Shown here in pieces: positions 1 to 64,000 of a stretch of DNA of 64,000 nt. The DNA lies in contig NZ_PQSR01000007.1 in the NCBI RefSeq assembly GCF_002920635.1, positions 62,001 to 126,000 of the forward strand. The letters are read 5' to 3'. Under the pieces are notes generated by a model, which made no database searches, had not been told where the DNA came from, and was given only the letters and a program-made list of their open reading frames with translations. Made by a program: the position numbers and the translations under genes. The first letter of the stretch is position 1; every line of letters starts with the position of its first letter. The DNA is from Streptomyces sp. Ru72 (GTDB lineage Bacteria; Actinomycetota; Actinomycetes; Streptomycetales; Streptomycetaceae).

Positions 1-1
1 G

Positions 2-19
2 ACCATCACCGTGAAGTGA
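2..19 (+). CDS. 3' end of an upstream gene (partial)
   Basis: Only five codons (T-I-T-V-K) and a TGA are inside the window. The reading is supported by the strong terminator that starts 5 nt after the stop. The product cannot be identified. Confidence 0.35.
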   Translation, partial: TITVK

Positions 20-23
20 CGCC

Positions 24-66
24 GTGAAAGCGGGGGCGTCCCGAACCGGGGCGCCCCCGCTTTCAC
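24..66 (+). terminator. Strong intrinsic hairpin terminator
   Basis: A perfect 15-bp inverted repeat (24-38 paired with 52-66) with a 13-nt loop directly follows the stop at 19. There is no long T tract, which is usual for GC-rich actinomycete terminators. It separates the upstream gene from the DUF952 gene. Confidence 0.8.
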
Positions 67-143
67 GTGCCTGTCCACGGCGCGGGACCGTCCCCGTCCC
101 TGGGCGCGGGGAGGACGGGCCGCACCCGTAGTTGAATCGGGCC

Positions 144-506
144 ATGATCTATCACGTCGTACCGCTCGCCGACTGGAACGCGGCTCCCGACCGCCCGTAC
201 GCCCCCGCCTCCCTCGTGGAGGACGGCTTCGTCCACTGCTCTCCCGACGAGGAGACGACGCTGGCCGTGGTCAACGCGTTCTACCGCGGCGCGCCGAGGC
301 CGTTGCTGGCGCTGCTCCTCGACGAGAGCCGGCTCACCGCGCGGTGCGCGTGGGAGCGTGCGGTCCCCGCGCCGCCGCCGGGCGTGGCCGAGGGCACCCT
401 GTTCCCCCATGTGTTCGGCCCGGTCGACCGCGACGCCGTCGCACGGACCATGGAGGTCGAGTGGGACGAGGAGGGGCGGGCGACCGGACTGAAGGACGCG
501 GACTGA
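144..506 (+). CDS. DUF952 family protein
   Basis: A 120-residue protein covering a complete DUF952 domain: an N-terminal IYHVVPLADW strand, then the DGFVHCSPDE motif at about residues 31-40, and a C-terminal LFPHVFGPVDRDAV segment. The molecular function of the family is not established. No signal peptide or membrane segment is visible, so it is probably cytosolic. ATG 144 is preferred over an in-frame TTG at 132 because the conserved domain starts immediately with M-I-Y-H. A TAGTTG hexamer lies just upstream and could be a -10 element. The gene stands alone and is convergent with the EamA gene that follows. Confidence 0.8.
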   Translation: MIYHVVPLADWNAAPDRPYAPASLVEDGFVHCSPDEETTLAVVNAFYRGAPRPLLALLLDESRLTARCAWERAVPAPPPGVAEGTLFPHVFGPVDRDAVARTMEVEWDEEGRATGLKDAD

Positions 507-661
507 TCCGCGCGTCGATCAGCGCCTGCCGCCGGGCAGCCGGACCGACCTCGGCCCGCCCGCCGTGGTCGCCTCTCCGACCGCGCCCCTGCCACTTCGC
601 CGCGGTCCCCTGGGCCGGTCGGTCCCGGAACACCCGGGACCGGGCCGGAAGGCCTCCTTGG

Positions 662-1624
662 CTATCGTTGCCGGCGGCCGGCGCCGACGGGGGCGGTCAA
701 CAGGACCAGACCCACAGCGAGGACGGCCAGTCCGCACCAAGAGGCGGCGGGGAGGCGTTCGCCGAGGACGGTGACCCCCAGAATCGCCGCCACGGCCGGC
801 TCGGCCAGGGTCAGCGTCGTGGCCATCGACGCCGGGGTGTGGCGCAGTCCGTGCCCGAAGAGCCGGTAGGCCAGGCAGACGGTGAACAGCGCCAGGTACA
901 CGGCCACTGCCGCGCCGCGGGTGGTGGCGAGCCAGTGCGTGTCGAGGAACAGCACGAGCGGCAGGACCAGGAGCCCGGCCGTGCCGAACAGCACGCCCAT
1001 CACCGCATCGGACGGGTGCCCGCGGGTGATGAGCCTGCCGCCGATCAGCGAGTAGGCGGCGTATGACAGTCCCGCGCCCGCGGCGAGCACGACGCCCGTC
1101 AGGTCCATCGGCCTGGCAGGCCCGGTGAGCCCGGGCCCCAGGACCAGGAGGGCGCAGCCCAGCACGGCGGCCGTGGTGGCGCCTGCCCAGCGGGCGGTCG
1201 GCCGCGCCTGTCCGGTGATCCAGGACAGCAGTCCGGCGAAGACCGGCGCGCTGCCCAGCGCGATGACGGTGGCCACGGCCACGCCGGTGCGGGCCACCGC
1301 CGGGTAGAAGGTGACCGGATACCCGGCCACCGCCAGTGCGCCGAGGACGAGCAGCCACCGTTCGGGGCTCGTGCACGCGGCGGGCAGGGAGGGGACGCCG
1401 CGAGAGGTGAGGAACAGCAGGATGCCGCCGAGGGTGAGACCTGCGCAGCCGATGGCCGCCGCGGGTGCGCCGGCTGGTGCCAGAGAACTGGCGGTCCCGG
1501 TCGTGCCCCACAGCACGGCCGAGGTGAGGATGGGAGCGGGGCCGCTGAGGAGACCGCTGCCGGAAGGGCGCCGGCAGGCGGCGGCCGGGCGCGCGGGAGT
1601 CAGAGGGGTGGTGCGGTTCGGCAC
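662..1624 (-). CDS. EamA/DMT family transporter
   Basis: About 320 residues made of ten hydrophobic segments arranged as two EamA repeats, the usual size of drug/metabolite transporter exporters of the inner membrane. The second repeat ends with the characteristic TLTLAEPAVAAILGVTVLGE segment. The substrate cannot be deduced. The GTG at 1624 is chosen because a GGAAG ribosome site precedes it by about 9 nt; the frame stays open upstream to 1729 but that extension is Arg-rich and looks non-coding. A second, unrelated EamA protein lies at 16470. It is a single gene on the minus strand, convergent with DUF952. Confidence 0.85.
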   Translation of the reverse strand: MPNRTTPLTPARPAAACRRPSGSGLLSGPAPILTSAVLWGTTGTASSLAPAGAPAAAIGCAGLTLGGILLFLTSRGVPSLPAACTSPERWLLVLGALAVAGYPVTFYPAVARTGVAVATVIALGSAPVFAGLLSWITGQARPTARWAGATTAAVLGCALLVLGPGLTGPARPMDLTGVVLAAGAGLSYAAYSLIGGRLITRGHPSDAVMGVLFGTAGLLVLPLVLFLDTHWLATTRGAAVAVYLALFTVCLAYRLFGHGLRHTPASMATTLTLAEPAVAAILGVTVLGERLPAASWCGLAVLAVGLVLLTAPVGAGRRQR

Positions 1625-1923
1625 AGTCGTGATCTTCCGTCGTCGAATGCGTCTGGGACTGGATCCGAAACGGGCGCACGACAAAACGACCCCTGGCCGC
1701 CCAGTGGGTCGGCCGGAGAACGGAATCAAACCGTCAGTGCCTGCGCCCGGTCAGGCGCAGAGCGGCGGCAGAACGACGTGCCAGTAGGTGTTCACGCGGC
1801 GATGGTACCCGGCCGGGCCGCGGGTGCCGCGCGCACGGGCCGGAAGCACGGGCTCGCCCGACGCCTCCGCCATACGACGAGGGCGGGACCCGAAAGCCCC
1901 GCCCAGACCCACGAAACCTCAAC

Positions 1924-2355
1924 TCACGGCCACACCAGGCAATACGGCTGATGCCCCGCCTCATGCAGCCGGTGGCTGAAATCCTGCCACTCGTGCAGCA
2001 GCTGGTACACGTTGAACGCGTCCCGCGGGCCGCCCCGGTCCGGCACCGTCGACCAGATGAAGGCCGCCGCGCCGACCTGTTCCTCGCCGATGCCGCGCAG
2101 CGGGTCCACGACCGTCATGGGGAGTTTGACGACCGCGTAGTCGGGGTGGAGGACCACCAGTTCCAGCGGTGGGACCTTGTGCAGCGGGACGCCCTCGATG
2201 CCCGTGAGGACCATCGCCGCCATCGTCTCCGGCTTGATCTTGGTGAACATGCCGCCCATGCCGAGCTCGTCGCCGCCGAGTTCCTCGGGACGCATCGAGA
2301 TCGGGACACGGGCTGCCGTGGCGCCGTCCGGCGCGCCGAAGTACTTGTACGTCAC
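1924..2355 (-). CDS. Conserved hypothetical protein upstream of hemL
   Basis: I do not recognise a named domain. The protein is about 143 residues, soluble, without signal peptide or membrane segments. The well-composed part starts at TYKYFG and ends with HQPYCLVWP. It contains a Gly/Met-rich stretch (LGMGGMFTKIKPETM) and an aromatic C-terminal half (AAFIWSTVP, FNVYQLLHEWQDF). The start is uncertain: GTG 2355 is taken because the sequence upstream in the frame (to 2604) turns into low-complexity Arg/Gly typical of non-coding frames; GTG 2361 is equally possible. It is divergent from hemL and shares the intervening promoter region. Confidence 0.6.
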   Translation of the reverse strand: MTYKYFGAPDGATAARVPISMRPEELGGDELGMGGMFTKIKPETMAAMVLTGIEGVPLHKVPPLELVVLHPDYAVVKLPMTVVDPLRGIGEEQVGAAAFIWSTVPDRGGPRDAFNVYQLLHEWQDFSHRLHEAGHQPYCLVWP

Positions 2356-2743
2356 CCCCACCCGACCACCATTCCCGCTTCCTGCCCCGAGCCGATCCCG
2401 CCGACGGTTCACATGGTCCATGCCATCCATACGCGTCAGCCGGTCGATTCGCTCAGGACCGCCGGGAGCGACAGGACCACCCTGTGAGCCCTGCGTCTGA
2501 CGTGTCTCGCTCGTCTCCTCCGCGTCGCGCCGGTGCCTTCCCCGCCGGGCACGCCGAGGACCCAGGTCATCGGTCCCCTCGCCCAGTCCGCCACCGCGAT
2601 GCATATCTCCACCCGACTGCTTTTCTAGGACGCGTGGCCCCCGCCGCGCAACCCGATCATCGTGTCAGTGACCTCCCCCACGGCCGCCCGCCGAAACGTG
2701 CGTTCAACCACCTGTCCGCAGGATCTTCGAGGCCTCTGACACC
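2356..2743. other. Divergent intergenic region before hemL
   Basis: This 388-bp gap separates the minus-strand unknown gene from hemL. The only feature with a clear role is the GAGG at 2729-2732, 11 nt before the hemL ATG. I see no convincing -35/-10 pair, hairpin or repeat. Part may encode an N-terminal extension of the minus-strand gene if a more upstream start is used. Confidence 0.4.
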
Positions 2744-4063
2744 ATGGCTAGTGTGAGCTATCCGTACGAAGCCCCAGTTTCGCAGACTCTTTTCGAGCGC
2801 GCGGCGGTCGTCACGCCCGGCGGCGTGAACTCTCCGGTGCGCGCCTTCCGCGCCGTGGGCGGTACGCCCCGGTTCATGGTGTCCGGCAATGGTCCGTATC
2901 TGACCGACGCCGATGGACGCGAATACGTCGACCTCGTGTGTTCCTGGGGGCCCATGATCCTCGGGCACTCCCACCCGGACGTGATCGCCGCGGTCCAGGA
3001 GGCCGTCGCCCGCGGTACCTCCTTCGGTACGCCCGGTGAGGGCGAGGTCGCTCTCGCCGAGGAGATCGTCGCCCGGGTCGCGCCCGTCGAGCAGGTCCGG
3101 CTCGTCTCCAGCGGCACCGAGGCCACCATGTCCGCCATCCGGCTCGCCCGCGGGTTCACCCAGCGGTCCAAGGTGATCAAGTTCGCCGGTTGCTATCACG
3201 GGCACGTCGATTCGCTGCTGGCCGCGGCGGGCAGTGGTGTGGCCACCTTCGCGCTGCCCGACACCCCGGGTGTCACCGGCGCCCAGGCCGGCGACACCAT
3301 CGTGCTCCCCTACAACGACCTCGAGGCCGTCCGCGCCGCCTTCGCCGCGCACCCCGGCGAGATCGCCTGCGTGATCACCGAGGCATCCCCGGGGAACATG
3401 GGCGTGGTCCCGCCGCTGCCCGGGTTCAACCAGGGGCTCAAGGACCTGTGCCGGGACAACGGCGCCCTTTACATCTCCGACGAGGTCATGACCGGGTTCC
3501 GCACCAGCAGGGCCGGCTGGTACGGCATCGACGGGGTCGAGCCCGACCTGATGACGTTCGGCAAGGTCATGGGCGGCGGTTTCCCCGCCGCCGCGTTCGG
3601 CGGCCGCGAGGACGTCATGGCGCACCTCGCGCCGGCCGGGCCCGTCTACCAGGCCGGCACCCTCTCCGGGAACCCCGTGGCCACCGCCGCCGGCCTCGCC
3701 CAGCTGCGGCTGCTCGACGACGCCGCGTACGAGAAGGTCGACGCCGTCTCGGTCGAGATCCGCACGCTCGTCACGGAGGCGCTGAGCAAGGAGGGCGTGG
3801 CGCACCAGTTGCAGAACGCCTCGAACATGTTCTCCGTGTTCTTCACCGACCGGCCGGTGCGCAACTACGAGGACGCCAAGGCGCAGGAGTCCTACCGGTT
3901 CACCGCCTTCTTCCACTCCCTCCTCTCCCAGGGCGTCTACCTGCCGCCCTCCTCCTTCGAGTCCTGGTTCGTCTCCACCGCGCACGACGAGCGGGCCATC
4001 CAGCGGATCGCCGACGCCCTTCCGGCGGCGGCCCGGGCAGCAGCGGAGGCAACCGCGGCATGA
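2744..4063 (+). CDS. hemL: Glutamate-1-semialdehyde 2,1-aminomutase
   Basis: A cytosolic PLP enzyme that converts glutamate-1-semialdehyde to 5-aminolevulinate, the last C5-pathway step before porphobilinogen and so the entry to haem and cobalamin. The 439-residue length is typical. Family marks include [13 protein letters not shown] near the N-terminus, the [15 protein letters not shown] segment, [15 protein letters not shown], the DEVMTGFR aspartate region and the PLP lysine in [10 protein letters not shown] (Lys274). ATG 2744 is chosen because a GAGG site lies 11 nt upstream; an in-frame GTG at 2753 is an alternative. It overlaps the phosphatase gene by ATGA, so the two are probably translationally coupled. 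The haem supply role fits the cytochrome maturation genes 2-6 kb downstream. Confidence 0.96.
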
Positions 4064-4749
4064 GCGACATCACAGTCGTCCACCTGATGCGGCACGGTGA
4101 GGTCGCCAACCCGGACGGGATCCTCTACGGAAGACTGCCCGGCTACCACCTCTCCGAGCTCGGCCGGCAGATGGCCGAGCGGGTCGCCGAGCACCTGGCC
4201 TCCCGGGACATCACCCACGTCGTCTCCTCCCCGCTGGAGCGGGCGCAGGAGACGGCCACTCCGATCGCCAAGGCACACGGTCTCGATCTCGCCACCGACG
4301 AGCGGCTCATCGAGGCCGACAACGTGTTCCAGGGGAAGACCTTCGGTGTCGGGGACGGGGCGCTCAGACGGCCCGAGAACTGGAAGCACCTGGTCAACCC
4401 GTTCAAGCCGTCCTGGGGCGAGCCGTACGTGGAGCAGGTCGTCCGGATGATGGCGGCGCTGAACGCCGCCAAGGACGCCGCGCGCGGGCACGAGGCCGTG
4501 TGCGTGAGCCACCAGCTGCCGATCTGGATCGTGCGCAGCTTCGTGGAGCGGCGGCGGCTGTGGCACGACCCGCGCAAGCGGCAGTGCACGCTCGCCTCCC
4601 TCACCACGTTCACGTACCAGGGCGACAAGATCGTGTCGGTGGGCTACACCGAGCCGGCCCGCGACCTGGTGCCGCCGCATCTGCGCGCGGGCGCCAAGCC
4701 GGCGAAGGGGAAGTCCGCTGCGGGCAACGGCAAGGCGTTCGGGGCCTGA
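4060..4749 (+). CDS. Histidine phosphatase (phosphoglycerate mutase-like) protein
   Basis: A 229-residue member of the histidine phosphatase superfamily. The N-terminal LMRHGE motif holds Arg11 and the phospho-acceptor His12, and the second catalytic histidine lies in CVSHQLPIW. The Lys-rich C-terminal tail ([13 protein letters not shown]) is not part of the fold. It lacks the substrate signature of glycolytic mutases, so a phosphatase role on an unknown small phosphorylated compound is likelier. The start codon overlaps the hemL stop (ATGA), making hemL and this gene one operon. It is likely cytosolic. Confidence 0.88.
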
Positions 4750-4887
4750 GCGCCTTTCCGCGCGGTGTCCTGCAGTTGACGGTCCGGCGTACGCTTCGTC
4801 ACAAGACGTATCCAGTCCTGGCATCAGGCAGTATCTTCGTAAAATCCGCTACAGGTATGCGGTTTCAGCGGAACCTGCCTCTCCATC

Positions 4888-4921
4888 GCGCCCTCTCACT
4901 GTGCGACCACTGAGAGGGCGC
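4888..4921 (+). terminator. Inverted repeat: terminator or leader hairpin
   Basis: A perfect 11-bp inverted repeat (GCGCCCTCTCA at 4888-4898 with 4911-4921, 12-nt loop). It sits 138 nt after the phosphatase stop and only 17 nt before the next start codon. It could end the hemL transcript or be an operator or 5'-UTR hairpin controlling the deacetylase gene. Confidence 0.5.
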
Positions 4922-4938
4922 TATGAGATGGGGACGGA

Positions 4939-6270
4939 ATGCGGGACATCAGCCGACGGGGACTCATAGGACTCGGCGCGGGTACGGCGGCGGCCATGGG
5001 ACTCGCCGCCTGTGGTACCCAGCACGACGGCGCGAGTCCCGCCCACGGTTCCGACAAGGGGGGATCCGACGCCACGGGAGGTCCCAGCAACAGCCCCACG
5101 GCCACCGGGCGTCCGCTGGGTGACGGCTCCACCGCCGACACCGGCAAGCAGCCGAACCAGCCGGACAAGCCGGTGCCGCTGGAGCCGGGCCAGACTCCTC
5201 CGCAGTTCGTGGTCTTCTCCTGGGACGGCGCCGGCGAGGTCGGCAACGGGCTCTTCCCGCGCTTCCTGGACCTCGCCAAGGAGCACGGCGCGCACATGAC
5301 GTTCTTCCTCTCCGGGCTCTACCTGCTGCCGGAGTCGAAGAAGCGCAAGTACCTGCCGCCGAACAACGCTCCGGGCGCCTCCGACATCGGCTACCTCAGC
5401 GACGAGCACATCAAGTCCACGCTGACCAACGTCCGCCGGGCCTGGCTCGAAGGCCACGAGATAGGCACCCACTTCAACGGCCACTTCTGTGGCGAAGCTC
5501 ACGGCTCGGTCAAGTGGTGGAAGCCCAAGCAGTGGCGCAGCGAGATCGACCAGGCAAAGGCCTTCGTCAAGGAGTGGAAGACCAACACCGGCTGGCACGA
5601 CCTGCCGCCGCTGCCGTTCGACTACGACAAGGAACTGGTCGGGGGCCGTACGCCCTGCCTGCTCGGCCAGGACAACCTGCTGCCCACCGCCCGTGAGCTC
5701 GGCTGGCGCTACGACGCCTCCTCGCCCGGCGGCAACCAGGTGTGGCCGGTGAAGCGGCACGGGCTGTGGGACTACCCGCTCCAGGCGATCCCGTTCCCGG
5801 GGCACAGCTTCCAGGTGCTGTCCATGGACTACAACATCCTGGCCAACCAGTCGAAGAACTCGACCAAGGCGCCCGCGTACAACTACCCGGGCTGGCGACA
5901 GCAGGCTGCACAGGCCTACATAGCCGGATTCAGGCGGGCATACGAGACGAACCGGGCACCGTTCTTCATAGGCAACCACTTCGAGCACTGGAACGGCGGC
6001 ATCTACATGGACGCCGTCGAAGAGGCGTTCAAGCACATCGCTCGCGAGAAGGAGAAGGGCGCCGACGTCCGCATCGTCTCCTTCCGGCAGTTCACGGACT
6101 GGATCGACGTGCAGCGGCCCGAGATCGTGGCCAAGCTGCGCACGCTCGGGGTCGGGCAGGCGCCGACCGGTGGCTGGAAGGCGTTCCTCTCCGAAACCTC
6201 CGGCACCGGCAAGAAGACCTCGGGCGGCCCCTCGGGCGCTTCTTCGGGAAGCCCCTCGAACCCCGCCTGA
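4939..6270 (+). CDS. Exported polysaccharide deacetylase-like lipoprotein
   Basis: A 443-residue protein with a twin-arginine signal (SRRGLIGLG) ending in a lipobox (GLAAC), so it is probably exported by Tat and anchored as a lipoprotein. A Ser/Gly/Pro linker follows, then a NodB/CE4-like fold: FVVFSWDGAG supplies the metal aspartate (Asp96) and GTHFNGH the His178/His182 pair (H-x3-H). The motif 1 sequence SWDG deviates from the usual TFDDG, so the substrate may not be chitin or peptidoglycan. The C-terminus is Ser/Gly/Pro-rich. A GGGGACGGA ribosome site sits next to the ATG. It precedes the cytochrome c maturation genes but is separated from them by 66 nt. Confidence 0.82.
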   Translation: MRDISRRGLIGLGAGTAAAMGLAACGTQHDGASPAHGSDKGGSDATGGPSNSPTATGRPLGDGSTADTGKQPNQPDKPVPLEPGQTPPQFVVFSWDGAGEVGNGLFPRFLDLAKEHGAHMTFFLSGLYLLPESKKRKYLPPNNAPGASDIGYLSDEHIKSTLTNVRRAWLEGHEIGTHFNGHFCGEAHGSVKWWKPKQWRSEIDQAKAFVKEWKTNTGWHDLPPLPFDYDKELVGGRTPCLLGQDNLLPTARELGWRYDASSPGGNQVWPVKRHGLWDYPLQAIPFPGHSFQVLSMDYNILANQSKNSTKAPAYNYPGWRQQAAQAYIAGFRRAYETNRAPFFIGNHFEHWNGGIYMDAVEEAFKHIAREKEKGADVRIVSFRQFTDWIDVQRPEIVAKLRTLGVGQAPTGGWKAFLSETSGTGKKTSGGPSGASSGSPSNPA

Positions 6271-6336
6271 AATGCGGGTTTCCGCCCACAAGGGGGGTGG
6301 GCAAGATCCCCGGAACGGACATGCGAAACTTTTCAC

Positions 6337-6972
6337 ATGAGTGCCGCCTGCCGCGCCCCCCAGCGCCTGAACCGCACCCGTAGCCGCAGCCGCCGACGCG
6401 CCGTCCTGGCCACCGCCGGGGCCGCCGTCGCGGCGCTCGTGCTGTCCGCCTGCGGATCCGGCGGCACCTCCGGGGGTTCGGGCAACACCAACTTCATCAC
6501 CGGCAAGGACGGCATCGCGACCGTCAAGAAGGGCGAGCGGGCCGACGCCCCAGACCTGTCCGGCACGACCATCGACGGCAAGAAGCTCGACGTCGCCGAC
6601 TACAAGGGCAAGGTCGTCGTCATCAACGTCTGGGGCTCCTGGTGCCCGCCCTGCCGGGCCGAGGCCCCCAACTTCGTCAAGGTCGCCAAGGAGACGGCGG
6701 GCAAGGGCGTCCAGTTCGTCGGCATCAACACCCGCGACACCAGCACCGGTCCGGCCCGCGCCTTCGAGCAGCAGTACGGGGTCACCTACCCGAGCCTGTA
6801 CGACCCGACGGGCAAGCTCATGCTCCGCTTCAAGAAGGGCACGCTCAACCCGCAGGCGATCCCGTCCACGCTGATCATCGACAGGGACGGGAAGATCGCC
6901 GCGCGCACCCTGCAGGCCCTCACCGAGGACAAGCTGCGCGAGATGCTCGACCCGGTCGTCGCGGAGAAGTGA
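6337..6972 (+). CDS. Thioredoxin-fold lipoprotein of cytochrome c maturation (ResA/CcsX-like)
   Basis: A 211-residue TlpA/ResA-type protein. The N-terminus carries an Arg-rich stretch, a hydrophobic core and a lipobox (LSACG), so it should be tethered outside the membrane. The catalytic motif is W-C-P-P-C (Cys103, Cys106) within a redoxin domain containing the usual VVINVWGSW strand and the cis-Pro region QAIPSTLIID. In system II it keeps apocytochrome c CXXCH cysteines reduced, receiving electrons from CcdA, which is the next gene (1 nt gap). It is the first gene of the ccs operon. Confidence 0.9.
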   Translation: MSAACRAPQRLNRTRSRSRRRAVLATAGAAVAALVLSACGSGGTSGGSGNTNFITGKDGIATVKKGERADAPDLSGTTIDGKKLDVADYKGKVVVINVWGSWCPPCRAEAPNFVKVAKETAGKGVQFVGINTRDTSTGPARAFEQQYGVTYPSLYDPTGKLMLRFKKGTLNPQAIPSTLIIDRDGKIAARTLQALTEDKLREMLDPVVAEK

Positions 6973-6973
6973 C

Positions 6974-7744
6974 GTGACGGCCGTCTCCACGCTCGCCGCC
7001 GAGGGCTACAACGGCACGGTGCTCAACGGAGCCCTGCTGGTCGCCCTCCCCGTCGCCCTGCTCGGCGGTCTCGTCTCCTTCTTCTCCCCGTGCGTCCTGC
7101 CGCTGGTGCCCGGCTACCTGTCGTATGTGACCGGGGTCACCGGCACCGACCTGGCCGAGGCCCGGCGCGGGCGGATGGTCGCGGGCGCCTCCCTGTTCGT
7201 GCTCGGCTTCACCGCCGTGTTCGTCTCCAGCGGGGCGCTGTTCGGTTTCTTCGGCTCGACGCTGCAGGAGCACAAGGACGTTCTGTCCAAGGTGCTGGGC
7301 GTCTTCATGATCCTCATGGGTCTGTTCTTCATGGGGGCGATGCCCTGGTTCACCCAGCGCGAGTTCCGCCTCCACAAGCGGCCCGTGGCGGGACTGGTCA
7401 GCGCCCCCGTGCTGGGCGCGCTGTTCGGCATCGGCTGGACCCCGTGCATCGGCCCGACGCTGTCCTCGGTGCTGATGCTCTCCTCCGACCAGGGCAGCGC
7501 GGGCCGCGGCGCCCTCCTCACCGTCGCCTACTGCCTCGGCCTCGGCGTGCCCTTCGTGCTCGCCGCCGTCGCCTTCCGCAAGGCGCTCGGCGCGTTCGGC
7601 TGGGTCAAGCGGCACTACCAGTGGGTGATGCGCATCGGCGGCGGCATGATGATCGCGACCGGGCTGCTGCTGGTCACCGGCGCCTGGGACGGCATCGTGC
7701 AGCAGATGCAGAGCTGGTCCGACGGCTTCACGGTGGGGGTCTGA
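6974..7744 (+). CDS. ccdA: Cytochrome c biogenesis protein CcdA
   Basis: A 256-residue membrane protein of the CcdA/DsbD-core family that passes electrons from cytosolic thioredoxin across the membrane to the exported thioredoxin-fold partner. About six hydrophobic segments are visible. The two conserved redox cysteines occur in FFSPCVLPLVPGY and GWTPCIGPTLSSVL, both in the expected proline-flanked form. The GTG start lies 1 nt after the preceding stop, with GGAGAAG as ribosome site. The gene is followed after 3 nt by resB. The order thioredoxin-ccdA-resB-ccsB is a standard system II operon. Confidence 0.95.
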   Translation: MTAVSTLAAEGYNGTVLNGALLVALPVALLGGLVSFFSPCVLPLVPGYLSYVTGVTGTDLAEARRGRMVAGASLFVLGFTAVFVSSGALFGFFGSTLQEHKDVLSKVLGVFMILMGLFFMGAMPWFTQREFRLHKRPVAGLVSAPVLGALFGIGWTPCIGPTLSSVLMLSSDQGSAGRGALLTVAYCLGLGVPFVLAAVAFRKALGAFGWVKRHYQWVMRIGGGMMIATGLLLVTGAWDGIVQQMQSWSDGFTVGV

Positions 7745-7747
7745 TCC

Positions 7748-9604
7748 ATGAGCGACACACGGAGCACCGACGTGCACAGTGACGAGACCCCCGAGATCCT
7801 GGCGCACGGCAGTGAGCCCGACCTCGGCGAGGCCGGTTCGCAACTGTCCACCGCCCCCACCGAGACGGCCATGCCCGGCTCCTTCGGCGGCTCCCGCGCC
7901 CCCGGCGCCAAGGGCTGGATCACCTGGACCGCGCGGGAGATCATCGGCTGGGTCCGCTGGTTCTGGCGGCAGCTGACCTCCATGCGGGTCGCGCTGATCC
8001 TGCTGTTCCTGCTCTCGCTCGCCGCGGTCCCCGGCTCGCTGATCCCGCAGACCGGCCAGAACGCGCTGAAGGTCCAGGACTTCAAGGACGCGCACAAGAC
8101 GCTCGGCGAGATCTACGACAAGCTCGGACTGTTCCACGTCTACAGCTCGGTGTGGTTCTCCGCGATCTACATCCTGCTGTTCATCTCGCTCATCGGCTGC
8201 ATCGTGCCGCGCACCTGGCAGTTCACCGGCCAGCTCAGGGGCCGCCCGCCGGCCGCCCCCAAGCGGCTGACCCGGCTGCCCGCCTACGCGACCTGGCGCA
8301 CCGACGCCGATCCCGAGCAGGTCCGCGAGGCCGCGCTGGCGCTGCTGCGGCGCCGCCGCTTCCGGGCTCATGTCGCCGGGGACGCCGTCGCCGCCGAGAA
8401 GGGCTATCTGCGCGAGGCCGGCAACCTGGTCTTCCACATCGCTCTCGTCGTGATGCTGGTCGCCTTCGCCTGGGGCCAGCTGTACAAGACGGAGGGCAAC
8501 AAGCTGATCGTCGAGGGCGACGGCTTCTCCAACACCCTCACCCAGTACGACGACTTCAAGTCCGGCAACCTCTTCAGCGACGACAACCTGGTGCCGTTCA
8601 GCTTCACTCTGGACAAGTTCACCGGCACCTACGAGCGCAACGGTCCCAACAAGGGCACCCCGCGCACCTACCAGGCGAACATCACCTACAGCGTGGGCGC
8701 CTACGGCAAGGACAAGAAGACCACCATCAAGGTCAACGAGCCGTTGGTGATCGGCGACGCCAAGGTCTACCTGGTCAGCCACGGCTACGCGCCCGTCGTC
8801 ACCGTCCGCGACGGCAAGGGGAACGTCGTCTTCCATGACGCGGTGCCGCTGCTGCCGATCGACTCCAACGTGACCTCGCAGGGCGCCATCAAGGTCCTCG
8901 ACGGCTACAAGAACGCCCAGGGCCAGTCCGAGCAGCTCGGCTTCCCGGCGTTCTTCGTGCCGACCTTCGCGGGCGCCGGCCAGGGCACGATGTTCTCCCA
9001 GTTCCCGGCGCTCGACTACCCGGTGCTCGCTGTCTCCGCGTACCACGGCGACCTGGGCGTCAACGCGGGCATCCCGCAGAACGTGTACCAGCTGGACACC
9101 AAGGCCAGGGGTCTGAAGCCGTACAAGGACGCCAAGGGGAACATCGTCAAGGCCCGTCTGCTGCCCGGCGAGACCATGAAGCTGCCGGGCGGGAACGGCT
9201 CGATCACCTTCGACAAGCAGATCAAGTCGTGGGCCGGCTTCCAGGTGGTGCAGCAGCCCGGCACCGGCTGGGCGCTCGGCGGCGCGATCGCCGCGATCTT
9301 CGGCCTGGCCGCCTCGCTGTTCATCCAGCGCCGCCGCGTGTGGGTGCGCGCGACGACCGGTGCCGACGGCGTCACCGTCGTGGAGATGGCGGGCCTCGGC
9401 CGCAGCGAGTCCGCGAAGGTCGCCGAGGAACTGGGCGACCTGGCCGCACTCGTCCACGAGCAGGCACCCACGAAGACCGACGAGAACGACGACTCCGCCG
9501 AGCCCGGCGAGGCCGCCGACGACACGACCCCCGACGCCGACCCCGAACAGGAGCCGGACGCCGCAACCCCCGTACCTGCCGCTGAAGGGGCTCAGAAGAA
9601 GTGA
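7748..9604 (+). CDS. resB: Cytochrome c biogenesis protein ResB
   Basis: A 618-residue ResB/Ccs1 protein. About 70 residues of polar N-terminus precede MRVALILLFLLSLAAVPGSL, the typical first membrane helix; two further helices follow, then a large extracytoplasmic domain rich in beta structure (about residues 260-500), a last helix (ALGGAIAAIFGLAASLFI), and an acidic C-terminal tail (about 80 residues of Asp, Glu, Pro, Ala). With CcsB it forms the haem exporter/lyase that attaches haem to apocytochrome c outside the membrane. Its stop overlaps the next start (GTGA), indicating translational coupling. The acidic tail is probably cytosolic and lineage specific. Confidence 0.95.
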   Translation: MSDTRSTDVHSDETPEILAHGSEPDLGEAGSQLSTAPTETAMPGSFGGSRAPGAKGWITWTAREIIGWVRWFWRQLTSMRVALILLFLLSLAAVPGSLIPQTGQNALKVQDFKDAHKTLGEIYDKLGLFHVYSSVWFSAIYILLFISLIGCIVPRTWQFTGQLRGRPPAAPKRLTRLPAYATWRTDADPEQVREAALALLRRRRFRAHVAGDAVAAEKGYLREAGNLVFHIALVVMLVAFAWGQLYKTEGNKLIVEGDGFSNTLTQYDDFKSGNLFSDDNLVPFSFTLDKFTGTYERNGPNKGTPRTYQANITYSVGAYGKDKKTTIKVNEPLVIGDAKVYLVSHGYAPVVTVRDGKGNVVFHDAVPLLPIDSNVTSQGAIKVLDGYKNAQGQSEQLGFPAFFVPTFAGAGQGTMFSQFPALDYPVLAVSAYHGDLGVNAGIPQNVYQLDTKARGLKPYKDAKGNIVKARLLPGETMKLPGGNGSITFDKQIKSWAGFQVVQQPGTGWALGGAIAAIFGLAASLFIQRRRVWVRATTGADGVTVVEMAGLGRSESAKVAEELGDLAALVHEQAPTKTDENDDSAEPGEAADDTTPDADPEQEPDAATPVPAAEGAQKK

Positions 9605-10683
9605 CCCTCGCCACCGCCACCAACGAACACCTCGCGAACATCAGCAACACGCTGATCTACTCCGCGATGGCCGTCTACACCCTGGCCTTCTTCGCGTACA
9701 TCGCCGAATGGCTCTTCGGCAGCCGCAGCAAGGTCGCCCGCACGGCCAACGCGCTCACCACCGAGGCCGGGAGCAAGGCCGCCGGGCCCGCGGTCACGGT
9801 CAACAAGGCGGGGGGCACCGCGGTCCTGGAGCGGCCCAAGGTCGTCACCCGGGCCGTGGCCGGCGCACGTGACGTGCCGGACGGCCCCGGCGCCCACGGC
9901 GGTGACGAGCAGGGCGACCTCTACGGCCGTATCGCCATCTCCCTCACCGTGCTCGCGTTCCTCGTGGAGCTCGGCGGCGTGATCGCCCGCGCGGCCTCCG
10001 TGGAGCGCGCGCCGTGGGGCAACATGTACGAGTTCAACATCACGTTCTCCACGGTCGCCGTCGGCGTCTACCTCACGCTGCTCGCGCTGAAGAAGAACGT
10101 GCGCTGGCTCGGCCTCTTCCTGACCACCACGGTCCTGCTCGACCTCGGCCTCGCCGTCACCGTCCTCTACACGGCGAGCGACCAGCTGGTCCCGGCCCTG
10201 CACTCGTACTGGCTGTACATCCACGTCTCCACCGCGATCATCTGCGGCGCGGTCTTCTACGTCGGCGCGGTCGGCACGATGCTGTACCTGTTCAAGGACT
10301 CCTACGAGAACAAGCTGGCGAGCGGCGGCAAGCCCGGCACCTTCGCCACGTCCGTCCTGGAGCGGCTGCCGTCCTCGGCGTCCCTGGACAAGTTCTCCTA
10401 CCGCGTGAACGCCGCCGTCTTCCCGCTGTGGACGTTCACGATCATCGCGGGCGCCATCTGGGCGGAGTCCGCCTGGGGCCGCTACTGGGGCTGGGACCCG
10501 AAGGAGACCTGGGCGTTCATCACCTGGGTCGCCTACGCCTGCTACCTGCACGCCCGCTCCACGGCCGGCTGGAAGGGCCGCAAGGCGGCGTACATCGCGC
10601 TGATCGCCTTCGGCTGCTGGCTGTTCAACTACTACGGCGTGAACATCTTCGTGGGCGGCAAGCACTCGTACGCGGGCGTCTGA
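9601..10683 (+). CDS. ccsB: Cytochrome c haem lyase subunit CcsB (ResC/CcsA)
   Basis: A 360-residue polytopic protein of the CcmF/CcsA haem-handling superfamily. The tryptophan-rich haem-binding signature is present (GRYWGWDPKETWAFITW), together with conserved histidines in flanking helices (ALHSYWLYIHVS and CYLHARS). A hydrophilic insert of about 70 residues follows the first helix. The protein partners with ResB to deliver reduced haem to the outside. The GTG start overlaps the resB stop by 4 nt, and a strong terminator follows, so this is the last gene of the operon. Confidence 0.95.
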   Translation: MTLATATNEHLANISNTLIYSAMAVYTLAFFAYIAEWLFGSRSKVARTANALTTEAGSKAAGPAVTVNKAGGTAVLERPKVVTRAVAGARDVPDGPGAHGGDEQGDLYGRIAISLTVLAFLVELGGVIARAASVERAPWGNMYEFNITFSTVAVGVYLTLLALKKNVRWLGLFLTTTVLLDLGLAVTVLYTASDQLVPALHSYWLYIHVSTAIICGAVFYVGAVGTMLYLFKDSYENKLASGGKPGTFATSVLERLPSSASLDKFSYRVNAAVFPLWTFTIIAGAIWAESAWGRYWGWDPKETWAFITWVAYACYLHARSTAGWKGRKAAYIALIAFGCWLFNYYGVNIFVGGKHSYAGV

Positions 10684-10693
10684 GCAGCTGCGA

Positions 10694-10736
10694 CGAAGGC
10701 CGGTTCCCATGACGCGGGTCAGGGGACCGGCCTTCG
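10694..10736 (+). terminator. Terminator of the cytochrome c maturation operon
   Basis: An almost perfect 15-bp inverted repeat (10694-10708 with 10722-10736, one G:T pair) starts 10 nt after the ccsB stop. The loop is about 13 nt. Confidence 0.8.
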
Positions 10737-10788
10737 CCGTACGGCGGGCACGGATGCGGAACGTTCCACCGGGAGTGACGCTGGTGTC

Positions 10789-11208
10789 ATGACCGATCCC
10801 ATCGAAGAGGGCACCGCCGAGCACCGGGGGGACGCGTACGTACGGCACTACCTGCTGCGCCTGCCCCGCCCCGTGGAGGACGTCTGGCCGGTGCTGGCCT
10901 CCGCCGAGGGGCTCGCGGAGTGGCTGGCCCCCGCCGAGCCGTTCGAACCGCGACTCGGCGGCGCGGTGGGCCTGCGGCTCCCGGACGGCCCGGCCGAGGG
11001 CCGGATCACGGCCTGGGACGTGGAGCGGGTCGCCGAGTACACGGTGCGGGGCCGGGGTCGCATCCGCTTCCACCTGGAGCCGGGCCGCCCGACGGGGACG
11101 ACGGTGCGGTTCACGCACGAGAGCGCGGAGGACAGGGACCCGGGCTGGCGAGACCGGTTCGAACGCTTGCTGGGGTCCGTGGCCCAGGTCCCCGACGACG
11201 GTCCCTAG
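10789..11208 (+). CDS. SRPBCC (AHSA1-like) domain protein
   Basis: A 139-residue single-domain protein of the START/Bet v1-like SRPBCC superfamily, AHSA1 branch. Typical features are the first strand YVRHYLLRLPRPVEDVWPVL, the ASAEGLAEWLAP helix, and strands such as RIRFHLEPGRPTGTTVRFTHE. Such proteins bind small hydrophobic ligands or act as chaperone activators; the role here is unknown. There is no signal peptide. It follows the ccs operon terminator, so it is likely a separate unit. Its last 4 nt overlap the end of the convergent receptor-like gene. Confidence 0.8.
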   Translation: MTDPIEEGTAEHRGDAYVRHYLLRLPRPVEDVWPVLASAEGLAEWLAPAEPFEPRLGGAVGLRLPDGPAEGRITAWDVERVAEYTVRGRGRIRFHLEPGRPTGTTVRFTHESAEDRDPGWRDRFERLLGSVAQVPDDGP

Positions 11209-12749
11209 GCGGGCGGCAGGCACTCCTTGGCCGGCGGACGGCCCTCGGGCCAGGCGATCCGCACGAACCGCGCACCCCCGTCCGGGGTGAGTTCCACGAT
11301 CGGCACGGCCTTGTCGTACGGGTTCCCGTGCACGTCGAGGCAGATCCAACCGCTCGCCCCGTCCACCCGGTGCGAGCCCTTCATGAACGCCCACTCGTTC
11401 ACCACGTCCGTCAGCGCAGGCACCGCGCTGCCGGTCGGCGTGGCCTCCCGCATCCCCTGCACCGCGAGCCGCATGGCGTCGTACGCGATGATCAGCTGTC
11501 CGTCGGCGAGATCCACCGCCCCGATCGGCCCCACCGGCTGCTTCGCGCCACGCGCGATCAGGCCGTCGAGCTCCTGTGCGTCCGCGGCGCTGCCGCCCGT
11601 CCGCGCCGTCTCCTTCTTCCACGCGTCGGGATGCGCGAGCGCGGTGTAGCGCACGGACAGGTTCCGCGCGAGGGCCTTCCAGTCGAGGCGCTTGTCCCCG
11701 TTGAGGTACGAGCCCTCGTCGCCCGTGAGCACGGTGAGCCGGTGGTCCATGCAGCCGCGCGCACCCAGCGCGTTGACGAACTGCCGCAGCTGGGTGTGGC
11801 GCCCGGCGAACAGGATCGTGTCCGTGGTCTTCGGGGTGTCGCACACCAGTTGGGTGATCTGCCGGAACTGGTTCGCGGTCGTGCCCTCCTGCGTTCGGTC
11901 CTCGGGCGGGGTGAACGGCTGCGCCTGGTACGGCGATCCGGCCACCAGCTTCTCGAACGCGCTCTGCAGGGTGCGTGTGTAGGGGTCGCCCGGCTTGTCG
12001 TAGACCAGCAGCGCCCTGCCCCCGGAGACCCGGGCGAAGGAGGCGAGCGCACGGGCCGAGTCGCTGTTGGTGGGGGCGACACGGGCGAGCCCCGGGTAGG
12101 GATCCTTGCCGTCGGCCCCGTTGGCGAGGCTGTCGGCGGTGATGGAGGAGCCCACGACCGGTATACCGCGGTGGGTCAGCTCCTTGACGGCGGCACGGTT
12201 GTTGTCGGTGCTCAGCCCTATCCCGGTCACCGCCCGCAGCCGGTCGGCGCCCTCGGCCATCCGCGTCAGCCGGTCGACCACGCGCGGCCAGTAGGACCCG
12301 TCCCGGCCGGTGTTGGCGAGCACCAGCCGGATCTGGGGCATCTCACCGGTCGCGTCGTGGTTGGCCCGGTACTGGGCGAGGTAGGCGCCCTGGAGTTCGT
12401 GCAGCGTGTCGTCGACACTGTCCGGGTCGCTCGCGGTGAACGGCTCGAAGAGCGCGACGGTGACGTAACCGCCGGACTTCAGACGGTCGTTCTCCCGGTA
12501 CACCGCCTGCACCACGTCGGCGAACCGACGCTGCCCGAAGTCGTACGCCGTCGTCGACACGCCCACGCAGTCGCCCCCTTCGAGGCGGGCCACCCCCGGG
12601 GCGCAGGAGGGCTGCCGGCCGATGTAGGTGACGACGCCCCACGCGGTGCCGGCCACCAGCACGGCGGCGACCAGCAGCGCCGCATACCGGCGGAAGCGGA
12701 TCTCCCACACGTCCTCGCGCAGCCAGGTCCACCAGCGTGCCGCCATCAT
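11205..12749 (-). CDS. Membrane-tethered periplasmic-binding-protein-like receptor
   Basis: About 514 residues. A short basic/aromatic cytosolic start (MMAARWWTWLRED) leads into one transmembrane helix (YAALLVAAVLVAGTAWGVVTYI). An extracellular domain resembling type I periplasmic-binding/receptor ligand-binding proteins follows (YVTVALFEPF, IRLVLANTGRDG, VTGIGLSTDN, GIPVVGSSITADSLA, ALLVYDKPGDPYTRTLQ, TILFAGRHTQLRQFVNAL). There is no cleavable lipobox, so it is anchored by the helix, unlike an ABC lipoprotein. No ABC permease or ABC ATPase is adjacent; the upstream partner is a STAND-like NTPase. ATG 12749 has a GGGGGG ribosome site; the frame is open to 12848. Ligand and function are unknown. 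Confidence 0.75.
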   Translation of the reverse strand: MMAARWWTWLREDVWEIRFRRYAALLVAAVLVAGTAWGVVTYIGRQPSCAPGVARLEGGDCVGVSTTAYDFGQRRFADVVQAVYRENDRLKSGGYVTVALFEPFTASDPDSVDDTLHELQGAYLAQYRANHDATGEMPQIRLVLANTGRDGSYWPRVVDRLTRMAEGADRLRAVTGIGLSTDNNRAAVKELTHRGIPVVGSSITADSLANGADGKDPYPGLARVAPTNSDSARALASFARVSGGRALLVYDKPGDPYTRTLQSAFEKLVAGSPYQAQPFTPPEDRTQEGTTANQFRQITQLVCDTPKTTDTILFAGRHTQLRQFVNALGARGCMDHRLTVLTGDEGSYLNGDKRLDWKALARNLSVRYTALAHPDAWKKETARTGGSAADAQELDGLIARGAKQPVGPIGAVDLADGQLIIAYDAMRLAVQGMREATPTGSAVPALTDVVNEWAFMKGSHRVDGASGWICLDVHGNPYDKAVPIVELTPDGGARFVRIAWPEGRPPAKECLPPA

Positions 12750-12867
12750 CGCCCCCCGTTCTCGTACGGTCCGCGGAGACCACCCCGGCCACCCGCACCA
12801 CCCGGCCCACCCCAGCCATCCCCAACACTGCGGCCACACCGACCGCACCGGCCCGTCGTCGCGCCGG

Positions 12868-14973
12868 TCATCCCCGGTCCCCGTCCTCGTCGTCGCCGGG
12901 GATGCGCAGTGGCCGTCCGGCCAGCGCGTCCGTCGGCCAGTCCCGCGAGGCCCGCCACAGCAGGGCGGTGCCCGAGGGGTGCAGGTTCGACAGCTGTTCC
13001 AGTTCGAAGCGCAGCCGCTCGGCCACCTTCACATCGGGCAGCACCAGCGGGTCGGTCAGCTGCCACACAGCGTGCAGCAGCCGCCGCACCCGCAGGTGCA
13101 GGACGGGGTCCACGCCCTGCGGCGGCCGCTGTTCGGCGTCCGTACGGCCGAGCGCGACGGCGGCCCGGTGGTCGTGGTCGTGACCGCCGTCGAAGTCCCG
13201 GCCCTCGGGGTCGTGCGCGTGGTAGTAGGGCGCGGACGCGATGAAGACCAGCGCGGACAGCCAGGTGCCGACATCCGTGCCGGTGAAGGTGTCGCGCAGA
13301 TGGGCCACGGCGAAGTCCGCCTTGCCGAGGGCGAGTTCGTGGTGCAGCCGGTAGCGGGCGGCGTCCGCCCCGCCCTGCTCGCCGTAGTGGTCGACGAGCG
13401 CGCGGTGCGCCGCCTGCCACTGGGCGTGGCCCGCGTCGAGGTGGTGCAGCCGCAGCAGGAGCAGCGCGCGCAGGAACGGGTCCCCGACGAACTGTCCCGG
13501 CGCGCTCGGCCGGCCCTCCGCGGCGAGCCGTTCCTCCAGTCCGAGCACCCCGGCCGCGCCGAAGTCGTCCGGGAGGCGGTCCCGGGCGAGCGCCAGAGCG
13601 GACGGGCGGTCGTGGGCGGCCGCGAGCACGGTCAGCTCGTCGAGCCGGCCGCCCGGCACCAGCCGGTCCAGCAGCTCCTGGTAGGCGGGGCGGCCGTCGT
13701 GCTCGTCATGGACGGTGACGTCCCCGGTGAGCAGGGCGCCGAGGGACGCGGCCCCGCGCGGCAGGTTCTGCCGCGCCGACTCCGCGAGCAGGGTGATGCC
13801 GAGCGGGTTGCCGCCGGTGAGCCGGTGCGTGGCGTGCGGAAGTTGGGGCGGTACGTCGACGCCCCGGCAGACGGCGCCCACGATGTGCAGGGTGTCGTCG
13901 GGCTTGAGCGGCGGCAGCGACACGAGCAGCGCCCGGGAGGACGGGGAGGCGCCGGGTTCCCAGCCGGTGGTGCGGGCGACCTCGGTCAGGGTGCGGCGGG
14001 CCGCGTTGCGCAGGGCCGGGTGGGTGTAGCCGCGCAGGGCCGCGAAGAAGACGACCTGGTCGCGGATGCCGTCCGCGCGGTCACGTAGAACGCACTCCAG
14101 CAGGCCGCGTCCGGCGGGCTCCTGCACGTTGTCGATGAGGATCACCGGGCGGCCGACGCGGCGGGACCGCTGCACCACACCGGCGTAGGCGTCGTCCAGG
14201 TCGGCCAGCAGGGCCCGCACGAGATGGCGCTCGGCGTGGGTGCGGGAGTCGCCGCCGGCCCGGAAGTGCCCGGACAGCAGGATGAGCCCCAGCTTGGGGT
14301 TGCCGCCCGCGTTCGGGTAGTCGCGGTACCAGGTGGCCGCCCTGCGCAGCCGGCGGTGGGTGGGGGAGACGCCCTCGCTGAAGGACTCCAGGGTCGCCTC
14401 GATGATCGGCTCGACGACGGGCCCGGTGTTCGACATGGACGCGATCAGCTTGGCGACCACCTTGCTCACCCAGCGGCCCGCGAAGCCGTCGAGGAAGGAC
14501 CGGGAGTCGTTCAGCAGGAGGATCCGCTCGGCCTCCTGCCGGATGCGCGGTACGTCCCGGTCGCCCCAGCCGCCCGCCGCGACCGCGAGCAGCCCTGAGG
14601 CGAGCCGCGGGAACCCGATCCGCCGGGCGCCCGTGACGGGCTCGGCGAGCTGCTCGGCGACGGTGGTCAGCGCCTGAGCGACCGGTGACCAGACCTCGCC
14701 GGGCCGCTCCGGCGGCGGCCCGGCGAACTGGGGCTCCTCACCGTCGATCAGCGCGACGGGCGTGTGCCCCTGGTAGGCGGCGCGCACCTCGGCGAGGGTT
14801 GCGCTCTTGCCGAGTCCGCGACCGCCCGCGAACACCACGAACGGCAGGTCGCCGTCGTGCTCGTACGGGCAGGAGCGCAGCTGGTGGGGTCGCAGGCCGA
14901 CGAGCCGCGAGGCGAGCCCGGGCGGCTCGGTGTCGAACAGAGGCTCCCGGCCGTGCAGCCGTCTGTCGTCCAC
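12868..14973 (-). CDS. STAND-like P-loop ATPase
   Basis: About 701 residues. A Walker A loop (GGRGLGKS, residues 50-57) follows a short N-terminus; a Walker B-like strand (RPVILIDN) lies near residue 270, and TGGNPLGITLL near residue 380 resembles the G-x-P motif of STAND/AP-ATPases. The C-terminal 300 residues are helical and Leu/Ala/His rich, without a recognised effector; a His/Asp cluster (GGHDHDHR) occurs near residue 610. There are no membrane segments, so it is cytosolic. GTG 14973 is supported by GGGGGGAG 5 nt upstream. It lies about 120 nt upstream of the tethered receptor gene on the same strand, so the two probably form an operon. Confidence 0.72.
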   Translation of the reverse strand: MDDRRLHGREPLFDTEPPGLASRLVGLRPHQLRSCPYEHDGDLPFVVFAGGRGLGKSATLAEVRAAYQGHTPVALIDGEEPQFAGPPPERPGEVWSPVAQALTTVAEQLAEPVTGARRIGFPRLASGLLAVAAGGWGDRDVPRIRQEAERILLLNDSRSFLDGFAGRWVSKVVAKLIASMSNTGPVVEPIIEATLESFSEGVSPTHRRLRRAATWYRDYPNAGGNPKLGLILLSGHFRAGGDSRTHAERHLVRALLADLDDAYAGVVQRSRRVGRPVILIDNVQEPAGRGLLECVLRDRADGIRDQVVFFAALRGYTHPALRNAARRTLTEVARTTGWEPGASPSSRALLVSLPPLKPDDTLHIVGAVCRGVDVPPQLPHATHRLTGGNPLGITLLAESARQNLPRGAASLGALLTGDVTVHDEHDGRPAYQELLDRLVPGGRLDELTVLAAAHDRPSALALARDRLPDDFGAAGVLGLEERLAAEGRPSAPGQFVGDPFLRALLLLRLHHLDAGHAQWQAAHRALVDHYGEQGGADAARYRLHHELALGKADFAVAHLRDTFTGTDVGTWLSALVFIASAPYYHAHDPEGRDFDGGHDHDHRAAVALGRTDAEQRPPQGVDPVLHLRVRRLLHAVWQLTDPLVLPDVKVAERLRFELEQLSNLHPSGTALLWRASRDWPTDALAGRPLRIPGDDEDGDRG

Positions 14974-15130
14974 CGCATCTCCCCCCGGCGCGGTCCGCTT
15001 CGATGTGCTGCTGTGAGCTGTACCCAGAAGTGAGGTATACCCAGACCACTGTTGAAAAATGGGGAGTTGATTCGGACCGGTGCACAGCACGGCCGTCGGG
15101 TTGCGGAAATCTTCCGGTGTTGGCCGATTC

Positions 15131-16096
15131 TCAGCCCACTGTGATCGAGTCCAGCTTCTGCCGCAGATACACGTGCGAGTCCACGGGCTCGTACGCCACC
15201 CGCCCCACCGGCGCCGGCACCGACTCCACGATCGTGCCCGGGGTGCACTCGCCGAAGTAGACGAGCGACATCAGCTCCTCGCCGGGGGCCTCGGCCGGCG
15301 GCGGCAGGACGCGGTGGCGGCCCGAGCGCCAGCGGTCGCCGGTCCAGCGGGCCATCAGGTCGCCGATGTTGATGGTGAAAGCGTCCGGGTCGTACGGGGC
15401 GTCCTCCCAGCCGCCGTCGTCCGTCCACACCTGCAGACCGCCCTTGCCCGCCTGGCGGTCCAGGATCGTGACGGTGCCGAAGTCGGTGTGCGGGCCGATG
15501 CGGAACTGGCCCGGCTCCGGCTCACCGACGACCTCCGTGCCCGGATACCAGTTGATGTTGAAGCCGTACGTCGGGTGGCCCATGTGTCGGGTGAAGAAGT
15601 CCGGTTCCAGGCCCAGCGCCTCGCCCAGCAGCGACAGCAGGCGGCTCTCCAGCCGTGCCATCCGCGCCAGGTACTCCTCGCACAGCCCGCGCAGTTCGGG
15701 CACCTCGGCCGGCCACACGTTGGGCGCGTACCACTCCGCATCGACCTCCGGGTCCCCGAACGGCTCCTGGGTCGCGAACGTCAGCGACTCCTTCAGGTCG
15801 GGCGGGGTCTCGGTGCCCTCCGCGTAGCCGTTGGCCTCGGCTCCGGGACCGAGCCAGCCGCGTCCGCCGACCTTGGCCGCGTACTTCTCCTTGACCTCGA
15901 CGGGCAGGGCGAAGAAGCCCCGCGCGGCGGCACGGATCCCCGCGCGCAGAGAGGTCTCCACGCCGTGCCCGGTGACCAGCAGGAACCCGGCGCTCTGCAA
16001 GGCCTCGTCGACGGTACGGGCGATCCGGGCGCGGGCGTCCGGGGCGCCCTCCAGCCAGGGGCGCAGGTCGATGGTGGGGATACGGGGTTCGCTCAC
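15131..16096 (-). CDS. Isopenicillin N synthase-like non-haem iron oxygenase
   Basis: A 321-residue member of the 2OG-Fe(II)/IPNS fold. The N-terminal DIOX_N-like part begins with IPTIDLRPWL and includes GFLLVTGHGV. The facial triad is complete: His203 and Asp205 in GPHTDFGT, and His261 in SGRHRVLP. At the place where dioxygenases carry the 2-oxoglutarate-binding R-x-S, this protein has L-M-S (275-277), so the arginine seems to be missing. It may be an oxidase not needing 2-oxoglutarate, or bind it differently. It is a lone minus-strand gene between the STAND ATPase and an EamA exporter; substrate unknown. Confidence 0.85.
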   Translation of the reverse strand: MSEPRIPTIDLRPWLEGAPDARARIARTVDEALQSAGFLLVTGHGVETSLRAGIRAAARGFFALPVEVKEKYAAKVGGRGWLGPGAEANGYAEGTETPPDLKESLTFATQEPFGDPEVDAEWYAPNVWPAEVPELRGLCEEYLARMARLESRLLSLLGEALGLEPDFFTRHMGHPTYGFNINWYPGTEVVGEPEPGQFRIGPHTDFGTVTILDRQAGKGGLQVWTDDGGWEDAPYDPDAFTINIGDLMARWTGDRWRSGRHRVLPPPAEAPGEELMSLVYFGECTPGTIVESVPAPVGRVAYEPVDSHVYLRQKLDSITVG

Positions 16097-16204
16097 TGTG
16101 GTGCTCCCTGCCCGAGTCGATACCGACGTCCTCAGTCGTACCCCGGCGGGAGCGCGGCGGCCCGCCCGGCCCGGGTCCGGGCGCCGTCGCTCCAGCCTTG
16201 CGGG

Positions 16205-16340
16205 CTACTGGCCGCCCAGCAGCCCGAGGACCCTGTTCACCGCCTCCGGGACCGGCGCGCCGACCGCGGCGGCCGTCGCGGCGATCCCGGCGACCGCCGT
16301 CAGCGCGCGGTGCCGGGAGGAGACGTCAGGAGGACGCCAC
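16205..16340 (-). pseudogene. Possible frameshifted small membrane-protein gene
   Basis: The minus strand encodes a plausible C-terminus (ALTAVAGIAATAAAV, then NRVLGLLGGQ) ending at a TAG (16205-16207), but the frame has no start nearby. A GTG at 16340 begins GTG-GCG-TCC-TCC and stops at once. A 13-nt partial duplication (TGACGTCTCCTCC) lies at the junction; without it the GTG would read straight into the downstream frame, giving about 40 residues. This is inference from one sequence. It could also be meaningless. Confidence 0.25.
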
Positions 16341-16469
16341 CCGCAGCAGCAGTCGGCCGCGGACGACGTGGCGGCCGCCTCGACCCATCGACGGCGCCGA
16401 TGGGCCCATCGGCAGCACGCCCCACCAGCGCCTGGACCGGCGCGTCCGCCCCCTCGTAGCGTCCAGGAC

Positions 16470-17426
16470 ATGACCCCTGAGACCAAGGGCACGGCCCAGC
16501 TGACGACCGCCATGGTGCTCTCCGGCACCCTCGGTGTCTTCGTCGTCGAGTCGGGCGCCTCCCCCTTCGACGTCGTCTTCTTCCGCGTCCTGTTCGGCGC
16601 GCTCGCCCTCGGCGCCTACGTCACGGCCCGCGGCTGGCTGCGCGGCCACGGCTTCACCCGCCGCACCCTGGCCCTCGCCGTCCTCGGCGGGGTGTTCATC
16701 GTGTTCAACTGGGTGCTGCTCTTCCAGGCGTACCGGAACACGTCCATCTCCGTGGCGACGGTCGTGTACCACACGCAGCCGTTCTACGTCGTGCTGCTCG
16801 GTGCCCTGCTGTTCCGCGAGCGGCTCACGGCCGCCAGGCTCGGCTGGGTGGCCGTCGCCTTCGCGGGGCTCGTCCTCGTGTCGGGCGTCACCCCGAGCGA
16901 CTTCGGCAACGGCGGCTCGTACCTGGTCGGGGTGGGACAGGCGCTCCTCGCCGCCCTTCTGTACGGGCTGTCCACCCTCGTCACCAAGCACATCACCGGC
17001 GTACGGCCACACCTCATCGCCCTCGTGCAGGTACTCGTCGGCATCCCGCTGCTGCTGCCCTTCGCCGACTTCGGCGCGATGCGGGGGCAGGGCGCGGACT
17101 GGGGTTGGCTGGTCGGTCTCGGCGTGATCCACACCGGGCTGATGTACGTCCTCATGTACGCCGCCTACGCCCAGCTCCCGACCTCGAAGATCGCCGTGCT
17201 CGCCTTCGTCTATCCGGCGGTCGCGATGGTCATGGACTGGGCGGTCTACGGCCACCACATCGGGCTCGTCCAAGCGCTCGGCGTCCCGCTGATCGTGACG
17301 GCGAGCCTGAAGGTCACCCTTGCCCGGCCTGTTCCGACACCAGCCTCCGCGCCTGCTCCACGAACAGCCGCGCGTGCGCCGGAAGCCGCTTCCCGGCCCG
17401 CCACGCGAGCTGCGTGCGAAGCGTGA
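16470..17426 (+). CDS. EamA/DMT family transporter
   Basis: A 318-residue inner-membrane transporter with ten hydrophobic segments in two EamA repeats. Notable segments are VVYHTQPFYVVLLGALLF in the first repeat and LAFVYPAVAMVMDWAVYG in the second, as in amino-acid or metabolite exporters of this family. ATG 16470 is chosen as the first start in front of the conserved part. The last 38 or so residues (Pro/Ala/Arg-rich) are read from DNA that also encodes the C-terminus of the convergent LysR gene, a 113-bp overlap. The LysR neighbour is a candidate regulator by position only. Confidence 0.85.
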   Translation: MTPETKGTAQLTTAMVLSGTLGVFVVESGASPFDVVFFRVLFGALALGAYVTARGWLRGHGFTRRTLALAVLGGVFIVFNWVLLFQAYRNTSISVATVVYHTQPFYVVLLGALLFRERLTAARLGWVAVAFAGLVLVSGVTPSDFGNGGSYLVGVGQALLAALLYGLSTLVTKHITGVRPHLIALVQVLVGIPLLLPFADFGAMRGQGADWGWLVGLGVIHTGLMYVLMYAAYAQLPTSKIAVLAFVYPAVAMVMDWAVYGHHIGLVQALGVPLIVTASLKVTLARPVPTPASAPAPRTAARAPEAASRPATRAACEA

Positions 17427-18204
17427 ACGGCGGCTCCCACAGCAGCCGTACGAGCACACCCTCCGCGAGTTCGGCGGCGACCGTCGTCTCGGGCAGCAGC
17501 GCGATCCCGAGGCCGGCCGCCGCCGCGCGCTTGGTGGCCTCGATCGTGCCGAACTCCATGAAGTCCACCGGCGCCAGAGCGGTCAGCTCCCGCTCGAACA
17601 AATCCCGGTAGGCGCAACCGGGTTCGGTGGCGAGCAGGGACTCCCGCACCAGGTCGGAGAGGGCGACCCGCTTCCCGGCGAGCGAGTGCCCGGCTGCCGC
17701 CACCAGCGCCAGCGGCTCCACCGCCAGCACCTCCGACTCCAGCCCGGCGTGCTCGGTCTCCTCCTCCATCAGGAAGCCCAGGTCGTACGTCCCCTGCCGG
17801 AGCGCCTGCCGGGTCTCGTCGCCGATGGTGGTGCGCAGCGCCAGGCGCACCTTGGGGTAGCGGTGGTGGAAGAACTCCAGCAGCGGGGGCAGCCGGTAGG
17901 ACGTCAGCGACTCCATGGTGCCGACGGTCAGGGTGCCGGCCGGTTCCTCGGCGCCGGTCACCGCCGTCCGTGCCTCCTCGCTCAGCTCGATGATCTGCCG
18001 GGCGTAGGGCAGCAACCGCTCGCCCGCCTCGGTGAGCCGGATGCGGCTGCCCAGCCGGTCGAACAACTCGGCACCCAGCGAGGACTCCAGCGCCCGGATC
18101 TGGGAGGTCACACTGGACTGCGCGTACATCAGCTCGGCCGCGGCCCGGGTGAAGCTCAGGACGGTGGCGACCTTCTCGAAGGTGACGAGCAGCCTCAGCT
18201 CCAT
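17314..18204 (-). CDS. LysR family transcriptional regulator
   Basis: A 296-residue LysR-type regulator. The winged helix-turn-helix occupies residues 1-60 (MELRLLVTFEKVATVLSFTR, then AAAELMYAQSSVTSQIRALE), followed by the linker helix and the effector domain with GTLTVGTMESLTSYRLPPLL, YDLGFLMEE and the GLGIALLPE loop. The effector is unknown. The start overlaps the stop of the PLDc_N gene by one base (TGATG), so the two are coupled. Its 3' end overlaps the convergent EamA gene by 113 bp. Confidence 0.92.
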   Translation of the reverse strand: MELRLLVTFEKVATVLSFTRAAAELMYAQSSVTSQIRALESSLGAELFDRLGSRIRLTEAGERLLPYARQIIELSEEARTAVTGAEEPAGTLTVGTMESLTSYRLPPLLEFFHHRYPKVRLALRTTIGDETRQALRQGTYDLGFLMEEETEHAGLESEVLAVEPLALVAAAGHSLAGKRVALSDLVRESLLATEPGCAYRDLFERELTALAPVDFMEFGTIEATKRAAAAGLGIALLPETTVAAELAEGVLVRLLWEPPFTLRTQLAWRAGKRLPAHARLFVEQARRLVSEQAGQG

Positions 18205-18599
18205 CAGTCGGCCGCGGGCCCCTCGCCCCGCTCCCGGCGCCGCAGTTCCTCCTCGCGGCGGCGCAGGTCGGCCTCCCACTCCTTGAGCAGGGCCTCGTCC
18301 TTCTTGTTCTCTTCCTTGAGGGACCTCAGGAACTCGGGGTTGTCGTCGGGTGCGACAAAGGCGGTGCGGTGGTTGCGGTGCCACTCGGAGGGCGTGGAGC
18401 CGTTCGGGGCGGGGCCGCGGTGCTTGCCGGCCACCAGCCAGGCGATCGGGCCGACCAGCACCTCGCCGAAGAGCAGGATGATGATGACCCAGACCACCTT
18501 GGGCAGCCCGCGCACCTGCTCCTCGGGGGTGTTCAGGCAGTCGATGAAGGCGTATATCCACAGCGCCAGGACCAGCAGGAACGGCAGATACCTGAACAT
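18204..18599 (-). CDS. PLDc_N domain small membrane protein
   Basis: A 131-residue protein with two N-terminal hydrophobic segments (YLPFLLVLALWIYAFIDCL and VVWVIIILLFGEVLVGPIAW), the arrangement of the PLDc_N (phospholipase D nuclease N-terminal) domain, followed by a long charged helix rich in Glu, Lys and Arg (about residues 95-125), probably a cytosolic coiled coil. No phospholipase catalytic domain is present. Such proteins are often regulators or scaffolds in actinomycete membranes. It is the first gene of a two-gene unit with the LysR regulator. Confidence 0.8.
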   Translation of the reverse strand: MFRYLPFLLVLALWIYAFIDCLNTPEEQVRGLPKVVWVIIILLFGEVLVGPIAWLVAGKHRGPAPNGSTPSEWHRNHRTAFVAPDDNPEFLRSLKEENKKDEALLKEWEADLRRREEELRRRERGEGPAAD

Positions 18600-18789
18600 G
18601 GTGGTGCGATCCCCCAGGAGACGGCGAGGGGCGTGCGACAGGCCCCGGTGACGGGGTCAGGGTAGCGGGTGGCCGCTGTGCGGTTCCGGGGGCCGCCGCG
18701 TCCCACAGCCGCTCCGCCGCGGGCCGGACCCCGGCCGAACCGCCGGGGCGCCCGGAGTTCCGAACCGGCTCTCGGCGATACTGGGACGC

Positions 18790-20247
18790 ATGGCTTACGA
18801 CGATCTTCGGTCCCTGCTCCGGGCGCTGGAGCGCGAGGGAGACCTCAAGCGCATCAAGGCAGAGGTCGACCCCTATCTGGAGGTCGGGGAGATCGTCGAC
18901 CGGGTGCAGAAGTCCGGTGGCCCCGCGCTGCTCTTCGAGAACGTGCGCGGGTCGAGCATGCCGCTGGCGATGAACGTGTTCGGCACCGACCGGCGGCTGC
19001 TGAAGTCCCTCGGCCTGAAGTCGTACGACGAGATCTCCGAGAAGATCGGCGGCCTGCTCAGGCCCGAACTGCCGCACGGGTTCGTCGGGGTGCGCGAGGC
19101 CTTCGGGAAGCTCGGCGCGATGGCGCACGTGCCGCCCAGGAAGGTGAAGGCCGCTGACGCGCCCGTCCAGGAAGTGGTGCTGCACGGCGACGACGTCGAC
19201 CTCGACGTCCTGCCGGCCCTGTTCACCTGGCCCAAGGACGGCGGCTCCTTCTTCAACCTCGGGCTCACCCACACCAAGGACCCCGAGACCGGGATCCGCA
19301 ACCTCGGTCTGTACCGCCTCCAGCGCCACGACAGGCGCACCATCGGCATGCACTGGCAGATCCACAAGGACAGCCGCAACCACTACCAGGTGGCGGCCCG
19401 GCGCGGGGAGCGGCTGCCGGTCGCCATCGCCTTCGGCTGCCCGCCCGCCGTGACGTACGCCGCCACCGCGCCGCTGCCCGGCGACATCGACGAGTACCTG
19501 TTCGCCGGGTTCATCGCGGGCAAGCGGATCGAGATGGTCGACTGCAAGACCGTGCCGCTCCAGGTCCCGGCGAACGCCGAGGTGGTCCTGGAGGGCTGGC
19601 TGGAGCCCGGCGAGATGCTGCCGGAGGGGCCGTTCGGCGACCACACCGGCTTCTACACCCCTCAGGAGCCCTTCCCGGCGCTGACGATCGACTGCGTCAC
19701 CATGCGCCGCCGCCCGCTGCTCCAGTCGATCGTCGTGGGCCGCCCGCCGACGGAGGACGGACCGCTCGGCCGCGCGACGGAGCGGTTCTTCCTCCCTCTG
19801 CTGAAGATCATCGTGCCGGACATCGTGGACTACCACCTGCCCGAGGCGGGGGGCTTCCACAACTGCGCGATCGTCTCGATCGACAAGAAGTACCCCAAGC
19901 ACGCCCAGAAGGTGATGCACGCCGTCTGGGGCGCACACATGATGTCTCTCACCAAGCTGATCGTGGTCGTCGACTCCGACTGCGACGTCCACGATCTGCA
20001 CGAGGTCGCCTGGCGCGCCCTCGGCAACACGGACTACGCCCGCGACCTCACGGTCGTCGAAGGCCCCGTCGACCATCTCGACCACGCCTCCTACCAGCAG
20101 TTCTGGGGCGGCAAGGCGGGCATCGACGCCACGAAGAAGTGGCCCGAGGAGGGCTACACGAGGGACGGCGGCTGGCCCGACATGGTCCTGTCCGACCCCG
20201 ATACGGCGGCGAAGGTCACCCGCCGCTGGAAGGAGTACGGCCTGTGA
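18790..20247 (+). CDS. mqnL: Menaquinone biosynthesis decarboxylase (UbiD family)
   Basis: A 485-residue UbiD-family prenyl-FMN-dependent decarboxylase, of the kind that decarboxylates the prenylated 1,4-dihydroxy-6-naphthoate intermediate in the futalosine pathway. Family marks are the N-terminal LRSLLRALEREGDLKRI, the FENVRGSSMPLAMNVFG segment, the NLGLYRLQRHD metal/cofactor region, and EGPFGDHTGFYTP with the conserved acidic residues. The prenyltransferase gene mqnP overlaps its stop by 4 nt (GTGA), and the cofactor-making ubiX homologue is 3.6 kb downstream. The start looks leaderless: a GATACT hexamer lies 7 nt before the ATG and no ribosome site is visible. Confidence 0.93.
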   Translation: MAYDDLRSLLRALEREGDLKRIKAEVDPYLEVGEIVDRVQKSGGPALLFENVRGSSMPLAMNVFGTDRRLLKSLGLKSYDEISEKIGGLLRPELPHGFVGVREAFGKLGAMAHVPPRKVKAADAPVQEVVLHGDDVDLDVLPALFTWPKDGGSFFNLGLTHTKDPETGIRNLGLYRLQRHDRRTIGMHWQIHKDSRNHYQVAARRGERLPVAIAFGCPPAVTYAATAPLPGDIDEYLFAGFIAGKRIEMVDCKTVPLQVPANAEVVLEGWLEPGEMLPEGPFGDHTGFYTPQEPFPALTIDCVTMRRRPLLQSIVVGRPPTEDGPLGRATERFFLPLLKIIVPDIVDYHLPEAGGFHNCAIVSIDKKYPKHAQKVMHAVWGAHMMSLTKLIVVVDSDCDVHDLHEVAWRALGNTDYARDLTVVEGPVDHLDHASYQQFWGGKAGIDATKKWPEEGYTRDGGWPDMVLSDPDTAAKVTRRWKEYGL

Positions 20248-21146
20248 GCAGCGCCTCCGCCGCGATTCCGCAGCCCGGACGCACCAAGGCGTTCCTGCGG
20301 CTTGTGATGATCGAGCACTCCGTCTTCGCCCTGCCCTTCGCGTACATCGCCTCGCTGACCGCGATGTACCAGTGGGACCGGAACATCCACTGGGGACGGC
20401 TGCTCCTCGTCACGGTCGCCATGGTGGGGCTGCGCACCTTCGCCATGGCCGCGAACCGGATCATCGACCGCGAGATCGACGCCCGCAACCCGCGCACCGC
20501 CCACCGCGAGCTGGTCACCGGCGCGATGACGGTGCGGCACGCGTGGACCGGTGCCCTGATCGCACTGGTCTTCTTCCTGGGCGCCGCGGCCCTGCTCAAC
20601 CCGCTGTGCCTGGCGCTCGCCCCCATCGCCGTGATCCCGATGGTGGTGTATCCGTACGGCAAGCGGTTCACCAACTTCCCGCAGGCCATCCTCGGTCTCG
20701 CCCAGGCGATGGGCCCCGTCGGCGGCTGGCTGGCGATCAGCGGCAGGTGGGACTGGGACGCGGTGATCCTCGGCCTCGCCGTCGGCATCTGGATCGGCGG
20801 CTTCGACCTGATCTACGCCTGCCAGGACGTGGAGACGGACCGCGAGACCGGAGTCCTGTCGGTGCCGGCCCGCTTCGGCATTCCGGCGGCCGTCTGGGGC
20901 GCTCGCGCCTGTCACGCCGTCACGACGGCACTGTTCGTCTGGTACGCGGTCGTCACCGGCGCCGGCTCTTTCTTCTGGCTGGGCCTGGTGATCGTGGCGG
21001 GCGCCTTCCTCTACGAGCACACCATCGTCCGCCCGCACGACCTGACCCGCCTGAACCGGGCCTTCTTCAGCGTCAACGGGTTCATCGGCATCGCCCTGTT
21101 CGTGTGTGCGCTGCTGGATCTGCTGGTGCGCGGGCTGACGGTCTGA
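20244..21146 (+). CDS. mqnP: Menaquinone-pathway polyprenyltransferase (UbiA family)
   Basis: A 300-residue integral membrane prenyltransferase with about eight or nine helices. Both Mg-diphosphate motifs are present: NRIIDREID (Asn71, Asp75, Asp79) and CQDVETD (Asp195, Asp199). It transfers the polyprenyl chain to 1,4-dihydroxy-6-naphthoate, before MqnL decarboxylates the product. GTG 20244 overlaps the mqnL stop, so the prenylation and decarboxylation genes are coupled. UbiA members also make ubiquinone and haem O, but the pairing with mqnL and the nearby mqnM and mqnE point to menaquinone. Confidence 0.93.
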   Translation: MSSASAAIPQPGRTKAFLRLVMIEHSVFALPFAYIASLTAMYQWDRNIHWGRLLLVTVAMVGLRTFAMAANRIIDREIDARNPRTAHRELVTGAMTVRHAWTGALIALVFFLGAAALLNPLCLALAPIAVIPMVVYPYGKRFTNFPQAILGLAQAMGPVGGWLAISGRWDWDAVILGLAVGIWIGGFDLIYACQDVETDRETGVLSVPARFGIPAAVWGARACHAVTTALFVWYAVVTGAGSFFWLGLVIVAGAFLYEHTIVRPHDLTRLNRAFFSVNGFIGIALFVCALLDLLVRGLTV

Positions 21147-21392
21147 AAGGCGTGGATCCGGAAGCCGTGGACACCGGGAGCTGCGCGCCCTGAAAGCTGT
21201 GCGGCCCAAAAGCTGTGCGCCCACTGTGTTATTCATGTGGGCCGGGTGTGTACAGGGCCGGTAATGGGCGGGACTTCACTGATTGAAATGTCGTCCGGCC
21301 GGGTTAAAGAATCGTCCTGATTCTGGCGAGAACTTTCTCGAAACGGGCCTTTTCGGTGGGGCGGGCGCGCCTGTGCCCCAAGACTGCTGTGC

Positions 21393-23678
21393 ATGGCTAC
21401 GACAGTCCTCATCCCGCCCACCGGTTCCGTTCGCCGCGCGCCGTGGCGTTCGCCGGCGGATCAGCCGTCATACGCGCGCCCGGCGCTACTGGTCATCCTC
21501 GCGCTCGCCGCCGTGCTCTACGCATGGGGGATCGACCACAGCCAGTACCACACGTTCTATGCGAACGCCGTCCGCAGTATGACGGAGAGTTGGAAGGCTT
21601 TCTTCTACGGCTCTTTCGACCCCGGGAATTCCATCACGCTCGACAAATTGCCGGGATTCCTGTGGCCGCAGGCGCTTTCCGCGCGCATCTTCGGATTCCA
21701 TCCGTGGGCGCTGATCCTCCCCCAGGTCCTCGAGGGGGTGGCGAGCCTGCTGGTCCTGCACCGGCTGGTGCGCCGCTGGGCGGGCGTGAACGCGGCGCTG
21801 GTCGCCTCCACGGCGTTCCTGCTGACCCCGGTGGCCGTGGGGCTCTACCGCACCGCCGTCGAGGACCCCGCCTTCACGTTGTGTCTGCTGCTGGCGGCCG
21901 AGGCCACCCAGCGTGCCGCCCGGGACGGCCGGCTGCGCCCGCTGGTGCTCGCCGGTGTGTGGGTCGGGCTCGGCTTCCAGGCCAAGATGCTGGAGGCGTG
22001 GGCGGTGCTGCCCGCGCTCACCCTGGTGTACCTCGTCTCGGCGCCGATCACGTGGCGGAGGCGGCTGGCGCACCTCGGCGTGTCCGCGGTGGTGATGACC
22101 GCCGTGTCGGCGTCCTGGATGCTCGCCGTCACCCTGACCCCCGCCAAGGACCGGCCCTATGTGGATGGCACCACCAACAACTCCGCGTTCAGCATGGTGG
22201 TCGGCTACAACTTCCTGAACCGCTTCTCCTCCCTCGGCGTCAGCGCGGCCTCCACGGGCAGCGTGAGCGCCACACAGGGCGGCGGAGGCGGCCGGGGCGG
22301 CCCGTGGCAGGCAGCAGGCCCGGCGCAGGAGACCCGCCCGGCGCAGGGGACCGGCCTGGCGCAGGGGACCGGCCGGACGGGCGGCACCGGAGTCGGCGGG
22401 GGCGCCCGGTACCGCCGTACCGTGACGGGCGCCGCCCTGGGAGCCGGGACGAACGCGCTGCACCGGACCGGCGGCCGGGGCGGTGACCAGAACGGCTGGT
22501 CGAAGATGTTCGGTACGTCGCTCGCCTCGCAGACCGGCTGGCTCTACCCGATCGCCGCCGTCGCCGTCGTCTGCGGTCTGCTGTGGCGCCGGGGCAGGCC
22601 GCGCACCGACCGGGCTCGTTCCGGATTCCTCCTCTGGGGCACGTGGCTGGCCACGTACTTCCTGGTCTTCAGCGCGGGCAGCGTGGCCGGCCACACGTAC
22701 TACATGGGCGTGATCGCCGTACCGCTCGCCGCGCTCACCGGCGGCGGCGTCGCGCTGATGTGGCGCGCCTACCGCGCCGGCGGCCGTCGCGCGTGGGCGC
22801 TGCCGGGCGCGGTGGCGGCGACGGCGGCGTGGAGTGCGTACCTCGCCGGCCAGTTCCCGTCGTTCCTGCCGTGGCTGGCGCCCGTGGTGGGAATGCTCGG
22901 TCTCGGCGCCGTCGTCCTGTTGGTGCGGGCCCGTCCGGGTCGTACGCCCTTCGGCGGCCGGCTCGCCCTCGCCGGACTGGCGGCCTCCCTCACGGCGGTG
23001 CTGCTCGCGCCGAGCGCGTGGGCGGTGCAGGTGTTCAACCCCTCCTACGGCAGTTCCGGCATGGGCGCGGTCGGTCCCTCCGCCGCCGACCGCGGCCGCG
23101 GCTCGGTGGTCTCGGCGGCCGGCCGGACGGGCCGACCGGCCTGGGGCGGCGGCGCGACGCGCGGCACCACGGCGGCCCGCGGCGGCAGGGGCGGCTTCGG
23201 CGGCGTGGGTGGCTTCGGCGGCATGGGCGGCTTCGGCGGCTTCGGCGTGCAGGGCGGACTCACCGTGGCCGAGCGGAAGGTGCTCGACTACACCACCGCG
23301 CACCAGGGCTCGGCCGCCTATGTGTTCGCCACCACCAGCTGGAACGGCGCGTCCCCGTACATCCTCGCCACCGGTGCCCACGTCCTGCCGCTCGGCGGCT
23401 TCAGCGGCAGGGTGCCGTTCCCGACGCAGGCGCAGTTCCGGGAGCTGGTCGACACCGGCAAGGTGCGGTACGTGCTGCTGGGCGGCGGCCGCGGCACGGG
23501 CGCCCTGTTCGGCGGCGGTGGTGGGACGACGGCCACGGCGCAGATCACCGACTGGGTCCGCTCCGCCTGCACCCCGGTCCCGGCCTCGGCGTACGGCGGC
23601 ACGGACTCCGCCGCCCCGGGCACGGCCGGCGGGGCGGTCGCGGCCCAGACGCTGTACCGGTGCGCGCCGGGCCATTGA
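21393..23678 (+). CDS. Glycosyltransferase family 39-type membrane protein (ArnT-like)
   Basis: A 761-residue polyprenol-phosphate-dependent sugar transferase of the PMT/ArnT clan. An N-terminal helix is followed by an extracytoplasmic loop with FYGSFDPGNSITLDKLPGF, matching the catalytic acidic loop region, and about ten further helices. Two low-complexity stretches interrupt it: hexapeptide repeats related to P-A-Q-G-T-G near residues 310-330 and a Gly/Phe-rich run (GGFGGMGGFGG) near 605-625. The C-terminal soluble part ends in a compact domain (YVFATTSWNGASPYILATG). The gene sits between mqnP and mqnM, is preceded by AT-richer DNA, and ends with its own terminator, so it is probably an independent unit modifying the cell envelope. 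Confidence 0.85.
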   Translation: MATTVLIPPTGSVRRAPWRSPADQPSYARPALLVILALAAVLYAWGIDHSQYHTFYANAVRSMTESWKAFFYGSFDPGNSITLDKLPGFLWPQALSARIFGFHPWALILPQVLEGVASLLVLHRLVRRWAGVNAALVASTAFLLTPVAVGLYRTAVEDPAFTLCLLLAAEATQRAARDGRLRPLVLAGVWVGLGFQAKMLEAWAVLPALTLVYLVSAPITWRRRLAHLGVSAVVMTAVSASWMLAVTLTPAKDRPYVDGTTNNSAFSMVVGYNFLNRFSSLGVSAASTGSVSATQGGGGGRGGPWQAAGPAQETRPAQGTGLAQGTGRTGGTGVGGGARYRRTVTGAALGAGTNALHRTGGRGGDQNGWSKMFGTSLASQTGWLYPIAAVAVVCGLLWRRGRPRTDRARSGFLLWGTWLATYFLVFSAGSVAGHTYYMGVIAVPLAALTGGGVALMWRAYRAGGRRAWALPGAVAATAAWSAYLAGQFPSFLPWLAPVVGMLGLGAVVLLVRARPGRTPFGGRLALAGLAASLTAVLLAPSAWAVQVFNPSYGSSGMGAVGPSAADRGRGSVVSAAGRTGRPAWGGGATRGTTAARGGRGGFGGVGGFGGMGGFGGFGVQGGLTVAERKVLDYTTAHQGSAAYVFATTSWNGASPYILATGAHVLPLGGFSGRVPFPTQAQFRELVDTGKVRYVLLGGGRGTGALFGGGGGTTATAQITDWVRSACTPVPASAYGGTDSAAPGTAGGAVAAQTLYRCAPGH

Positions 23679-23693
23679 CCGGCACGCGCCGGG

Positions 23694-23725
23694 ACGGCCC
23701 CTCTGCTCGTGGGCGGAGGGGCCGT
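23694..23725 (+). terminator. Terminator after the glycosyltransferase gene
   Basis: A perfect 10-bp inverted repeat (ACGGCCCCTC 23694-23703 with 23716-23725) with a 12-nt loop and a short T-rich tail, 15 nt after the stop. It isolates mqnM from the upstream gene. Confidence 0.75.
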
Positions 23726-23831
23726 TCTGATGAGCGGGTTCCGGTACCGGGCGAGGAGGCAGGCGGGCGGGGGCTGCGGGAACCGCCCCTTGGCCCGTTC
23801 CTGCCCCGCGGCGCCGGATAGGCTCGGTGTC

Positions 23832-24521
23832 GTGAACCCAGCCAAGCCAGGAGAGACGCCGCGTACGCCTTGGATCGTAGGGGTGTCCGGCGCCTCCGGC
23901 ACCCCGTATGCCGCCGCCGTGCTGCGCGGACTCCTCGCCGCGGGCGAGAGCGTCGACCTCGTCGTCTCCCGTGCCTCGCGGCTCACCCTGCTCGACGAGA
24001 CCGGGATCGCCTTCCGGGACGCCCACTGGCGGGAGGACCTGCGCGAGTGGCTGGGACGGGGCGCCGACGGAAAGCCCGGGACGTTCGTGGTCGACGTCGA
24101 CGGGGACCGCGTGCGGCACTGGAGCGCCGGTGACCTGGCCGCAGGGCCGTCCTCAGGGTCGTACCCGTCGAAGGGCATGCTGATCGTGCCCGCGTCCACG
24201 GCGTGTGTGGCGGGGGTCGCGCTCGGGTTGTCCAAGGACCTGTTGCAGCGGGCCGCGAGCGTCACGCTCAAGGAGGGACGGCGCCTGGTCGTCGCCGTGC
24301 GGGAGACCCCGCTGGCCGGGCAGACCCTCAAGCAGCTGGTGGCGCTGGACGAGGCGGGCGCGGTGGTGCTGCCCGCGTCACCGGCGTTCTACGCGGGGGC
24401 CACGCACATCCAGGACCTGGTGGACTTCGTCGCGGGGCGGGTGCTGGACGCGGCGGGGGTGCCGCACCGGCTGTACCGCCGCTGGGAGGGCGAACTCGGC
24501 GGTTCCCGGCCCGTCCGGTGA
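23832..24521 (+). CDS. mqnM: Flavin prenyltransferase (UbiX family) for menaquinone synthesis
   Basis: A 229-residue UbiX/Pad1-type flavoprotein that prenylates FMN to give the cofactor used by UbiD-type decarboxylases such as MqnL. The FMN-binding start is clear (WIVGVSGASGTPYAAAVLRG), followed by LIVPASTACVAGVALG and RRLVVAVRETPLA, then VVLPASPAFYAG. The GTG at 23832 is preceded at 7 nt by TAGGCT, a good -10 hexamer, and no ribosome site is visible, so it probably makes a leaderless mRNA. A frame extension upstream to 23709 is low-complexity and overlaps the terminator, so it is rejected as the start. Confidence 0.92.
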   Translation: MNPAKPGETPRTPWIVGVSGASGTPYAAAVLRGLLAAGESVDLVVSRASRLTLLDETGIAFRDAHWREDLREWLGRGADGKPGTFVVDVDGDRVRHWSAGDLAAGPSSGSYPSKGMLIVPASTACVAGVALGLSKDLLQRAASVTLKEGRRLVVAVRETPLAGQTLKQLVALDEAGAVVLPASPAFYAGATHIQDLVDFVAGRVLDAAGVPHRLYRRWEGELGGSRPVR

Positions 24522-24624
24522 CCGTCTGCCCCCATGAGCACCAGGCAGCAGCACAGCACCACTCATCACTTCAGGAACTCTGCAGATCTCTCATCGGATC
24601 TCTTCATCGGAAGGCTTCGATCGC

Positions 24625-25080
24625 ATGGACGCGGTGGACAGGCAGCTCATTCAGGCCCTGAGGGAGAACGGCCGGGCCTCCTACGCGGAGTTGGGGCGCC
24701 TCGTCGGCCTGTCGGGACCGAGCGTCACCGACCGCATCAACCGCCTGGAGGCGGCGGGCGTCATCACGGGTTACCGCGCCACGGTGAACGCCGCCTCGCT
24801 CGGCCTCGGAGTGACCGCCCTCATCGGCATCTCGCTCTCCGACGCCGCCGACCACGAGGACGTGGCGCGCCGGCTGAAGGACCTGCCCGAGATCGAGGAC
24901 TGCTGGTTCATCGCCGGCGACGACTCCTTCATGCTCAAGGTGCGGGCGACGGACGTCGACGGCCTGGAGAAGATCATCCGTCGGCTGTCGGGCACCCAGG
25001 GCGTCTCCCGGACCCGTACCACGATCGTGCTGTCGACGAAGTGGGAGAACAGGGTCGGGGACCTGCCGGAAGAGGCGTAG
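24625..25080 (+). CDS. Lrp/AsnC family transcriptional regulator
   Basis: A 151-residue Lrp/AsnC protein: N-terminal helix-turn-helix (residues 1-60; MDAVDRQLIQALRENGRASY, LVGLSGPSVTDRINRLEAAG) and a C-terminal RAM/ligand-sensing domain (VTALIGISLSD to TTIVLSTKWE). Ligands are usually amino acids or small acids. It lies between mqnM and mqnE, 41 nt upstream of mqnE on the same strand, so it may share a transcript with mqnE and is a positional candidate to regulate menaquinone genes. ATG 24625 is the first start of the conserved domain. Confidence 0.92.
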   Translation: MDAVDRQLIQALRENGRASYAELGRLVGLSGPSVTDRINRLEAAGVITGYRATVNAASLGLGVTALIGISLSDAADHEDVARRLKDLPEIEDCWFIAGDDSFMLKVRATDVDGLEKIIRRLSGTQGVSRTRTTIVLSTKWENRVGDLPEEA

Positions 25081-25121
25081 GTCTACGGTTGACGGAGTCT
25101 GTCTCAGAAAGAGGTATCCGC

Positions 25122-26285
25122 ATGGACGTCGGGCTCAAGCGCGAGCTGGAGGACAAGGTCCGCTCCGGTGAGCGGCTGACCCGTGAGGACGGCATCGCGC
25201 TGTACGAGTCGGACGACCTGGCCTGGCTGGGCGGCCTCGCGCACGAGGTGCGGACGCGTAAGAACGGTGACGTCGTGCACTTCAACGTCAACCGCCACCT
25301 CAACATGACCAACGTGTGCACCGCGTCCTGCGCCTACTGCTCCTTCCAGCGCAAGCCGGGTGAGAAGGACGCGTACACGATGCGCATCGAGGAGGCGGTG
25401 AAGCTCGCCAAGGCGATGGAGTCGGAGAACCTCACCGAGCTGCACATCGTCAACGGCCTGCACCCGAACCTGCCGTGGCGCTACTACCCGCGGTCGCTGC
25501 GCGAGCTGAAGAAGGCGCTGCCGAACGTGTCGCTGAAGGCGTTCACGGCGACGGAGATCCACCACTTCGAGACGATCTCCGGTCTTTCGGCCTCCGAGAT
25601 CCTGGACGAGCTGATCGACGCCGGTCTGGAGTCGCTGACCGGTGGCGGCGCGGAGATCTTCGACTGGGAGGTCCGGCAGCACATCGTCGACCACCGGACC
25701 CACTGGGAGGACTGGTCGCGCATCCACCGCCTGGCGCACGAGAAGGGTCTGAAGACCCCGTGCACCATGCTGTACGGCCACATCGAGGAGCCGCGCCACC
25801 GCGTGGACCACGTGCTGCGCCTGCGCGAGCTCCAGGACGAGACCGGCGGCTTCCAGGTCTTCATCCCGCTGCGCTACCAGCACGACTTCGTGGACATGAA
25901 GGACGGCAAGATCCGCAACCGTCTCCAGGCCCACACGCAGATGGCGACGGGCGCGGAGGCCCTGAAGACGTTCGCCGTCTCACGCCTGCTCTTCGACAAC
26001 GTCCCGCACGTCAAGGTCTTCTGGGTGATGCACGGCGTCCAGACCGCGCAACTGGCCCTCCAGCACGGAGCGGACGACATGGACGGCTCGGTCGTCGAGT
26101 ACAAGATCACGCACGACGCGGACGACTTCGGCACGCCGAACAAGCTGACCCGCGAGGACCTGCTGGAGCTGATCCGCGACGCCGGGTTCCGGCCGGTGGA
26201 GCGGAACACGCGGTACGAGATCATCCGGGAGTACGAGGGCCCGGACCCGGCGCGGCGGGAACAGCCGCAGCCGATGAGGGTGTGA
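25122..26285 (+). CDS. mqnE: Aminofutalosine synthase
   Basis: A 387-residue radical SAM enzyme. The Cx3Cx2C cluster motif is CTASCAYC (Cys66, Cys70, Cys73), as in the MqnE/MqnC/CofH family. It adds the adenosyl radical to 3-[(1-carboxyvinyl)oxy]benzoate, the MqnA product, to form aminodeoxyfutalosine. Segments such as ELHIVNGLHPNLPWRYYP and GFQVFIPLRYQHDF are characteristic. A GAAAGAGG ribosome site lies 6 nt before the ATG, so unlike mqnL, mqnM and mqnA it is leadered. Its stop overlaps the next gene (GTGA). It is paralogous to MqnC at 39053. Confidence 0.96.
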   Translation: MDVGLKRELEDKVRSGERLTREDGIALYESDDLAWLGGLAHEVRTRKNGDVVHFNVNRHLNMTNVCTASCAYCSFQRKPGEKDAYTMRIEEAVKLAKAMESENLTELHIVNGLHPNLPWRYYPRSLRELKKALPNVSLKAFTATEIHHFETISGLSASEILDELIDAGLESLTGGGAEIFDWEVRQHIVDHRTHWEDWSRIHRLAHEKGLKTPCTMLYGHIEEPRHRVDHVLRLRELQDETGGFQVFIPLRYQHDFVDMKDGKIRNRLQAHTQMATGAEALKTFAVSRLLFDNVPHVKVFWVMHGVQTAQLALQHGADDMDGSVVEYKITHDADDFGTPNKLTREDLLELIRDAGFRPVERNTRYEIIREYEGPDPARREQPQPMRV

Positions 26286-26818
26286 CCCGGCCGGTGGCTC
26301 TCGATTTCACGCTCGACCCCGCCATGACCCCTGCCCTCCGCGACGGGATCCTCGGCCTCTGGGTCGATGTGACCAACGCCGGGGGAGCGGTGGGGTTCGT
26401 GGCGCCGGTCACCCCGGACGCGATACGCCCCGAGCTGCTGAAGCACCTGATGGCCATGAGCGAGGGGCGCAGCCGGCTGCTCGTCGGGCACGACGATGAC
26501 GGGCGGGTGGCCGCGACCGCGTTCCTCACCTTCAACACGCACCGCCTGATGACCCACTGGATCTGGCTCTACACGGTCATGGTCCACCCGCGGCACCAGG
26601 GCAAGGGCTACGGCCGTGACCTGCTGGCCGCCGCCGCGGACGCGGCCTGCGGTCTGGAGGGCATAGAGGCGATACGGCTCACCTGCCGCGGCGGCCTCGG
26701 CCTGGAGCGGTTCTACGGCTCCTGCGGCTACAAGGAGGTCGGCCGGGTCCCTGGGGCGATCCGGGTGGCCCCCGGGGACGACCGCGACGACGTCACCATG
26801 CTGCTGCCTCTGGGGTGA
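26282..26818 (+). CDS. GNAT family N-acetyltransferase
   Basis: A 178-residue GNAT fold protein with the acetyl-CoA motif A sequence VMVHPRHQGKGYGRDLL (Q-x-x-G-x-G) and a C-terminal FYGSCGYKEVGRVPG segment. The acceptor is unknown. The GTG start overlaps the mqnE stop by 4 nt, so it is translated with mqnE; whether it has a role in quinone metabolism is not evident. A short hairpin overlaps its stop codon. Confidence 0.88.
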   Translation: MTRPVALDFTLDPAMTPALRDGILGLWVDVTNAGGAVGFVAPVTPDAIRPELLKHLMAMSEGRSRLLVGHDDDGRVAATAFLTFNTHRLMTHWIWLYTVMVHPRHQGKGYGRDLLAAAADAACGLEGIEAIRLTCRGGLGLERFYGSCGYKEVGRVPGAIRVAPGDDRDDVTMLLPLG

Positions 26819-26838
26819 GCGGGGTCGCGCGCACCCCA
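26811..26838 (+). terminator. Possible weak terminator overlapping a stop codon
   Basis: A perfect 7-bp inverted repeat (TGGGGTG 26811-26817 with CACCCCA 26832-26838) includes the GNAT stop codon. The stem is short, so termination is uncertain. Confidence 0.35.
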
Positions 26839-26924
26839 CTGCAAGATCGGGTGCCCGGCGTGCTTCACTGGACGGTGCCCTTTGGGAACGTTCGGAACGG
26901 ATCGGAACGGAAGAGTGGATTGAG

Positions 26925-27224
26925 ATGCTCCGATACACGCTGATGCGCCTCGGCATCCTCGCGGGCTGCCTCGTGGTCGTCTGGGGCCTCGTCTACTCGG
27001 GCATCGCCCCGCGCGGCCTCGGCGCCTCCAACGGCCTGTGGATCGTCATGCTGGCCCTGGTGATCTCGGCGCCGATCAGCTTCGTGGTGCTGCGCAAGGA
27101 GCGGGACCGGGCGTCGGTGCAGATCGTGCAGCGGGTGGACCGTATGAAGGCGAACCTCGAGGCCAACCGCAGCCAGGAGGACGTGGCCGACGACACGGCA
27201 CGGGCGCAGGGGCAGACTTCCTGA
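26925..27224 (+). CDS. DUF4229 small membrane protein
   Basis: A 99-residue protein with two hydrophobic segments (LMRLGILAGCLVVVWGLVYSG and LWIVMLALVISAPISFVVL) and a charged C-terminal tail, the layout of the DUF4229 family common in actinobacteria and often found near menaquinone or respiratory genes. Function is unknown. A GGAACGGAAGAG stretch upstream of the ATG provides a plausible ribosome site. It follows the mqnE-GNAT pair by 106 nt. Confidence 0.82.
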   Translation: MLRYTLMRLGILAGCLVVVWGLVYSGIAPRGLGASNGLWIVMLALVISAPISFVVLRKERDRASVQIVQRVDRMKANLEANRSQEDVADDTARAQGQTS

Positions 27225-27250
27225 AAGCGCGCGTCACAGTGGGCCGACCG

Positions 27251-27430
27251 TAGGGTCTTTCGTCTGGATCAGGACGGGCTCGCGGGGCCTGGCACGCACT
27301 CCCCCACTGCCTTGACGGCGCCGGCGGCGTTGTCGTCGGTCGCCGACTCCCCCACGCTCGGACACGCTCGCGCGGGGGCACCCCCATGGCCCCGCTCCCT
27401 GATCCGGCCTGACCCAAACGAAAGACCCTA
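27251..27430. repeat. MITE-like element with 23-bp terminal inverted repeats
   Basis: The ends 27251-27273 and 27408-27430 are inverted repeats matching at 21 of 23 positions and start with TAGGGTCTTTCGT. The 180-bp interior has no open frame of interest but holds a second hairpin (CCCCCACGC 27349-27357 with GCGCGGGGG 27370-27378, 8 of 9). Both sub-sequences resemble dispersed intergenic repeats I remember from other Streptomyces genomes. The right end reaches the putative -10 hexamer of the TetR gene. Confidence 0.65.
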
Positions 27431-27441
27431 GTCTTGCCCGC

Positions 27442-28131
27442 ATGGGTTCCGTGAAGACCAAGCGGATGCCGCGGGCCGTGCGGGAGCAGCAGATGCTCGA
27501 CGCCGCCGTGAAGACCTTCGGGCAGCGCGGCTACATGGCCGCCTCCATGGACGAGATCGCCGAACTCGCCGGTGTGTCCAAGCCGTTGGTGTACCTGTAC
27601 CTGAACTCCAAGGAATCTCTCTTCAGCGCCTGCATCCGCCGCGAGGCCGCCGCCCTCGTCGAGGCGGTCCGTTCGGGCGTCCGGCCCGGGACCGGCGCCG
27701 ACCGCCAGCTCTGGGAAGGGCTCCAGGCCTTCTTCACGCACACCGCGCGGAACCCGGACGGCTGGGCCGTCCTGCACCTCCAGGCCCGTACGCACGGGGA
27801 ACCCTTCGCCGCCGAGGTGGCCGCGATGCGCGAGGAGATCGTCGCGTTCGTCACCCGGCTCATCGCCGCCGCGGCCCGTGACGGGGGTACCCGCTGCTCT
27901 CACGGAGTCGGGAGCTTGGGGGATCATGACGACCCGGACCTGTCCGAACACGAGGTCGCCGGGCTCGCCGAGGCCCTGGTCGGGGCCGCCGAGTCGCTCG
28001 CTGCCTGGGCCAACGTCACGCCCGGTGTCTCCGCCCGCCAGGCCGCGGCGACCCTGATGAACTTCGCCTGGGCCGGGCTGGGCAACCTCATGGAAGGGCG
28101 GCCCTGGACACCACCGATCACGGTCTCCTGA
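27442..28131 (+). CDS. TetR family transcriptional regulator
   Basis: A 229-residue TetR protein. The DNA-binding domain covers residues 12-58 (AVREQQMLDAAVKTFGQRGY, MDEIAELAGVSKPLVYLYL). The ligand domain contains an odd stretch (GGTRCSHGVGSLGDHDD, about residues 150-166) encoded by DNA that looks like an inserted Streptomyces repeat. The ATG is preceded at 7 nt by TAGTCT, without a ribosome site, so it is probably leaderless. It is convergent with the MaoC/FabG pair; clusters of TetR, FabG and MaoC genes are common in lipid metabolism, so it may bind the palindromes upstream of fabG and fadD. Confidence 0.9.
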   Translation: MGSVKTKRMPRAVREQQMLDAAVKTFGQRGYMAASMDEIAELAGVSKPLVYLYLNSKESLFSACIRREAAALVEAVRSGVRPGTGADRQLWEGLQAFFTHTARNPDGWAVLHLQARTHGEPFAAEVAAMREEIVAFVTRLIAAAARDGGTRCSHGVGSLGDHDDPDLSEHEVAGLAEALVGAAESLAAWANVTPGVSARQAAATLMNFAWAGLGNLMEGRPWTPPITVS

Positions 28132-28215
28132 AGGACCGGCTCGGACGATCACGCGGGCGTGGGCCGACGGCCGCCCCGCTGTGCGGACTGCTCGTCCGCC
28201 GGGTGGCGTGACGCC

Positions 28216-29088
28216 TCAGGCGGCGAGCGGGAGCACCCGTCCCTCCACGTGCACCTTCCCCCGCTCTCCCCTTCGCTCGAGCGGGTGCGCCCCCGTCCCG
28301 CTCCGCAGCTCGAACCGCCCGTGTCCGTCCGCCGCGTAGGTCACCGTCCCCGGCAGCGGCACCGGAGCCCGGAACTCGGCCCGCACCCGCACCGCCTCCG
28401 GCGCCCTGTGCGCGGCGAGACAGCGGGCCACCGTCCACATGCCGTGCGCGATGGGCCGTGGGAACCCGAACAGGCGGGCGGTGAACGGGTACATGTGGAT
28501 GGGGTTGCGGTCGCCGGACACGGTGCCGTAGCGCCGGCCGACGTCTCCGGCCAGGTGCCACTCGGCGACGGCGGGCAGGGGCGTGTGTTCCGCTCGCTCG
28601 GCGGGACTCCCCGCGGTGCGGTGCCGTGCCAGATACGTGCTCGTCGACTCCCACAGGACGTCCTCGCCGCCCCGCACCTCGGTGACCACCGATGCCTCGG
28701 TCCCGCGCCGGTGCGGCGCCAGCCCGCCGATGTGCACGGCCAGTTCGTACTCCCCGGCGACCGCCGGCGCCCGGTACCGGGTGATCTCGATCGAGGTGTG
28801 GACGAGGCCGAGCAGCGGCAGCGGGAAGCCCCACTCGCTCATCAGCCGCATGGCCAGCGGGAAGCCCAGCACATGCGGATAGGTCAGCGGCAGTGCGTCG
28901 TCGCCGGTCGCGAATCCGCACACGCGCTCGTACGCCGCGAGCCGCGCGAGGTCGATGCGCAGCGCGGGCAGGACGAGCCGGTCGCGGGGGAAGTCGGTGT
29001 CCGGACGGGGGCGTTTGAAGGGGGACAGCAGGGCGCCGCGGGCCAGGAGCGGAGCGAGCGCGGGGGGCCCGGTGAGGACGACGGACAT
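28216..29088 (-). CDS. MaoC family dehydratase
   Basis: A 290-residue double hot-dog protein. The C-terminal domain has the hydratase 2 motif GDRNPIHMYPFTARLFGFPR with the catalytic Asp and His, followed by PIAHGMW. The N-terminal hot-dog lacks this motif. It should hydrate trans-2-enoyl-CoA/ACP or dehydrate 3-hydroxyacyl thioesters. The ATG 29088 overlaps the upstream fabG stop by one base (TGATG), so the reductase and dehydratase are coupled and likely act on the same acyl intermediates. A GTG at 29091 is an alternative start. Confidence 0.9.
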   Translation of the reverse strand: MSVVLTGPPALAPLLARGALLSPFKRPRPDTDFPRDRLVLPALRIDLARLAAYERVCGFATGDDALPLTYPHVLGFPLAMRLMSEWGFPLPLLGLVHTSIEITRYRAPAVAGEYELAVHIGGLAPHRRGTEASVVTEVRGGEDVLWESTSTYLARHRTAGSPAERAEHTPLPAVAEWHLAGDVGRRYGTVSGDRNPIHMYPFTARLFGFPRPIAHGMWTVARCLAAHRAPEAVRVRAEFRAPVPLPGTVTYAADGHGRFELRSGTGAHPLERRGERGKVHVEGRVLPLAA

Positions 29089-30389
29089 CACGCCCCCAGC
29101 AGGCTCTGGCCGCAGACGCGAACGACCTGCCCGTTGACCGCGCCCGACGCCGGGTGCGCGAGCCAGGCCGTGGTCTCGGCGACGTCTGCCGGAAGACCGC
29201 CCTGCGCAAGGGAGTTCATCCGGCGCCCCGCCTCACGGATGAACAGCGGTATAGCGGCCGTCATCCTCGTCTCGACGAACCCGGGCGCGACCGCGTTCAC
29301 CGTCACTCCGTGCTCGGCGAGCGCACGCGGCGCGAGGGAGCGGACCAGGCCGACGACGCCCGCCTTGGCGGCGCCGTAGTTCGTCTGTCCGGCGTTTCCG
29401 GCGAGCCCCGCGATCGACGCGGTGGCGACGATGCGCCCACCAGGCTTGATCGTCCCGGCCTTCAGCAGCGCGTCCGTCGTCCGCAGCACGCTCGCCAGAT
29501 TGACGTCGAGGACCGGACTCCAGTGCTCCACGGGCATGTTGACCAGGCGCCGGTCGCGGGTGATCCCCGCGTTGTGGATCAGCACGTCCAGGCCGTCCGG
29601 GAGTGCGGAGGCGATGCGCTCACCCGCGTCGGCGGCGGTGATGTCGAGCGAGAGGGCCCTGCCGCCGAGCCGTTCGGCGACCGACCGGGCCTCCTGCGCG
29701 GCCCGCGGTACGTCGAGTACGACGACCCGGGCTCCGTCCCTGGCCAGCGTCTCGGCGACCGCCTCGCCGATGCCCCGGGCGGCGCCGGTGACGAGGGCGG
29801 TGCGGCCGGCGAGGGGGCGGTCCCAGTCGGCGCCGACCTCCGCGGAGGTTCCCACCACGATCAACTGGCCGCTGACGTAGGCGGACTTGGGGGAGAGGAG
29901 AAAGCGCAGGGTCGACTCGGCGGCGGCGGCGTCCGTCAGCCGGACGAGGTTCACGGTCCGCCCGCGTCCGATCTCCTTGGCGAGGGAGCGCACGAACCCC
30001 TCCAGCGCCTGCTGGGCCGCGGCCTGGTGGTGGTCGGCGGGGTCGAGGGGCGCACCCAGGACGACGACCCGGCCGCTGCTCGTGACCGACCGCACCACGG
30101 GGTGGAGCGCCGCGTGCACCTCGGCGAGCGAGCCGACGTCCCGCACGCCGGTGGCGTCGAGGACGACGGCGGCGGGGTCGTCCCGGCCGGGTGTGAGCCC
30201 CGTCCGGCCGAGAACGGGAGCGAGGTCCAGGCCGGACCTGCCGGCCGTGAGGTGGAGCAGCGGGCCGGACAGGGCCGGCCGCTCGGGCGACCAGCGCTGC
30301 AGGGGCGCCGGCTGCGGCAGCCCCAGGCGGCGGGTCAGGAAGCGGCCGGGCGCGGTGCCGGCGAAGCGCAGATAACGGTCGGTCGTCAT
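29088..30389 (-). CDS. 3-oxoacyl-ACP/CoA reductase, FabG4-like (HMWFabG)
   Basis: A 433-residue high-molecular-weight FabG. Residues 1-190 form a degenerate Rossmann-like domain, and 195-433 the catalytic short-chain dehydrogenase with the NAD(P) motif VTGAARGIGEAV and the triad Ser325, Tyr338, Lys342 (NYGAAKAG). It reduces 3-oxoacyl thioesters, and with the coupled MaoC dehydratase can make enoyl thioesters. GGAG precedes the ATG by 6 nt. Just upstream are two palindromes suggesting repressor control. Confidence 0.93.
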   Translation of the reverse strand: MTTDRYLRFAGTAPGRFLTRRLGLPQPAPLQRWSPERPALSGPLLHLTAGRSGLDLAPVLGRTGLTPGRDDPAAVVLDATGVRDVGSLAEVHAALHPVVRSVTSSGRVVVLGAPLDPADHHQAAAQQALEGFVRSLAKEIGRGRTVNLVRLTDAAAAESTLRFLLSPKSAYVSGQLIVVGTSAEVGADWDRPLAGRTALVTGAARGIGEAVAETLARDGARVVVLDVPRAAQEARSVAERLGGRALSLDITAADAGERIASALPDGLDVLIHNAGITRDRRLVNMPVEHWSPVLDVNLASVLRTTDALLKAGTIKPGGRIVATASIAGLAGNAGQTNYGAAKAGVVGLVRSLAPRALAEHGVTVNAVAPGFVETRMTAAIPLFIREAGRRMNSLAQGGLPADVAETTAWLAHPASGAVNGQVVRVCGQSLLGA

Positions 30390-30412
30390 GGCAGCTCCCT
30401 GCTCGTCCAGTG

Positions 30413-30442
30413 CTTACTCCAGAGTAAGGTTACCCGCGGTAA
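30413..30442. promoter_or_regulatory. Two adjacent palindromes upstream of the fabG-like gene
   Basis: CTTACTC at 30413-30419 and GAGTAAG at 30422-30428 form a perfect 7-bp dyad with a 2-bp centre. Next to it TTACC-CGC-GGTAA (30430-30442) is a second dyad. They lie 24-53 nt upstream of the fabG-like start, where a repressor would block transcription. TetR-type regulators favour such sites. Confidence 0.55.
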
Positions 30443-30565
30443 GGCTGCGTCACCGGTGACCCTGACGGCACGTCAAACCCATGGGCGAGTCCTGCACAGC
30501 CCCGTCCCCGGACCCTCCCCGAACCCGCACAGAGCCCCCACGCGGGCGCCGTACGATCGCGGTCC

Positions 30566-30578
30566 TAACCGGCGGTAA
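30566..30578. promoter_or_regulatory. Related palindrome upstream of the fadD-like gene
   Basis: TAACCGGCGGTAA matches the 30430-30442 site at 11 of 13 positions and lies 93 nt upstream of the acyl-CoA synthetase start. It suggests common control of the divergent lipid genes. Confidence 0.45.
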
Positions 30579-30670
30579 CAGCGAGCCGCTGCCGCGGGTG
30601 AACATCTCGGTACGCACCGCGCGTACCTATGCAGCACAGCAGTGTGTAGCTGCAGGCCCCAGGAGCTGCC

Positions 30671-32605
30671 ATGCCCATCTCGTACTCGTCCGCGCCCGTG
30701 CCCGCCCCCGTCGACCTCGACCACGACGGCCGCCCGGTGCTCGTGGAGCCGGAGACCCGGCGGCTGAACGGGGAGGTCCGGGAGGCCTACGTGCCGCCGC
30801 TGGTGCCGCCGGTGACCCACGGCTCGCTGGCCGACCTGCCGTTCGAGAACGCGAGCGAGGCGCCCGGCCACCGGGTGCTCAGCCGCCGGGACGCGGACGG
30901 CGGCTGGACGGATGTGACGGCGGCCCAGTTCGCCGACCAGGTGCTGGCCCTGGCGAAGGGACTGATCTCCGAGGGCCTGATGCCGGGCGACCGGATCGCG
31001 GTCATGGCGCGCACGATCTACGAGTGGACGCTGCTGGACTTCGCGGCCTGGGCGGCCGGCCTGGTCACGGTCCCCGTCTACCCCACCTCCTCGGTGATCC
31101 AGATCCGTTGGATCCTCCAGGACTCCGGCGCGGTGGCCCTGATCACGGAGACGGTCGGCCAGGCTTCGGCCATCGGCCCGGAACGCCACCGCCTGCCCGA
31201 CCTGCGCCACGCCTGGGTGATCGAGAAGGGGCACGTGGAGCGGCTGGCCGAGCTGGGCGCGGCGGTCCCCGACCAGGAGGTGACCGTCCGCCGGGGCGTG
31301 CTCGGCCCGGACACCCTCGCCACCCTCGTCTACACCTCGGGCACGACCGGCCGTCCCAAGGGGTGCGCGCTGACACACGGCAACTTCCTTGCGGAGGTGG
31401 ACAACGCGACCCGGCTCCTCTACCCGGTCTTCCACGCCAGGACGAGCGAGGAGCCGTCGACGCTGCTGTTCCTGCCGCTGTCGCACGTCTTCGGCCGTAT
31501 GGTCGCGGTCGCCTGCATCCGCGCACGGGTACGGCTCGGGCACGCGCCCAGCCTGAAGGCGGAGGACCTGCTGGCCGACCTGGCGAGTTTCCGGCCGACC
31601 TTCCTGCTGGTCATCCCGTACATGCTGGAGAAGGTCTTCAACAACGCCCGGGCGGCGGCCGAGCGCGGCGGCCGGGGAGCGCTGTTCGACCGCGCGGTCT
31701 CGGTGGCCCGCCGCTACGGCGAGGCGCTGGAGGCCCGGCAGCACGGCACCGGCCCCGGCCCGAGCCGCGCCCTGAAGGCGGCCCGCGCCTTCTACGACCC
31801 GCTCGTCTACCGCCGCATCCGCGGCGCCCTGGGCGGCCGGCTCCGCCACGTGATCAGCGGCGGCTCCCCGCTGGGCGTCCCCCTCGCCGCCTTCTACGCG
31901 GGCGCAGGCATCGAGATCTTCGAGGGCTACGGCCTGACGGAGTCGACCGGCGCGGCCACCGTCACGCCTCCTCTCAAGCCCCGGCTGGGCACGGTGGGCT
32001 GGCCGCTGCCCGGCACCCGGGTGCGGATCGCGGCGGACGGCGAGGTGCTGCTCTCCGGCGGGCAGGTCTTCCGCGGCTACTGGGAACCGCACGCGGGCGG
32101 CGTCGTCCCGGCCACCCCCGACGGCTGGTTCCCGACGGGCGACATCGGCCGCCTGGACGACGAGGGCTACCTCACGATCACGGGCCGGAAGAAGGAGATC
32201 CTGATCACCGCGGGCGGCAAGAACGTGGCGCCCGCCCCGCTGGAGAACTGGCTGCGCTCCCACCCCCTGATCTCGCAGTGCCTGGTCGTCGGCGACGGCC
32301 GCCCCTATGTCTCCGCCCTCCTCACGCTCGACGTGGACGGCATCACCCACTGGCGCCGGATGAACGGCAAGCATCCCGTCCCGCCGGAGCTGCTGGTGGG
32401 GGACGCAGAGCTCGACGCGGTCCTGCAGCGCGCGGTGGACGAGGCCAACAAACTCGTCTCCCGGCCCGAGTCGATCCGCCGCTTCACGGTCCTGCCCGTG
32501 GACTTCACCGAGGAGGCCGGGCATCTGACGCCGTCGATGAAGCTGCGCCGCGAGGCGATCATGCGGGACTTCGCCCGGGAGGTGGAGGAGCTGTACGCGC
32601 AGTAG
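30671..32605 (+). CDS. Long-chain acyl-CoA synthetase (FadD15-like AMP-binding enzyme)
   Basis: A 644-residue ANL-superfamily ligase. The phosphate-binding loop VYTSGTTGRPKG is at about residue 220, the adenine motif GYGLTEST follows near 420, and WFPTGDIGRLDDEGYLTITGRKK with the C-terminal lysine region (HLTPSMKLRR) completes the fold. It activates long-chain fatty acids to acyl-CoA via acyl-AMP. AGGAG lies 6 nt before the ATG. It is divergent from the FabG-like/MaoC pair and shares a palindrome type with it. Cytosolic, possibly membrane associated. Confidence 0.95.
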   Translation: MPISYSSAPVPAPVDLDHDGRPVLVEPETRRLNGEVREAYVPPLVPPVTHGSLADLPFENASEAPGHRVLSRRDADGGWTDVTAAQFADQVLALAKGLISEGLMPGDRIAVMARTIYEWTLLDFAAWAAGLVTVPVYPTSSVIQIRWILQDSGAVALITETVGQASAIGPERHRLPDLRHAWVIEKGHVERLAELGAAVPDQEVTVRRGVLGPDTLATLVYTSGTTGRPKGCALTHGNFLAEVDNATRLLYPVFHARTSEEPSTLLFLPLSHVFGRMVAVACIRARVRLGHAPSLKAEDLLADLASFRPTFLLVIPYMLEKVFNNARAAAERGGRGALFDRAVSVARRYGEALEARQHGTGPGPSRALKAARAFYDPLVYRRIRGALGGRLRHVISGGSPLGVPLAAFYAGAGIEIFEGYGLTESTGAATVTPPLKPRLGTVGWPLPGTRVRIAADGEVLLSGGQVFRGYWEPHAGGVVPATPDGWFPTGDIGRLDDEGYLTITGRKKEILITAGGKNVAPAPLENWLRSHPLISQCLVVGDGRPYVSALLTLDVDGITHWRRMNGKHPVPPELLVGDAELDAVLQRAVDEANKLVSRPESIRRFTVLPVDFTEEAGHLTPSMKLRREAIMRDFAREVEELYAQ

Positions 32606-32749
32606 GGCCCGTGCGTCACGCCCCGCCGGCGACGGATTCACCCGTTCGAGAACGCCACTAGCCCACCTGGCCGCAGGCGGCGGCCGTGCTGGCGGCGGTC
32701 CGGGGCCCCCCGTGCTTCCATCGCGTCCAGAGGCGTCGAGGAGGCTCAC

Positions 32750-33757
32750 ATGATGGCCGATGATCCACAGCAGGACACCCACGCCCGATCGGGTGCACCC
32801 CGGCGGCGCGTGCTGGCCGCGGCCGCCGCGCTGGCGCCCGTGCTGGCCGCCGCGCACACCGCCCCCGCCCGTGCCCTGCCCGCCGCGGGGGACCACGGAC
32901 ACCGGGACGGGCCGGTCAGTCCGGTGCGCACCGGCCTCGCGGACTGGGCGGACGTGGCCAAGGCGCTGGGCCGCGGCGGCGACATGAAGCGCGACCTGAT
33001 GTACCACACGGGCCTGCCGCGCCGGGACCTGTCGGTGATCTCCGAGGGCGTCCTCGTCAAACCCGAACTCGCCCTGGGCTCCCACGTGTCCTTCGTCCGC
33101 TACGCCGACGGCAGCACGATGACGATGGGCGACCTGGTGGTCACCGAGCGGGAACTGCAGCCGTTCCTCGACGTCCTCCAGCAGCACCGGATCGCGGTGA
33201 CCGCGCTCCACAAGCACCTGCTCTCCCAGATGCCCGACATCTGGTGGGTGCACGTCCACGCGCACGGCCACGACCCGGTGACCGTGGCCCGCGGGCTGCG
33301 CGCGGCGTTCGACCGTACCGGCACCCCGCCCCCGCAGCGTCCCGCACCGTCCGGCCACACCCTGGACACCGCGGGCATCGACGCGGCGCTGGGCGTCAAG
33401 GGAACCTACGACGACGGGGTCTACAAGAGCCTCTTCATCCGCCGCGAGACCATCACCGAGGGCGGCATGGCGCTGCCGCCGGGCCTGGGGTCGACCACCG
33501 CCTTCAACTGGCAGCCACTGGGCGGCGGCCGGGTGGCGATCAGCGGCGACGTGGCGATGGTCGCCGAGGAGGTCCAGAACGTCCTCGCGGCCCTCAGGCG
33601 CGCCAAGACCCAGCTGGTCGAGCTGCACAACCACGGGCTGAGGGACGAACCCCGCCTGTTCTTCACCCACTTCTGGGCCGTCGGGGACGCCGTCACGCTG
33701 GCCCGGGGCCTGCGCCCCGCGGTGGACGCCACCAACGCGGCTCCGGCCGGCGCTTGA
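32750..33757 (+). CDS. Exported DUF1259 protein (two copies of the domain)
   Basis: A 335-residue protein with a Tat-like signal (PRRRVLAAAAALAPVLAAAHT, about residues 22-42). The mature part has two related DUF1259 units: one beginning near DWADVAKALGRGG and one near GIDAALGVKGTYDDGVYKS. Both share a sequence of the type H-x-H-L or LHNHGL and a VHVHAHGHDP/FFTHFWAVGD element rich in histidines, suggesting metal binding. The family function is unknown. AGGAGG precedes the ATG. It lies 72 nt upstream of the P450 gene on the same strand. Confidence 0.8.
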   Translation: MMADDPQQDTHARSGAPRRRVLAAAAALAPVLAAAHTAPARALPAAGDHGHRDGPVSPVRTGLADWADVAKALGRGGDMKRDLMYHTGLPRRDLSVISEGVLVKPELALGSHVSFVRYADGSTMTMGDLVVTERELQPFLDVLQQHRIAVTALHKHLLSQMPDIWWVHVHAHGHDPVTVARGLRAAFDRTGTPPPQRPAPSGHTLDTAGIDAALGVKGTYDDGVYKSLFIRRETITEGGMALPPGLGSTTAFNWQPLGGGRVAISGDVAMVAEEVQNVLAALRRAKTQLVELHNHGLRDEPRLFFTHFWAVGDAVTLARGLRPAVDATNAAPAGA

Positions 33758-33829
33758 AGAGACGTCATCCCCCCGCTTCCGGTACCGCCGGGGGCCAAGC
33801 AGAGCACGTGGACGAGGGAGAACCCCGCG

Positions 33830-35035
33830 ATGACCCAGAGCACCGAGCCCATGATGTGCCCGTTCGACTTCAGCGAGGGTCTGGAGTTCGATCCCGCGCT
33901 CGCGGAGCTGATGGCCCGCGATTCCATCACCCGTATCCGGCTGCCGTACGGCGACGGCGCCGCCTGGCTGATCACCGACTTCGAGGGCGTACGGCAGGTG
34001 ACCACCGACCAGCGGTTCAGCCGGGCGGCGATCATGGGCCACGACTATCCGCGGCTGACCCCGGAGCCCATCGTCTCCCCGGAGTCCATCAACGTGATGG
34101 ACCCGCCGCACAGCAGCCGCCTGCGCCGCCTGGCGTCCCAGGGCTTCGCCCGGGGACACGTGGAGCGGATGCGGCAGCGGATCGTCCGGCTGGCCGACAC
34201 CCTGCTGGAGGAGATGGCCGAGCAGGGGCCGCCCGCGGACCTCGTCCAGCACCTGTCCAACCAGCTCCCGCAGCAGACCATCTACGACGTCCTCGGCATC
34301 CCCCGCGAGGACTGGGCGCGGATGCAGGAGTACGCGCACCAGTTGCTCGAGACCGGGCCGGACAGCCGCGAGACCGCCGCGAACGCCAAGGCCGCGCTGC
34401 GCTCCTACTTCCTGGAGCAGGTCGAGCAGCGGCGGCGCACACCCGGGAACGACCTGATCAGCGCGCTGGCCGCGGCCAAGGACGGCGACGACGTCCTCGA
34501 CGACGAGGAACTGGCGGTCATGGCGCTGACGCTGGTGCTCAGCGGGCAGGACACCGCCACCTGCCAGATCAGCGACATCTGCTACCTGCTGCTGACCCGG
34601 CCGGAGCTGATGGAACACCTCAGGAGCCGTCCGGAGTCCCTCACCGACGTCATCAACGAGCTGCTCCGCTACATCCCGTTCCGCAAGGGGGTCGGCATCC
34701 CCCGGGTGGCGCTGGAGGACGTCGAGATGGACGGCGTACGCATCCGCAAGGGCGACTTCGTCCACGTGTCGTACCTGACGGCGAACCGTGACCCGAAGCG
34801 CTACCCGGACCCGGACGTCATCGACCCGGAGCGGCCGCCCATGCCTCATATGACGTTCGGCTGGGGCGGCCACCGCTGCATCGCCGTACCGCTGGCCATG
34901 GCGGAGCTGGAGGTGGCCATCGGGCGCCTGGTGGAACGGTTCCCGACGCTGCGGCTCGCCGTGCCGGCGGAGGAGATCCGCTGGGACACGGAAACGATCC
35001 GCCGCTTTCCGCTGGAGCTGCCGGTGACCTGGTGA
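33830..35035 (+). CDS. Cytochrome P450, CYP158-like
   Basis: A 401-residue soluble bacterial P450. The I-helix is LVLSGQDTATC, the ExxR motif lies in INELLRYIPFR, and the haem loop is FGWGGHRCIAVPLA with ligand Cys350; an Ala replaces the glycine usual two residues after the cysteine. Stretches such as VALEDVEMDGVRIRKGD, YLTANRDP and the C-terminal LPVTW resemble, from memory, the CYP158 family that couples flaviolin. No type III polyketide synthase or ferredoxin gene is next to it. It is convergent with azlD, 15 nt apart. Confidence 0.9.
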   Translation: MTQSTEPMMCPFDFSEGLEFDPALAELMARDSITRIRLPYGDGAAWLITDFEGVRQVTTDQRFSRAAIMGHDYPRLTPEPIVSPESINVMDPPHSSRLRRLASQGFARGHVERMRQRIVRLADTLLEEMAEQGPPADLVQHLSNQLPQQTIYDVLGIPREDWARMQEYAHQLLETGPDSRETAANAKAALRSYFLEQVEQRRRTPGNDLISALAAAKDGDDVLDDEELAVMALTLVLSGQDTATCQISDICYLLLTRPELMEHLRSRPESLTDVINELLRYIPFRKGVGIPRVALEDVEMDGVRIRKGDFVHVSYLTANRDPKRYPDPDVIDPERPPMPHMTFGWGGHRCIAVPLAMAELEVAIGRLVERFPTLRLAVPAEEIRWDTETIRRFPLELPVTW

Positions 35036-35050
35036 GGCGCGGCCGGGCGG

Positions 35051-35365
35051 TCAGGCCACCCCGGCCGCCCGCAGCAGGGCCGTCGTGGCCGCCGCGCCCA
35101 GCACGACGACCACGAACGGCGCCCGTCGCCACGCCAGACCCACGGCCACCAGGACCCCGGCCGGGCGCGCCCACCCGGCGAAGGCGCCCGACTCGGTGAG
35201 CGCGCCCGTCGCCAGCAGCGCGACCAGCAGCACCACAGCTCCCGCCGACAGCAACCGCTGGACCCGGCCGGGGAGTTCGACTCGGCCGTGCAGCAGCGGA
35301 CCCGCCAGCCGGAAGGCGTACGTCCCCACGGCCAGCGCCACGATCGCGGCGAACGTCGCCCTCAT
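35051..35365 (-). CDS. azlD: AzlD family branched-chain amino acid export subunit
   Basis: A 104-residue protein with four hydrophobic segments, the usual AzlD size. The small subunit works with AzlC in the inner membrane to export branched-chain amino acids or analogues. The ATG 35365 overlaps the azlC stop by 4 nt (ATGA), a typical azlCD arrangement. The annotation rests on size, topology, sequence tone (LLSAGAVVLLVALLATGAL) and partner. Confidence 0.88.
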   Translation of the reverse strand: MRATFAAIVALAVGTYAFRLAGPLLHGRVELPGRVQRLLSAGAVVLLVALLATGALTESGAFAGWARPAGVLVAVGLAWRRAPFVVVVLGAAATTALLRAAGVA

Positions 35366-36078
35366 GCCTGCCTCCCCGAGCCCTGTCGGCCCAGCGCGAG
35401 CAGCCCTGCCAGTGCCAGCAGCACCGGCAGCCCGGCCGGCACGAACGGTGTCACCGCGAGGGCCACCGCGCCACCCGCCAGTGCCGCCCGCCGTACTCCC
35501 GCGTCGTCCCGTACGGATGGCAAAACCAGCGCCGCCAGAACGGCGGGGAAGGCGGCGTCCAGCCCGAAGGCGCCGGTGTCGCCGAGCGCGCTCCCGGCGA
35601 GGGCCCCGCCGAACACGCTCAGGTTCCACACCGCGTACATCCCGATCCCGGAGACCCAGAAGGCCGCGCGGCGCCGGGCCGGGTCCCGCTGGGCCAGGGC
35701 GAAGGCCGCCGTCTCGTCGGTCACCAGATGAGCGCCCAGGAACCGCGTCGCGCGCCCCCGGCCGCCCAGCACGTCCGCCACCGCGAGGCTGAAGGCCGCC
35801 GTGCGTGTGTTCAGCAGCAGGCCCGTCGCCGCCGCGGCCAAGGGGCCGCCCCCGGCGAGCAGGATCCCCACCGCGCTGAACTGAGCGGAGCCCGCGTACA
35901 CCACCAGCGACATCACCACGGGCACCCACACCGGCAGCCCGCCCGCGACCGCGATCGCTCCGAACGACACGCCGACCACCCCGCTGGCGAGGCAGACGAG
36001 GGAGACGTCCCGGAGCAGGGCCCGGTCCACGGTCGTCGGCAAGGGGAGGACATCGGGTGTTCGGAACGGCGAACGCAT
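35362..36078 (-). CDS. azlC: AzlC family ABC-independent amino acid exporter
   Basis: A 238-residue membrane protein of the AzlC family with about five to six helices. Recognisable segments are GVVGVSFGAIAVAGGLPVWV, VYAGSAQFSAVGILLAGGG and LGAHLVTDETAAFAL. With AzlD it exports branched-chain amino acids or similar. AGGAA lies 4 nt before ATG 36078, which is preferred over ATG 36096. A TTGACG/CATTGT promoter with an 18-bp spacer lies immediately upstream, and two operator-like dyads flank the start. The divergent XRE-cupin gene is the likely repressor. Confidence 0.88.
   Translation of the reverse strand: MRSPFRTPDVLPLPTTVDRALLRDVSLVCLASGVVGVSFGAIAVAGGLPVWVPVVMSLVVYAGSAQFSAVGILLAGGGPLAAAATGLLLNTRTAAFSLAVADVLGGRGRATRFLGAHLVTDETAAFALAQRDPARRRAAFWVSGIGMYAVWNLSVFGGALAGSALGDTGAFGLDAAFPAVLAALVLPSVRDDAGVRRAALAGGAVALAVTPFVPAGLPVLLALAGLLALGRQGSGRQA
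36059..36074. promoter_or_regulatory. Operator-like dyad, site A (azlC start)
   Basis: GTTCG-N6-CGAAC with the extended form TGTTCG-N6-CGAACG. It lies just inside the 5' end of azlC. A second copy with the same spacing is at 36107-36122. Confidence 0.45.
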
Positions 36079-36106
36079 GTTTCCTACAATGGACAACAGC
36101 CTCTCT

Positions 36107-36122
36107 GTTCGTCAAGGCGAAC
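36107..36122. promoter_or_regulatory. Operator-like dyad, site B (azlC promoter)
   Basis: GTTCG-N6-CGAAC, second copy of the dyad at 36059. The azlC -35 hexamer TTGACG (minus strand, 36110-36115) lies inside it, so a bound repressor would block azlC, and the site is 26-41 nt upstream of the XRE start. Confidence 0.5.
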
Positions 36123-36147
36123 GAGCGTACCGACGGAGCGAACATTG

Positions 36148-36723
36148 ATGACCGACGACACCGCCGCCCCACCGCCCCGCCTCCCGCTTGACTGGATCGC
36201 CACCGCCCTGCGCCGTGAGCGCACGCGTGCCGGGCTCTCCCTCTCCGAGCTGGCCAAGCGCGCAGGCATCGCCAAGTCCACGCTGTCCCAGCTGGAGGCG
36301 GCGGGCGGCAATCCCAGCGTGGAGACCCTGTGGGCGCTGGGGGTCGCCCTCGGCGTGCCGTTCAGCGCGCTGGTCGAACCGCCCGCCCCGGCCGTTCAGG
36401 TGATCCGCGCGGGCCAGGGGCCGACCGTGCACTCGGAGCAGGCCGGCTACGCGGCGACCCTGCTGTCCGCGAGCCCGCCCGGCGCGCGCCGGGATCTCTA
36501 CCACATCCGACTGGACCCGGGAGTCGCGCGGGTGTCGGAACCCCATATTCCGGGCAGTGTGGAGCACTTGGTCGTGAGTGAGGGGCGGGTTCTCGCCGGG
36601 CCGCGCGGTGAGGAAGTGGAGCTGGGCCCCGGGGACTACATGGCGTTCCGCGGCGACGTCGCCCATTCGTACGAGGCGCTGGCACCCGGGAGCGCCTTCG
36701 TGCTCGTCATGCAGCACGTGTGA
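36148..36723 (+). CDS. XRE family regulator with cupin sensor domain
   Basis: A 191-residue regulator: helix-turn-helix at about residues 12-70 (RRERTRAGLSLSELAKRAGI, AKSTLSQLEAAGGNPSVETL) and a C-terminal cupin (EHLVVSEGRVLAGP, LGPGDYMAFRGDVAHSYEAL) that probably binds a small ligand or metal. It is divergent from azlCD, a common genomic pairing in which the regulator represses export genes until an amino acid accumulates. ATG 36148 is chosen; GGAG lies about 9 nt upstream of an in-frame TTG at 36145. Two dyads occur in the shared promoter region. Confidence 0.9.
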   Translation: MTDDTAAPPPRLPLDWIATALRRERTRAGLSLSELAKRAGIAKSTLSQLEAAGGNPSVETLWALGVALGVPFSALVEPPAPAVQVIRAGQGPTVHSEQAGYAATLLSASPPGARRDLYHIRLDPGVARVSEPHIPGSVEHLVVSEGRVLAGPRGEEVELGPGDYMAFRGDVAHSYEALAPGSAFVLVMQHV

Positions 36724-36791
36724 GTGCGCCGAGGCTCTTGTGGGAAAGACCGGCGCATCCCGGAGAATTCGCGAAGAATTCACCGAAAGGC

Positions 36792-36824
36792 AGGAGCCCC
36801 GCCGCCGAATGGCGCGGGGCTCCT
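36792..36824. terminator. Bidirectional terminator between XRE and cold-shock genes
   Basis: A perfect 11-bp inverted repeat (AGGAGCCCCGC 36792-36802 with 36814-36824, 11-nt loop) lies between two convergent genes and can serve both. Confidence 0.75.
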
Positions 36825-36864
36825 TGGGTACTGCTCTCAGTTCTGGATCAGGGACTCAGCGATC

Positions 36865-37068
36865 TCAGATCGCGGTGACGTTCTCCGCCTGCGGGCCCTT
36901 CGGGCCCTGCGTCACGTCGAAGGAGACCTGCTGGTTCTCCTCGAGGGAACGGAAGCCGTTCGCGTTGATCGCGGAGTAGTGGACGAAGACGTCCGGGCCG
37001 CCGCCTTCCTGGGCGATGAAGCCAAAGCCCTTCTCGGCGTTGAACCACTTCACGGTTCCGGTAGCCAT
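36865..37068 (-). CDS. Cold-shock domain protein (CspA family)
   Basis: A 67-residue single OB-fold nucleic-acid chaperone. RNP1 is KGFGFI (residues 13-18) and RNP2 is VFVHY (27-31), and the N-terminus [13 protein letters not shown] is diagnostic. It binds single-stranded RNA/DNA and melts structures in mRNA. AAGGAGGGC precedes the ATG by 4 nt. A TAGGCT -10 element at 37226-37231 implies a leader of about 150 nt, typical of cold-shock mRNAs. Confidence 0.96.
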
Positions 37069-37231
37069 AAGCCCTCCTTGGGCCCAAAGGGTTGCCCTGC
37101 TCCAGAACTGCAAGTGTGAAAACGGAACCGCTGCACAACTGCATATGTCTGAAAACGACGAGAGCCCGCGGTCACATGCTCCGCAGGCTCTGTACTGCAA
37201 GGAAACCAAACTGCAACTTGCTGTGAGCCTA
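37069..37231 (-). promoter_or_regulatory. Promoter and long 5' leader of the cold-shock gene
   Basis: TAGGCT (minus strand, 37226-37231) with a weak TTGCTT about 16 nt further upstream is a plausible promoter, giving an untranslated leader of about 150 nt. The leader contains four TGCAGT copies (plus-strand ACTGCA at 37107, 37138, 37194 and 37210) and several short dyads. It could fold differently with temperature. Confidence 0.5.
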
Positions 37232-37346
37232 GCACGCGGGCAGGGAAAAGCAATAGAGGTCAAGATCACGTCACCCGTACGTTTGAATGCTCCGGGAACC
37301 CTTGACAACGGGGGTCGGGGACGGTGGCCTACGGGGCGGGGGCTAG

Positions 37347-38204
<858 letters not shown>

Positions 38205-38237
38205 GGGAGTTGTCCGCTCCGTCCCTACGCTGTCCGG

Positions 38238-38963
38238 GTGGATCTGGACCTCTGGGCGGCCGTCGGCGCCGCGGTGTGGGGTGCGGCGGCCGGCGTGCTG
38301 GTGCCCCGTGCCGCGTACCGGCTGTCCGTCGAGCCCGGGCAGCAGTGGCGGGACCGGTGCCCGGACGGGCATCCGATCGGCGGATGGGTCGGACGGGCGC
38401 GGTGTGCGGACGGGCGGCGGTACGGCCCCGCGGCCGTGCTCGTGGGCGCGGTCACCGCGCTGGTGTGCGCGGTGCTCGCGCTCGCCACCGGCACGCGCCC
38501 GGAGCTGGCCGTGTGGCTGCTGCTCGCCCCCGTCGGCGTCCTGCTGACCCTCGTGGACTTCCGGGTGCAGCGCCTGCCGGACGTCCTGACCCTGCCGCTG
38601 GCCTGTGCCGCCCCCGCCCTGCTGGGGCTGGCCGCGCTGGCGCCCGAGCACGCGGGACGGTGGCGCACCGCACTGCTCGGCGCGCTCGTGCTGGGCGGCG
38701 CCTACTTCCTGCTGTTCCTCCTCAACCCGCACGGCCTCGGCTTCGGGGACGTCAAGCTGGCGCCCGGGCTCGGGGCGGTGCTCGGCTGGTACGGCTGGGG
38801 GACCGTGGTGCTCGGGACCTTCGCAGGGTTCCTGTTCGGGGGGCTGTACGGGCTCGGGCTCGTCCTCGCCCGGCGCGCCGGGCGGCGTACGACGATCCCG
38901 TTCGGGCCGTTCCTCATCGCGGGCGCGTTCGTCGGGCTGGTCATCGGTGCGTACGCGGCCTGA
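38238..38963 (+). CDS. A24 family prepilin peptidase
   Basis: A 241-residue membrane aspartyl protease with about seven hydrophobic segments. The two catalytic aspartates are Asp107 (TLVDFRVQRLPD) and Asp171 in GFGDVKL. The N-terminal zinc-type cysteine cluster of full-length enzymes is reduced to two cysteines. It would cleave type IV pilin-like or Flp leader peptides; no pilus gene is visible here. GTG 38238 follows TACGCT by 6 nt, another leaderless-looking start. It separates mqnA from mqnC. Confidence 0.87.
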   Translation: MDLDLWAAVGAAVWGAAAGVLVPRAAYRLSVEPGQQWRDRCPDGHPIGGWVGRARCADGRRYGPAAVLVGAVTALVCAVLALATGTRPELAVWLLLAPVGVLLTLVDFRVQRLPDVLTLPLACAAPALLGLAALAPEHAGRWRTALLGALVLGGAYFLLFLLNPHGLGFGDVKLAPGLGAVLGWYGWGTVVLGTFAGFLFGGLYGLGLVLARRAGRRTTIPFGPFLIAGAFVGLVIGAYAA

Positions 38964-39052
38964 CGTCGGTCCTGCAAAAGCGCTGGCGTAGGCTGGTTCG
39001 GTCCGTTCGCGACCCTTACGTGTCCGTCCATCCCCCGCCGAAAGGGAGCCCG

Positions 39053-40267
39053 GTGACCGAGAAGGCCGACCTCACGTCCATTGATGTCACAGCCGTGCTC
39101 GACCGTGCCGCCGCCGGTGGGCGGATCACCCCCGAGGAAGCGCTCGTCCTCTACCGCGAGGCGCCGCTGCACGCGCTGGGCGCCGCGGCCGACGCTGTGC
39201 GCCGCCGCAAGTACGCCGGGATCGAGCACATCGCGACGTACATCATCGAGCGCAACATCAACTACACGAACGTGTGTGTGACGGCGTGCAAGTTCTGCGC
39301 CTTCTACGCGGCCCCCAAGGACACGGAGAAGGGCTGGACGCGCGACCTCGACGACATCCTGCGCCGCTGCGCCGAGACCGTCGAACTCGGCGGCACCCAG
39401 ATCATGTTCCAGGGCGGCCACCACCCCGACTACGGCGTCGAGTACTACGAGCGGCACTTCCGCGCCATCAAGGAGGCGTTCCCCCAGCTGGTCATCCACA
39501 GCCTGGGGGCCTCCGAGGTGGAGCACATGGCCCGTATCTCGGGCGTGTCCGTGGAGGAGGCCATCTCCCGCATCCACGCCGCCGGGCTCGACTCCTTCGC
39601 CGGTGCCGGTGCCGAACTGCTGCCCGAGCGGCCGCGCAAGGCGATCGCCCCGCTGAAGGAGAGCGGCGAGCGCTGGCTGGAGATCATGGAGACCGCGCAC
39701 CGGCTGGGCGTGGAGTCGACCTCCACCATGCTGATGGGTACGGGCGAGACGAACGCCGAGCGCATCGAGCACCTGCGGATGATCCGCGACGTGCAGGACC
39801 GCACGGGCGGGTTCCGGGCGTTCATCCCGTACACCTACCAACCCGAGAACAACCACCTGAAGGGCCGCACCCAGGCGACCATCTTCGAGTACCTGCGGAT
39901 GATCGCGGTCGCCCGCCTCTTCCTCGACAACGTCCGGCACATCCAGGGTTCCTGGCTGACCACCGGCAAGGACGTCGGCCAACTGACCCTGCACTACGGC
40001 GCCGACGACCTCGGCTCGATCATGCTCGAGGAGAACGTCGTCTCCTCGGCCGGCGCCAAGCACCGCTCCAACCGCATGGAGATCATCGACCTGATCCGGA
40101 AGGCGGGGCGCGTCCCGGCCCAGCGGTCGACGACGTACGAGCACCTCGTGGTCCACGACGACCCGGCGAACGACCCGGTCGACGACCGCGTGATGTCCCA
40201 CATCTCCTCCACGGCCATCGAGGGCGGCACGGCCCACCCGGAGTTGAAGCTCCTGGCCTCCAACTAG
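39053..40267 (+). CDS. mqnC: Cyclic dehypoxanthine futalosine synthase
   Basis: A 404-residue radical SAM enzyme with the cluster motif CVTACKFC (Cys75, Cys79, Cys82). It cyclises dehypoxanthinylfutalosine, the third radical or core ring-forming step toward 1,4-dihydroxy-6-naphthoate. Typical stretches are TYIIERNINYTNVCVTAC, LGGTQIMFQGGHHPDYG and ENNHLKGRTQAT. AAAGGGAG lies 6 nt before the GTG, and TAGGCT further upstream is a candidate -10. It is paralogous to MqnE. The next gene starts 7 nt after the stop. Confidence 0.96.
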   Translation: MTEKADLTSIDVTAVLDRAAAGGRITPEEALVLYREAPLHALGAAADAVRRRKYAGIEHIATYIIERNINYTNVCVTACKFCAFYAAPKDTEKGWTRDLDDILRRCAETVELGGTQIMFQGGHHPDYGVEYYERHFRAIKEAFPQLVIHSLGASEVEHMARISGVSVEEAISRIHAAGLDSFAGAGAELLPERPRKAIAPLKESGERWLEIMETAHRLGVESTSTMLMGTGETNAERIEHLRMIRDVQDRTGGFRAFIPYTYQPENNHLKGRTQATIFEYLRMIAVARLFLDNVRHIQGSWLTTGKDVGQLTLHYGADDLGSIMLEENVVSSAGAKHRSNRMEIIDLIRKAGRVPAQRSTTYEHLVVHDDPANDPVDDRVMSHISSTAIEGGTAHPELKLLASN

Positions 40268-40274
40268 GGCGCGC

Positions 40275-40724
40275 ATGCTGACGATCCACACTGCGGACGA
40301 GGTCCGGGTGGCATGGGACGCCGAACCCGTCGAGGACGGTGCCGTCGCCGTCGAGGGCACCCGGATCGCCGCGGTGGGGCCCCTCGCCGCACTCCAGGAG
40401 CGGTTCCCGGGCGCCCGCGTACGCCGCTGGCCCGGCACCCTCGGCCCCGCCCTCGTGCACGAGGGCCCGCTGCCGGAAGCGCCCACACCGCGCGAACGCG
40501 TGCACGCGGTGCTGAAGCTGGGCGCGGTGGCCGTACTGGAGCAGCACGCGGGCACGCCCGAACTGCGGGCCGCCGCCGAGCGCAACGACGTCGTGGTGCT
40601 GCCGGGCGCCCGCCCGGCAGGCGCGCTCGTCGAGACCGGCCGCGCCGACCTCGCCGTCTTCGGCGAGGCGGGCGCCTGCCTGGCCACGGTCTGCGCGGGG
40701 CGTCTGGTGCACCGTAGGCGCTGA
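40275..40724 (+). CDS. Imidazolonepropionase-like domain protein (amidohydrolase fragment)
   Basis: A 149-residue protein that looks like the beta-sandwich part of an amidohydrolase (VAVEGTRIAAVGPLAALQERF, and LVETGRADLAVFGE near the end) without the catalytic barrel. Where an HxH metal motif would follow the first sandwich strands it has ALVHEGPL, a single histidine. It is therefore unlikely to be a hydrolase itself. It starts 7 nt after mqnC, so it is in the same operon and precedes menG. A link to the cog0402-type aminodeoxyfutalosine deaminases of other actinomycetes is speculative. Confidence 0.7.
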   Translation: MLTIHTADEVRVAWDAEPVEDGAVAVEGTRIAAVGPLAALQERFPGARVRRWPGTLGPALVHEGPLPEAPTPRERVHAVLKLGAVAVLEQHAGTPELRAAAERNDVVVLPGARPAGALVETGRADLAVFGEAGACLATVCAGRLVHRRR

Positions 40725-40803
40725 GTCAGCCGGTTCAGGACACGCCCTGCGGTGGGCACCGGCCGGGCACGGTCGGCTCAGGCCCTCCTGACACAATGGT
40801 CCC

Positions 40804-41499
40804 GTGACCCGCGCATCCCTGGACAAGCAGCCGCACGAAGTCGCCTCCATGTTCGACGACGTGGCGGAACGGTACGACCTGACGAACGACGTGCTGTCGC
40901 TCGGGCAGGCACGGCTGTGGCGCAAGGAGGTCGCGAAGGCGGTCGACGCGCGCCCCGCGCAGAAGGTCCTGGACCTCGCGGCGGGCACCGCGACCTCGTC
41001 GCTCCCCTTCACGCGGACCGGTGCGTACGTCGTCCCGTGCGACTTCTCGCTCGGGATGCTCCAGGTCGGAAAGAAGCGGCACCCCTGGATGCCGCTCACC
41101 GCCGGCGACGCGACGAGGCTGCCGTTCAAGGACGACACCTTCGACGCCGTCACCATCTCCTTCGGGCTGCGCAACGTGCACGACACGGACGCCGCGCTGC
41201 GCGAGCTGTACCGGGTGACCAAGCCCGGCGGACGGGTCGTGATCTGCGAGTTCTCGCATCCCACGTGGGCGCCGTTCCGCACGGTCTACACCGAGTACCT
41301 GATGCGCGCGCTGCCGCCGGTGGCCCGCGCGGTGTCGTCCAACCCCGACGCGTACGTCTACCTCGCCGAGTCCATCCGTGCCTGGCCCGACCAGCCGGCC
41401 CTCGCCGAGCGGCTGCGCGAGGCGGGCTGGTCCAAGGTGGCATGGCGGAACCTCACCGGCGGGATCGTGGCCCTGCACCGGGGCTTCAAGCAGGACTGA
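40804..41499 (+). CDS. menG: Demethylmenaquinone methyltransferase
   Basis: A 231-residue UbiE/MenG class I SAM methyltransferase that methylates demethylmenaquinol in the last ring step. The N-terminal [23 protein letters not shown] loop [20 protein letters not shown] and VICEFSHP motifs are diagnostic. A CACAAT hexamer ends 6 nt before the GTG, and no ribosome site is visible, so a leaderless mRNA is possible. Its 3' end overlaps the convergent PASTA gene by 14 bp. Confidence 0.95.
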
Positions 41500-41836
41500 C
41501 CGCGTACGGGTCGCCCGGCTCGTCCAGCTCGCGCTGCATTCCGCCCCTGGGCGGTGGCGGCACGCGCGGTTCGCGCACGCCCGCTCCTCCGCCGCCCTCG
41601 CCCTCGCCGAGGTCGAACCAGACGGTGACGACGGCGCCGCGCGGCACCTCGGCGCCGGGCTGCGGGTACTGCCGTACGACGTAGTCGACGACGGTGTCGT
41701 GGAAGTCGGGCCGGTCGGGCGCGGCGAGCAGGACGCCCTGCTGCTTGGCGGCCTCGCGCGCGTCCATCGCCATCAGACCGATCAGCCGCGGCACGCGCAC
41801 TTCGGGTGTTTCGGGTGGTATAGGCACAGATGTCAC
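41486..41836 (-). CDS. PASTA domain protein
   Basis: About 116 residues containing one PASTA domain ([20 protein letters not shown] to [20 protein letters not shown]) and a Gly/Pro-rich tail. PASTA domains bind peptidoglycan fragments or beta-lactams when outside the cell, but here there is no signal peptide or membrane segment, so the location is uncertain. The start is ambiguous: GTG 41836 is used, while GTG 41827 has a better spaced GGGGGTG. It is a single gene convergent with menG. Confidence 0.72.
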
Positions 41837-41920
41837 CCCCAGCGGTACTGGAAGGGTAACCGGCCGGGGGTACCACCCGGAAGCGCCAGGTGTCTTTCTG
41901 TGACAGTCGATCACCCACGG

Positions 41921-42427
41921 TCACAGATCGAGGCGGTAGCAGTGGCCCTTCCGCTGCGACGTCGGCGTCACGTAGGTCTCCGCGAGGCGCATCCCCAGCC
42001 GCTGCGTGACCGCGATGGACCGCGCGTTGCGGGCGTCCACCATGGCCACCACGCTGCGCACACCCGCCGCCCGCACGCGCTCCAGGGTCATCCCGGCGGC
42101 CGCCGTCACATACCCCTTTCCCCAGTGCGCCCGCGCGAGCCGCCAGCCGATCTCGATCTCGCCCCTGGGACCCCACTCGCGCGGCCACGGCTGAGCGCCC
42201 GTGAAGCCGATGACCTCCCCTGACTCGTCGAGCACGCTCCACAGACAGAAGCCGTACTCGGCGTCGTGCCGGCGCTGGCGCGCGGTGAGCTCCTCGTAGA
42301 CGGACAGCTCGGCGGCCTTGCCGCCGTGGAACTCCATGACCTCGGGGTCGGCGAACACCCGGTGCCAGGCGAAGGCGTCCTCGTCGGTGGGGACGCGCAG
42401 CCGTACGTCGGGGAGAGCTCGGTTCAT
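41921..42427 (-). CDS. GNAT family acetyltransferase (RimJ/RimL type)
   Basis: A 168-residue GNAT of the RimJ/RimL-like Acetyltransf_3 group: VRLRVPTDEDAFAWHRVFAD at the N-terminus, IEIGWRLARAHWGKGYVTAA as the CoA site (W-x-K-G-Y), and NARSIAVTQRLGMRL near the end. The target amine is unknown. GAAGGG lies 8 nt before the ATG. It is divergent from the geranylgeranyl reductase-like gene. Confidence 0.9.
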   Translation of the reverse strand: MNRALPDVRLRVPTDEDAFAWHRVFADPEVMEFHGGKAAELSVYEELTARQRRHDAEYGFCLWSVLDESGEVIGFTGAQPWPREWGPRGEIEIGWRLARAHWGKGYVTAAAGMTLERVRAAGVRSVVAMVDARNARSIAVTQRLGMRLAETYVTPTSQRKGHCYRLDL

Positions 42428-42585
42428 GGGGGCAGCCCTTCAGCCGGGAGGTCGGTGACGCTGAATAGACTGCCCATGTCCAGTGCCCGTCAGCACGCTG
42501 TTTCGGCCGCGGTTTGCCCGTGGCCTTCTCGCTGCCCGCGGCAGGCGCTGGTGTTGTCGTCGTCGAGCCTTGGGGAGAACCCGCC

Positions 42586-43875
42586 GTGACCGAGCCCCAG
42601 CCCCTTACCGAACACACCGCCGATGTGATCGTCGTCGGGGCCGGGCCAGCCGGTTCCACCACCGCGTACTACCTCGCGAAGGCGGGCCTGGACGTCCTGC
42701 TGCTGGAGAAGACCGCGTTCCCGCGCGAGAAGGTGTGCGGTGACGGCCTGACGCCGCGCGCGACCAAGCAGCTCGTCGCGATGGGCATCGACATCTCCGA
42801 AGAGGCCGGCTGGCTGCGCAACAAGGGGCTGCGCATCATCGGAGGCGGGGTGCGGCTCCAGCTCGACTGGCCGGATCTCGCCTCCTACCCGGACTACGGA
42901 CTGGTCCGCAAGCGCGACGACTTCGACGAGCAGCTGGCCCGGCAGGCGCAGAAGGCGGGTGCGCGGCTGTACGAGCGCTGCAATGTGGGCGCCCCGATCG
43001 TCGACGACCGCACCGGCCGTATCACCGGCGTGCACGCCAAGCTGGGCGACGAGAAGCGCGAGGTCACCTTCCACGCGCCGCTCGTGGTCGCGGCGGACGG
43101 CAACTCCTCGCGGCTGTCGCTGGGGATGGGCCTGCACCGCCGCGAGGACCGCCCCATGGGCGTCGCGGTCCGTACGTACTTCACGTCCCCGCGCCACGAC
43201 GACGACTACCTGGAGTCCTGGCTGGAGCTGTGGGACCGGCGCGGCGGCCAGGAGCGGCTGCTGCCCGGCTACGGCTGGATCTTCGGCATGGGCGACGGGA
43301 CGAGCAACGTCGGCCTGGGCGTGCTGAACACCTCGGAGTCCTTCAAGGAGCTGGACTGGCGCGAGGTGCTCAAGGCCTGGTGTGCCTCGATGCCCCAGGA
43401 CTGGGGCTACACCCCCGAGAACATGACCGGCCCGATCCGCGGTGCCGCCCTCCCCATGGCCTTCAACCGCCAGCCGCACTACACCAAGGGCCTGTTGCTC
43501 GTCGGCGACGCGGGCGGCCTGGTGAACCCCTTCAACGGCGAGGGCATCGCCTACGCCATGGAGTCCGGCCACATCGCGGCCGACGTCATCGTCCAGGCCC
43601 TGGCCCGCGCGACCCCCGGCCAGCGCGAACTCGCCCTGCAGAACTACCCGAAGATCCTGAAGGACACCTACGGCGGCTACTACACGCTGGGCCGCGCCTT
43701 CGTGAAGCTGATCGGCAACCCGAAGGTGATGAAGATCGCGACCCAGCGCGGCCTCACGCACCCCGTGCTCATGAAGTTCACCCTGAAGATGCTCGCCAAC
43801 CTCACCGACCCGACGGGCGGCGACGCCATGGACCGGATCATCAACGGGCTGAGCAAGGTGGCTCCACGTTCGTGA
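42586..43875 (+). CDS. Geranylgeranyl reductase family FAD protein (probable menaquinone reductase)
   Basis: A 429-residue flavoprotein of the GGR family. The N-terminal Rossmann motif is VIVVGAGPAGSTTAYYL (Gly18, Gly20, Gly23), a Cys-containing PREKVCGDGLTPRA segment follows, and the second FAD motif is LLVGDAGGLVNPFNGEG. Family members saturate isoprenoid chains; in mycobacteria the related MenJ reduces the menaquinone side chain. The position between menG and nuo, and the partly hydrogenated menaquinones typical of Streptomyces, favour that role. GTG 42586 is selected for TGGGGAG 8-9 nt upstream. A strong terminator follows. Confidence 0.88.
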   Translation: MTEPQPLTEHTADVIVVGAGPAGSTTAYYLAKAGLDVLLLEKTAFPREKVCGDGLTPRATKQLVAMGIDISEEAGWLRNKGLRIIGGGVRLQLDWPDLASYPDYGLVRKRDDFDEQLARQAQKAGARLYERCNVGAPIVDDRTGRITGVHAKLGDEKREVTFHAPLVVAADGNSSRLSLGMGLHRREDRPMGVAVRTYFTSPRHDDDYLESWLELWDRRGGQERLLPGYGWIFGMGDGTSNVGLGVLNTSESFKELDWREVLKAWCASMPQDWGYTPENMTGPIRGAALPMAFNRQPHYTKGLLLVGDAGGLVNPFNGEGIAYAMESGHIAADVIVQALARATPGQRELALQNYPKILKDTYGGYYTLGRAFVKLIGNPKVMKIATQRGLTHPVLMKFTLKMLANLTDPTGGDAMDRIINGLSKVAPRS

Positions 43876-43882
43876 TCGCGAA

Positions 43883-43927
43883 GCGGCCCCCTTTCCACCT
43901 CCCGCCGGGACGTGGAAAGGGGGCCGC
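43883..43927 (+). terminator. Strong terminator after the reductase gene
   Basis: A perfect 16-bp inverted repeat (43883-43898 with 43912-43927) and a 13-nt loop begin 7 nt after the stop codon. Confidence 0.85.
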
Positions 43928-44072
43928 GGTCACTCCGTGACGCCGGGCGTGCCGGTCAGTGCCGCTCGGGGCGGCGGCGCTTCACACGGAACAGGACGAA
44001 GCCGGCGGCGAGGAGCACCGCGGCGGTGGCAGCAGCGGCCGCGCGTCGGCGTGTTCGCTACCGTGGCCACCC

Positions 44073-44627
44073 ATGACCACCTCCGCGGATCACGGCACGG
44101 ACCCGACGCGGCACCCGGAGCTTCTCGCGTGGCTGCACGGGCGCCGGCAGGCCTTCGACCAGTGGGCGCAGCAGGCCGGCGCCGACCGGCTCGACTTCAG
44201 CCCCGACTCCCTGAACGAACTCGAAAACCTTCTCCGCGAGACGTTCCAGTCGGATGCGGAGCTCCGTGCCCAGCGGCTCGACCCGTTCGTTCAGGGCGCC
44301 GTCTGGTACCTCGGGGAAGTGATCTGCCGCACCAAGGGCATGGTGTGGAAGTTCGAGCGCGATGTCGACGCGGCCGACACGGCTGCGATGCCGCCTCTGT
44401 TCGGTCCGGACGCACCGCCGGGCACTGTCGACACTCCGTGTGTCAGCTTCCTGGAGGACGGCCCCGAGCGGGGCCTGTACCCGCTGAACATCCTGTGCCG
44501 CACGCTCATCGACAAGGACGAGCTGGGTGAGCCGGTCGACGAGCACCTGGTCGACGCCCTCGCAGACGACTACCTCGATGACGAGTTCGACGAGGACGAG
44601 TTCGACGAGGACGCCGGCGACGACTAG
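44073..44627 (+). CDS. Conserved hypothetical protein with acidic tail
   Basis: A 184-residue soluble protein I do not recognise. Residues 1-160 look like a folded domain (LLAWLHGRRQAFDQWAQQAG, LENLLRETFQSDAELRAQ, AVWYLGEVICRTKGMVWKFE), and the last 25 are almost entirely Asp/Glu with DEFDE repeated twice. There is no signal or membrane segment. ATG 44073 is the first start of the well-composed part. TACCGT 8 nt upstream may be its -10. Neighbours give no clue to function. Confidence 0.65.
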   Translation: MTTSADHGTDPTRHPELLAWLHGRRQAFDQWAQQAGADRLDFSPDSLNELENLLRETFQSDAELRAQRLDPFVQGAVWYLGEVICRTKGMVWKFERDVDAADTAAMPPLFGPDAPPGTVDTPCVSFLEDGPERGLYPLNILCRTLIDKDELGEPVDEHLVDALADDYLDDEFDEDEFDEDAGDD

Positions 44628-44795
44628 GGCCTGTTCCCGCGCCGGGCCTCGGGCGCGAGCGGCGGACACGAGCCGACGAGCCTGCCCTGGACGAGATCGC
44701 TCGGCATCGCTGTGTCTCCTTTGTTGTGAGGATGCTGTGGCGGCGGGAAATCGGGCTTCCGGCCTGCCGGAGTCCCTCCCTACTCTCCGGGACTC

Positions 44796-46607
44796 ATGAC
44801 AAAAGAAAACGCGCAGCAGCCACAGCAGAACACCGGTCCCACCCGCAGAACGTTCCTCGCGGGCGCCGGGGGAGTGGCGGGCGCACTCGCCTTACGGCCG
44901 GGCGGCAGCGCCCGCGCCGCCGCCCGCAAGCACGTCGCCGTTCTCGGCGGCGGTGTCTCGGGGCTCAGCGCCGCCCAGGAACTCGCCGAGCGCGGCTATG
45001 CCGTCACCGTCTACGAGTACTACGACGTCCTCGGCGGCAAGGCCCGCTCCATGGACGTGCCAAATACGGGGAGCGGTGGCCGCAGAGCGCTGCCCGGCGA
45101 GCACGGCTTCCGGTTCTTCCCCGGTTTCTACCGGAATCTGCCGGACACCATGCGCCGCATCCCCTTCCCCGGCAATGCGAACGGCGTGCACGACAACCTG
45201 CGCAACGGCACCGAGGAGTTGTTCGCCCGCAGTTCCGGCCGCCCCGACCTGCACTTCCCCCTGCGCCGGGTCACGACCCCGCCGGCCCCCGGCGACATCA
45301 CCCCGTCCTGGCTCCGCGACCAGATCCTGTCCGTACTGGACCTGGGCACCCACCTCCCCGCCCACGAGGCCGCCTACTTCGCCGACCGCCTCCTGGTCCA
45401 CCTCACCAGCTGCGACGCCCGCCGCGAGGACCAGTGGGAGAAGACGTCCTGGTGGGAGTTCATCCGGGCCGAGGAGATGAGCGCGGAGTACCAGACCGTC
45501 CTCGGCATCGGCCAGACCCGCAACCTCGTCGCCACGCGCGCGGAGGTGGCCTCCACGCGCACGGTCGGCCGCGTCATCATCGAGGCCCTCATCCTGTGGG
45601 GCCTGCTCGGGCGCGGCCTGGACGGCGACGCCGACATCGACCGCGTCCTCAACGCCCCGACCAGCGAGGCCTGGATCGACCCCTGGGCGGCACACCTGCG
45701 CTCCCTCGGCGTCGAGTTCGTGCTGGGCACCGAGGTCCGTGAGGTGGGTTACGCGGGCGGGCGCGTCACCGGTGTGAGGGTCGCCGCGCGCGACGGCGGC
45801 GACGAGCGCACGGTCACCGCCGACCACTACGTCTCCGCGATGCCCGTCGAGCACGCCCGCCGCACCTGGGGCGCGGCCCTGCGCGCCGCCGACCCGCAGC
45901 TCGCCCGGTGCGACGCGCTCAAGACGGACTGGATGACCGGGGTGCAGTTCTATCTGCGCACGCCCACGCCCGTCGTCCACGGGCACATCAACTGCCTGGA
46001 CTCACCCTGGTCGGTGACCGGCATCGGGCAGGCGCAGTTCTGGGACGTACGGGACTTCTCACGGGACTACGGCGACGGCCAGGCCCGGGACTGCCTGTCC
46101 GCGATCATCTCGGAGTGGGACAAGCCCGGCATCCTGTACGGCAAGACGGCCCGCGAGTGCACCAAGGAGGAGATCGTCGCCGAGCTGTGGGCCCAGCTGA
46201 AGGACGGACTCAACGACTCCGGGAAGACCACGCTGAGGGACGAGGACCGCCTGGGCTGGTTCATGGACCCGGCGGTGACCGGTCTCGGCGGCCCCGACCC
46301 GCAGAACCGCGAGCCGCTCCTCATCCATCCCACGGGCACGCTGTACAACCGCCCCTCGGCGAGGACCGCGGTACCGAATTTCTTCCTCGCGGGCGACTAC
46401 GTCCGGACGGATGTGGACCTGGCGACGATGGAGGGTGCCAACGAGTCGGCGCGTAGGGCCGTCAACGCACTGCTGGACGCGGACGGCGCGGACGCCGAGC
46501 GGTGCCGGATCTGGGAGCTGTACCGCCCGCCGGAGCTGGAGCCCCTCAAGCGGGTCGACGAGGTGCGTCACCGGCTCGGCCTGCCGAACACGTTCGACGT
46601 GGGGTGA
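44796..46607 (+). CDS. Tat-exported FAD-dependent oxidoreductase (phytoene desaturase-like)
   Basis: A 603-residue flavoprotein. A twin-arginine signal (PTRRTFLAGAGG) opens it, and the FAD motif HVAVLGGGVSGLSAAQELAE begins at about residue 47. The C-terminal FFLAGDYVRTDVDLATMEGA is the second FAD-contact motif of the amine oxidase/phytoene desaturase family; a hydroxysqualene dehydroxylase-like or carotenoid role is possible but unproven. Export of a cofactor enzyme fits Tat. Codon 33 (44892-44894) is TTA, so translation should depend on the developmentally controlled bldA tRNA. A terminator follows. Confidence 0.85.
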   Translation: MTKENAQQPQQNTGPTRRTFLAGAGGVAGALALRPGGSARAAARKHVAVLGGGVSGLSAAQELAERGYAVTVYEYYDVLGGKARSMDVPNTGSGGRRALPGEHGFRFFPGFYRNLPDTMRRIPFPGNANGVHDNLRNGTEELFARSSGRPDLHFPLRRVTTPPAPGDITPSWLRDQILSVLDLGTHLPAHEAAYFADRLLVHLTSCDARREDQWEKTSWWEFIRAEEMSAEYQTVLGIGQTRNLVATRAEVASTRTVGRVIIEALILWGLLGRGLDGDADIDRVLNAPTSEAWIDPWAAHLRSLGVEFVLGTEVREVGYAGGRVTGVRVAARDGGDERTVTADHYVSAMPVEHARRTWGAALRAADPQLARCDALKTDWMTGVQFYLRTPTPVVHGHINCLDSPWSVTGIGQAQFWDVRDFSRDYGDGQARDCLSAIISEWDKPGILYGKTARECTKEEIVAELWAQLKDGLNDSGKTTLRDEDRLGWFMDPAVTGLGGPDPQNREPLLIHPTGTLYNRPSARTAVPNFFLAGDYVRTDVDLATMEGANESARRAVNALLDADGADAERCRIWELYRPPELEPLKRVDEVRHRLGLPNTFDVG

Positions 46608-46634
46608 GCGGAGCCGACCGGTGACGAGCCGGGA

Positions 46635-46663
46635 GGGCCGCCGCCTCGAACGGGCGACGGCCC
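46635..46663. terminator. Terminator between convergent genes
   Basis: An 11-bp inverted repeat with one mismatch (GGGCCGCCGCC 46635-46645 with GGCGACGGCCC 46653-46663) lies 27 nt after the oxidoreductase stop and 31 nt from the NlpC/P60 stop; it can serve both strands. Confidence 0.7.
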
Positions 46664-46694
46664 TGCAATCCCCGTACCGCTTACGACAGCTCGG

Positions 46695-47498
46695 TCAGAG
46701 CACGCGGACCGCGCCGGACGGCGGGTCGTAGGACAGCGGGTGCTCTCCGACGCCGCTGGAGGGGTTCTGCGCGCCGACGAACATGCCGTCGCCCACGTAC
46801 ACCGCGACATGGTAGGCGCTGCCCGCGCCGCCCCAGTACAGGATGTCCCCGGGCTGCAGGTTGCTCAGCGAGACCTGGGTTCCGGACGTCGACTGGTCCT
46901 GGGAGACCCGCGGAAGGTTGATGCCGACCTGCTTGAAGGCCGTCTGCACCAGGCCGGAGCAGTCGTACGCCGACGGACCGGTGGCGCCGGAGACGTACGC
47001 CTTGCCGATCTGCGCCTTGACGAAGGCGACGACCGCCGCGGCCGAACCGGTGGCCGTGGAGGAGCCCGTCGAGGTGCTGGTCGCGGCGGCGAGGACGGTC
47101 CGCTCGGCGCTGCGCGAGGCGGCCTCCGCCTGCTTGCGCTCCGCCTCGGCCTTCCGCTTGGCCTCGGCCTCCTTCTTCTTGGCCTCCGCGAGGTCCGCCT
47201 TCGCCTGCTTCGCGGCGTTCGCGGCGGCCGCGTCGCGCTCGACCTGCAGCTGGTAGTTGGCCGCGGCCTGCTGGGTGGCCGCCGCGGACTGTGCGACCTG
47301 CGTGGCCACGTCGGCCGTGAGGGTCGGCAGCTCGAGCGTCTGGGTCACCGGCTCTGCGGCGTCGGCCGATGCCGCCGAGGCTCCGGCCACGGCCAGGGTG
47401 CTGAGGACACCACCGGCAACTCCGGCCCGCATCGCGATGGTCGACGCGCTGCGGTTGCGGGGCTTCCGGTGGCTGCGTATGTGAGCGGTGTGGGACAT
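46695..47498 (-). CDS. Secreted NlpC/P60 peptidoglycan endopeptidase
   Basis: About 267 residues. A long signal peptide (hydrophobic core AGVAGGVLSTLAVAGASAAS) is followed by an Ala/Lys/Glu-rich coiled coil (about residues 65-130), a Ser/Thr linker, and a C-terminal NlpC/P60 domain with Cys180 (YDCSGLVQ) and His230 (AYHVAVYVGDG). It should cut peptide stems in peptidoglycan after secretion. The start is not clear: ATG 47498 gives a normal signal peptide but the nearest GGAGGA is 21 nt upstream; ATG 47528 and ATG 47555 are in frame. Confidence 0.88.
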   Translation of the reverse strand: MSHTAHIRSHRKPRNRSASTIAMRAGVAGGVLSTLAVAGASAASADAAEPVTQTLELPTLTADVATQVAQSAAATQQAAANYQLQVERDAAAANAAKQAKADLAEAKKKEAEAKRKAEAERKQAEAASRSAERTVLAAATSTSTGSSTATGSAAAVVAFVKAQIGKAYVSGATGPSAYDCSGLVQTAFKQVGINLPRVSQDQSTSGTQVSLSNLQPGDILYWGGAGSAYHVAVYVGDGMFVGAQNPSSGVGEHPLSYDPPSGAVRVL

Positions 47499-47824
47499 GG
47501 GGACAAGCGGTACCAGGGACTCCTCCATACCTTCAAGAAACGTGTGGTCCGCCACAGTTGTTCAATCGGCGGCCTGAATCCCGGGCGTGTCATTCTTTAT
47601 TGACGCCGTAACGGGCAAAGCGGACAGTGGTGATCAAGCCTGTGATCATGGGCTTTCGTCGTTACGTCCCGAATTGCTCCCGACCTACCACTGGTTGGGG
47701 CGGATGGCCAAGCCCGCTTTATTGAACGCTCCCATGGATGTGGCGCAGGTCACGGAACGGTCACTGTCGCGGGGGCGTCTCGCGCGTGCAGCGGTGCCCT
47801 CGGTCCGTGCGCCTGCCCTGCCGC

Positions 47825-47842
47825 TTGTGAATGCATGCACCT
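47825..47842. promoter_or_regulatory. Rex-like operator, distal site 1
   Basis: TTGTGAATGCATGCACCT matches the Rex pattern TTGTGAA-N4-TTCACAA at 11 of 14 specified positions, with a complete left half. Confidence 0.45.
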
Positions 47843-47866
47843 CTGTGCGCGAAGCCGCCCCTCTGC

Positions 47867-47884
47867 TCGTGAACGCGTGCACAC
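47867..47884. promoter_or_regulatory. Rex-like operator, distal site 2
   Basis: TCGTGAACGCGTGCACAC matches the Rex pattern at 11 of 14 positions. It starts exactly 42 bp after site 1, close to four helical turns, so two dimers would lie on the same DNA face. Confidence 0.45.
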
Positions 47885-48158
47885 GTCCACATTCGTCCCC
47901 GCTCCTCCCTCTGATGTGTGAACGAGCTCCTTTAGCAAGGGATCTGGTCCAGCGCCAATTTGCTTTGAACGCTTGCCCTTTGATAATGCAAGACCGCCGC
48001 GACCAGCGGAAACGAGCGAAAATGTCACCTCTTGGTGATCACTCGACTGCTTCGCGTACGTAGATCACCGCTCATCCGACTTCATGATCGTTCGCCTGGT
48101 GGTGGAGATCACAAAGTACGTGCTGACCCCCGTGTCGCAGATCACACACCCGCGGGCA

Positions 48159-48164
48159 TAAGAT
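48159..48164 (+). promoter_or_regulatory. Candidate nuo -10 hexamer
   Basis: TAAGAT fits TANNNT and lies 140 nt upstream of nuoA; no clear -35 is seen. If used, transcription would start near 48171, just before the proximal Rex-like dyad. Confidence 0.35.
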
Positions 48165-48179
48165 GCACGGCAGTTGGGC

Positions 48180-48197
48180 TTGTGACCTGCTTCACAT
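48180..48197. promoter_or_regulatory. Rex-like operator in the nuo promoter
   Basis: TTGTGACCTGCTTCACAT keeps TTGTGA and TTCACA of the Rex operator and matches 12 of 14 specified positions. Rex senses NADH/NAD+, and control of the NADH dehydrogenase operon by it is biologically sensible. It lies 107-124 nt before the nuoA start. Confidence 0.65.
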
Positions 48198-48303
48198 GTC
48201 CGCGATCTTCGCTGGGGCGAGCGGGGCTTTCGGGACATGTGGGACGGATGTGAGCTCAGCGCAACCGCCAGCAGTCAGTGCCGACTGAGAGGAGCGAGGA
48301 GCG

Positions 48304-48663
48304 GTGAACGCGTATGCGCCCATCCTCGTACTGGGAGCCCTCGGGGCAGGCTTTGCGATCTTCTCCGTGGTCATGGCCACGCTGATCGGTCCGAAGCGGT
48401 ACAACCGCGCCAAGCTCGAGGCCTACGAGTGCGGTATCGAGCCGACCCCCACGCCGGCCGGCGGCGGGCGCTTCCCGATCAAGTACTACCTGACGGCGAT
48501 GCTCTTCATCGTCTTCGACATCGAGATCGTCTTCCTCTACCCCTGGGCCGTCACCTTCGACGCCCTGGGGATCTTCGGGCTCGTGGAGATGCTGCTCTTC
48601 GTGCTCACCGTCTTCGTCGCGTACGCGTACGTATGGCGGCGCGGCGGCCTGGAATGGGACTGA
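48304..48663 (+). CDS. nuoA: NADH-quinone oxidoreductase subunit A
   Basis: A 119-residue membrane subunit of complex I with three helices. The conserved loop [29 protein letters not shown] is present in parts ([17 protein letters not shown]), followed by [16 protein letters not shown]. It helps form the quinone channel at the junction of the arms. GTG 48304 has a GAGGAG ribosome site. First gene of the nuo operon, 13 nt before nuoB. Confidence 0.96.
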
Positions 48664-48676
48664 GGGGCCTTACGTC

Positions 48677-49227
<551 letters not shown>

Positions 49228-49231
<4 letters not shown>

Positions 49232-49992
49232 CCGACGCGAACGGCACCCACGCGGCGAACGGCTCCGCGAACGGGGTCAACCCCGAGAAGGACCTCGGCG
49301 CCGCCAACCTCCCCGGCCGGCGGGGCGAGGGCGGCGAGGAGATCCGCGTCCAGCGCGGCATGTTCGGGGCCGACAACGGCGGCGACACCTCCGGCTACGG
49401 CGGCCTGGTCCGCTCCATCCGCCTCCCGGGCGCGGCCACCCGCCCCTACGGTGGCTGGTTCGACGAGGTCGCCGACGAACTGGAGGGCGCCCTGGAGGAG
49501 CAGGGCCTCGTCCCCGAGAACGCCATCGAGAAGACCGTCGTCGACCGCGGCGAGCTGACGTTCCACATCGAACGCGAGTACCTTCTCGCCGTCGCCCAGA
49601 CCCTGCGCGACGACCCGGCGCTCCGCTTCGAGCTGTGCACGGGTGTGAGCGGAGTGCACTACCCCGGCGACAAGGGGCGCGAGCTGCACGCCGTCTACCA
49701 CCTGCGCTCGATCACCCACAACCGGCTGATCCGCCTGGAGGTCAGCGCCCCCGACGCCGACCCGCACATCCCGTCGCTCGTCTCCGTCTATCCCACGAAC
49801 GACTGGCACGAGCGCGAGACGTACGACTTCTTCGGCCTGGTCTTCGACGGCCACCCGGCGCTGACGCGGATCATGATGCCGGACGACTGGCAGGGCCATC
49901 CGCAGCGCAAGGACTACCCCCTCGGCGGCATCCCCGTCGAGTACAAGGGCGCCCAGATCCCGGCTCCGGACCAGCGGAGGTCGTACTCATGA
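49228..49992 (+). CDS. nuoC: NADH-quinone oxidoreductase subunit C
   Basis: A 254-residue 30-kDa subunit of the connecting module. The first 80 or so residues are a Gly/Asn-rich extension; the conserved part ends with [20 protein letters not shown], the family signature, and [18 protein letters not shown]. It overlaps nuoB and nuoD by 4 nt each, so the three subunits are co-translated. It is separate from nuoD, unlike the fused enterobacterial form. Confidence 0.96.
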
Positions 49993-51320
49993 GCACGCAC
50001 ACCCCGTCGTCAGCCTCCGCGCGCGAGACCACCGAGGGCACCGTCTACACGGTCACCGGCGGTGACTGGGACGAGGTCGTCGAGTCCGTGTCCCGCGCCG
50101 ACGACGAGCGCCTGATCGTCAACATGGGCCCGCAGCACCCGTCCACGCACGGCGTGCTGAGGCTCATCCTGGAGATCGAGGGCGAGACGGTCACCGAGGC
50201 CCGTTGCGGTATCGGCTACCTGCACACCGGCATCGAGAAGAACCTCGAGTACCGCACGTGGACGCAGGGCACCACGTTCGTGACGCGCATGGACTACCTG
50301 ACGCCGTTCTTCAACGAGACGGCGTACTGCCTCGCTGTGGAGAAGCTCCTCGGCATCGAGGACCAGGTTCCCGACCGCGCCTCGGTCATCCGGGTGCTCC
50401 TGATGGAGCTGAACAGGCTCTCCTCCCACCTGGTGTGCATCGCCACCGGCGGCATGGAGCTCGGCGCCACCACGATCATGATCTACGGCTTCCGCGACCG
50501 GGAGATGATCCTCGACATCTACGAGCTGATCACCGGCCTGCGGATGAACCACGCCTACGTCCGCCCCGGCGGACTCGCCCAGGACCTGCCGCCGGGCGCC
50601 GTGGACCAGATCCGCGAGTTCGTGAAGAAGATGAAGAAGAACTTCCCGGAGTACGACAAGCTCGCCACTGGGAACCCCATCTTCAAGGCCCGTATGCAGG
50701 ACATCGGCTACCTGGACCTGGCCGGCTGCATGGCCCTGGGCGCAACCGGCCCGATCCTGCGCTCGGCCGGCCTGCCGCACGACCTGCGCAAGGCACAGCC
50801 CTACTGCGGCTACGAGACGTACGACTTCGACGTCCCGACCGCCGACACCTGCGACGCCTACGGACGCTTCCTCGTCCGCCTGGAGGAGATGCGCCAGTCG
50901 GTCAGGATCATCGAGCAGTGCCTGGACCGGCTGCAGCCCGGCCCGGTCATGGTCGCCGACAAGAAGATCGCCTGGCCCGCCCAGCTCGCCCTGGGACCGG
51001 ACGGGCTCGGCAACTCCCTGGACCACATCAAGAAGATCATGGGCACCTCGATGGAGGCCCTCATCCATCACTTCAAGCTGGTGACCGAGGGCTTCCGCGT
51101 CCCGCCGGGACAGGCGTACGCGGCGGTCGAGTCGCCCAAGGGCGAGCTCGGCGTGCACGTCGTGTCCGACGGCGGCACCCGCCCCTACCGGGTCCACTTC
51201 CGCGACCCGTCCTTCACCAACCTGCAGGCCATGGCGGCGATGTGCGAGGGCGGCCAGGTCGCCGACGTCATCGTCGCCGTCGCGTCCATCGACCCCGTGA
51301 TGGGAGGCGTCGACCGGTGA
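49989..51320 (+). CDS. nuoD: NADH-quinone oxidoreductase subunit D
   Basis: A 443-residue 49-kDa subunit that forms the quinone-binding pocket with NuoB. Signatures are [14 protein letters not shown] (with the quinone-contact histidine), [12 protein letters not shown] and [12 protein letters not shown], and the C-terminus ends [13 protein letters not shown] 49989 overlaps the nuoC stop. In frame upstream sequence only mirrors nuoC and is not part of the gene. Confidence 0.97.
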
Positions 51321-52192
51321 CCACCTCTTCTTCTCAGCGGGGCGTCAGCCTGGGCATGCCCGAACTGCCCGCGCCCGACTACCCGGACGACGTGCGGGCC
51401 CGGCTGGAGCGGGACGCGCACGAGATCATCGCCCGCTATCCGGACTCCCGGTCCGCCCTCCTGCCGCTGCTGCACCTGGTGCAGTCGGAGGAGGGCCATG
51501 TCACGCGTACCGGGATGCGGTTCTGCGCCGAGGTGCTGGGCCTGACCACAGCCGAGGTCAGCGCGGTCGCCACCTTCTACACCATGTACCGGCGGCGGCC
51601 CTCCGGTGACTACCAGGTGGGTGTCTGCACCAACACCCTGTGCGCCGTCATGGGCGGCGACGCCATCTTCGAGGCCCTCCAGGAGCACCTGGGCGTCGGC
51701 AACGGCGAGACCACCGACGACGGCAAGGTCACTCTGGAGCACATCGAGTGCAACGCGGCCTGCGACTTCGCGCCGGTCGTGATGGTCAACTGGGAGTTCT
51801 TCGACAACCAGACCCCCGAGACGGCCAGGCGCCTCGTCGACGACCTGCGCGCGGGACGGCAGGTCGCTCCCACCCGCGGCGCCCCCCTGTGCACCTTCAA
51901 GGAGACCGCCCGGATGCTGGCCGGCTTCCCCGACGAACGGGACGGGGCCGTCGAGGCCACCGGCAGCGCGGGTCCGGCCTCCCTGGTCGGGCTGCGGCTG
52001 GCCAAGGGCGAGTCCCCCGCCGCGCGCGTGGTGCACCCACGGGACGGCGGGCCGCACGACGAGGCCGGGGACACGGCCGTGCACCAGCCGTCGCCGGCCG
52101 AGCACCTCAGCTCGCACGACGCGCCGCAGGACACATCGGCCTCCGACCCGGCCCACCCGGCCGGGCCCGTAGCCGACGAGGGAGGGCAGTGA
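51317..52192 (+). CDS. nuoE: NADH-quinone oxidoreductase subunit E
   Basis: A 291-residue 24-kDa subunit with the N1a [2Fe-2S] cluster: CTNTLC (C-x4-C) and CNAAC (C-x3-C) supply the ligands in a thioredoxin-like domain at about residues 20-180. The last 100 residues are a polar, His/Ser/Ala-rich extension not found in most homologues. GTG 51317 overlaps the nuoD stop (GTGA). Confidence 0.96.
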
Positions 52193-53541
52193 TGACCTTG
52201 GCACCCGAGCTCAACGAAACCAGCCCCGAGAAGCTGCTCGTGCCCGTGCTGTCGGCCTTCTGGGACGAGGAGAGGTCCTGGACGCTTGACGTCTACCGCA
52301 GGCACGACGGCTACGAGGGGCTCCGCAAGGCGCTCGCCATGTCGCCGGACGAAGTGATCGCGTACGTCAAGGACTCCGGACTGCGCGGGCGCGGCGGCGC
52401 GGGGTTCCCCACGGGAATGAAGTGGCAGTTCATTCCCCAGGGTGACGGCAAGCCTCACTATCTGGTTGTCAACGCCGACGAATCGGAGCCCGGAACCTGC
52501 AAGGACATCCCGCTCCTCTTCGCGAACCCGCACAGCCTCATCGAGGGCATCGTCATCGCGTGCTACGCCATCAGGTCCTCGCACGCCTTCATCTATCTGC
52601 GTGGTGAAGTCGTCCCCGTGCTGCGGCGGTTGCACTCGGCCGTGCGCGAGGCCTACGCGGCGGGCTACCTCGGCGAGAACATCCTGGGCAGCGGGCTCGA
52701 TCTCGATGTCACCGTGCACGCGGGCGCGGGCGCGTACATCTGCGGTGAGGAGACCGCACTGCTCGACTCGCTCGAAGGCCGCCGTGGTCAACCGCGGCTC
52801 CGTCCCCCCTTCCCCGCGGTCGCGGGCCTCTACGCGTGCCCGACTGTCGTGAACAACGTCGAGTCGATCGCGTCGGTTCCCGCGATCCTGAACCGGGGCA
52901 AGGAATGGTTCCGGTCGATGGGCAGCGACAAGTCGCCGGGCTTCACGCTGTACTCGCTCAGCGGCCATGTGGCCAACCCCGGCCAGTACGAGGCCCCGCT
53001 CGGCATCACGTTGCGCCAGCTCCTCGACATGAGCGGCGGTATGCGGCCCGGCCACCGGCTGAAGTTCTGGACGCCGGGCGGCTCGTCCACACCGATGTTC
53101 ACCGAGGAGCACCTCGACGTCGCGCTGGACTACGAGAACGTGGGCGCCGCCGGGTCCATGCTCGGCACCAAGGCCCTGCAGTGCTTCGACGAGACGACCT
53201 GCGTGGTGCGGGCCGTGACCCGCTGGACGGAGTTCTACGCCCACGAGTCCTGCGGCAAGTGCACGCCCTGCCGGGAGGGCACCTACTGGCTCGTGCAGCT
53301 GCTGCGGGACATCGAGGCGGGCAAGGGCGTCATGTCCGACCTCGACAAGCTCGCCGACATCGCCGACAACATCAACGGCAAGTCCTTCTGCGCCCTCGGC
53401 GACGGCGCCGCCTCGCCGATCTTCTCCTCCCTCAAGTACTTCCGCGAGGAGTACGAGGACCACATCACGGGCCGGGGCTGCCCCTTCGACCCGGCCAAGT
53501 CCACGGCCTGGGCGGACAAGCCCGCGGAGGTGAACGCATGA
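52192..53541 (+). CDS. nuoF: NADH-quinone oxidoreductase subunit F
   Basis: A 449-residue 51-kDa subunit that binds NADH, FMN and the N3 cluster. The nucleotide loop [19 protein letters not shown] contact [12 protein letters not shown], and iron-sulfur motif [13 protein letters not shown] (Cx2Cx2C) with the distal cysteine in KSFCALGDG are intact. ATG 52192 overlaps the nuoE stop by one base (TGATG), with GGAGGG upstream; GTG 52189 is an alternative. Confidence 0.97.
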
Positions 53542-56042
53542 CTGTGACCACCAGCGCTCCCTCAGGCGGGGGAGAGGCGGCGGTCCCGCCGGAGGACCTC
53601 GTCACGCTGACGATCGACGGCGTCGAGATCAGCGTGCCCAAGGGCACCCTGGTCATCCGCGCCGCCGAGCAGCTCGGCATCGAGATCCCCCGCTTCTGCG
53701 ACCACCCCCTGCTCGACCCGGCCGGCGCCTGCCGCCAGTGCATCGTCGAGGTCGAGGGCCAGCGCAAGCCCATGGCGTCCTGCACCATCACGTGCACGGA
53801 CGGGATGGTCGTGAAGACGCACCTCACCTCGCCCGTCGCCGAGAAGGCCCAGAAGGGTGTGATGGAGCTCCTGCTCATCAACCACCCGCTGGACTGCCCC
53901 GTCTGCGACAAGGGCGGCGAGTGCCCGCTGCAGAACCAGGCGATGTCGCACGGCAACGCCGAGTCCCGCTTCGACGGCAGGAAGCGGACGTACGAGAAGC
54001 CGGTCCCGATCTCCACGCAGGTGCTGCTCGACCGCGAGCGGTGCGTGCTGTGCGCCCGCTGCACCCGGTTCTCCAACCAGATCGCGGGCGACCCGATGAT
54101 CGAGCTGCTGGAGCGGGGCGCACTGCAGCAGGTCGGCACCGGAGAGGGCGACCCCTTCGAGTCGTACTTCTCCGGGAACACCATCCAGATCTGCCCGGTC
54201 GGCGCGTTGACCTCGGCGGCGTACCGCTTCCGCTCCCGCCCCTTCGACCTGGTCTCGTCCCCCTCCGTATGCGAGCACTGCTCCGGGGGCTGCGCGACCC
54301 GCACCGACCACCGGCGCGGCAAGGTCATGCGGCGGCTGGCCGCCTACGACCCCGAGGTCAACGAGGAGTGGATCTGCGACAAGGGGCGGTTCGCGTTCCG
54401 GTACGCGCAGATGAAGGACCGGCTCGATGTGCCGCTGGTGCGGCGCGAGAGCGGTGAGCTGGAGCCCGCGTCCTGGCCCGAGGCGCTCGACGTCGCCGCC
54501 CGGGGGCTGCTCGCCGCGCGGGGCCGGGCCGGAGTGCTCACCGGCGGCCGGCTCACCTTGGAGGACGCCTACGCGTACAGCAAGTTCGCGCGCGTGGCGC
54601 TCGACACGAACGACATCGACTTCCGTGCGCGTGTGCTCAGCGGCGAGGAGGCCGACTTCCTGGCCGCCCGGATCGCCGGACGCGGCCGCGACCTCGACGG
54701 TACGGGCGTCACGTACACCTCCCTGGAGAAGGCGCCCGCCGTCCTGCTCGTCGGGTTCGAGTCCGAGGAGGAGGCGCCCGGCGTCTTCCTGCGGCTGCGC
54801 AAGGCGTGGCGCAAGCACGGTCAGCAGGTGTTCGCCCTCGCCACGCACGCCACCCGGGGCCTGGAGAAGGCCGGGGGGACCCTGCTGCCGGCCGCGCACG
54901 GGACCGAGACCGAGTGGCTGGACGCGCTGGCCGGACGGGTCGGACTGGAGGAGGACGGCGTACGTGCCGCGGAGGCGCTGCGCACCGAGGGCGCCGTGAT
55001 CGTCGTCGGTGAACGCCTCGCCGCCGTGGCCGGCGGTCTCACCGCCGCCGTCCGCACCGCGGCCGCCACCGGCGCCCGGCTGGTGTGGATCCCGCGCCGG
55101 GCCGGGGAGCGCGGCGCGGTCGAGGCGGGCGCGCTGCCCTCGCTGCTGCCGGGCGGGCGTCCGGCCACCGACCCGCGCGCGCGGGAGGAGGTCGCCGCCG
55201 CCTGGGGCCTTGCCGACCTCCCGCACCGCTACGGCCGGGACACGGGCCAGATCGTCGAGGCCGCGGCCACCGGCGAACTGCGTGCCCTGGTCGTCGCCGG
55301 CGTCGAGGTCGCCGACCTGCCCGACCCGGCACGCGCGCGTGAGGCACTGTCCGAGGTGGACTTCCTGGTCTCCCTGGAACTGCGGCCCAGCGAGGTCACC
55401 GAACGCGCGGACGTGGTGCTGCCGGTCGCGGCGGTCGCCGAGAAGGCCGGCACGTTCCTCAACTGGGAGGGCAGGGCCCGCCTCTTCGAGGCCTCCCTCA
55501 AGCCCGACCAGATGACCCGCCCGCTGATGCCGACCGACGCGCGCGTCCTGCAGATGCTCGCCGACGCGATGGACGTGCACCTGGGGCTGCCCGATCTGCG
55601 CACGATCCGCGTGGAGCTGGACCGCCTCGGCGCCTGGGACGGTCCGCGGGCCGCCAACCCCCTGGAGATCGGCGGACAGCTGCCCCGCCCGGCCGCCGGG
55701 GAGGCCGTGCTCGCAGGCCACCGGCTGCTGCTCGACCAGGGCCGCCTCCAGGACGGCGACGAGGCGCTGGCCGGCACGCGGCACGCGGCACGCGCGCGTG
55801 TGTCCGCCGCCACCGCCGCCGAGGCCGGCGTCAAGAACGGTGACCTGCTGGCCGTACGCGGGCCGTCCGGAACCGTCGAACTGCCGCTGCAGATCACCGA
55901 GATGCCCGACCGCGTGGTCTGGCTCCCGATGAACTCCACGGGCGGCGGCGTCCCCTCCGACACCGGGGCGCAGCCCGGCACCCTCGTCCGCATCGGCCCG
56001 GCGACGCCCGCCGCCGAAGCCCCCAAGGAGGTGGAGGCATGA
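53538..56042 (+). CDS. nuoG: NADH-quinone oxidoreductase subunit G
   Basis: An 834-residue 75-kDa subunit. The N-terminal ferredoxin-like part (N1b: FCDHP, CRQC), the HCxxC-type N5 region ([19 protein letters not shown]) and the [12 protein letters not shown]4 ligands are all present, and the CEHCSGGC extra cluster site occurs near residue 245. A molybdopterin oxidoreductase-like domain without cofactor follows from about residue 300. It overlaps nuoF and nuoH by 4 nt. Confidence 0.97.
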
Positions 56043-57403
56043 GCCCGTACCTCGCCGCTGAAGACCTCTCCATGTTCGGCCGCGACCCCTGGTGGCTGGT
56101 CGTCGTCAAGGCGGTGTTCTGCTTCGCCTTCCTGATGGTGACCGTGCTCTTCTCGATCGTCTGGGAGCGCAAGGTCGTCGCCTGGATGCAGCTGCGCATC
56201 GGCCCCAACCGGCACGGCCCCTGGGGCATGCTCCAGTCGCTCGCCGACGGCGTGAAGCTGATGCTGAAGGAAGACCTCATCGTCAAGCGCGCGGACAAGG
56301 TGGTCTACATCCTCGCGCCGATCGTCGCGGCCATCCCGGCCTTCATGGCGATCGCGGTGATCCCCTTCGGGCCCGCCGGAAACGAGATCTCGATCTTCGG
56401 CCATCGCACCACGATGCAGCTCACCGACCTGCCGATCGCGATGCTCTACATCCTCGCGGTCGCGTCGGTCGGCATCTACGGCATCGTGCTGGCGGGCTGG
56501 AGCTCCGGCTCCACCTACCCGCTCCTGGGCGGCCTGCGCTCCTGCGCGCAGATGATCTCGTACGAGATCGCCATGGGCGCCGCCTTCGCCTCCGTGTTCC
56601 TCTACTCGGGGTCGATGTCGACGTCGAGGATCGTCGAGGCGCAGCACGACCGCTGGTACATCCTGCTGCTGCCGGTGTCCTTCATCATCTACATCGTCAC
56701 GATGGTCGGCGAGACCAACCGCGCCCCCTTCGACATGCCGGAGTCCGAGGGCGACCTGGTGGGCGGCTTCAACACCGAGTACTCGTCGATCAAGTTCGCG
56801 ATGTTCATGCTCGCCGAGTACGTCAACATGGTGACGGTCTCGGCCGTGTCCACCACCCTCTTCCTGGGCGGCTGGCGCGCCCCGTGGCCGATCAGCACGT
56901 TCTGGGAGGGCGCGAACCACGGCTGGTGGCCGTTGCTCTGGTTCGTCATCAAGGTGCAGCTGCTGCTGTTCTTCTTCATCTGGCTGCGCGGCACGCTCCC
57001 GCGCGTCCGCTACGACCAGCTGATGAAGCTCGGCTGGAAGGTCCTCATCCCGGTCTCCGTGGTCTGGCTGATGCTCGTCGCGACCGTGAGGGCGCTTCGC
57101 AACGAGAACTACGGTTTCGCCGACATCGCGCTGTACGTCGCGGGCGGAGTCCTCGCACTGCTCCTGGTGTCGTTCGTCATCGACATGTTCCGCGCGAAGG
57201 CCAAGGAGGCCGAGCAGCCCGCCGAGGAACCCGCCGCCTTCGACCCGATGGCCGGGGGATTCCCCGTGCCGCCGCTGCCGGGGCAGACGCTGCCGCCGGT
57301 GCCGAGGCGCCGCTCGCGCCGGGAGCGGGAGCTCATTGTCAGTGGTGGTCCCGACACTGTGAGTGACGGATCTTCGGATGGAAAGGAGGCGTCCGATGGC
57401 TGA
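56039..57403 (+). CDS. nuoH: NADH-quinone oxidoreductase subunit H
   Basis: A 454-residue membrane subunit with about eight helices. Conserved elements are [31 protein letters not shown] and the quinone-site loop [22 protein letters not shown]-terminal extension of about 80 residues (Pro/Glu/Arg) is cytosolic and unusual in length. It overlaps nuoI by 8 nt. Confidence 0.97.
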
Positions 57404-58037
57404 CGAGCCCAAGGACACCAAGCCGGGTCTCCAGAACCCGGTGGCCGGCTTCGGCGTGACCTTCAAGGCCATGTTCAAGAAGCGGCTCACCGAGCAGTAC
57501 CCGGAGCAGAAGAAGACCACGGCTCCGCGGTTCCACGGCCGGCACCAGCTCAACCGCCATCCGGACGGCCTGGAGAAGTGCGTCGGCTGTGAACTGTGCG
57601 CCTGGGCGTGTCCCGCCGACGCGATCTACGTCGAGGGTGCGGACAACACGGACGAGGAGCGCTACTCCCCGGGCGAGCGGTACGGGCGGGTCTACCAGAT
57701 CAACTACGCCCGCTGCATCCTGTGCGGCCTGTGCATCGAGGCGTGCCCCACGCGCGCGCTGACGATGACCAACGAGTTCGAGCTGGCCGACTCCAGCCGC
57801 GCCAACCTCATCTACACCAAGGAGCAACTGCTCGCCGGCCTCGAAGAGGGCATGGTCGACACGCCCCACGCCATCTACCCGGGAATGGACGAGCAGGACT
57901 ACTACCGGGGCCTGGTGACGGAGGCCGCGCCCGGCACGGTGCGCCAGGTCGCCGTCTCGAAGGGCGAGGTACCGCAGGAGGCCGTCTCCACCTTCGGCGA
58001 GGGCGAGCCGGCGTCGAAGAAGGTGATCGGCGGATGA
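57396..58037 (+). CDS. nuoI: NADH-quinone oxidoreductase subunit I
   Basis: A 213-residue TYKY subunit with two 4Fe-4S ferredoxin motifs, [12 protein letters not shown] and [12 protein letters not shown], holding clusters N6a and N6b. ATG 57396 is chosen for the AAGGAGG site 7 nt upstream; it lies inside the last codons of nuoH. It overlaps nuoJ by ATGA. Confidence 0.97.
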
Positions 58038-58873
58038 CTGATCTCGCGGCCTACTCCACCTCCACCGGAGAGGCCTTCCAGTTCTGGGTCCTCGGCACCG
58101 TCGCGGTGCTCGGCGCCCTCGGCACCGTCTTCATGAAGAAGGCCGTGCACAGCGCGCTGTGCCTCGCGGGCACCATGATCGTCCTGGCGGTGTTCTACCT
58201 CGCCAACGGCGCCTATTTCCTGGGGATCGTGCAGATCGTCGTCTACACCGGCGCGATCATGATGCTGTTCCTGTTCGTGGTGATGCTCGTCGGCGTCACC
58301 GCGGCGGACTCCCTGAAGGAGACCATCAAGGGGCAGCGCTGGCTGGCCCTCCTGTGCGGGCTCGGCTTCGGCATCCTGCTGTTCGCGGGCATCGCCAACG
58401 CGTCCCTGAAGGACTTCGCCGGCACCGGCAAGGCGAACGCGGGCGGCAATGTGGAGGGTCTGGCGGCCCTCATCTTCACCAAGTACGTGTTCGCCTTCGA
58501 AATCACCGGTGCCCTGCTGATCACGGCCGCCGTCGGCGCCATGGTGCTCACCCACCGCGAGCGCACCGAGCGCGCCCGCACCCAGCGCGAACTCTCCGAG
58601 CAGCGCGTACGGGAGGGCAAGCACGTTCCGCCGCTGCCGGCCCCCGGCGTCTACGCCCGGCACAACGCGGTGGACATCGCGGGCCTCCTGCCGGACGGCA
58701 CCCCGTCCGAGCTGACCGTCAACAAGACGCTGCGCGCCCGCGGGCAGATCCGTGACGTCTCCGAGGAGGCGATCAGCGATCTCAAGGCCCTGGAACAGCG
58801 CGCCGCCGAGCGCCTCGAGCGCACCGAGGAGAAGCGGCCGTCGCTCAAGAGGACCGAGGAGGCGTCGAAGTGA
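58034..58873 (+). CDS. nuoJ: NADH-quinone oxidoreductase subunit J
   Basis: A 279-residue membrane subunit with five helices; [21 protein letters not shown] is the family signature including the pi-bulge helix TMH3. The cytosolic C-terminal extension of about 100 residues is charged and longer than in enterobacteria. It overlaps nuoK by GTGA. Confidence 0.96.
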
Positions 58874-59169
58874 ACCCGGTCAACTACCTGTATCTCGCGG
58901 CCCTGTTGTTCACGATCGGCGCCACCGGCGTACTGATCCGGCGCAACGCGATCGTGGTGTTCATGTGCATCGAGCTGATGCTCAACGCGTGCAACCTCGC
59001 GTTCGTCACCTTCTCCCGGATGCACGGCAATCTCGACGGCCAGATCATCGCCTTCTTCACGATGGTCGTCGCCGCCGCGGAGGTCGTCGTCGGGCTCGCG
59101 ATCATCGTGTCGCTGTTCCGTACCCGCCATTCGGCCTCGGTCGACGACGCCAGCCTGATGAAGCTGTAA
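58870..59169 (+). CDS. nuoK: NADH-quinone oxidoreductase subunit K
   Basis: A 99-residue, three-helix subunit homologous to MrpC. The conserved glutamate lies in [18 protein letters not shown] and a second in [13 protein letters not shown], both needed for proton transfer. GTG 58870 overlaps the nuoJ stop. The nuoL start follows after 15 nt. Confidence 0.97.
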
Positions 59170-59184
59170 GGGGTCGGGAGAATC

Positions 59185-61131
<1,947 letters not shown>

Positions 61132-61136
61132 TAGCG

Positions 61137-62708
61137 ATGTCCTTTCCCCTGCTGACAGCGACGGCGGTGCTCCCGGCCGTGGGGGCGATCGCCACGGCCG
61201 CGGTCCCCGCCGCGCAGCGCACCGCCGCCAAGTGGCTGGCGCTGGTCGTCTCGCTCGCCACGCTCGCGCTCGCCGCGGTGATCGCGTTCCGCTTCGAACC
61301 GGGCGGCGCCCGGTACCAGTTCACCGAGTCCCACCCCTGGATCAAGGACTTCGGGGTGCGGTACGAGTTGGGCGTGGACGGCATCGCGGTGGCGCTCATC
61401 GCGCTGACCGCGCTGCTGATCCCATTCGTGATCCTGGCGGGCTGGCACGACGCCGACCCGCTGGAGACCGGAAGCCGGCGCTGGCGGCCGACGCAGGGCT
61501 TCTTCGCCCTGATCCTGGCCGTCGAGGCGATGGTGATCATCTCGTTCGAGGCCACCGACGTCTTCGTCTTCTACATCTTCTTCGAAGCCATGCTCATCCC
61601 GATGTACTTCCTCATCGGCGGCTTCGGGGACCGCGCCCACGAGCAGGGCGAGAAGGCGGCGTCCACGCAACGGTCGTACGCCGCCGTGAAGTTCCTCCTC
61701 TACAACCTGGCCGGCGGCCTGATCATGCTGGCCGCGGTGATCGGCCTGTATGTACAGGCGGGCAACTTCTCCCTCCCGGAGATCGTGCAGGCGCGGGCGA
61801 ACGGCTCGCTGCACATGGCGACCAGCACCGAACGCTGGTTGTTCCTCGGTTTCTTCTTCGCCTTCGCGGTGAAGGCGCCGCTGTGGCCGCTGCACACCTG
61901 GCTGCCCAACGCCATGGGGGAGGCCACCGCCCCCGTCGCCGTGCTGATCACGGCGGTCGTCGACAAGGTGGGCACGTTCGCGATGCTGCGCTTCTGCCTC
62001 CAGCTGTTCCCGGAGGCGAGCAAGTGGGCGACACCGGTCATCCTCGTCCTGGCCCTGATCAGCATCCTGTACGGGGCGCTGCTCGCGGTCGGCCAGCGGG
62101 ACATCAAGCGGCTGGTGGCCTACGCGTCGATCTCGCACTTCGGCTTCATCATCATGGGCATCTTCGCCATGACCAGCCAGGGCCAGTCCGGGGCGACTCT
62201 GTACATGGTCAACCACGGCATCTCGACGGCCGCCTGGATGCTGGTGGCGGGCTTCCTGATCTCGCGCCGCGGCTCGCGTCTGATCGCGGGGTACGGGGGC
62301 GTGCAGAAGGTGGCGCCGGTGCTCGCCGGCACGTTCCTGATCGGCGGCCTGGCGACGCTGTCCCTGCCGGGGCTCGCGCCGTTCGTGAGTGAGTTCCTGG
62401 TGCTGGTCGGCACGTTCACGCGCCATCCGGTGATCGGCATCATCGCCACCTTCGGCATCGTCCTCGCCGCGCTCTACACCCTCGTCCTGTACCAGCGGAC
62501 GATGACGGGCCCGGTGAAGGCGGAGGTCGCGACGATGCCGGACCTGCGGGTCCGCGAGCTCGTGGTGGTCGTCCCGCTGATCGCGTTGCTGATCTTCCTG
62601 GGTGTCTATCCGAAGCCGGTCACCGACCTGGTCAACCCGGCGGTCCAGCACACCATGTCCGACGTACACCAGACCGATCCCAAGCCCGCAGTGGAGGCGG
62701 CCAAGTGA
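61137..62708 (+). CDS. nuoM: NADH-quinone oxidoreductase subunit M
   Basis: A 523-residue antiporter-like subunit with about 14 helices. Signatures are FYIFFEAMLIPMYFLIG (Glu), AFAVKAPLWPLHTWLPNAM (Lys) and KRLVAYASISHFGFIIMG. ATG 61137 follows the nuoL stop by 5 nt, and its stop overlaps nuoN by GTGA. Confidence 0.97.
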   Translation: MSFPLLTATAVLPAVGAIATAAVPAAQRTAAKWLALVVSLATLALAAVIAFRFEPGGARYQFTESHPWIKDFGVRYELGVDGIAVALIALTALLIPFVILAGWHDADPLETGSRRWRPTQGFFALILAVEAMVIISFEATDVFVFYIFFEAMLIPMYFLIGGFGDRAHEQGEKAASTQRSYAAVKFLLYNLAGGLIMLAAVIGLYVQAGNFSLPEIVQARANGSLHMATSTERWLFLGFFFAFAVKAPLWPLHTWLPNAMGEATAPVAVLITAVVDKVGTFAMLRFCLQLFPEASKWATPVILVLALISILYGALLAVGQRDIKRLVAYASISHFGFIIMGIFAMTSQGQSGATLYMVNHGISTAAWMLVAGFLISRRGSRLIAGYGGVQKVAPVLAGTFLIGGLATLSLPGLAPFVSEFLVLVGTFTRHPVIGIIATFGIVLAALYTLVLYQRTMTGPVKAEVATMPDLRVRELVVVVPLIALLIFLGVYPKPVTDLVNPAVQHTMSDVHQTDPKPAVEAAK

Positions 62709-64000
62709 GCGCAACAGCCGTCCACAGCCTGTGGACAACCGCGGCCGACCCGATCGCGAAGATCCAGGCGCCGAAGATCGAATACGGGCAGTTGTCACCG
62801 ACCCTGATCGTCATCGGTGCGGCACTCGTCGGGGTGCTGATCGAGGCGTTCCTGCCGCGCAAGTCCCGTTATTACGCACAGGTGTTCGTGTCCGTTGTCG
62901 CACTCGCCGCCGCGTTCGCCGCGGTGGTGGCGCTAGCCGCCGACGGATACGGCACCACCAAGGCCCATATCGCGGCGATGGGCGCGCTCGCGGTCGACGG
63001 ACCGTCCCTGTTCCTGCAGGGCACCATCCTTCTCGCGGGCCTGCTGGGCGTGTTCACCTTCGCCGAGCGCCGCCTCGACCCGGAGGCGCACGGCAACCGG
63101 GTCGACTCGTTCGCCGCGCAGGCCGCGTCCGTGCCGGGCAGCGAGAGCGAGAAGGCCGCCGTCAAGGCGGGTTTCACGACGACGGAGGCGTTCCCGCTGC
63201 TGCTGTTCGCGGTCGGCGGGATGCTGGTCTTCCCCTCGGCGAACGACCTGCTGACCCTCTTCGTCGCCCTGGAGGTCTTCTCGCTGCCGCTGTACCTGCT
63301 GTGCGCGCTCGCCCGGCGCAAGCGGCTCATGTCGCAGGAGGCCGCGGTCAAGTACTTCCTGCTCGGCGCCTTCGCCTCCGCCTTCACCCTGTTCGGCATC
63401 GCCCTGCTGTACGGCTACGCGGGCTCGGTGTCGTACGCGAGGATCTCGCAGGTCGTCGACGGCACGGTCACGAACGTCGACCCGGCGCTCGCCAACACCA
63501 TGGGCAACGACGCGCTGCTGCTCGTCGGCGCCGCGATGATCGTGATGGGCCTGCTGTTCAAGGTGGCCGCGGTGCCGTTCCACATGTGGACACCGGACGT
63601 GTACCAGGGCGCGCCGACACCCGTGACCGGTTTCATGGCGGCGGCGACCAAGGTGGCGGCGTTCGGCGCGCTGCTGCGGCTGCTGTACGTGGTGCTGCCG
63701 GGCATGCGCTGGGACTGGCGGCCGGTGATGTGGGCGATCGCGATCGTCACCATGCTGGGCGGCGCGATCGTTGCGATCACGCAGACCGACATCAAGCGGA
63801 TGCTGGCGTATTCGTCGATCGCGCACGCCGGGTTCATCCTCGCGGGTGTGATCGCGACCACGCGGAGCGGCGTGTCCTCTGTCCTCTTCTACCTGGCCGC
63901 GTACTCGTTCGTGACGATCGGTGCCTTCGCGGTCGTCACCCTCGTCCGCGACGCGGGCGGCGAGGCGACGCACCTGTCCAAGTGGGCCGGGCTCGGCCGC
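62705..64000 (+). CDS. nuoN: NADH-quinone oxidoreductase subunit N (runs off the window)
   Basis: The third antiporter-like subunit, open from GTG 62705 to the last base (432 codons, no stop). Recognised parts are LFVALEVFSLPLYLLCALAR (Glu), GLLFKVAAVPFHMWTPDVYQ (Lys) and KRMLAYSSIAHAGFILAG. The expected length is about 550 residues, so roughly 120 are missing. The GTG overlaps the nuoM stop. The first codons carry a DnaA-box-like palindrome. Confidence 0.95.
   Translation, partial: MSATAVHSLWTTAADPIAKIQAPKIEYGQLSPTLIVIGAALVGVLIEAFLPRKSRYYAQVFVSVVALAAAFAAVVALAADGYGTTKAHIAAMGALAVDGPSLFLQGTILLAGLLGVFTFAERRLDPEAHGNRVDSFAAQAASVPGSESEKAAVKAGFTTTEAFPLLLFAVGGMLVFPSANDLLTLFVALEVFSLPLYLLCALARRKRLMSQEAAVKYFLLGAFASAFTLFGIALLYGYAGSVSYARISQVVDGTVTNVDPALANTMGNDALLLVGAAMIVMGLLFKVAAVPFHMWTPDVYQGAPTPVTGFMAAATKVAAFGALLRLLYVVLPGMRWDWRPVMWAIAIVTMLGGAIVAITQTDIKRMLAYSSIAHAGFILAGVIATTRSGVSSVLFYLAAYSFVTIGAFAVVTLVRDAGGEATHLSKWAGLGR

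Follow-up and report, generated by a model that had tools for sequence, protein, structure and literature searches.

The nuo genes of Streptomyces sp. Ru72 are preceded by three dyads resembling the operator of Rex, a well-known sensor of the NADH/NAD+ ratio. Excerpts of the Streptomyces work describe one full Rex operator per promoter, in some cases with an additional half-site. The locus raises the question of which of the three dyads are Rex operators, and whether sites this far apart could act together. A sequence-only reading of the region had proposed that multiple sites would allow DNA looping or control of both nuo and the divergent NlpC/P60 gene. Coordinates below refer to the window, the whole 64-kb stretch of DNA that was analysed.

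Rex-type sites in the nlpC-nuoA intergenic region

46695-47498 (-): divergent gene of a secreted NlpC/P60 hydrolase, SCO4561-like (Pfam PF00877, E 2.4e-22)
47825-47842 (+): O3, additional Rex-like site, 42 bp upstream of O2 and private to this strain (score 22.0)
47867-47884 (+): O2, probable distal Rex-type operator, 313 bp before O1 (matrix score, conservation)
48180-48197 (+): O1, proximal Rex operator of nuoA-N (identity to a footprinted Streptomyces avermitilis operator, conservation)
48304-48663 (+): nuoA, NADH dehydrogenase I chain (Pfam PF00507, E 3e-36)

The signal peptide of the NlpC/P60 gene (nlpC) is nearly that printed for SCO4561 in excerpts of PMC3276577. All three dyads lie between nlpC (-) and nuoA (+): TTGTGAATGCATGCACCT at 47825, TCGTGAACGCGTGCACAC at 47867 and TTGTGACCTGCTTCACAT at 48180, with distances of 42 bp from the first to the second and 313 bp from the second to the third. 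Compared to the consensus TTGTGAANNNNTTCACAA, the 48180 site matches at 12 of the 14 specified bases and the other two at 11 each. The whole 8.51-Mb genome contains 53 sites with at most 3 mismatches to this consensus (the reversed pattern gives 15), and 3 of the 53 fall in 373 bp upstream of nuo. Random placement of 53 sites predicts about 0.15 pairs within 450 bp genome-wide. Among the 50 of the 53 sites listed, the other close pairs are at ndh (284 bp), on contig C33 (14 bp) and on contig C82 (87 bp).

A scoring matrix was built from ten published S. avermitilis Rex sites. It ranked the three dyads first, second and third in the window (23.3, 22.0 and 19.6; the next site scored 17.5), so the proposal that these are Rex-like dyads was borne out. 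The first rank of O1 is partly circular, because the nuo site itself is one of the ten. With that site omitted, O1 scored 20.8-21.5 across loci, the 47825 site 22.5 and the 47867 site 20.2.

The genome encodes a rex gene. It also contains an ndh paralogue (contig C32, 58% identity) and a distant nuoA paralogue (contig C40, 32%); neither contig has a Rex-like site among the 50 of 53 listed. The two sites on contig C33 (5379 and 5393), offset by 14 bp, have a half-site in common and possibly belong to another regulator. A Rex-like site with 2 mismatches, TTGTGCGTGCGTTCACAA (L087 1501-1518; C11:109083), lies near an AIM24-domain gene and is absent from the S. avermitilis Rex table as excerpted.

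The proximal operator O1

All 18 bp of O1 are identical to the DNase-I-footprinted Rex operator of S. avermitilis nuoA1-N1 (Liu et al. 2017, PMC5355995, excerpts). There, Rex binding at nuoA1 was demonstrated by EMSA, ChIP and footprinting, and the genes were derepressed in a rex mutant. The sequence identity with this footprinted site makes O1 a Rex operator, as the sequence-only reading had supposed; it is an already known one, and Rex binding to it was shown by others.

The operator is strongly conserved. A 12/14 match was found in 81/81 loci of the first sample, and the site is present in 99 of 101 genomes of the genus, the two others being one assembly that is 79% complete and one complete genome. 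An O1-like site precedes nuoA in 20/20 loci of 15 other Streptomycetaceae genera. The best 30 NuoA matches of a class-wide search of 98 genomes included 24 from other families, and among the 22 readable ones a 12/14 site before nuoA was found in 1.

O1 has just two sequence forms in the genus, TTGTGAC..TTCACAT and TTGTGAA..CTCACAT (61 and 37 of 98 genomes). One inner base (48186 or 48191) is thus imperfect in one half or the other, and no site perfect at both inner bases was found among the Streptomyces or other-genus sites; perhaps the affinity is tuned. Reading the two forms as a reciprocal swap under repeated selection was rejected, as the tree of 80 loci (L015 left out) contains a single change.

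The distal sites O2 and O3

For the comparison of distal sites, 179 Streptomyces loci were reduced to 178 (one short locus dropped) and then to 172 by merging six identical nuo sequences. The two underlying samples overlap in species, and the merging was limited to identical sequences. Initially, 149 of the 179 loci contained a site scoring at least 13 at 270-450 bp before O1. At a later stage two loci, where the sole candidate was a Crp-type dyad on the nlpC side, were removed from 144, leaving O2 at this threshold in 142/172 deduplicated loci. Under the strict 11/14 rule O2 passes in only 20/81 loci. In other Streptomycetaceae genera an O2-like further site (score of at least 13) occurs in 16/20 loci, with differing centres or flipped asymmetry (e.g. 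TTGTGCGCGCGTTCACAA and TCGTGCACGCGTTCACGC).

Read on the opposite strand, the O2 core GTGAACGCGTGCAC is identical to that of the published rex operator TTGTGCACGCGTTCACAA (PMC5355995, excerpts), and the operators of cydA and rex-hemACD belong to the same sequence class. Parts of both O2 half-sites are nearly fixed (n=149): GTGAA in 146-149 loci per base, CAC in 141-149 and T1 in 146. According to excerpts of the same paper, Rex bound no more than 6 of the 16 other candidate promoters, and its binding to three-mismatch sites was weaker. O2, with its three mismatches, may therefore not be bound by Rex.

One alternative is that O1 is the sole Rex operator and O2 the conserved site of another dimeric regulator with a similar dyad, such as Crp or an unknown one, acting on the nuo side. 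The Rex and Crp dyads share the pattern GTG-N8-CAC. O2 also departs from the Rex consensus at fixed positions, with C2 in 134, G13 in 141 and G17 in 106 of the 149 sites; the consensus has T at positions 2 and 13. At positions 12, 17 and 18, which Rex would be expected to recognise, variation is about as great as in the centre, where positions 8 and 10 vary and position 9 is G in 137/149. In addition, O2 falls below threshold in 30/172 loci. Against this, the Crp consensus GTGN6GNCAC fits just 6/142 O2 sites, the GTGAA/GTGCA half-site pair is also found in the footprinted rex operator, one other genus (L262) has full TT..AA flanks at its O2-like site, and ndh has a strong distal Rex site (13/14) at a similar distance. 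We consider this alternative unlikely but worth keeping in view. From its score and conservation, O2 is probably a second, distal Rex operator.

The nuoA start codon is 437 bp downstream of O2 and 479 bp downstream of O3; in the other direction, O2 is 369 bp before the nlpC start codon. The proposed closeness to the nuo promoter therefore applies to the 48180 site and not to the other two. Motifs reported for S. avermitilis reach 350 bp upstream of genes (PMC5355995, excerpts), and a genome search reported only to that distance would have missed O2.

The O3 stretch is not conserved in an alignment of 80 nuo upstream loci (L019 dropped), and a further site 42 bp from O2 was found in none of the other 171 of the 172 loci. 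Different pairs of sites occur in L034 (spaced by 22 bp) and in L167 (spaced by 82 bp). The 42-bp spacing, which the sequence-only reading related to helical turns, is real in this strain; it carries no evolutionary evidence because O3 and its spacing occur in no other locus examined. Conservation in relatives thus holds for the 48180 and 47867 sites and fails for the 47825 site, which could still bind Rex in this strain.

Paired operators at ndh

The ndh gene (type II NADH dehydrogenase) of this genome has two upstream sites (C3:92037 and 92321; L094 and L083): relative to the gene start, TCGTGAAGTTCTTCACAA is at -336 and TTGTGAAGGGGCGCACGA is at -52. The distal site is strong (13/14) and the proximal one weak (11/14). 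Among 101 genomes of the genus, 99 had the gene at E ≤1e-220 and 97 of the 99 upstream regions were readable (rows left out: L358 and L368, start not found, and L304, a paralogue). Both operators score at least 12 in 97/97 of these. Outside Streptomyces, 20 of 20 loci (16 genera) have the distal site, and 12 of the 20 have a proximal one, at -51 or -52. The second operator recurs beside differing upstream genes (ORF list, by eye), and apart from the proximal promoter little is conserved between the two Rex sites (24 aligned rows).

The excerpted S. avermitilis table contains only the proximal ndh2 site, and Rex binds an ndh2 promoter probe (PMC5355995). The distal operator is predicted to be bound by Rex as well. 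On present predictions, ndh has the same two-operator layout as nuo.

The other Rex targets differ. For cydA, 61 genomes were searched and the best 30 used (L406 dropped); a single strong operator is found in 29/29 readable loci, with one weak extra site in L411. Among the 50 of 53 genome sites listed, rex has one.

Crp-like dyads and candidate promoter elements

47740-47753 (-): nlpC-side Crp-like dyad, GTGACCTGCGCCAC, fits GTGN6GNCAC
48062-48068 (+): a third copy of AGATCAC, 44 bp upstream of the one in dyad d, mostly conserved in 80 loci
48099-48112 (+): Crp-like dyad d, GTGGTGGAGATCAC, 33 bp upstream of dyad e, GTG-N8-CAC in 172/172 loci
48132-48145 (+): Crp-like dyad e, GTGTCGCAGATCAC, GTG-N8-CAC in 172/172 loci
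48159-48164 (+): candidate -10 element of nuo, TAAGAT/TAGGAT, 15 nt before O1, nearly invariant
48204-48209 (+): alternative candidate -10 element, GATCTT, fitting the published start

The sequence-only reading did not include the Crp-like dyads at 48099, 48132 and 47740, the first two of which are invariant and lie between O2 and O1. The Streptomyces coelicolor Crp consensus GTGN6GNCAC is quoted in excerpts of PMC10033298. Dyad e, which is nearer to the start, fits it on one strand in 172/172 loci, and so does the nlpC-side dyad here; dyad d fits in only 3/172. The spacing between d and e is 33 bp in 170 loci and 32 bp in 2. On the nlpC side, GTG-N8-CAC is found in 102/105 loci with a recognised context (67/172 were unrecognised). 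The genome has a gene for a protein with a Crp-type HTH (E 5.6e-18). A literature search that included excerpts of PMC10033298 found no report of Crp binding at nuo or nlpC. The pattern GTGAYCTSCRMCAC, derived from the three Crp-like dyads, was discarded as circular: it has 10 exact matches in the genome, and the other seven lie inside long open frames.

The S. avermitilis nuoA1 footprint at -42 to -16 (PMC5355995, excerpts) would place +1 near 48217. The TARGAT element would place it near 48171, about 45 bp from the published S. avermitilis start. At ndh, TAGCAG or a similar sequence lies at the same distance before the proximal operator (aligned rows, by eye), and the order of dyad, -10-like element (TAAGAT/TAGCAG), 15 nt and operator is similar at nuo and ndh. 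The stretch 48020-48200, which contains TARGAT and direct repeats of AGATCAC with spacings of 44 and 33 bp, is highly conserved in Streptomyces, and the promoter may be activator-dependent. A small reading frame at 48084-48158, which ends at TARGAT, was rejected because relatives show in-frame TAA at this place and, in one case, a single-base indel.

Other conserved sequences were noted in the region. Blocks at 47910-48010 lie in the same long intergenic region as O2; at 47928-47990, between O2 and the Crp-like dyads, conserved inverted TATCAAG ... CTTGATA blocks flank CCAATTTGC. On the other side, 47505-47725 (-), about 220 nt before the NlpC/P60 gene, is highly conserved in 44 aligned loci (37 without a recognised nlpC start were left out) and is a candidate leader RNA or dense protein-binding region. 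The alignment folds better than column-shuffled alignments (z -4.0, 44 sequences). No Rfam match was found in the region at E up to 1, nor any base pair with changes on both sides in the 44 sequences, and the idea of a riboswitch or structured RNA was dropped.

Spacing and possible helical phasing

In the 142 nuo loci the O2-O1 spacing is 309-315 bp in 65, 321-327 bp in 51, 316-320 bp in 5 and elsewhere in 21; some spacings are off-pattern (e.g. 341, 352-353 and 418). In the set of 149 sites, the spacing class changed 14 times on the tree, with at least 10 of the switches between the two main classes forced. The pattern at ndh is sharper: among 97 genomes, 46 have 271-274 bp, 46 have 282-285 bp and none has 275-281 bp, the remainder being 224 (3), 247 (1) and 296 (1). 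Parsimony gives 13 switches between the two main classes, at least 7 of them forced by well-supported branches. The extra 11-12 bp are found at differing places without tandem repeats (24 aligned rows, by eye).

In a FastTree reconstruction of ndh, 13 of 15 jumps of 4-60 bp were 10-12 or 23 bp, and the others were -48 and +58. Simple probability estimates for these step sizes were set aside as they assume uniform indel sizes. A jitter test was used, in which each jump is randomly shifted by up to 5 bp; several periods were tried and the P values are therefore indicative. The ndh jump sizes are periodic at 11-12 bp (P <0.001). For nuo, where 6 of 29 jumps are 5-8 bp, the jump sizes are significant at 9-10.5 bp (P 0.003-0.009), weaker at 11 bp (P 0.02) and not significant at 11.5 bp (P 0.08). 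No periodicity was seen at any period tried for the O1-nuoA distance (37 jumps on the same nuo tree, lowest P 0.09). A convergent-gene control (11 loci, 3 jumps) was too small for use.

The best periods disagree, being about 10 bp for nuo and about 11.5 bp for ndh, and raw ndh spacings are best fitted by 12.1 bp, with 13 bp nearly equal. Loop periods in vivo can exceed 10.5 bp. In other genera the nuo O2-O1 spacings (148-420 bp) have no common phase (by hand), and the ndh spacings (234-302 bp) are loosely clustered, with a resultant of 0.64-0.68 at 10.5-11 bp that is higher at 13.5. Within Streptomyces, the distances between the operators of nuo and of ndh change mostly in steps of about 11 bp, or about one helical turn. 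Evidence for phasing comes from the 313/324-bp O2-O1 distance and from ndh, not from the 42-bp spacing; looping, as proposed earlier, gains support from the former and none from the latter.

The nlpC-side dyad is in phase with O1 near 11.25 bp (105/172 loci where it was recognised, jitter P <0.001), as it is with a stricter dyad pattern (58 loci, P 0.001-0.002 at 11-11.5 bp). It is also phased with O2 (134 loci), and the phasing therefore need not be between two Rex molecules. The steps of about 11 bp might reflect the phasing of a whole protein array consisting of the Crp-like dyads, polymerase and the nlpC-side dyad, with Rex at O2 having no architectural role. This explanation accounts for the phase of the nlpC-side dyad relative to both operators, yet the cleanest quantisation is found at ndh, where the two Rex sites, apart from the proximal promoter, enclose little conserved sequence (24 aligned rows). 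It is improbable, if still a contender.

A possible repression loop and its alternatives

The most likely arrangement is a repression loop, since changes in the O2-O1 distance within the genus tend to leave both operators facing the same side of the helix. Rex-NAD+ would bind O1, overlapping the transcription start; O1 is at about +10 to +27 by the conserved -10 element, whereas relative to the published start it falls within -42 to -16. Rex would also bind O2, about 28-31 helical turns upstream, and two Rex dimers would hold a loop that encloses the promoter and the Crp-like dyads. Rising NADH would release Rex from both sites and open the loop. The ndh gene would be built in the same way.

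Rex proteins are described as homodimers (PMC6125430, excerpts), so bridging would need either contact between dimers or a helper. We infer that Rex binds O2 and that the two sites are bridged directly or via another protein. We know of no case of bridging by Rex dimers. Whether nuo is under two-operator Rex control with a bridged O2-O1 loop, and ndh likewise, is evenly balanced in our judgement. The wider proposal reads Rex as a DNA-looping repressor at nuo and ndh, but not at cydA, that bridges phased operators about 270-330 bp apart, with the nlpC-nuo region, Crp-like dyads included, as a phase-locked nucleoprotein unit. It is put forward tentatively, as somewhat more apt to fail than to hold.

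O2 might instead be the operator of a separate promoter, that of nlpC or of an unannotated upstream transcript, and make no contact with O1. It lies in a long intergenic region with the other conserved blocks at 47910-48010, at the given distance from the nlpC start. But its distance to the nlpC-side dyad is far more variable (standard deviation 73 bp) than that to O1 (21 bp), by which O2 belongs to nuo rather than to the nlpC side. A separate promoter also leaves the stepwise O2-O1 spacing unexplained, and at ndh the second operator recurs next to various upstream genes. We regard this explanation as rather improbable. The same difference in variability means that the suggested Rex control of the divergent NlpC/P60 gene found no direct support; O2 tends to stay in phase with the nlpC-side dyad, and an effect on nlpC is possible.

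That the distal dyads are chance matches is very improbable, for while 11/14 matches are not unusual (the genome has 53 sites with at most 3 mismatches, and there are 23 matrix matches of at least 13 in 348 kb of coding DNA beside nuo, or 0.07 per kb), the sites recur at the homologous place in 142/172 nuo and 97/97 ndh loci; chance may account for the private 47825 site.

Relation to known systems and significance

In loops of the lac/gal type, a repressor site near the start and an upstream site on the same helical face enclose activator sites. The nuo layout is similar, except that the loop would be about 270-330 bp and formed by a redox sensor. Two operators for one repressor around a promoter are found at both nuo and ndh, as judged by sequence alone. 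For S. avermitilis, the excerpts of PMC5355995 list O1 as the sole nuo site and, at ndh2, just the proximal one; here distal sites are also found. The cydA and rex genes differ from nuo and ndh in having one strong site and one listed site, respectively. No paired, helically phased Rex operators at nuo or ndh were found in the open-licence literature searched. The new observation, made on sequence data, is that O2 and its putative counterpart at ndh exist, are conserved and, within Streptomyces, change their distance to the proximal operator mostly in steps of about 11 bp.

The ndh spacing classes are natural test constructs, with 92 of 97 species in two classes one turn apart and none halfway. 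If the loop is real, Rex itself or a partner protein would be able to bridge sites far apart. With a conserved, helically phased second operator, control of these two NADH-oxidising genes would then be built for a cooperative, possibly switch-like response, and the enzymes that consume Rex's own ligand would be switched with extra cooperativity.
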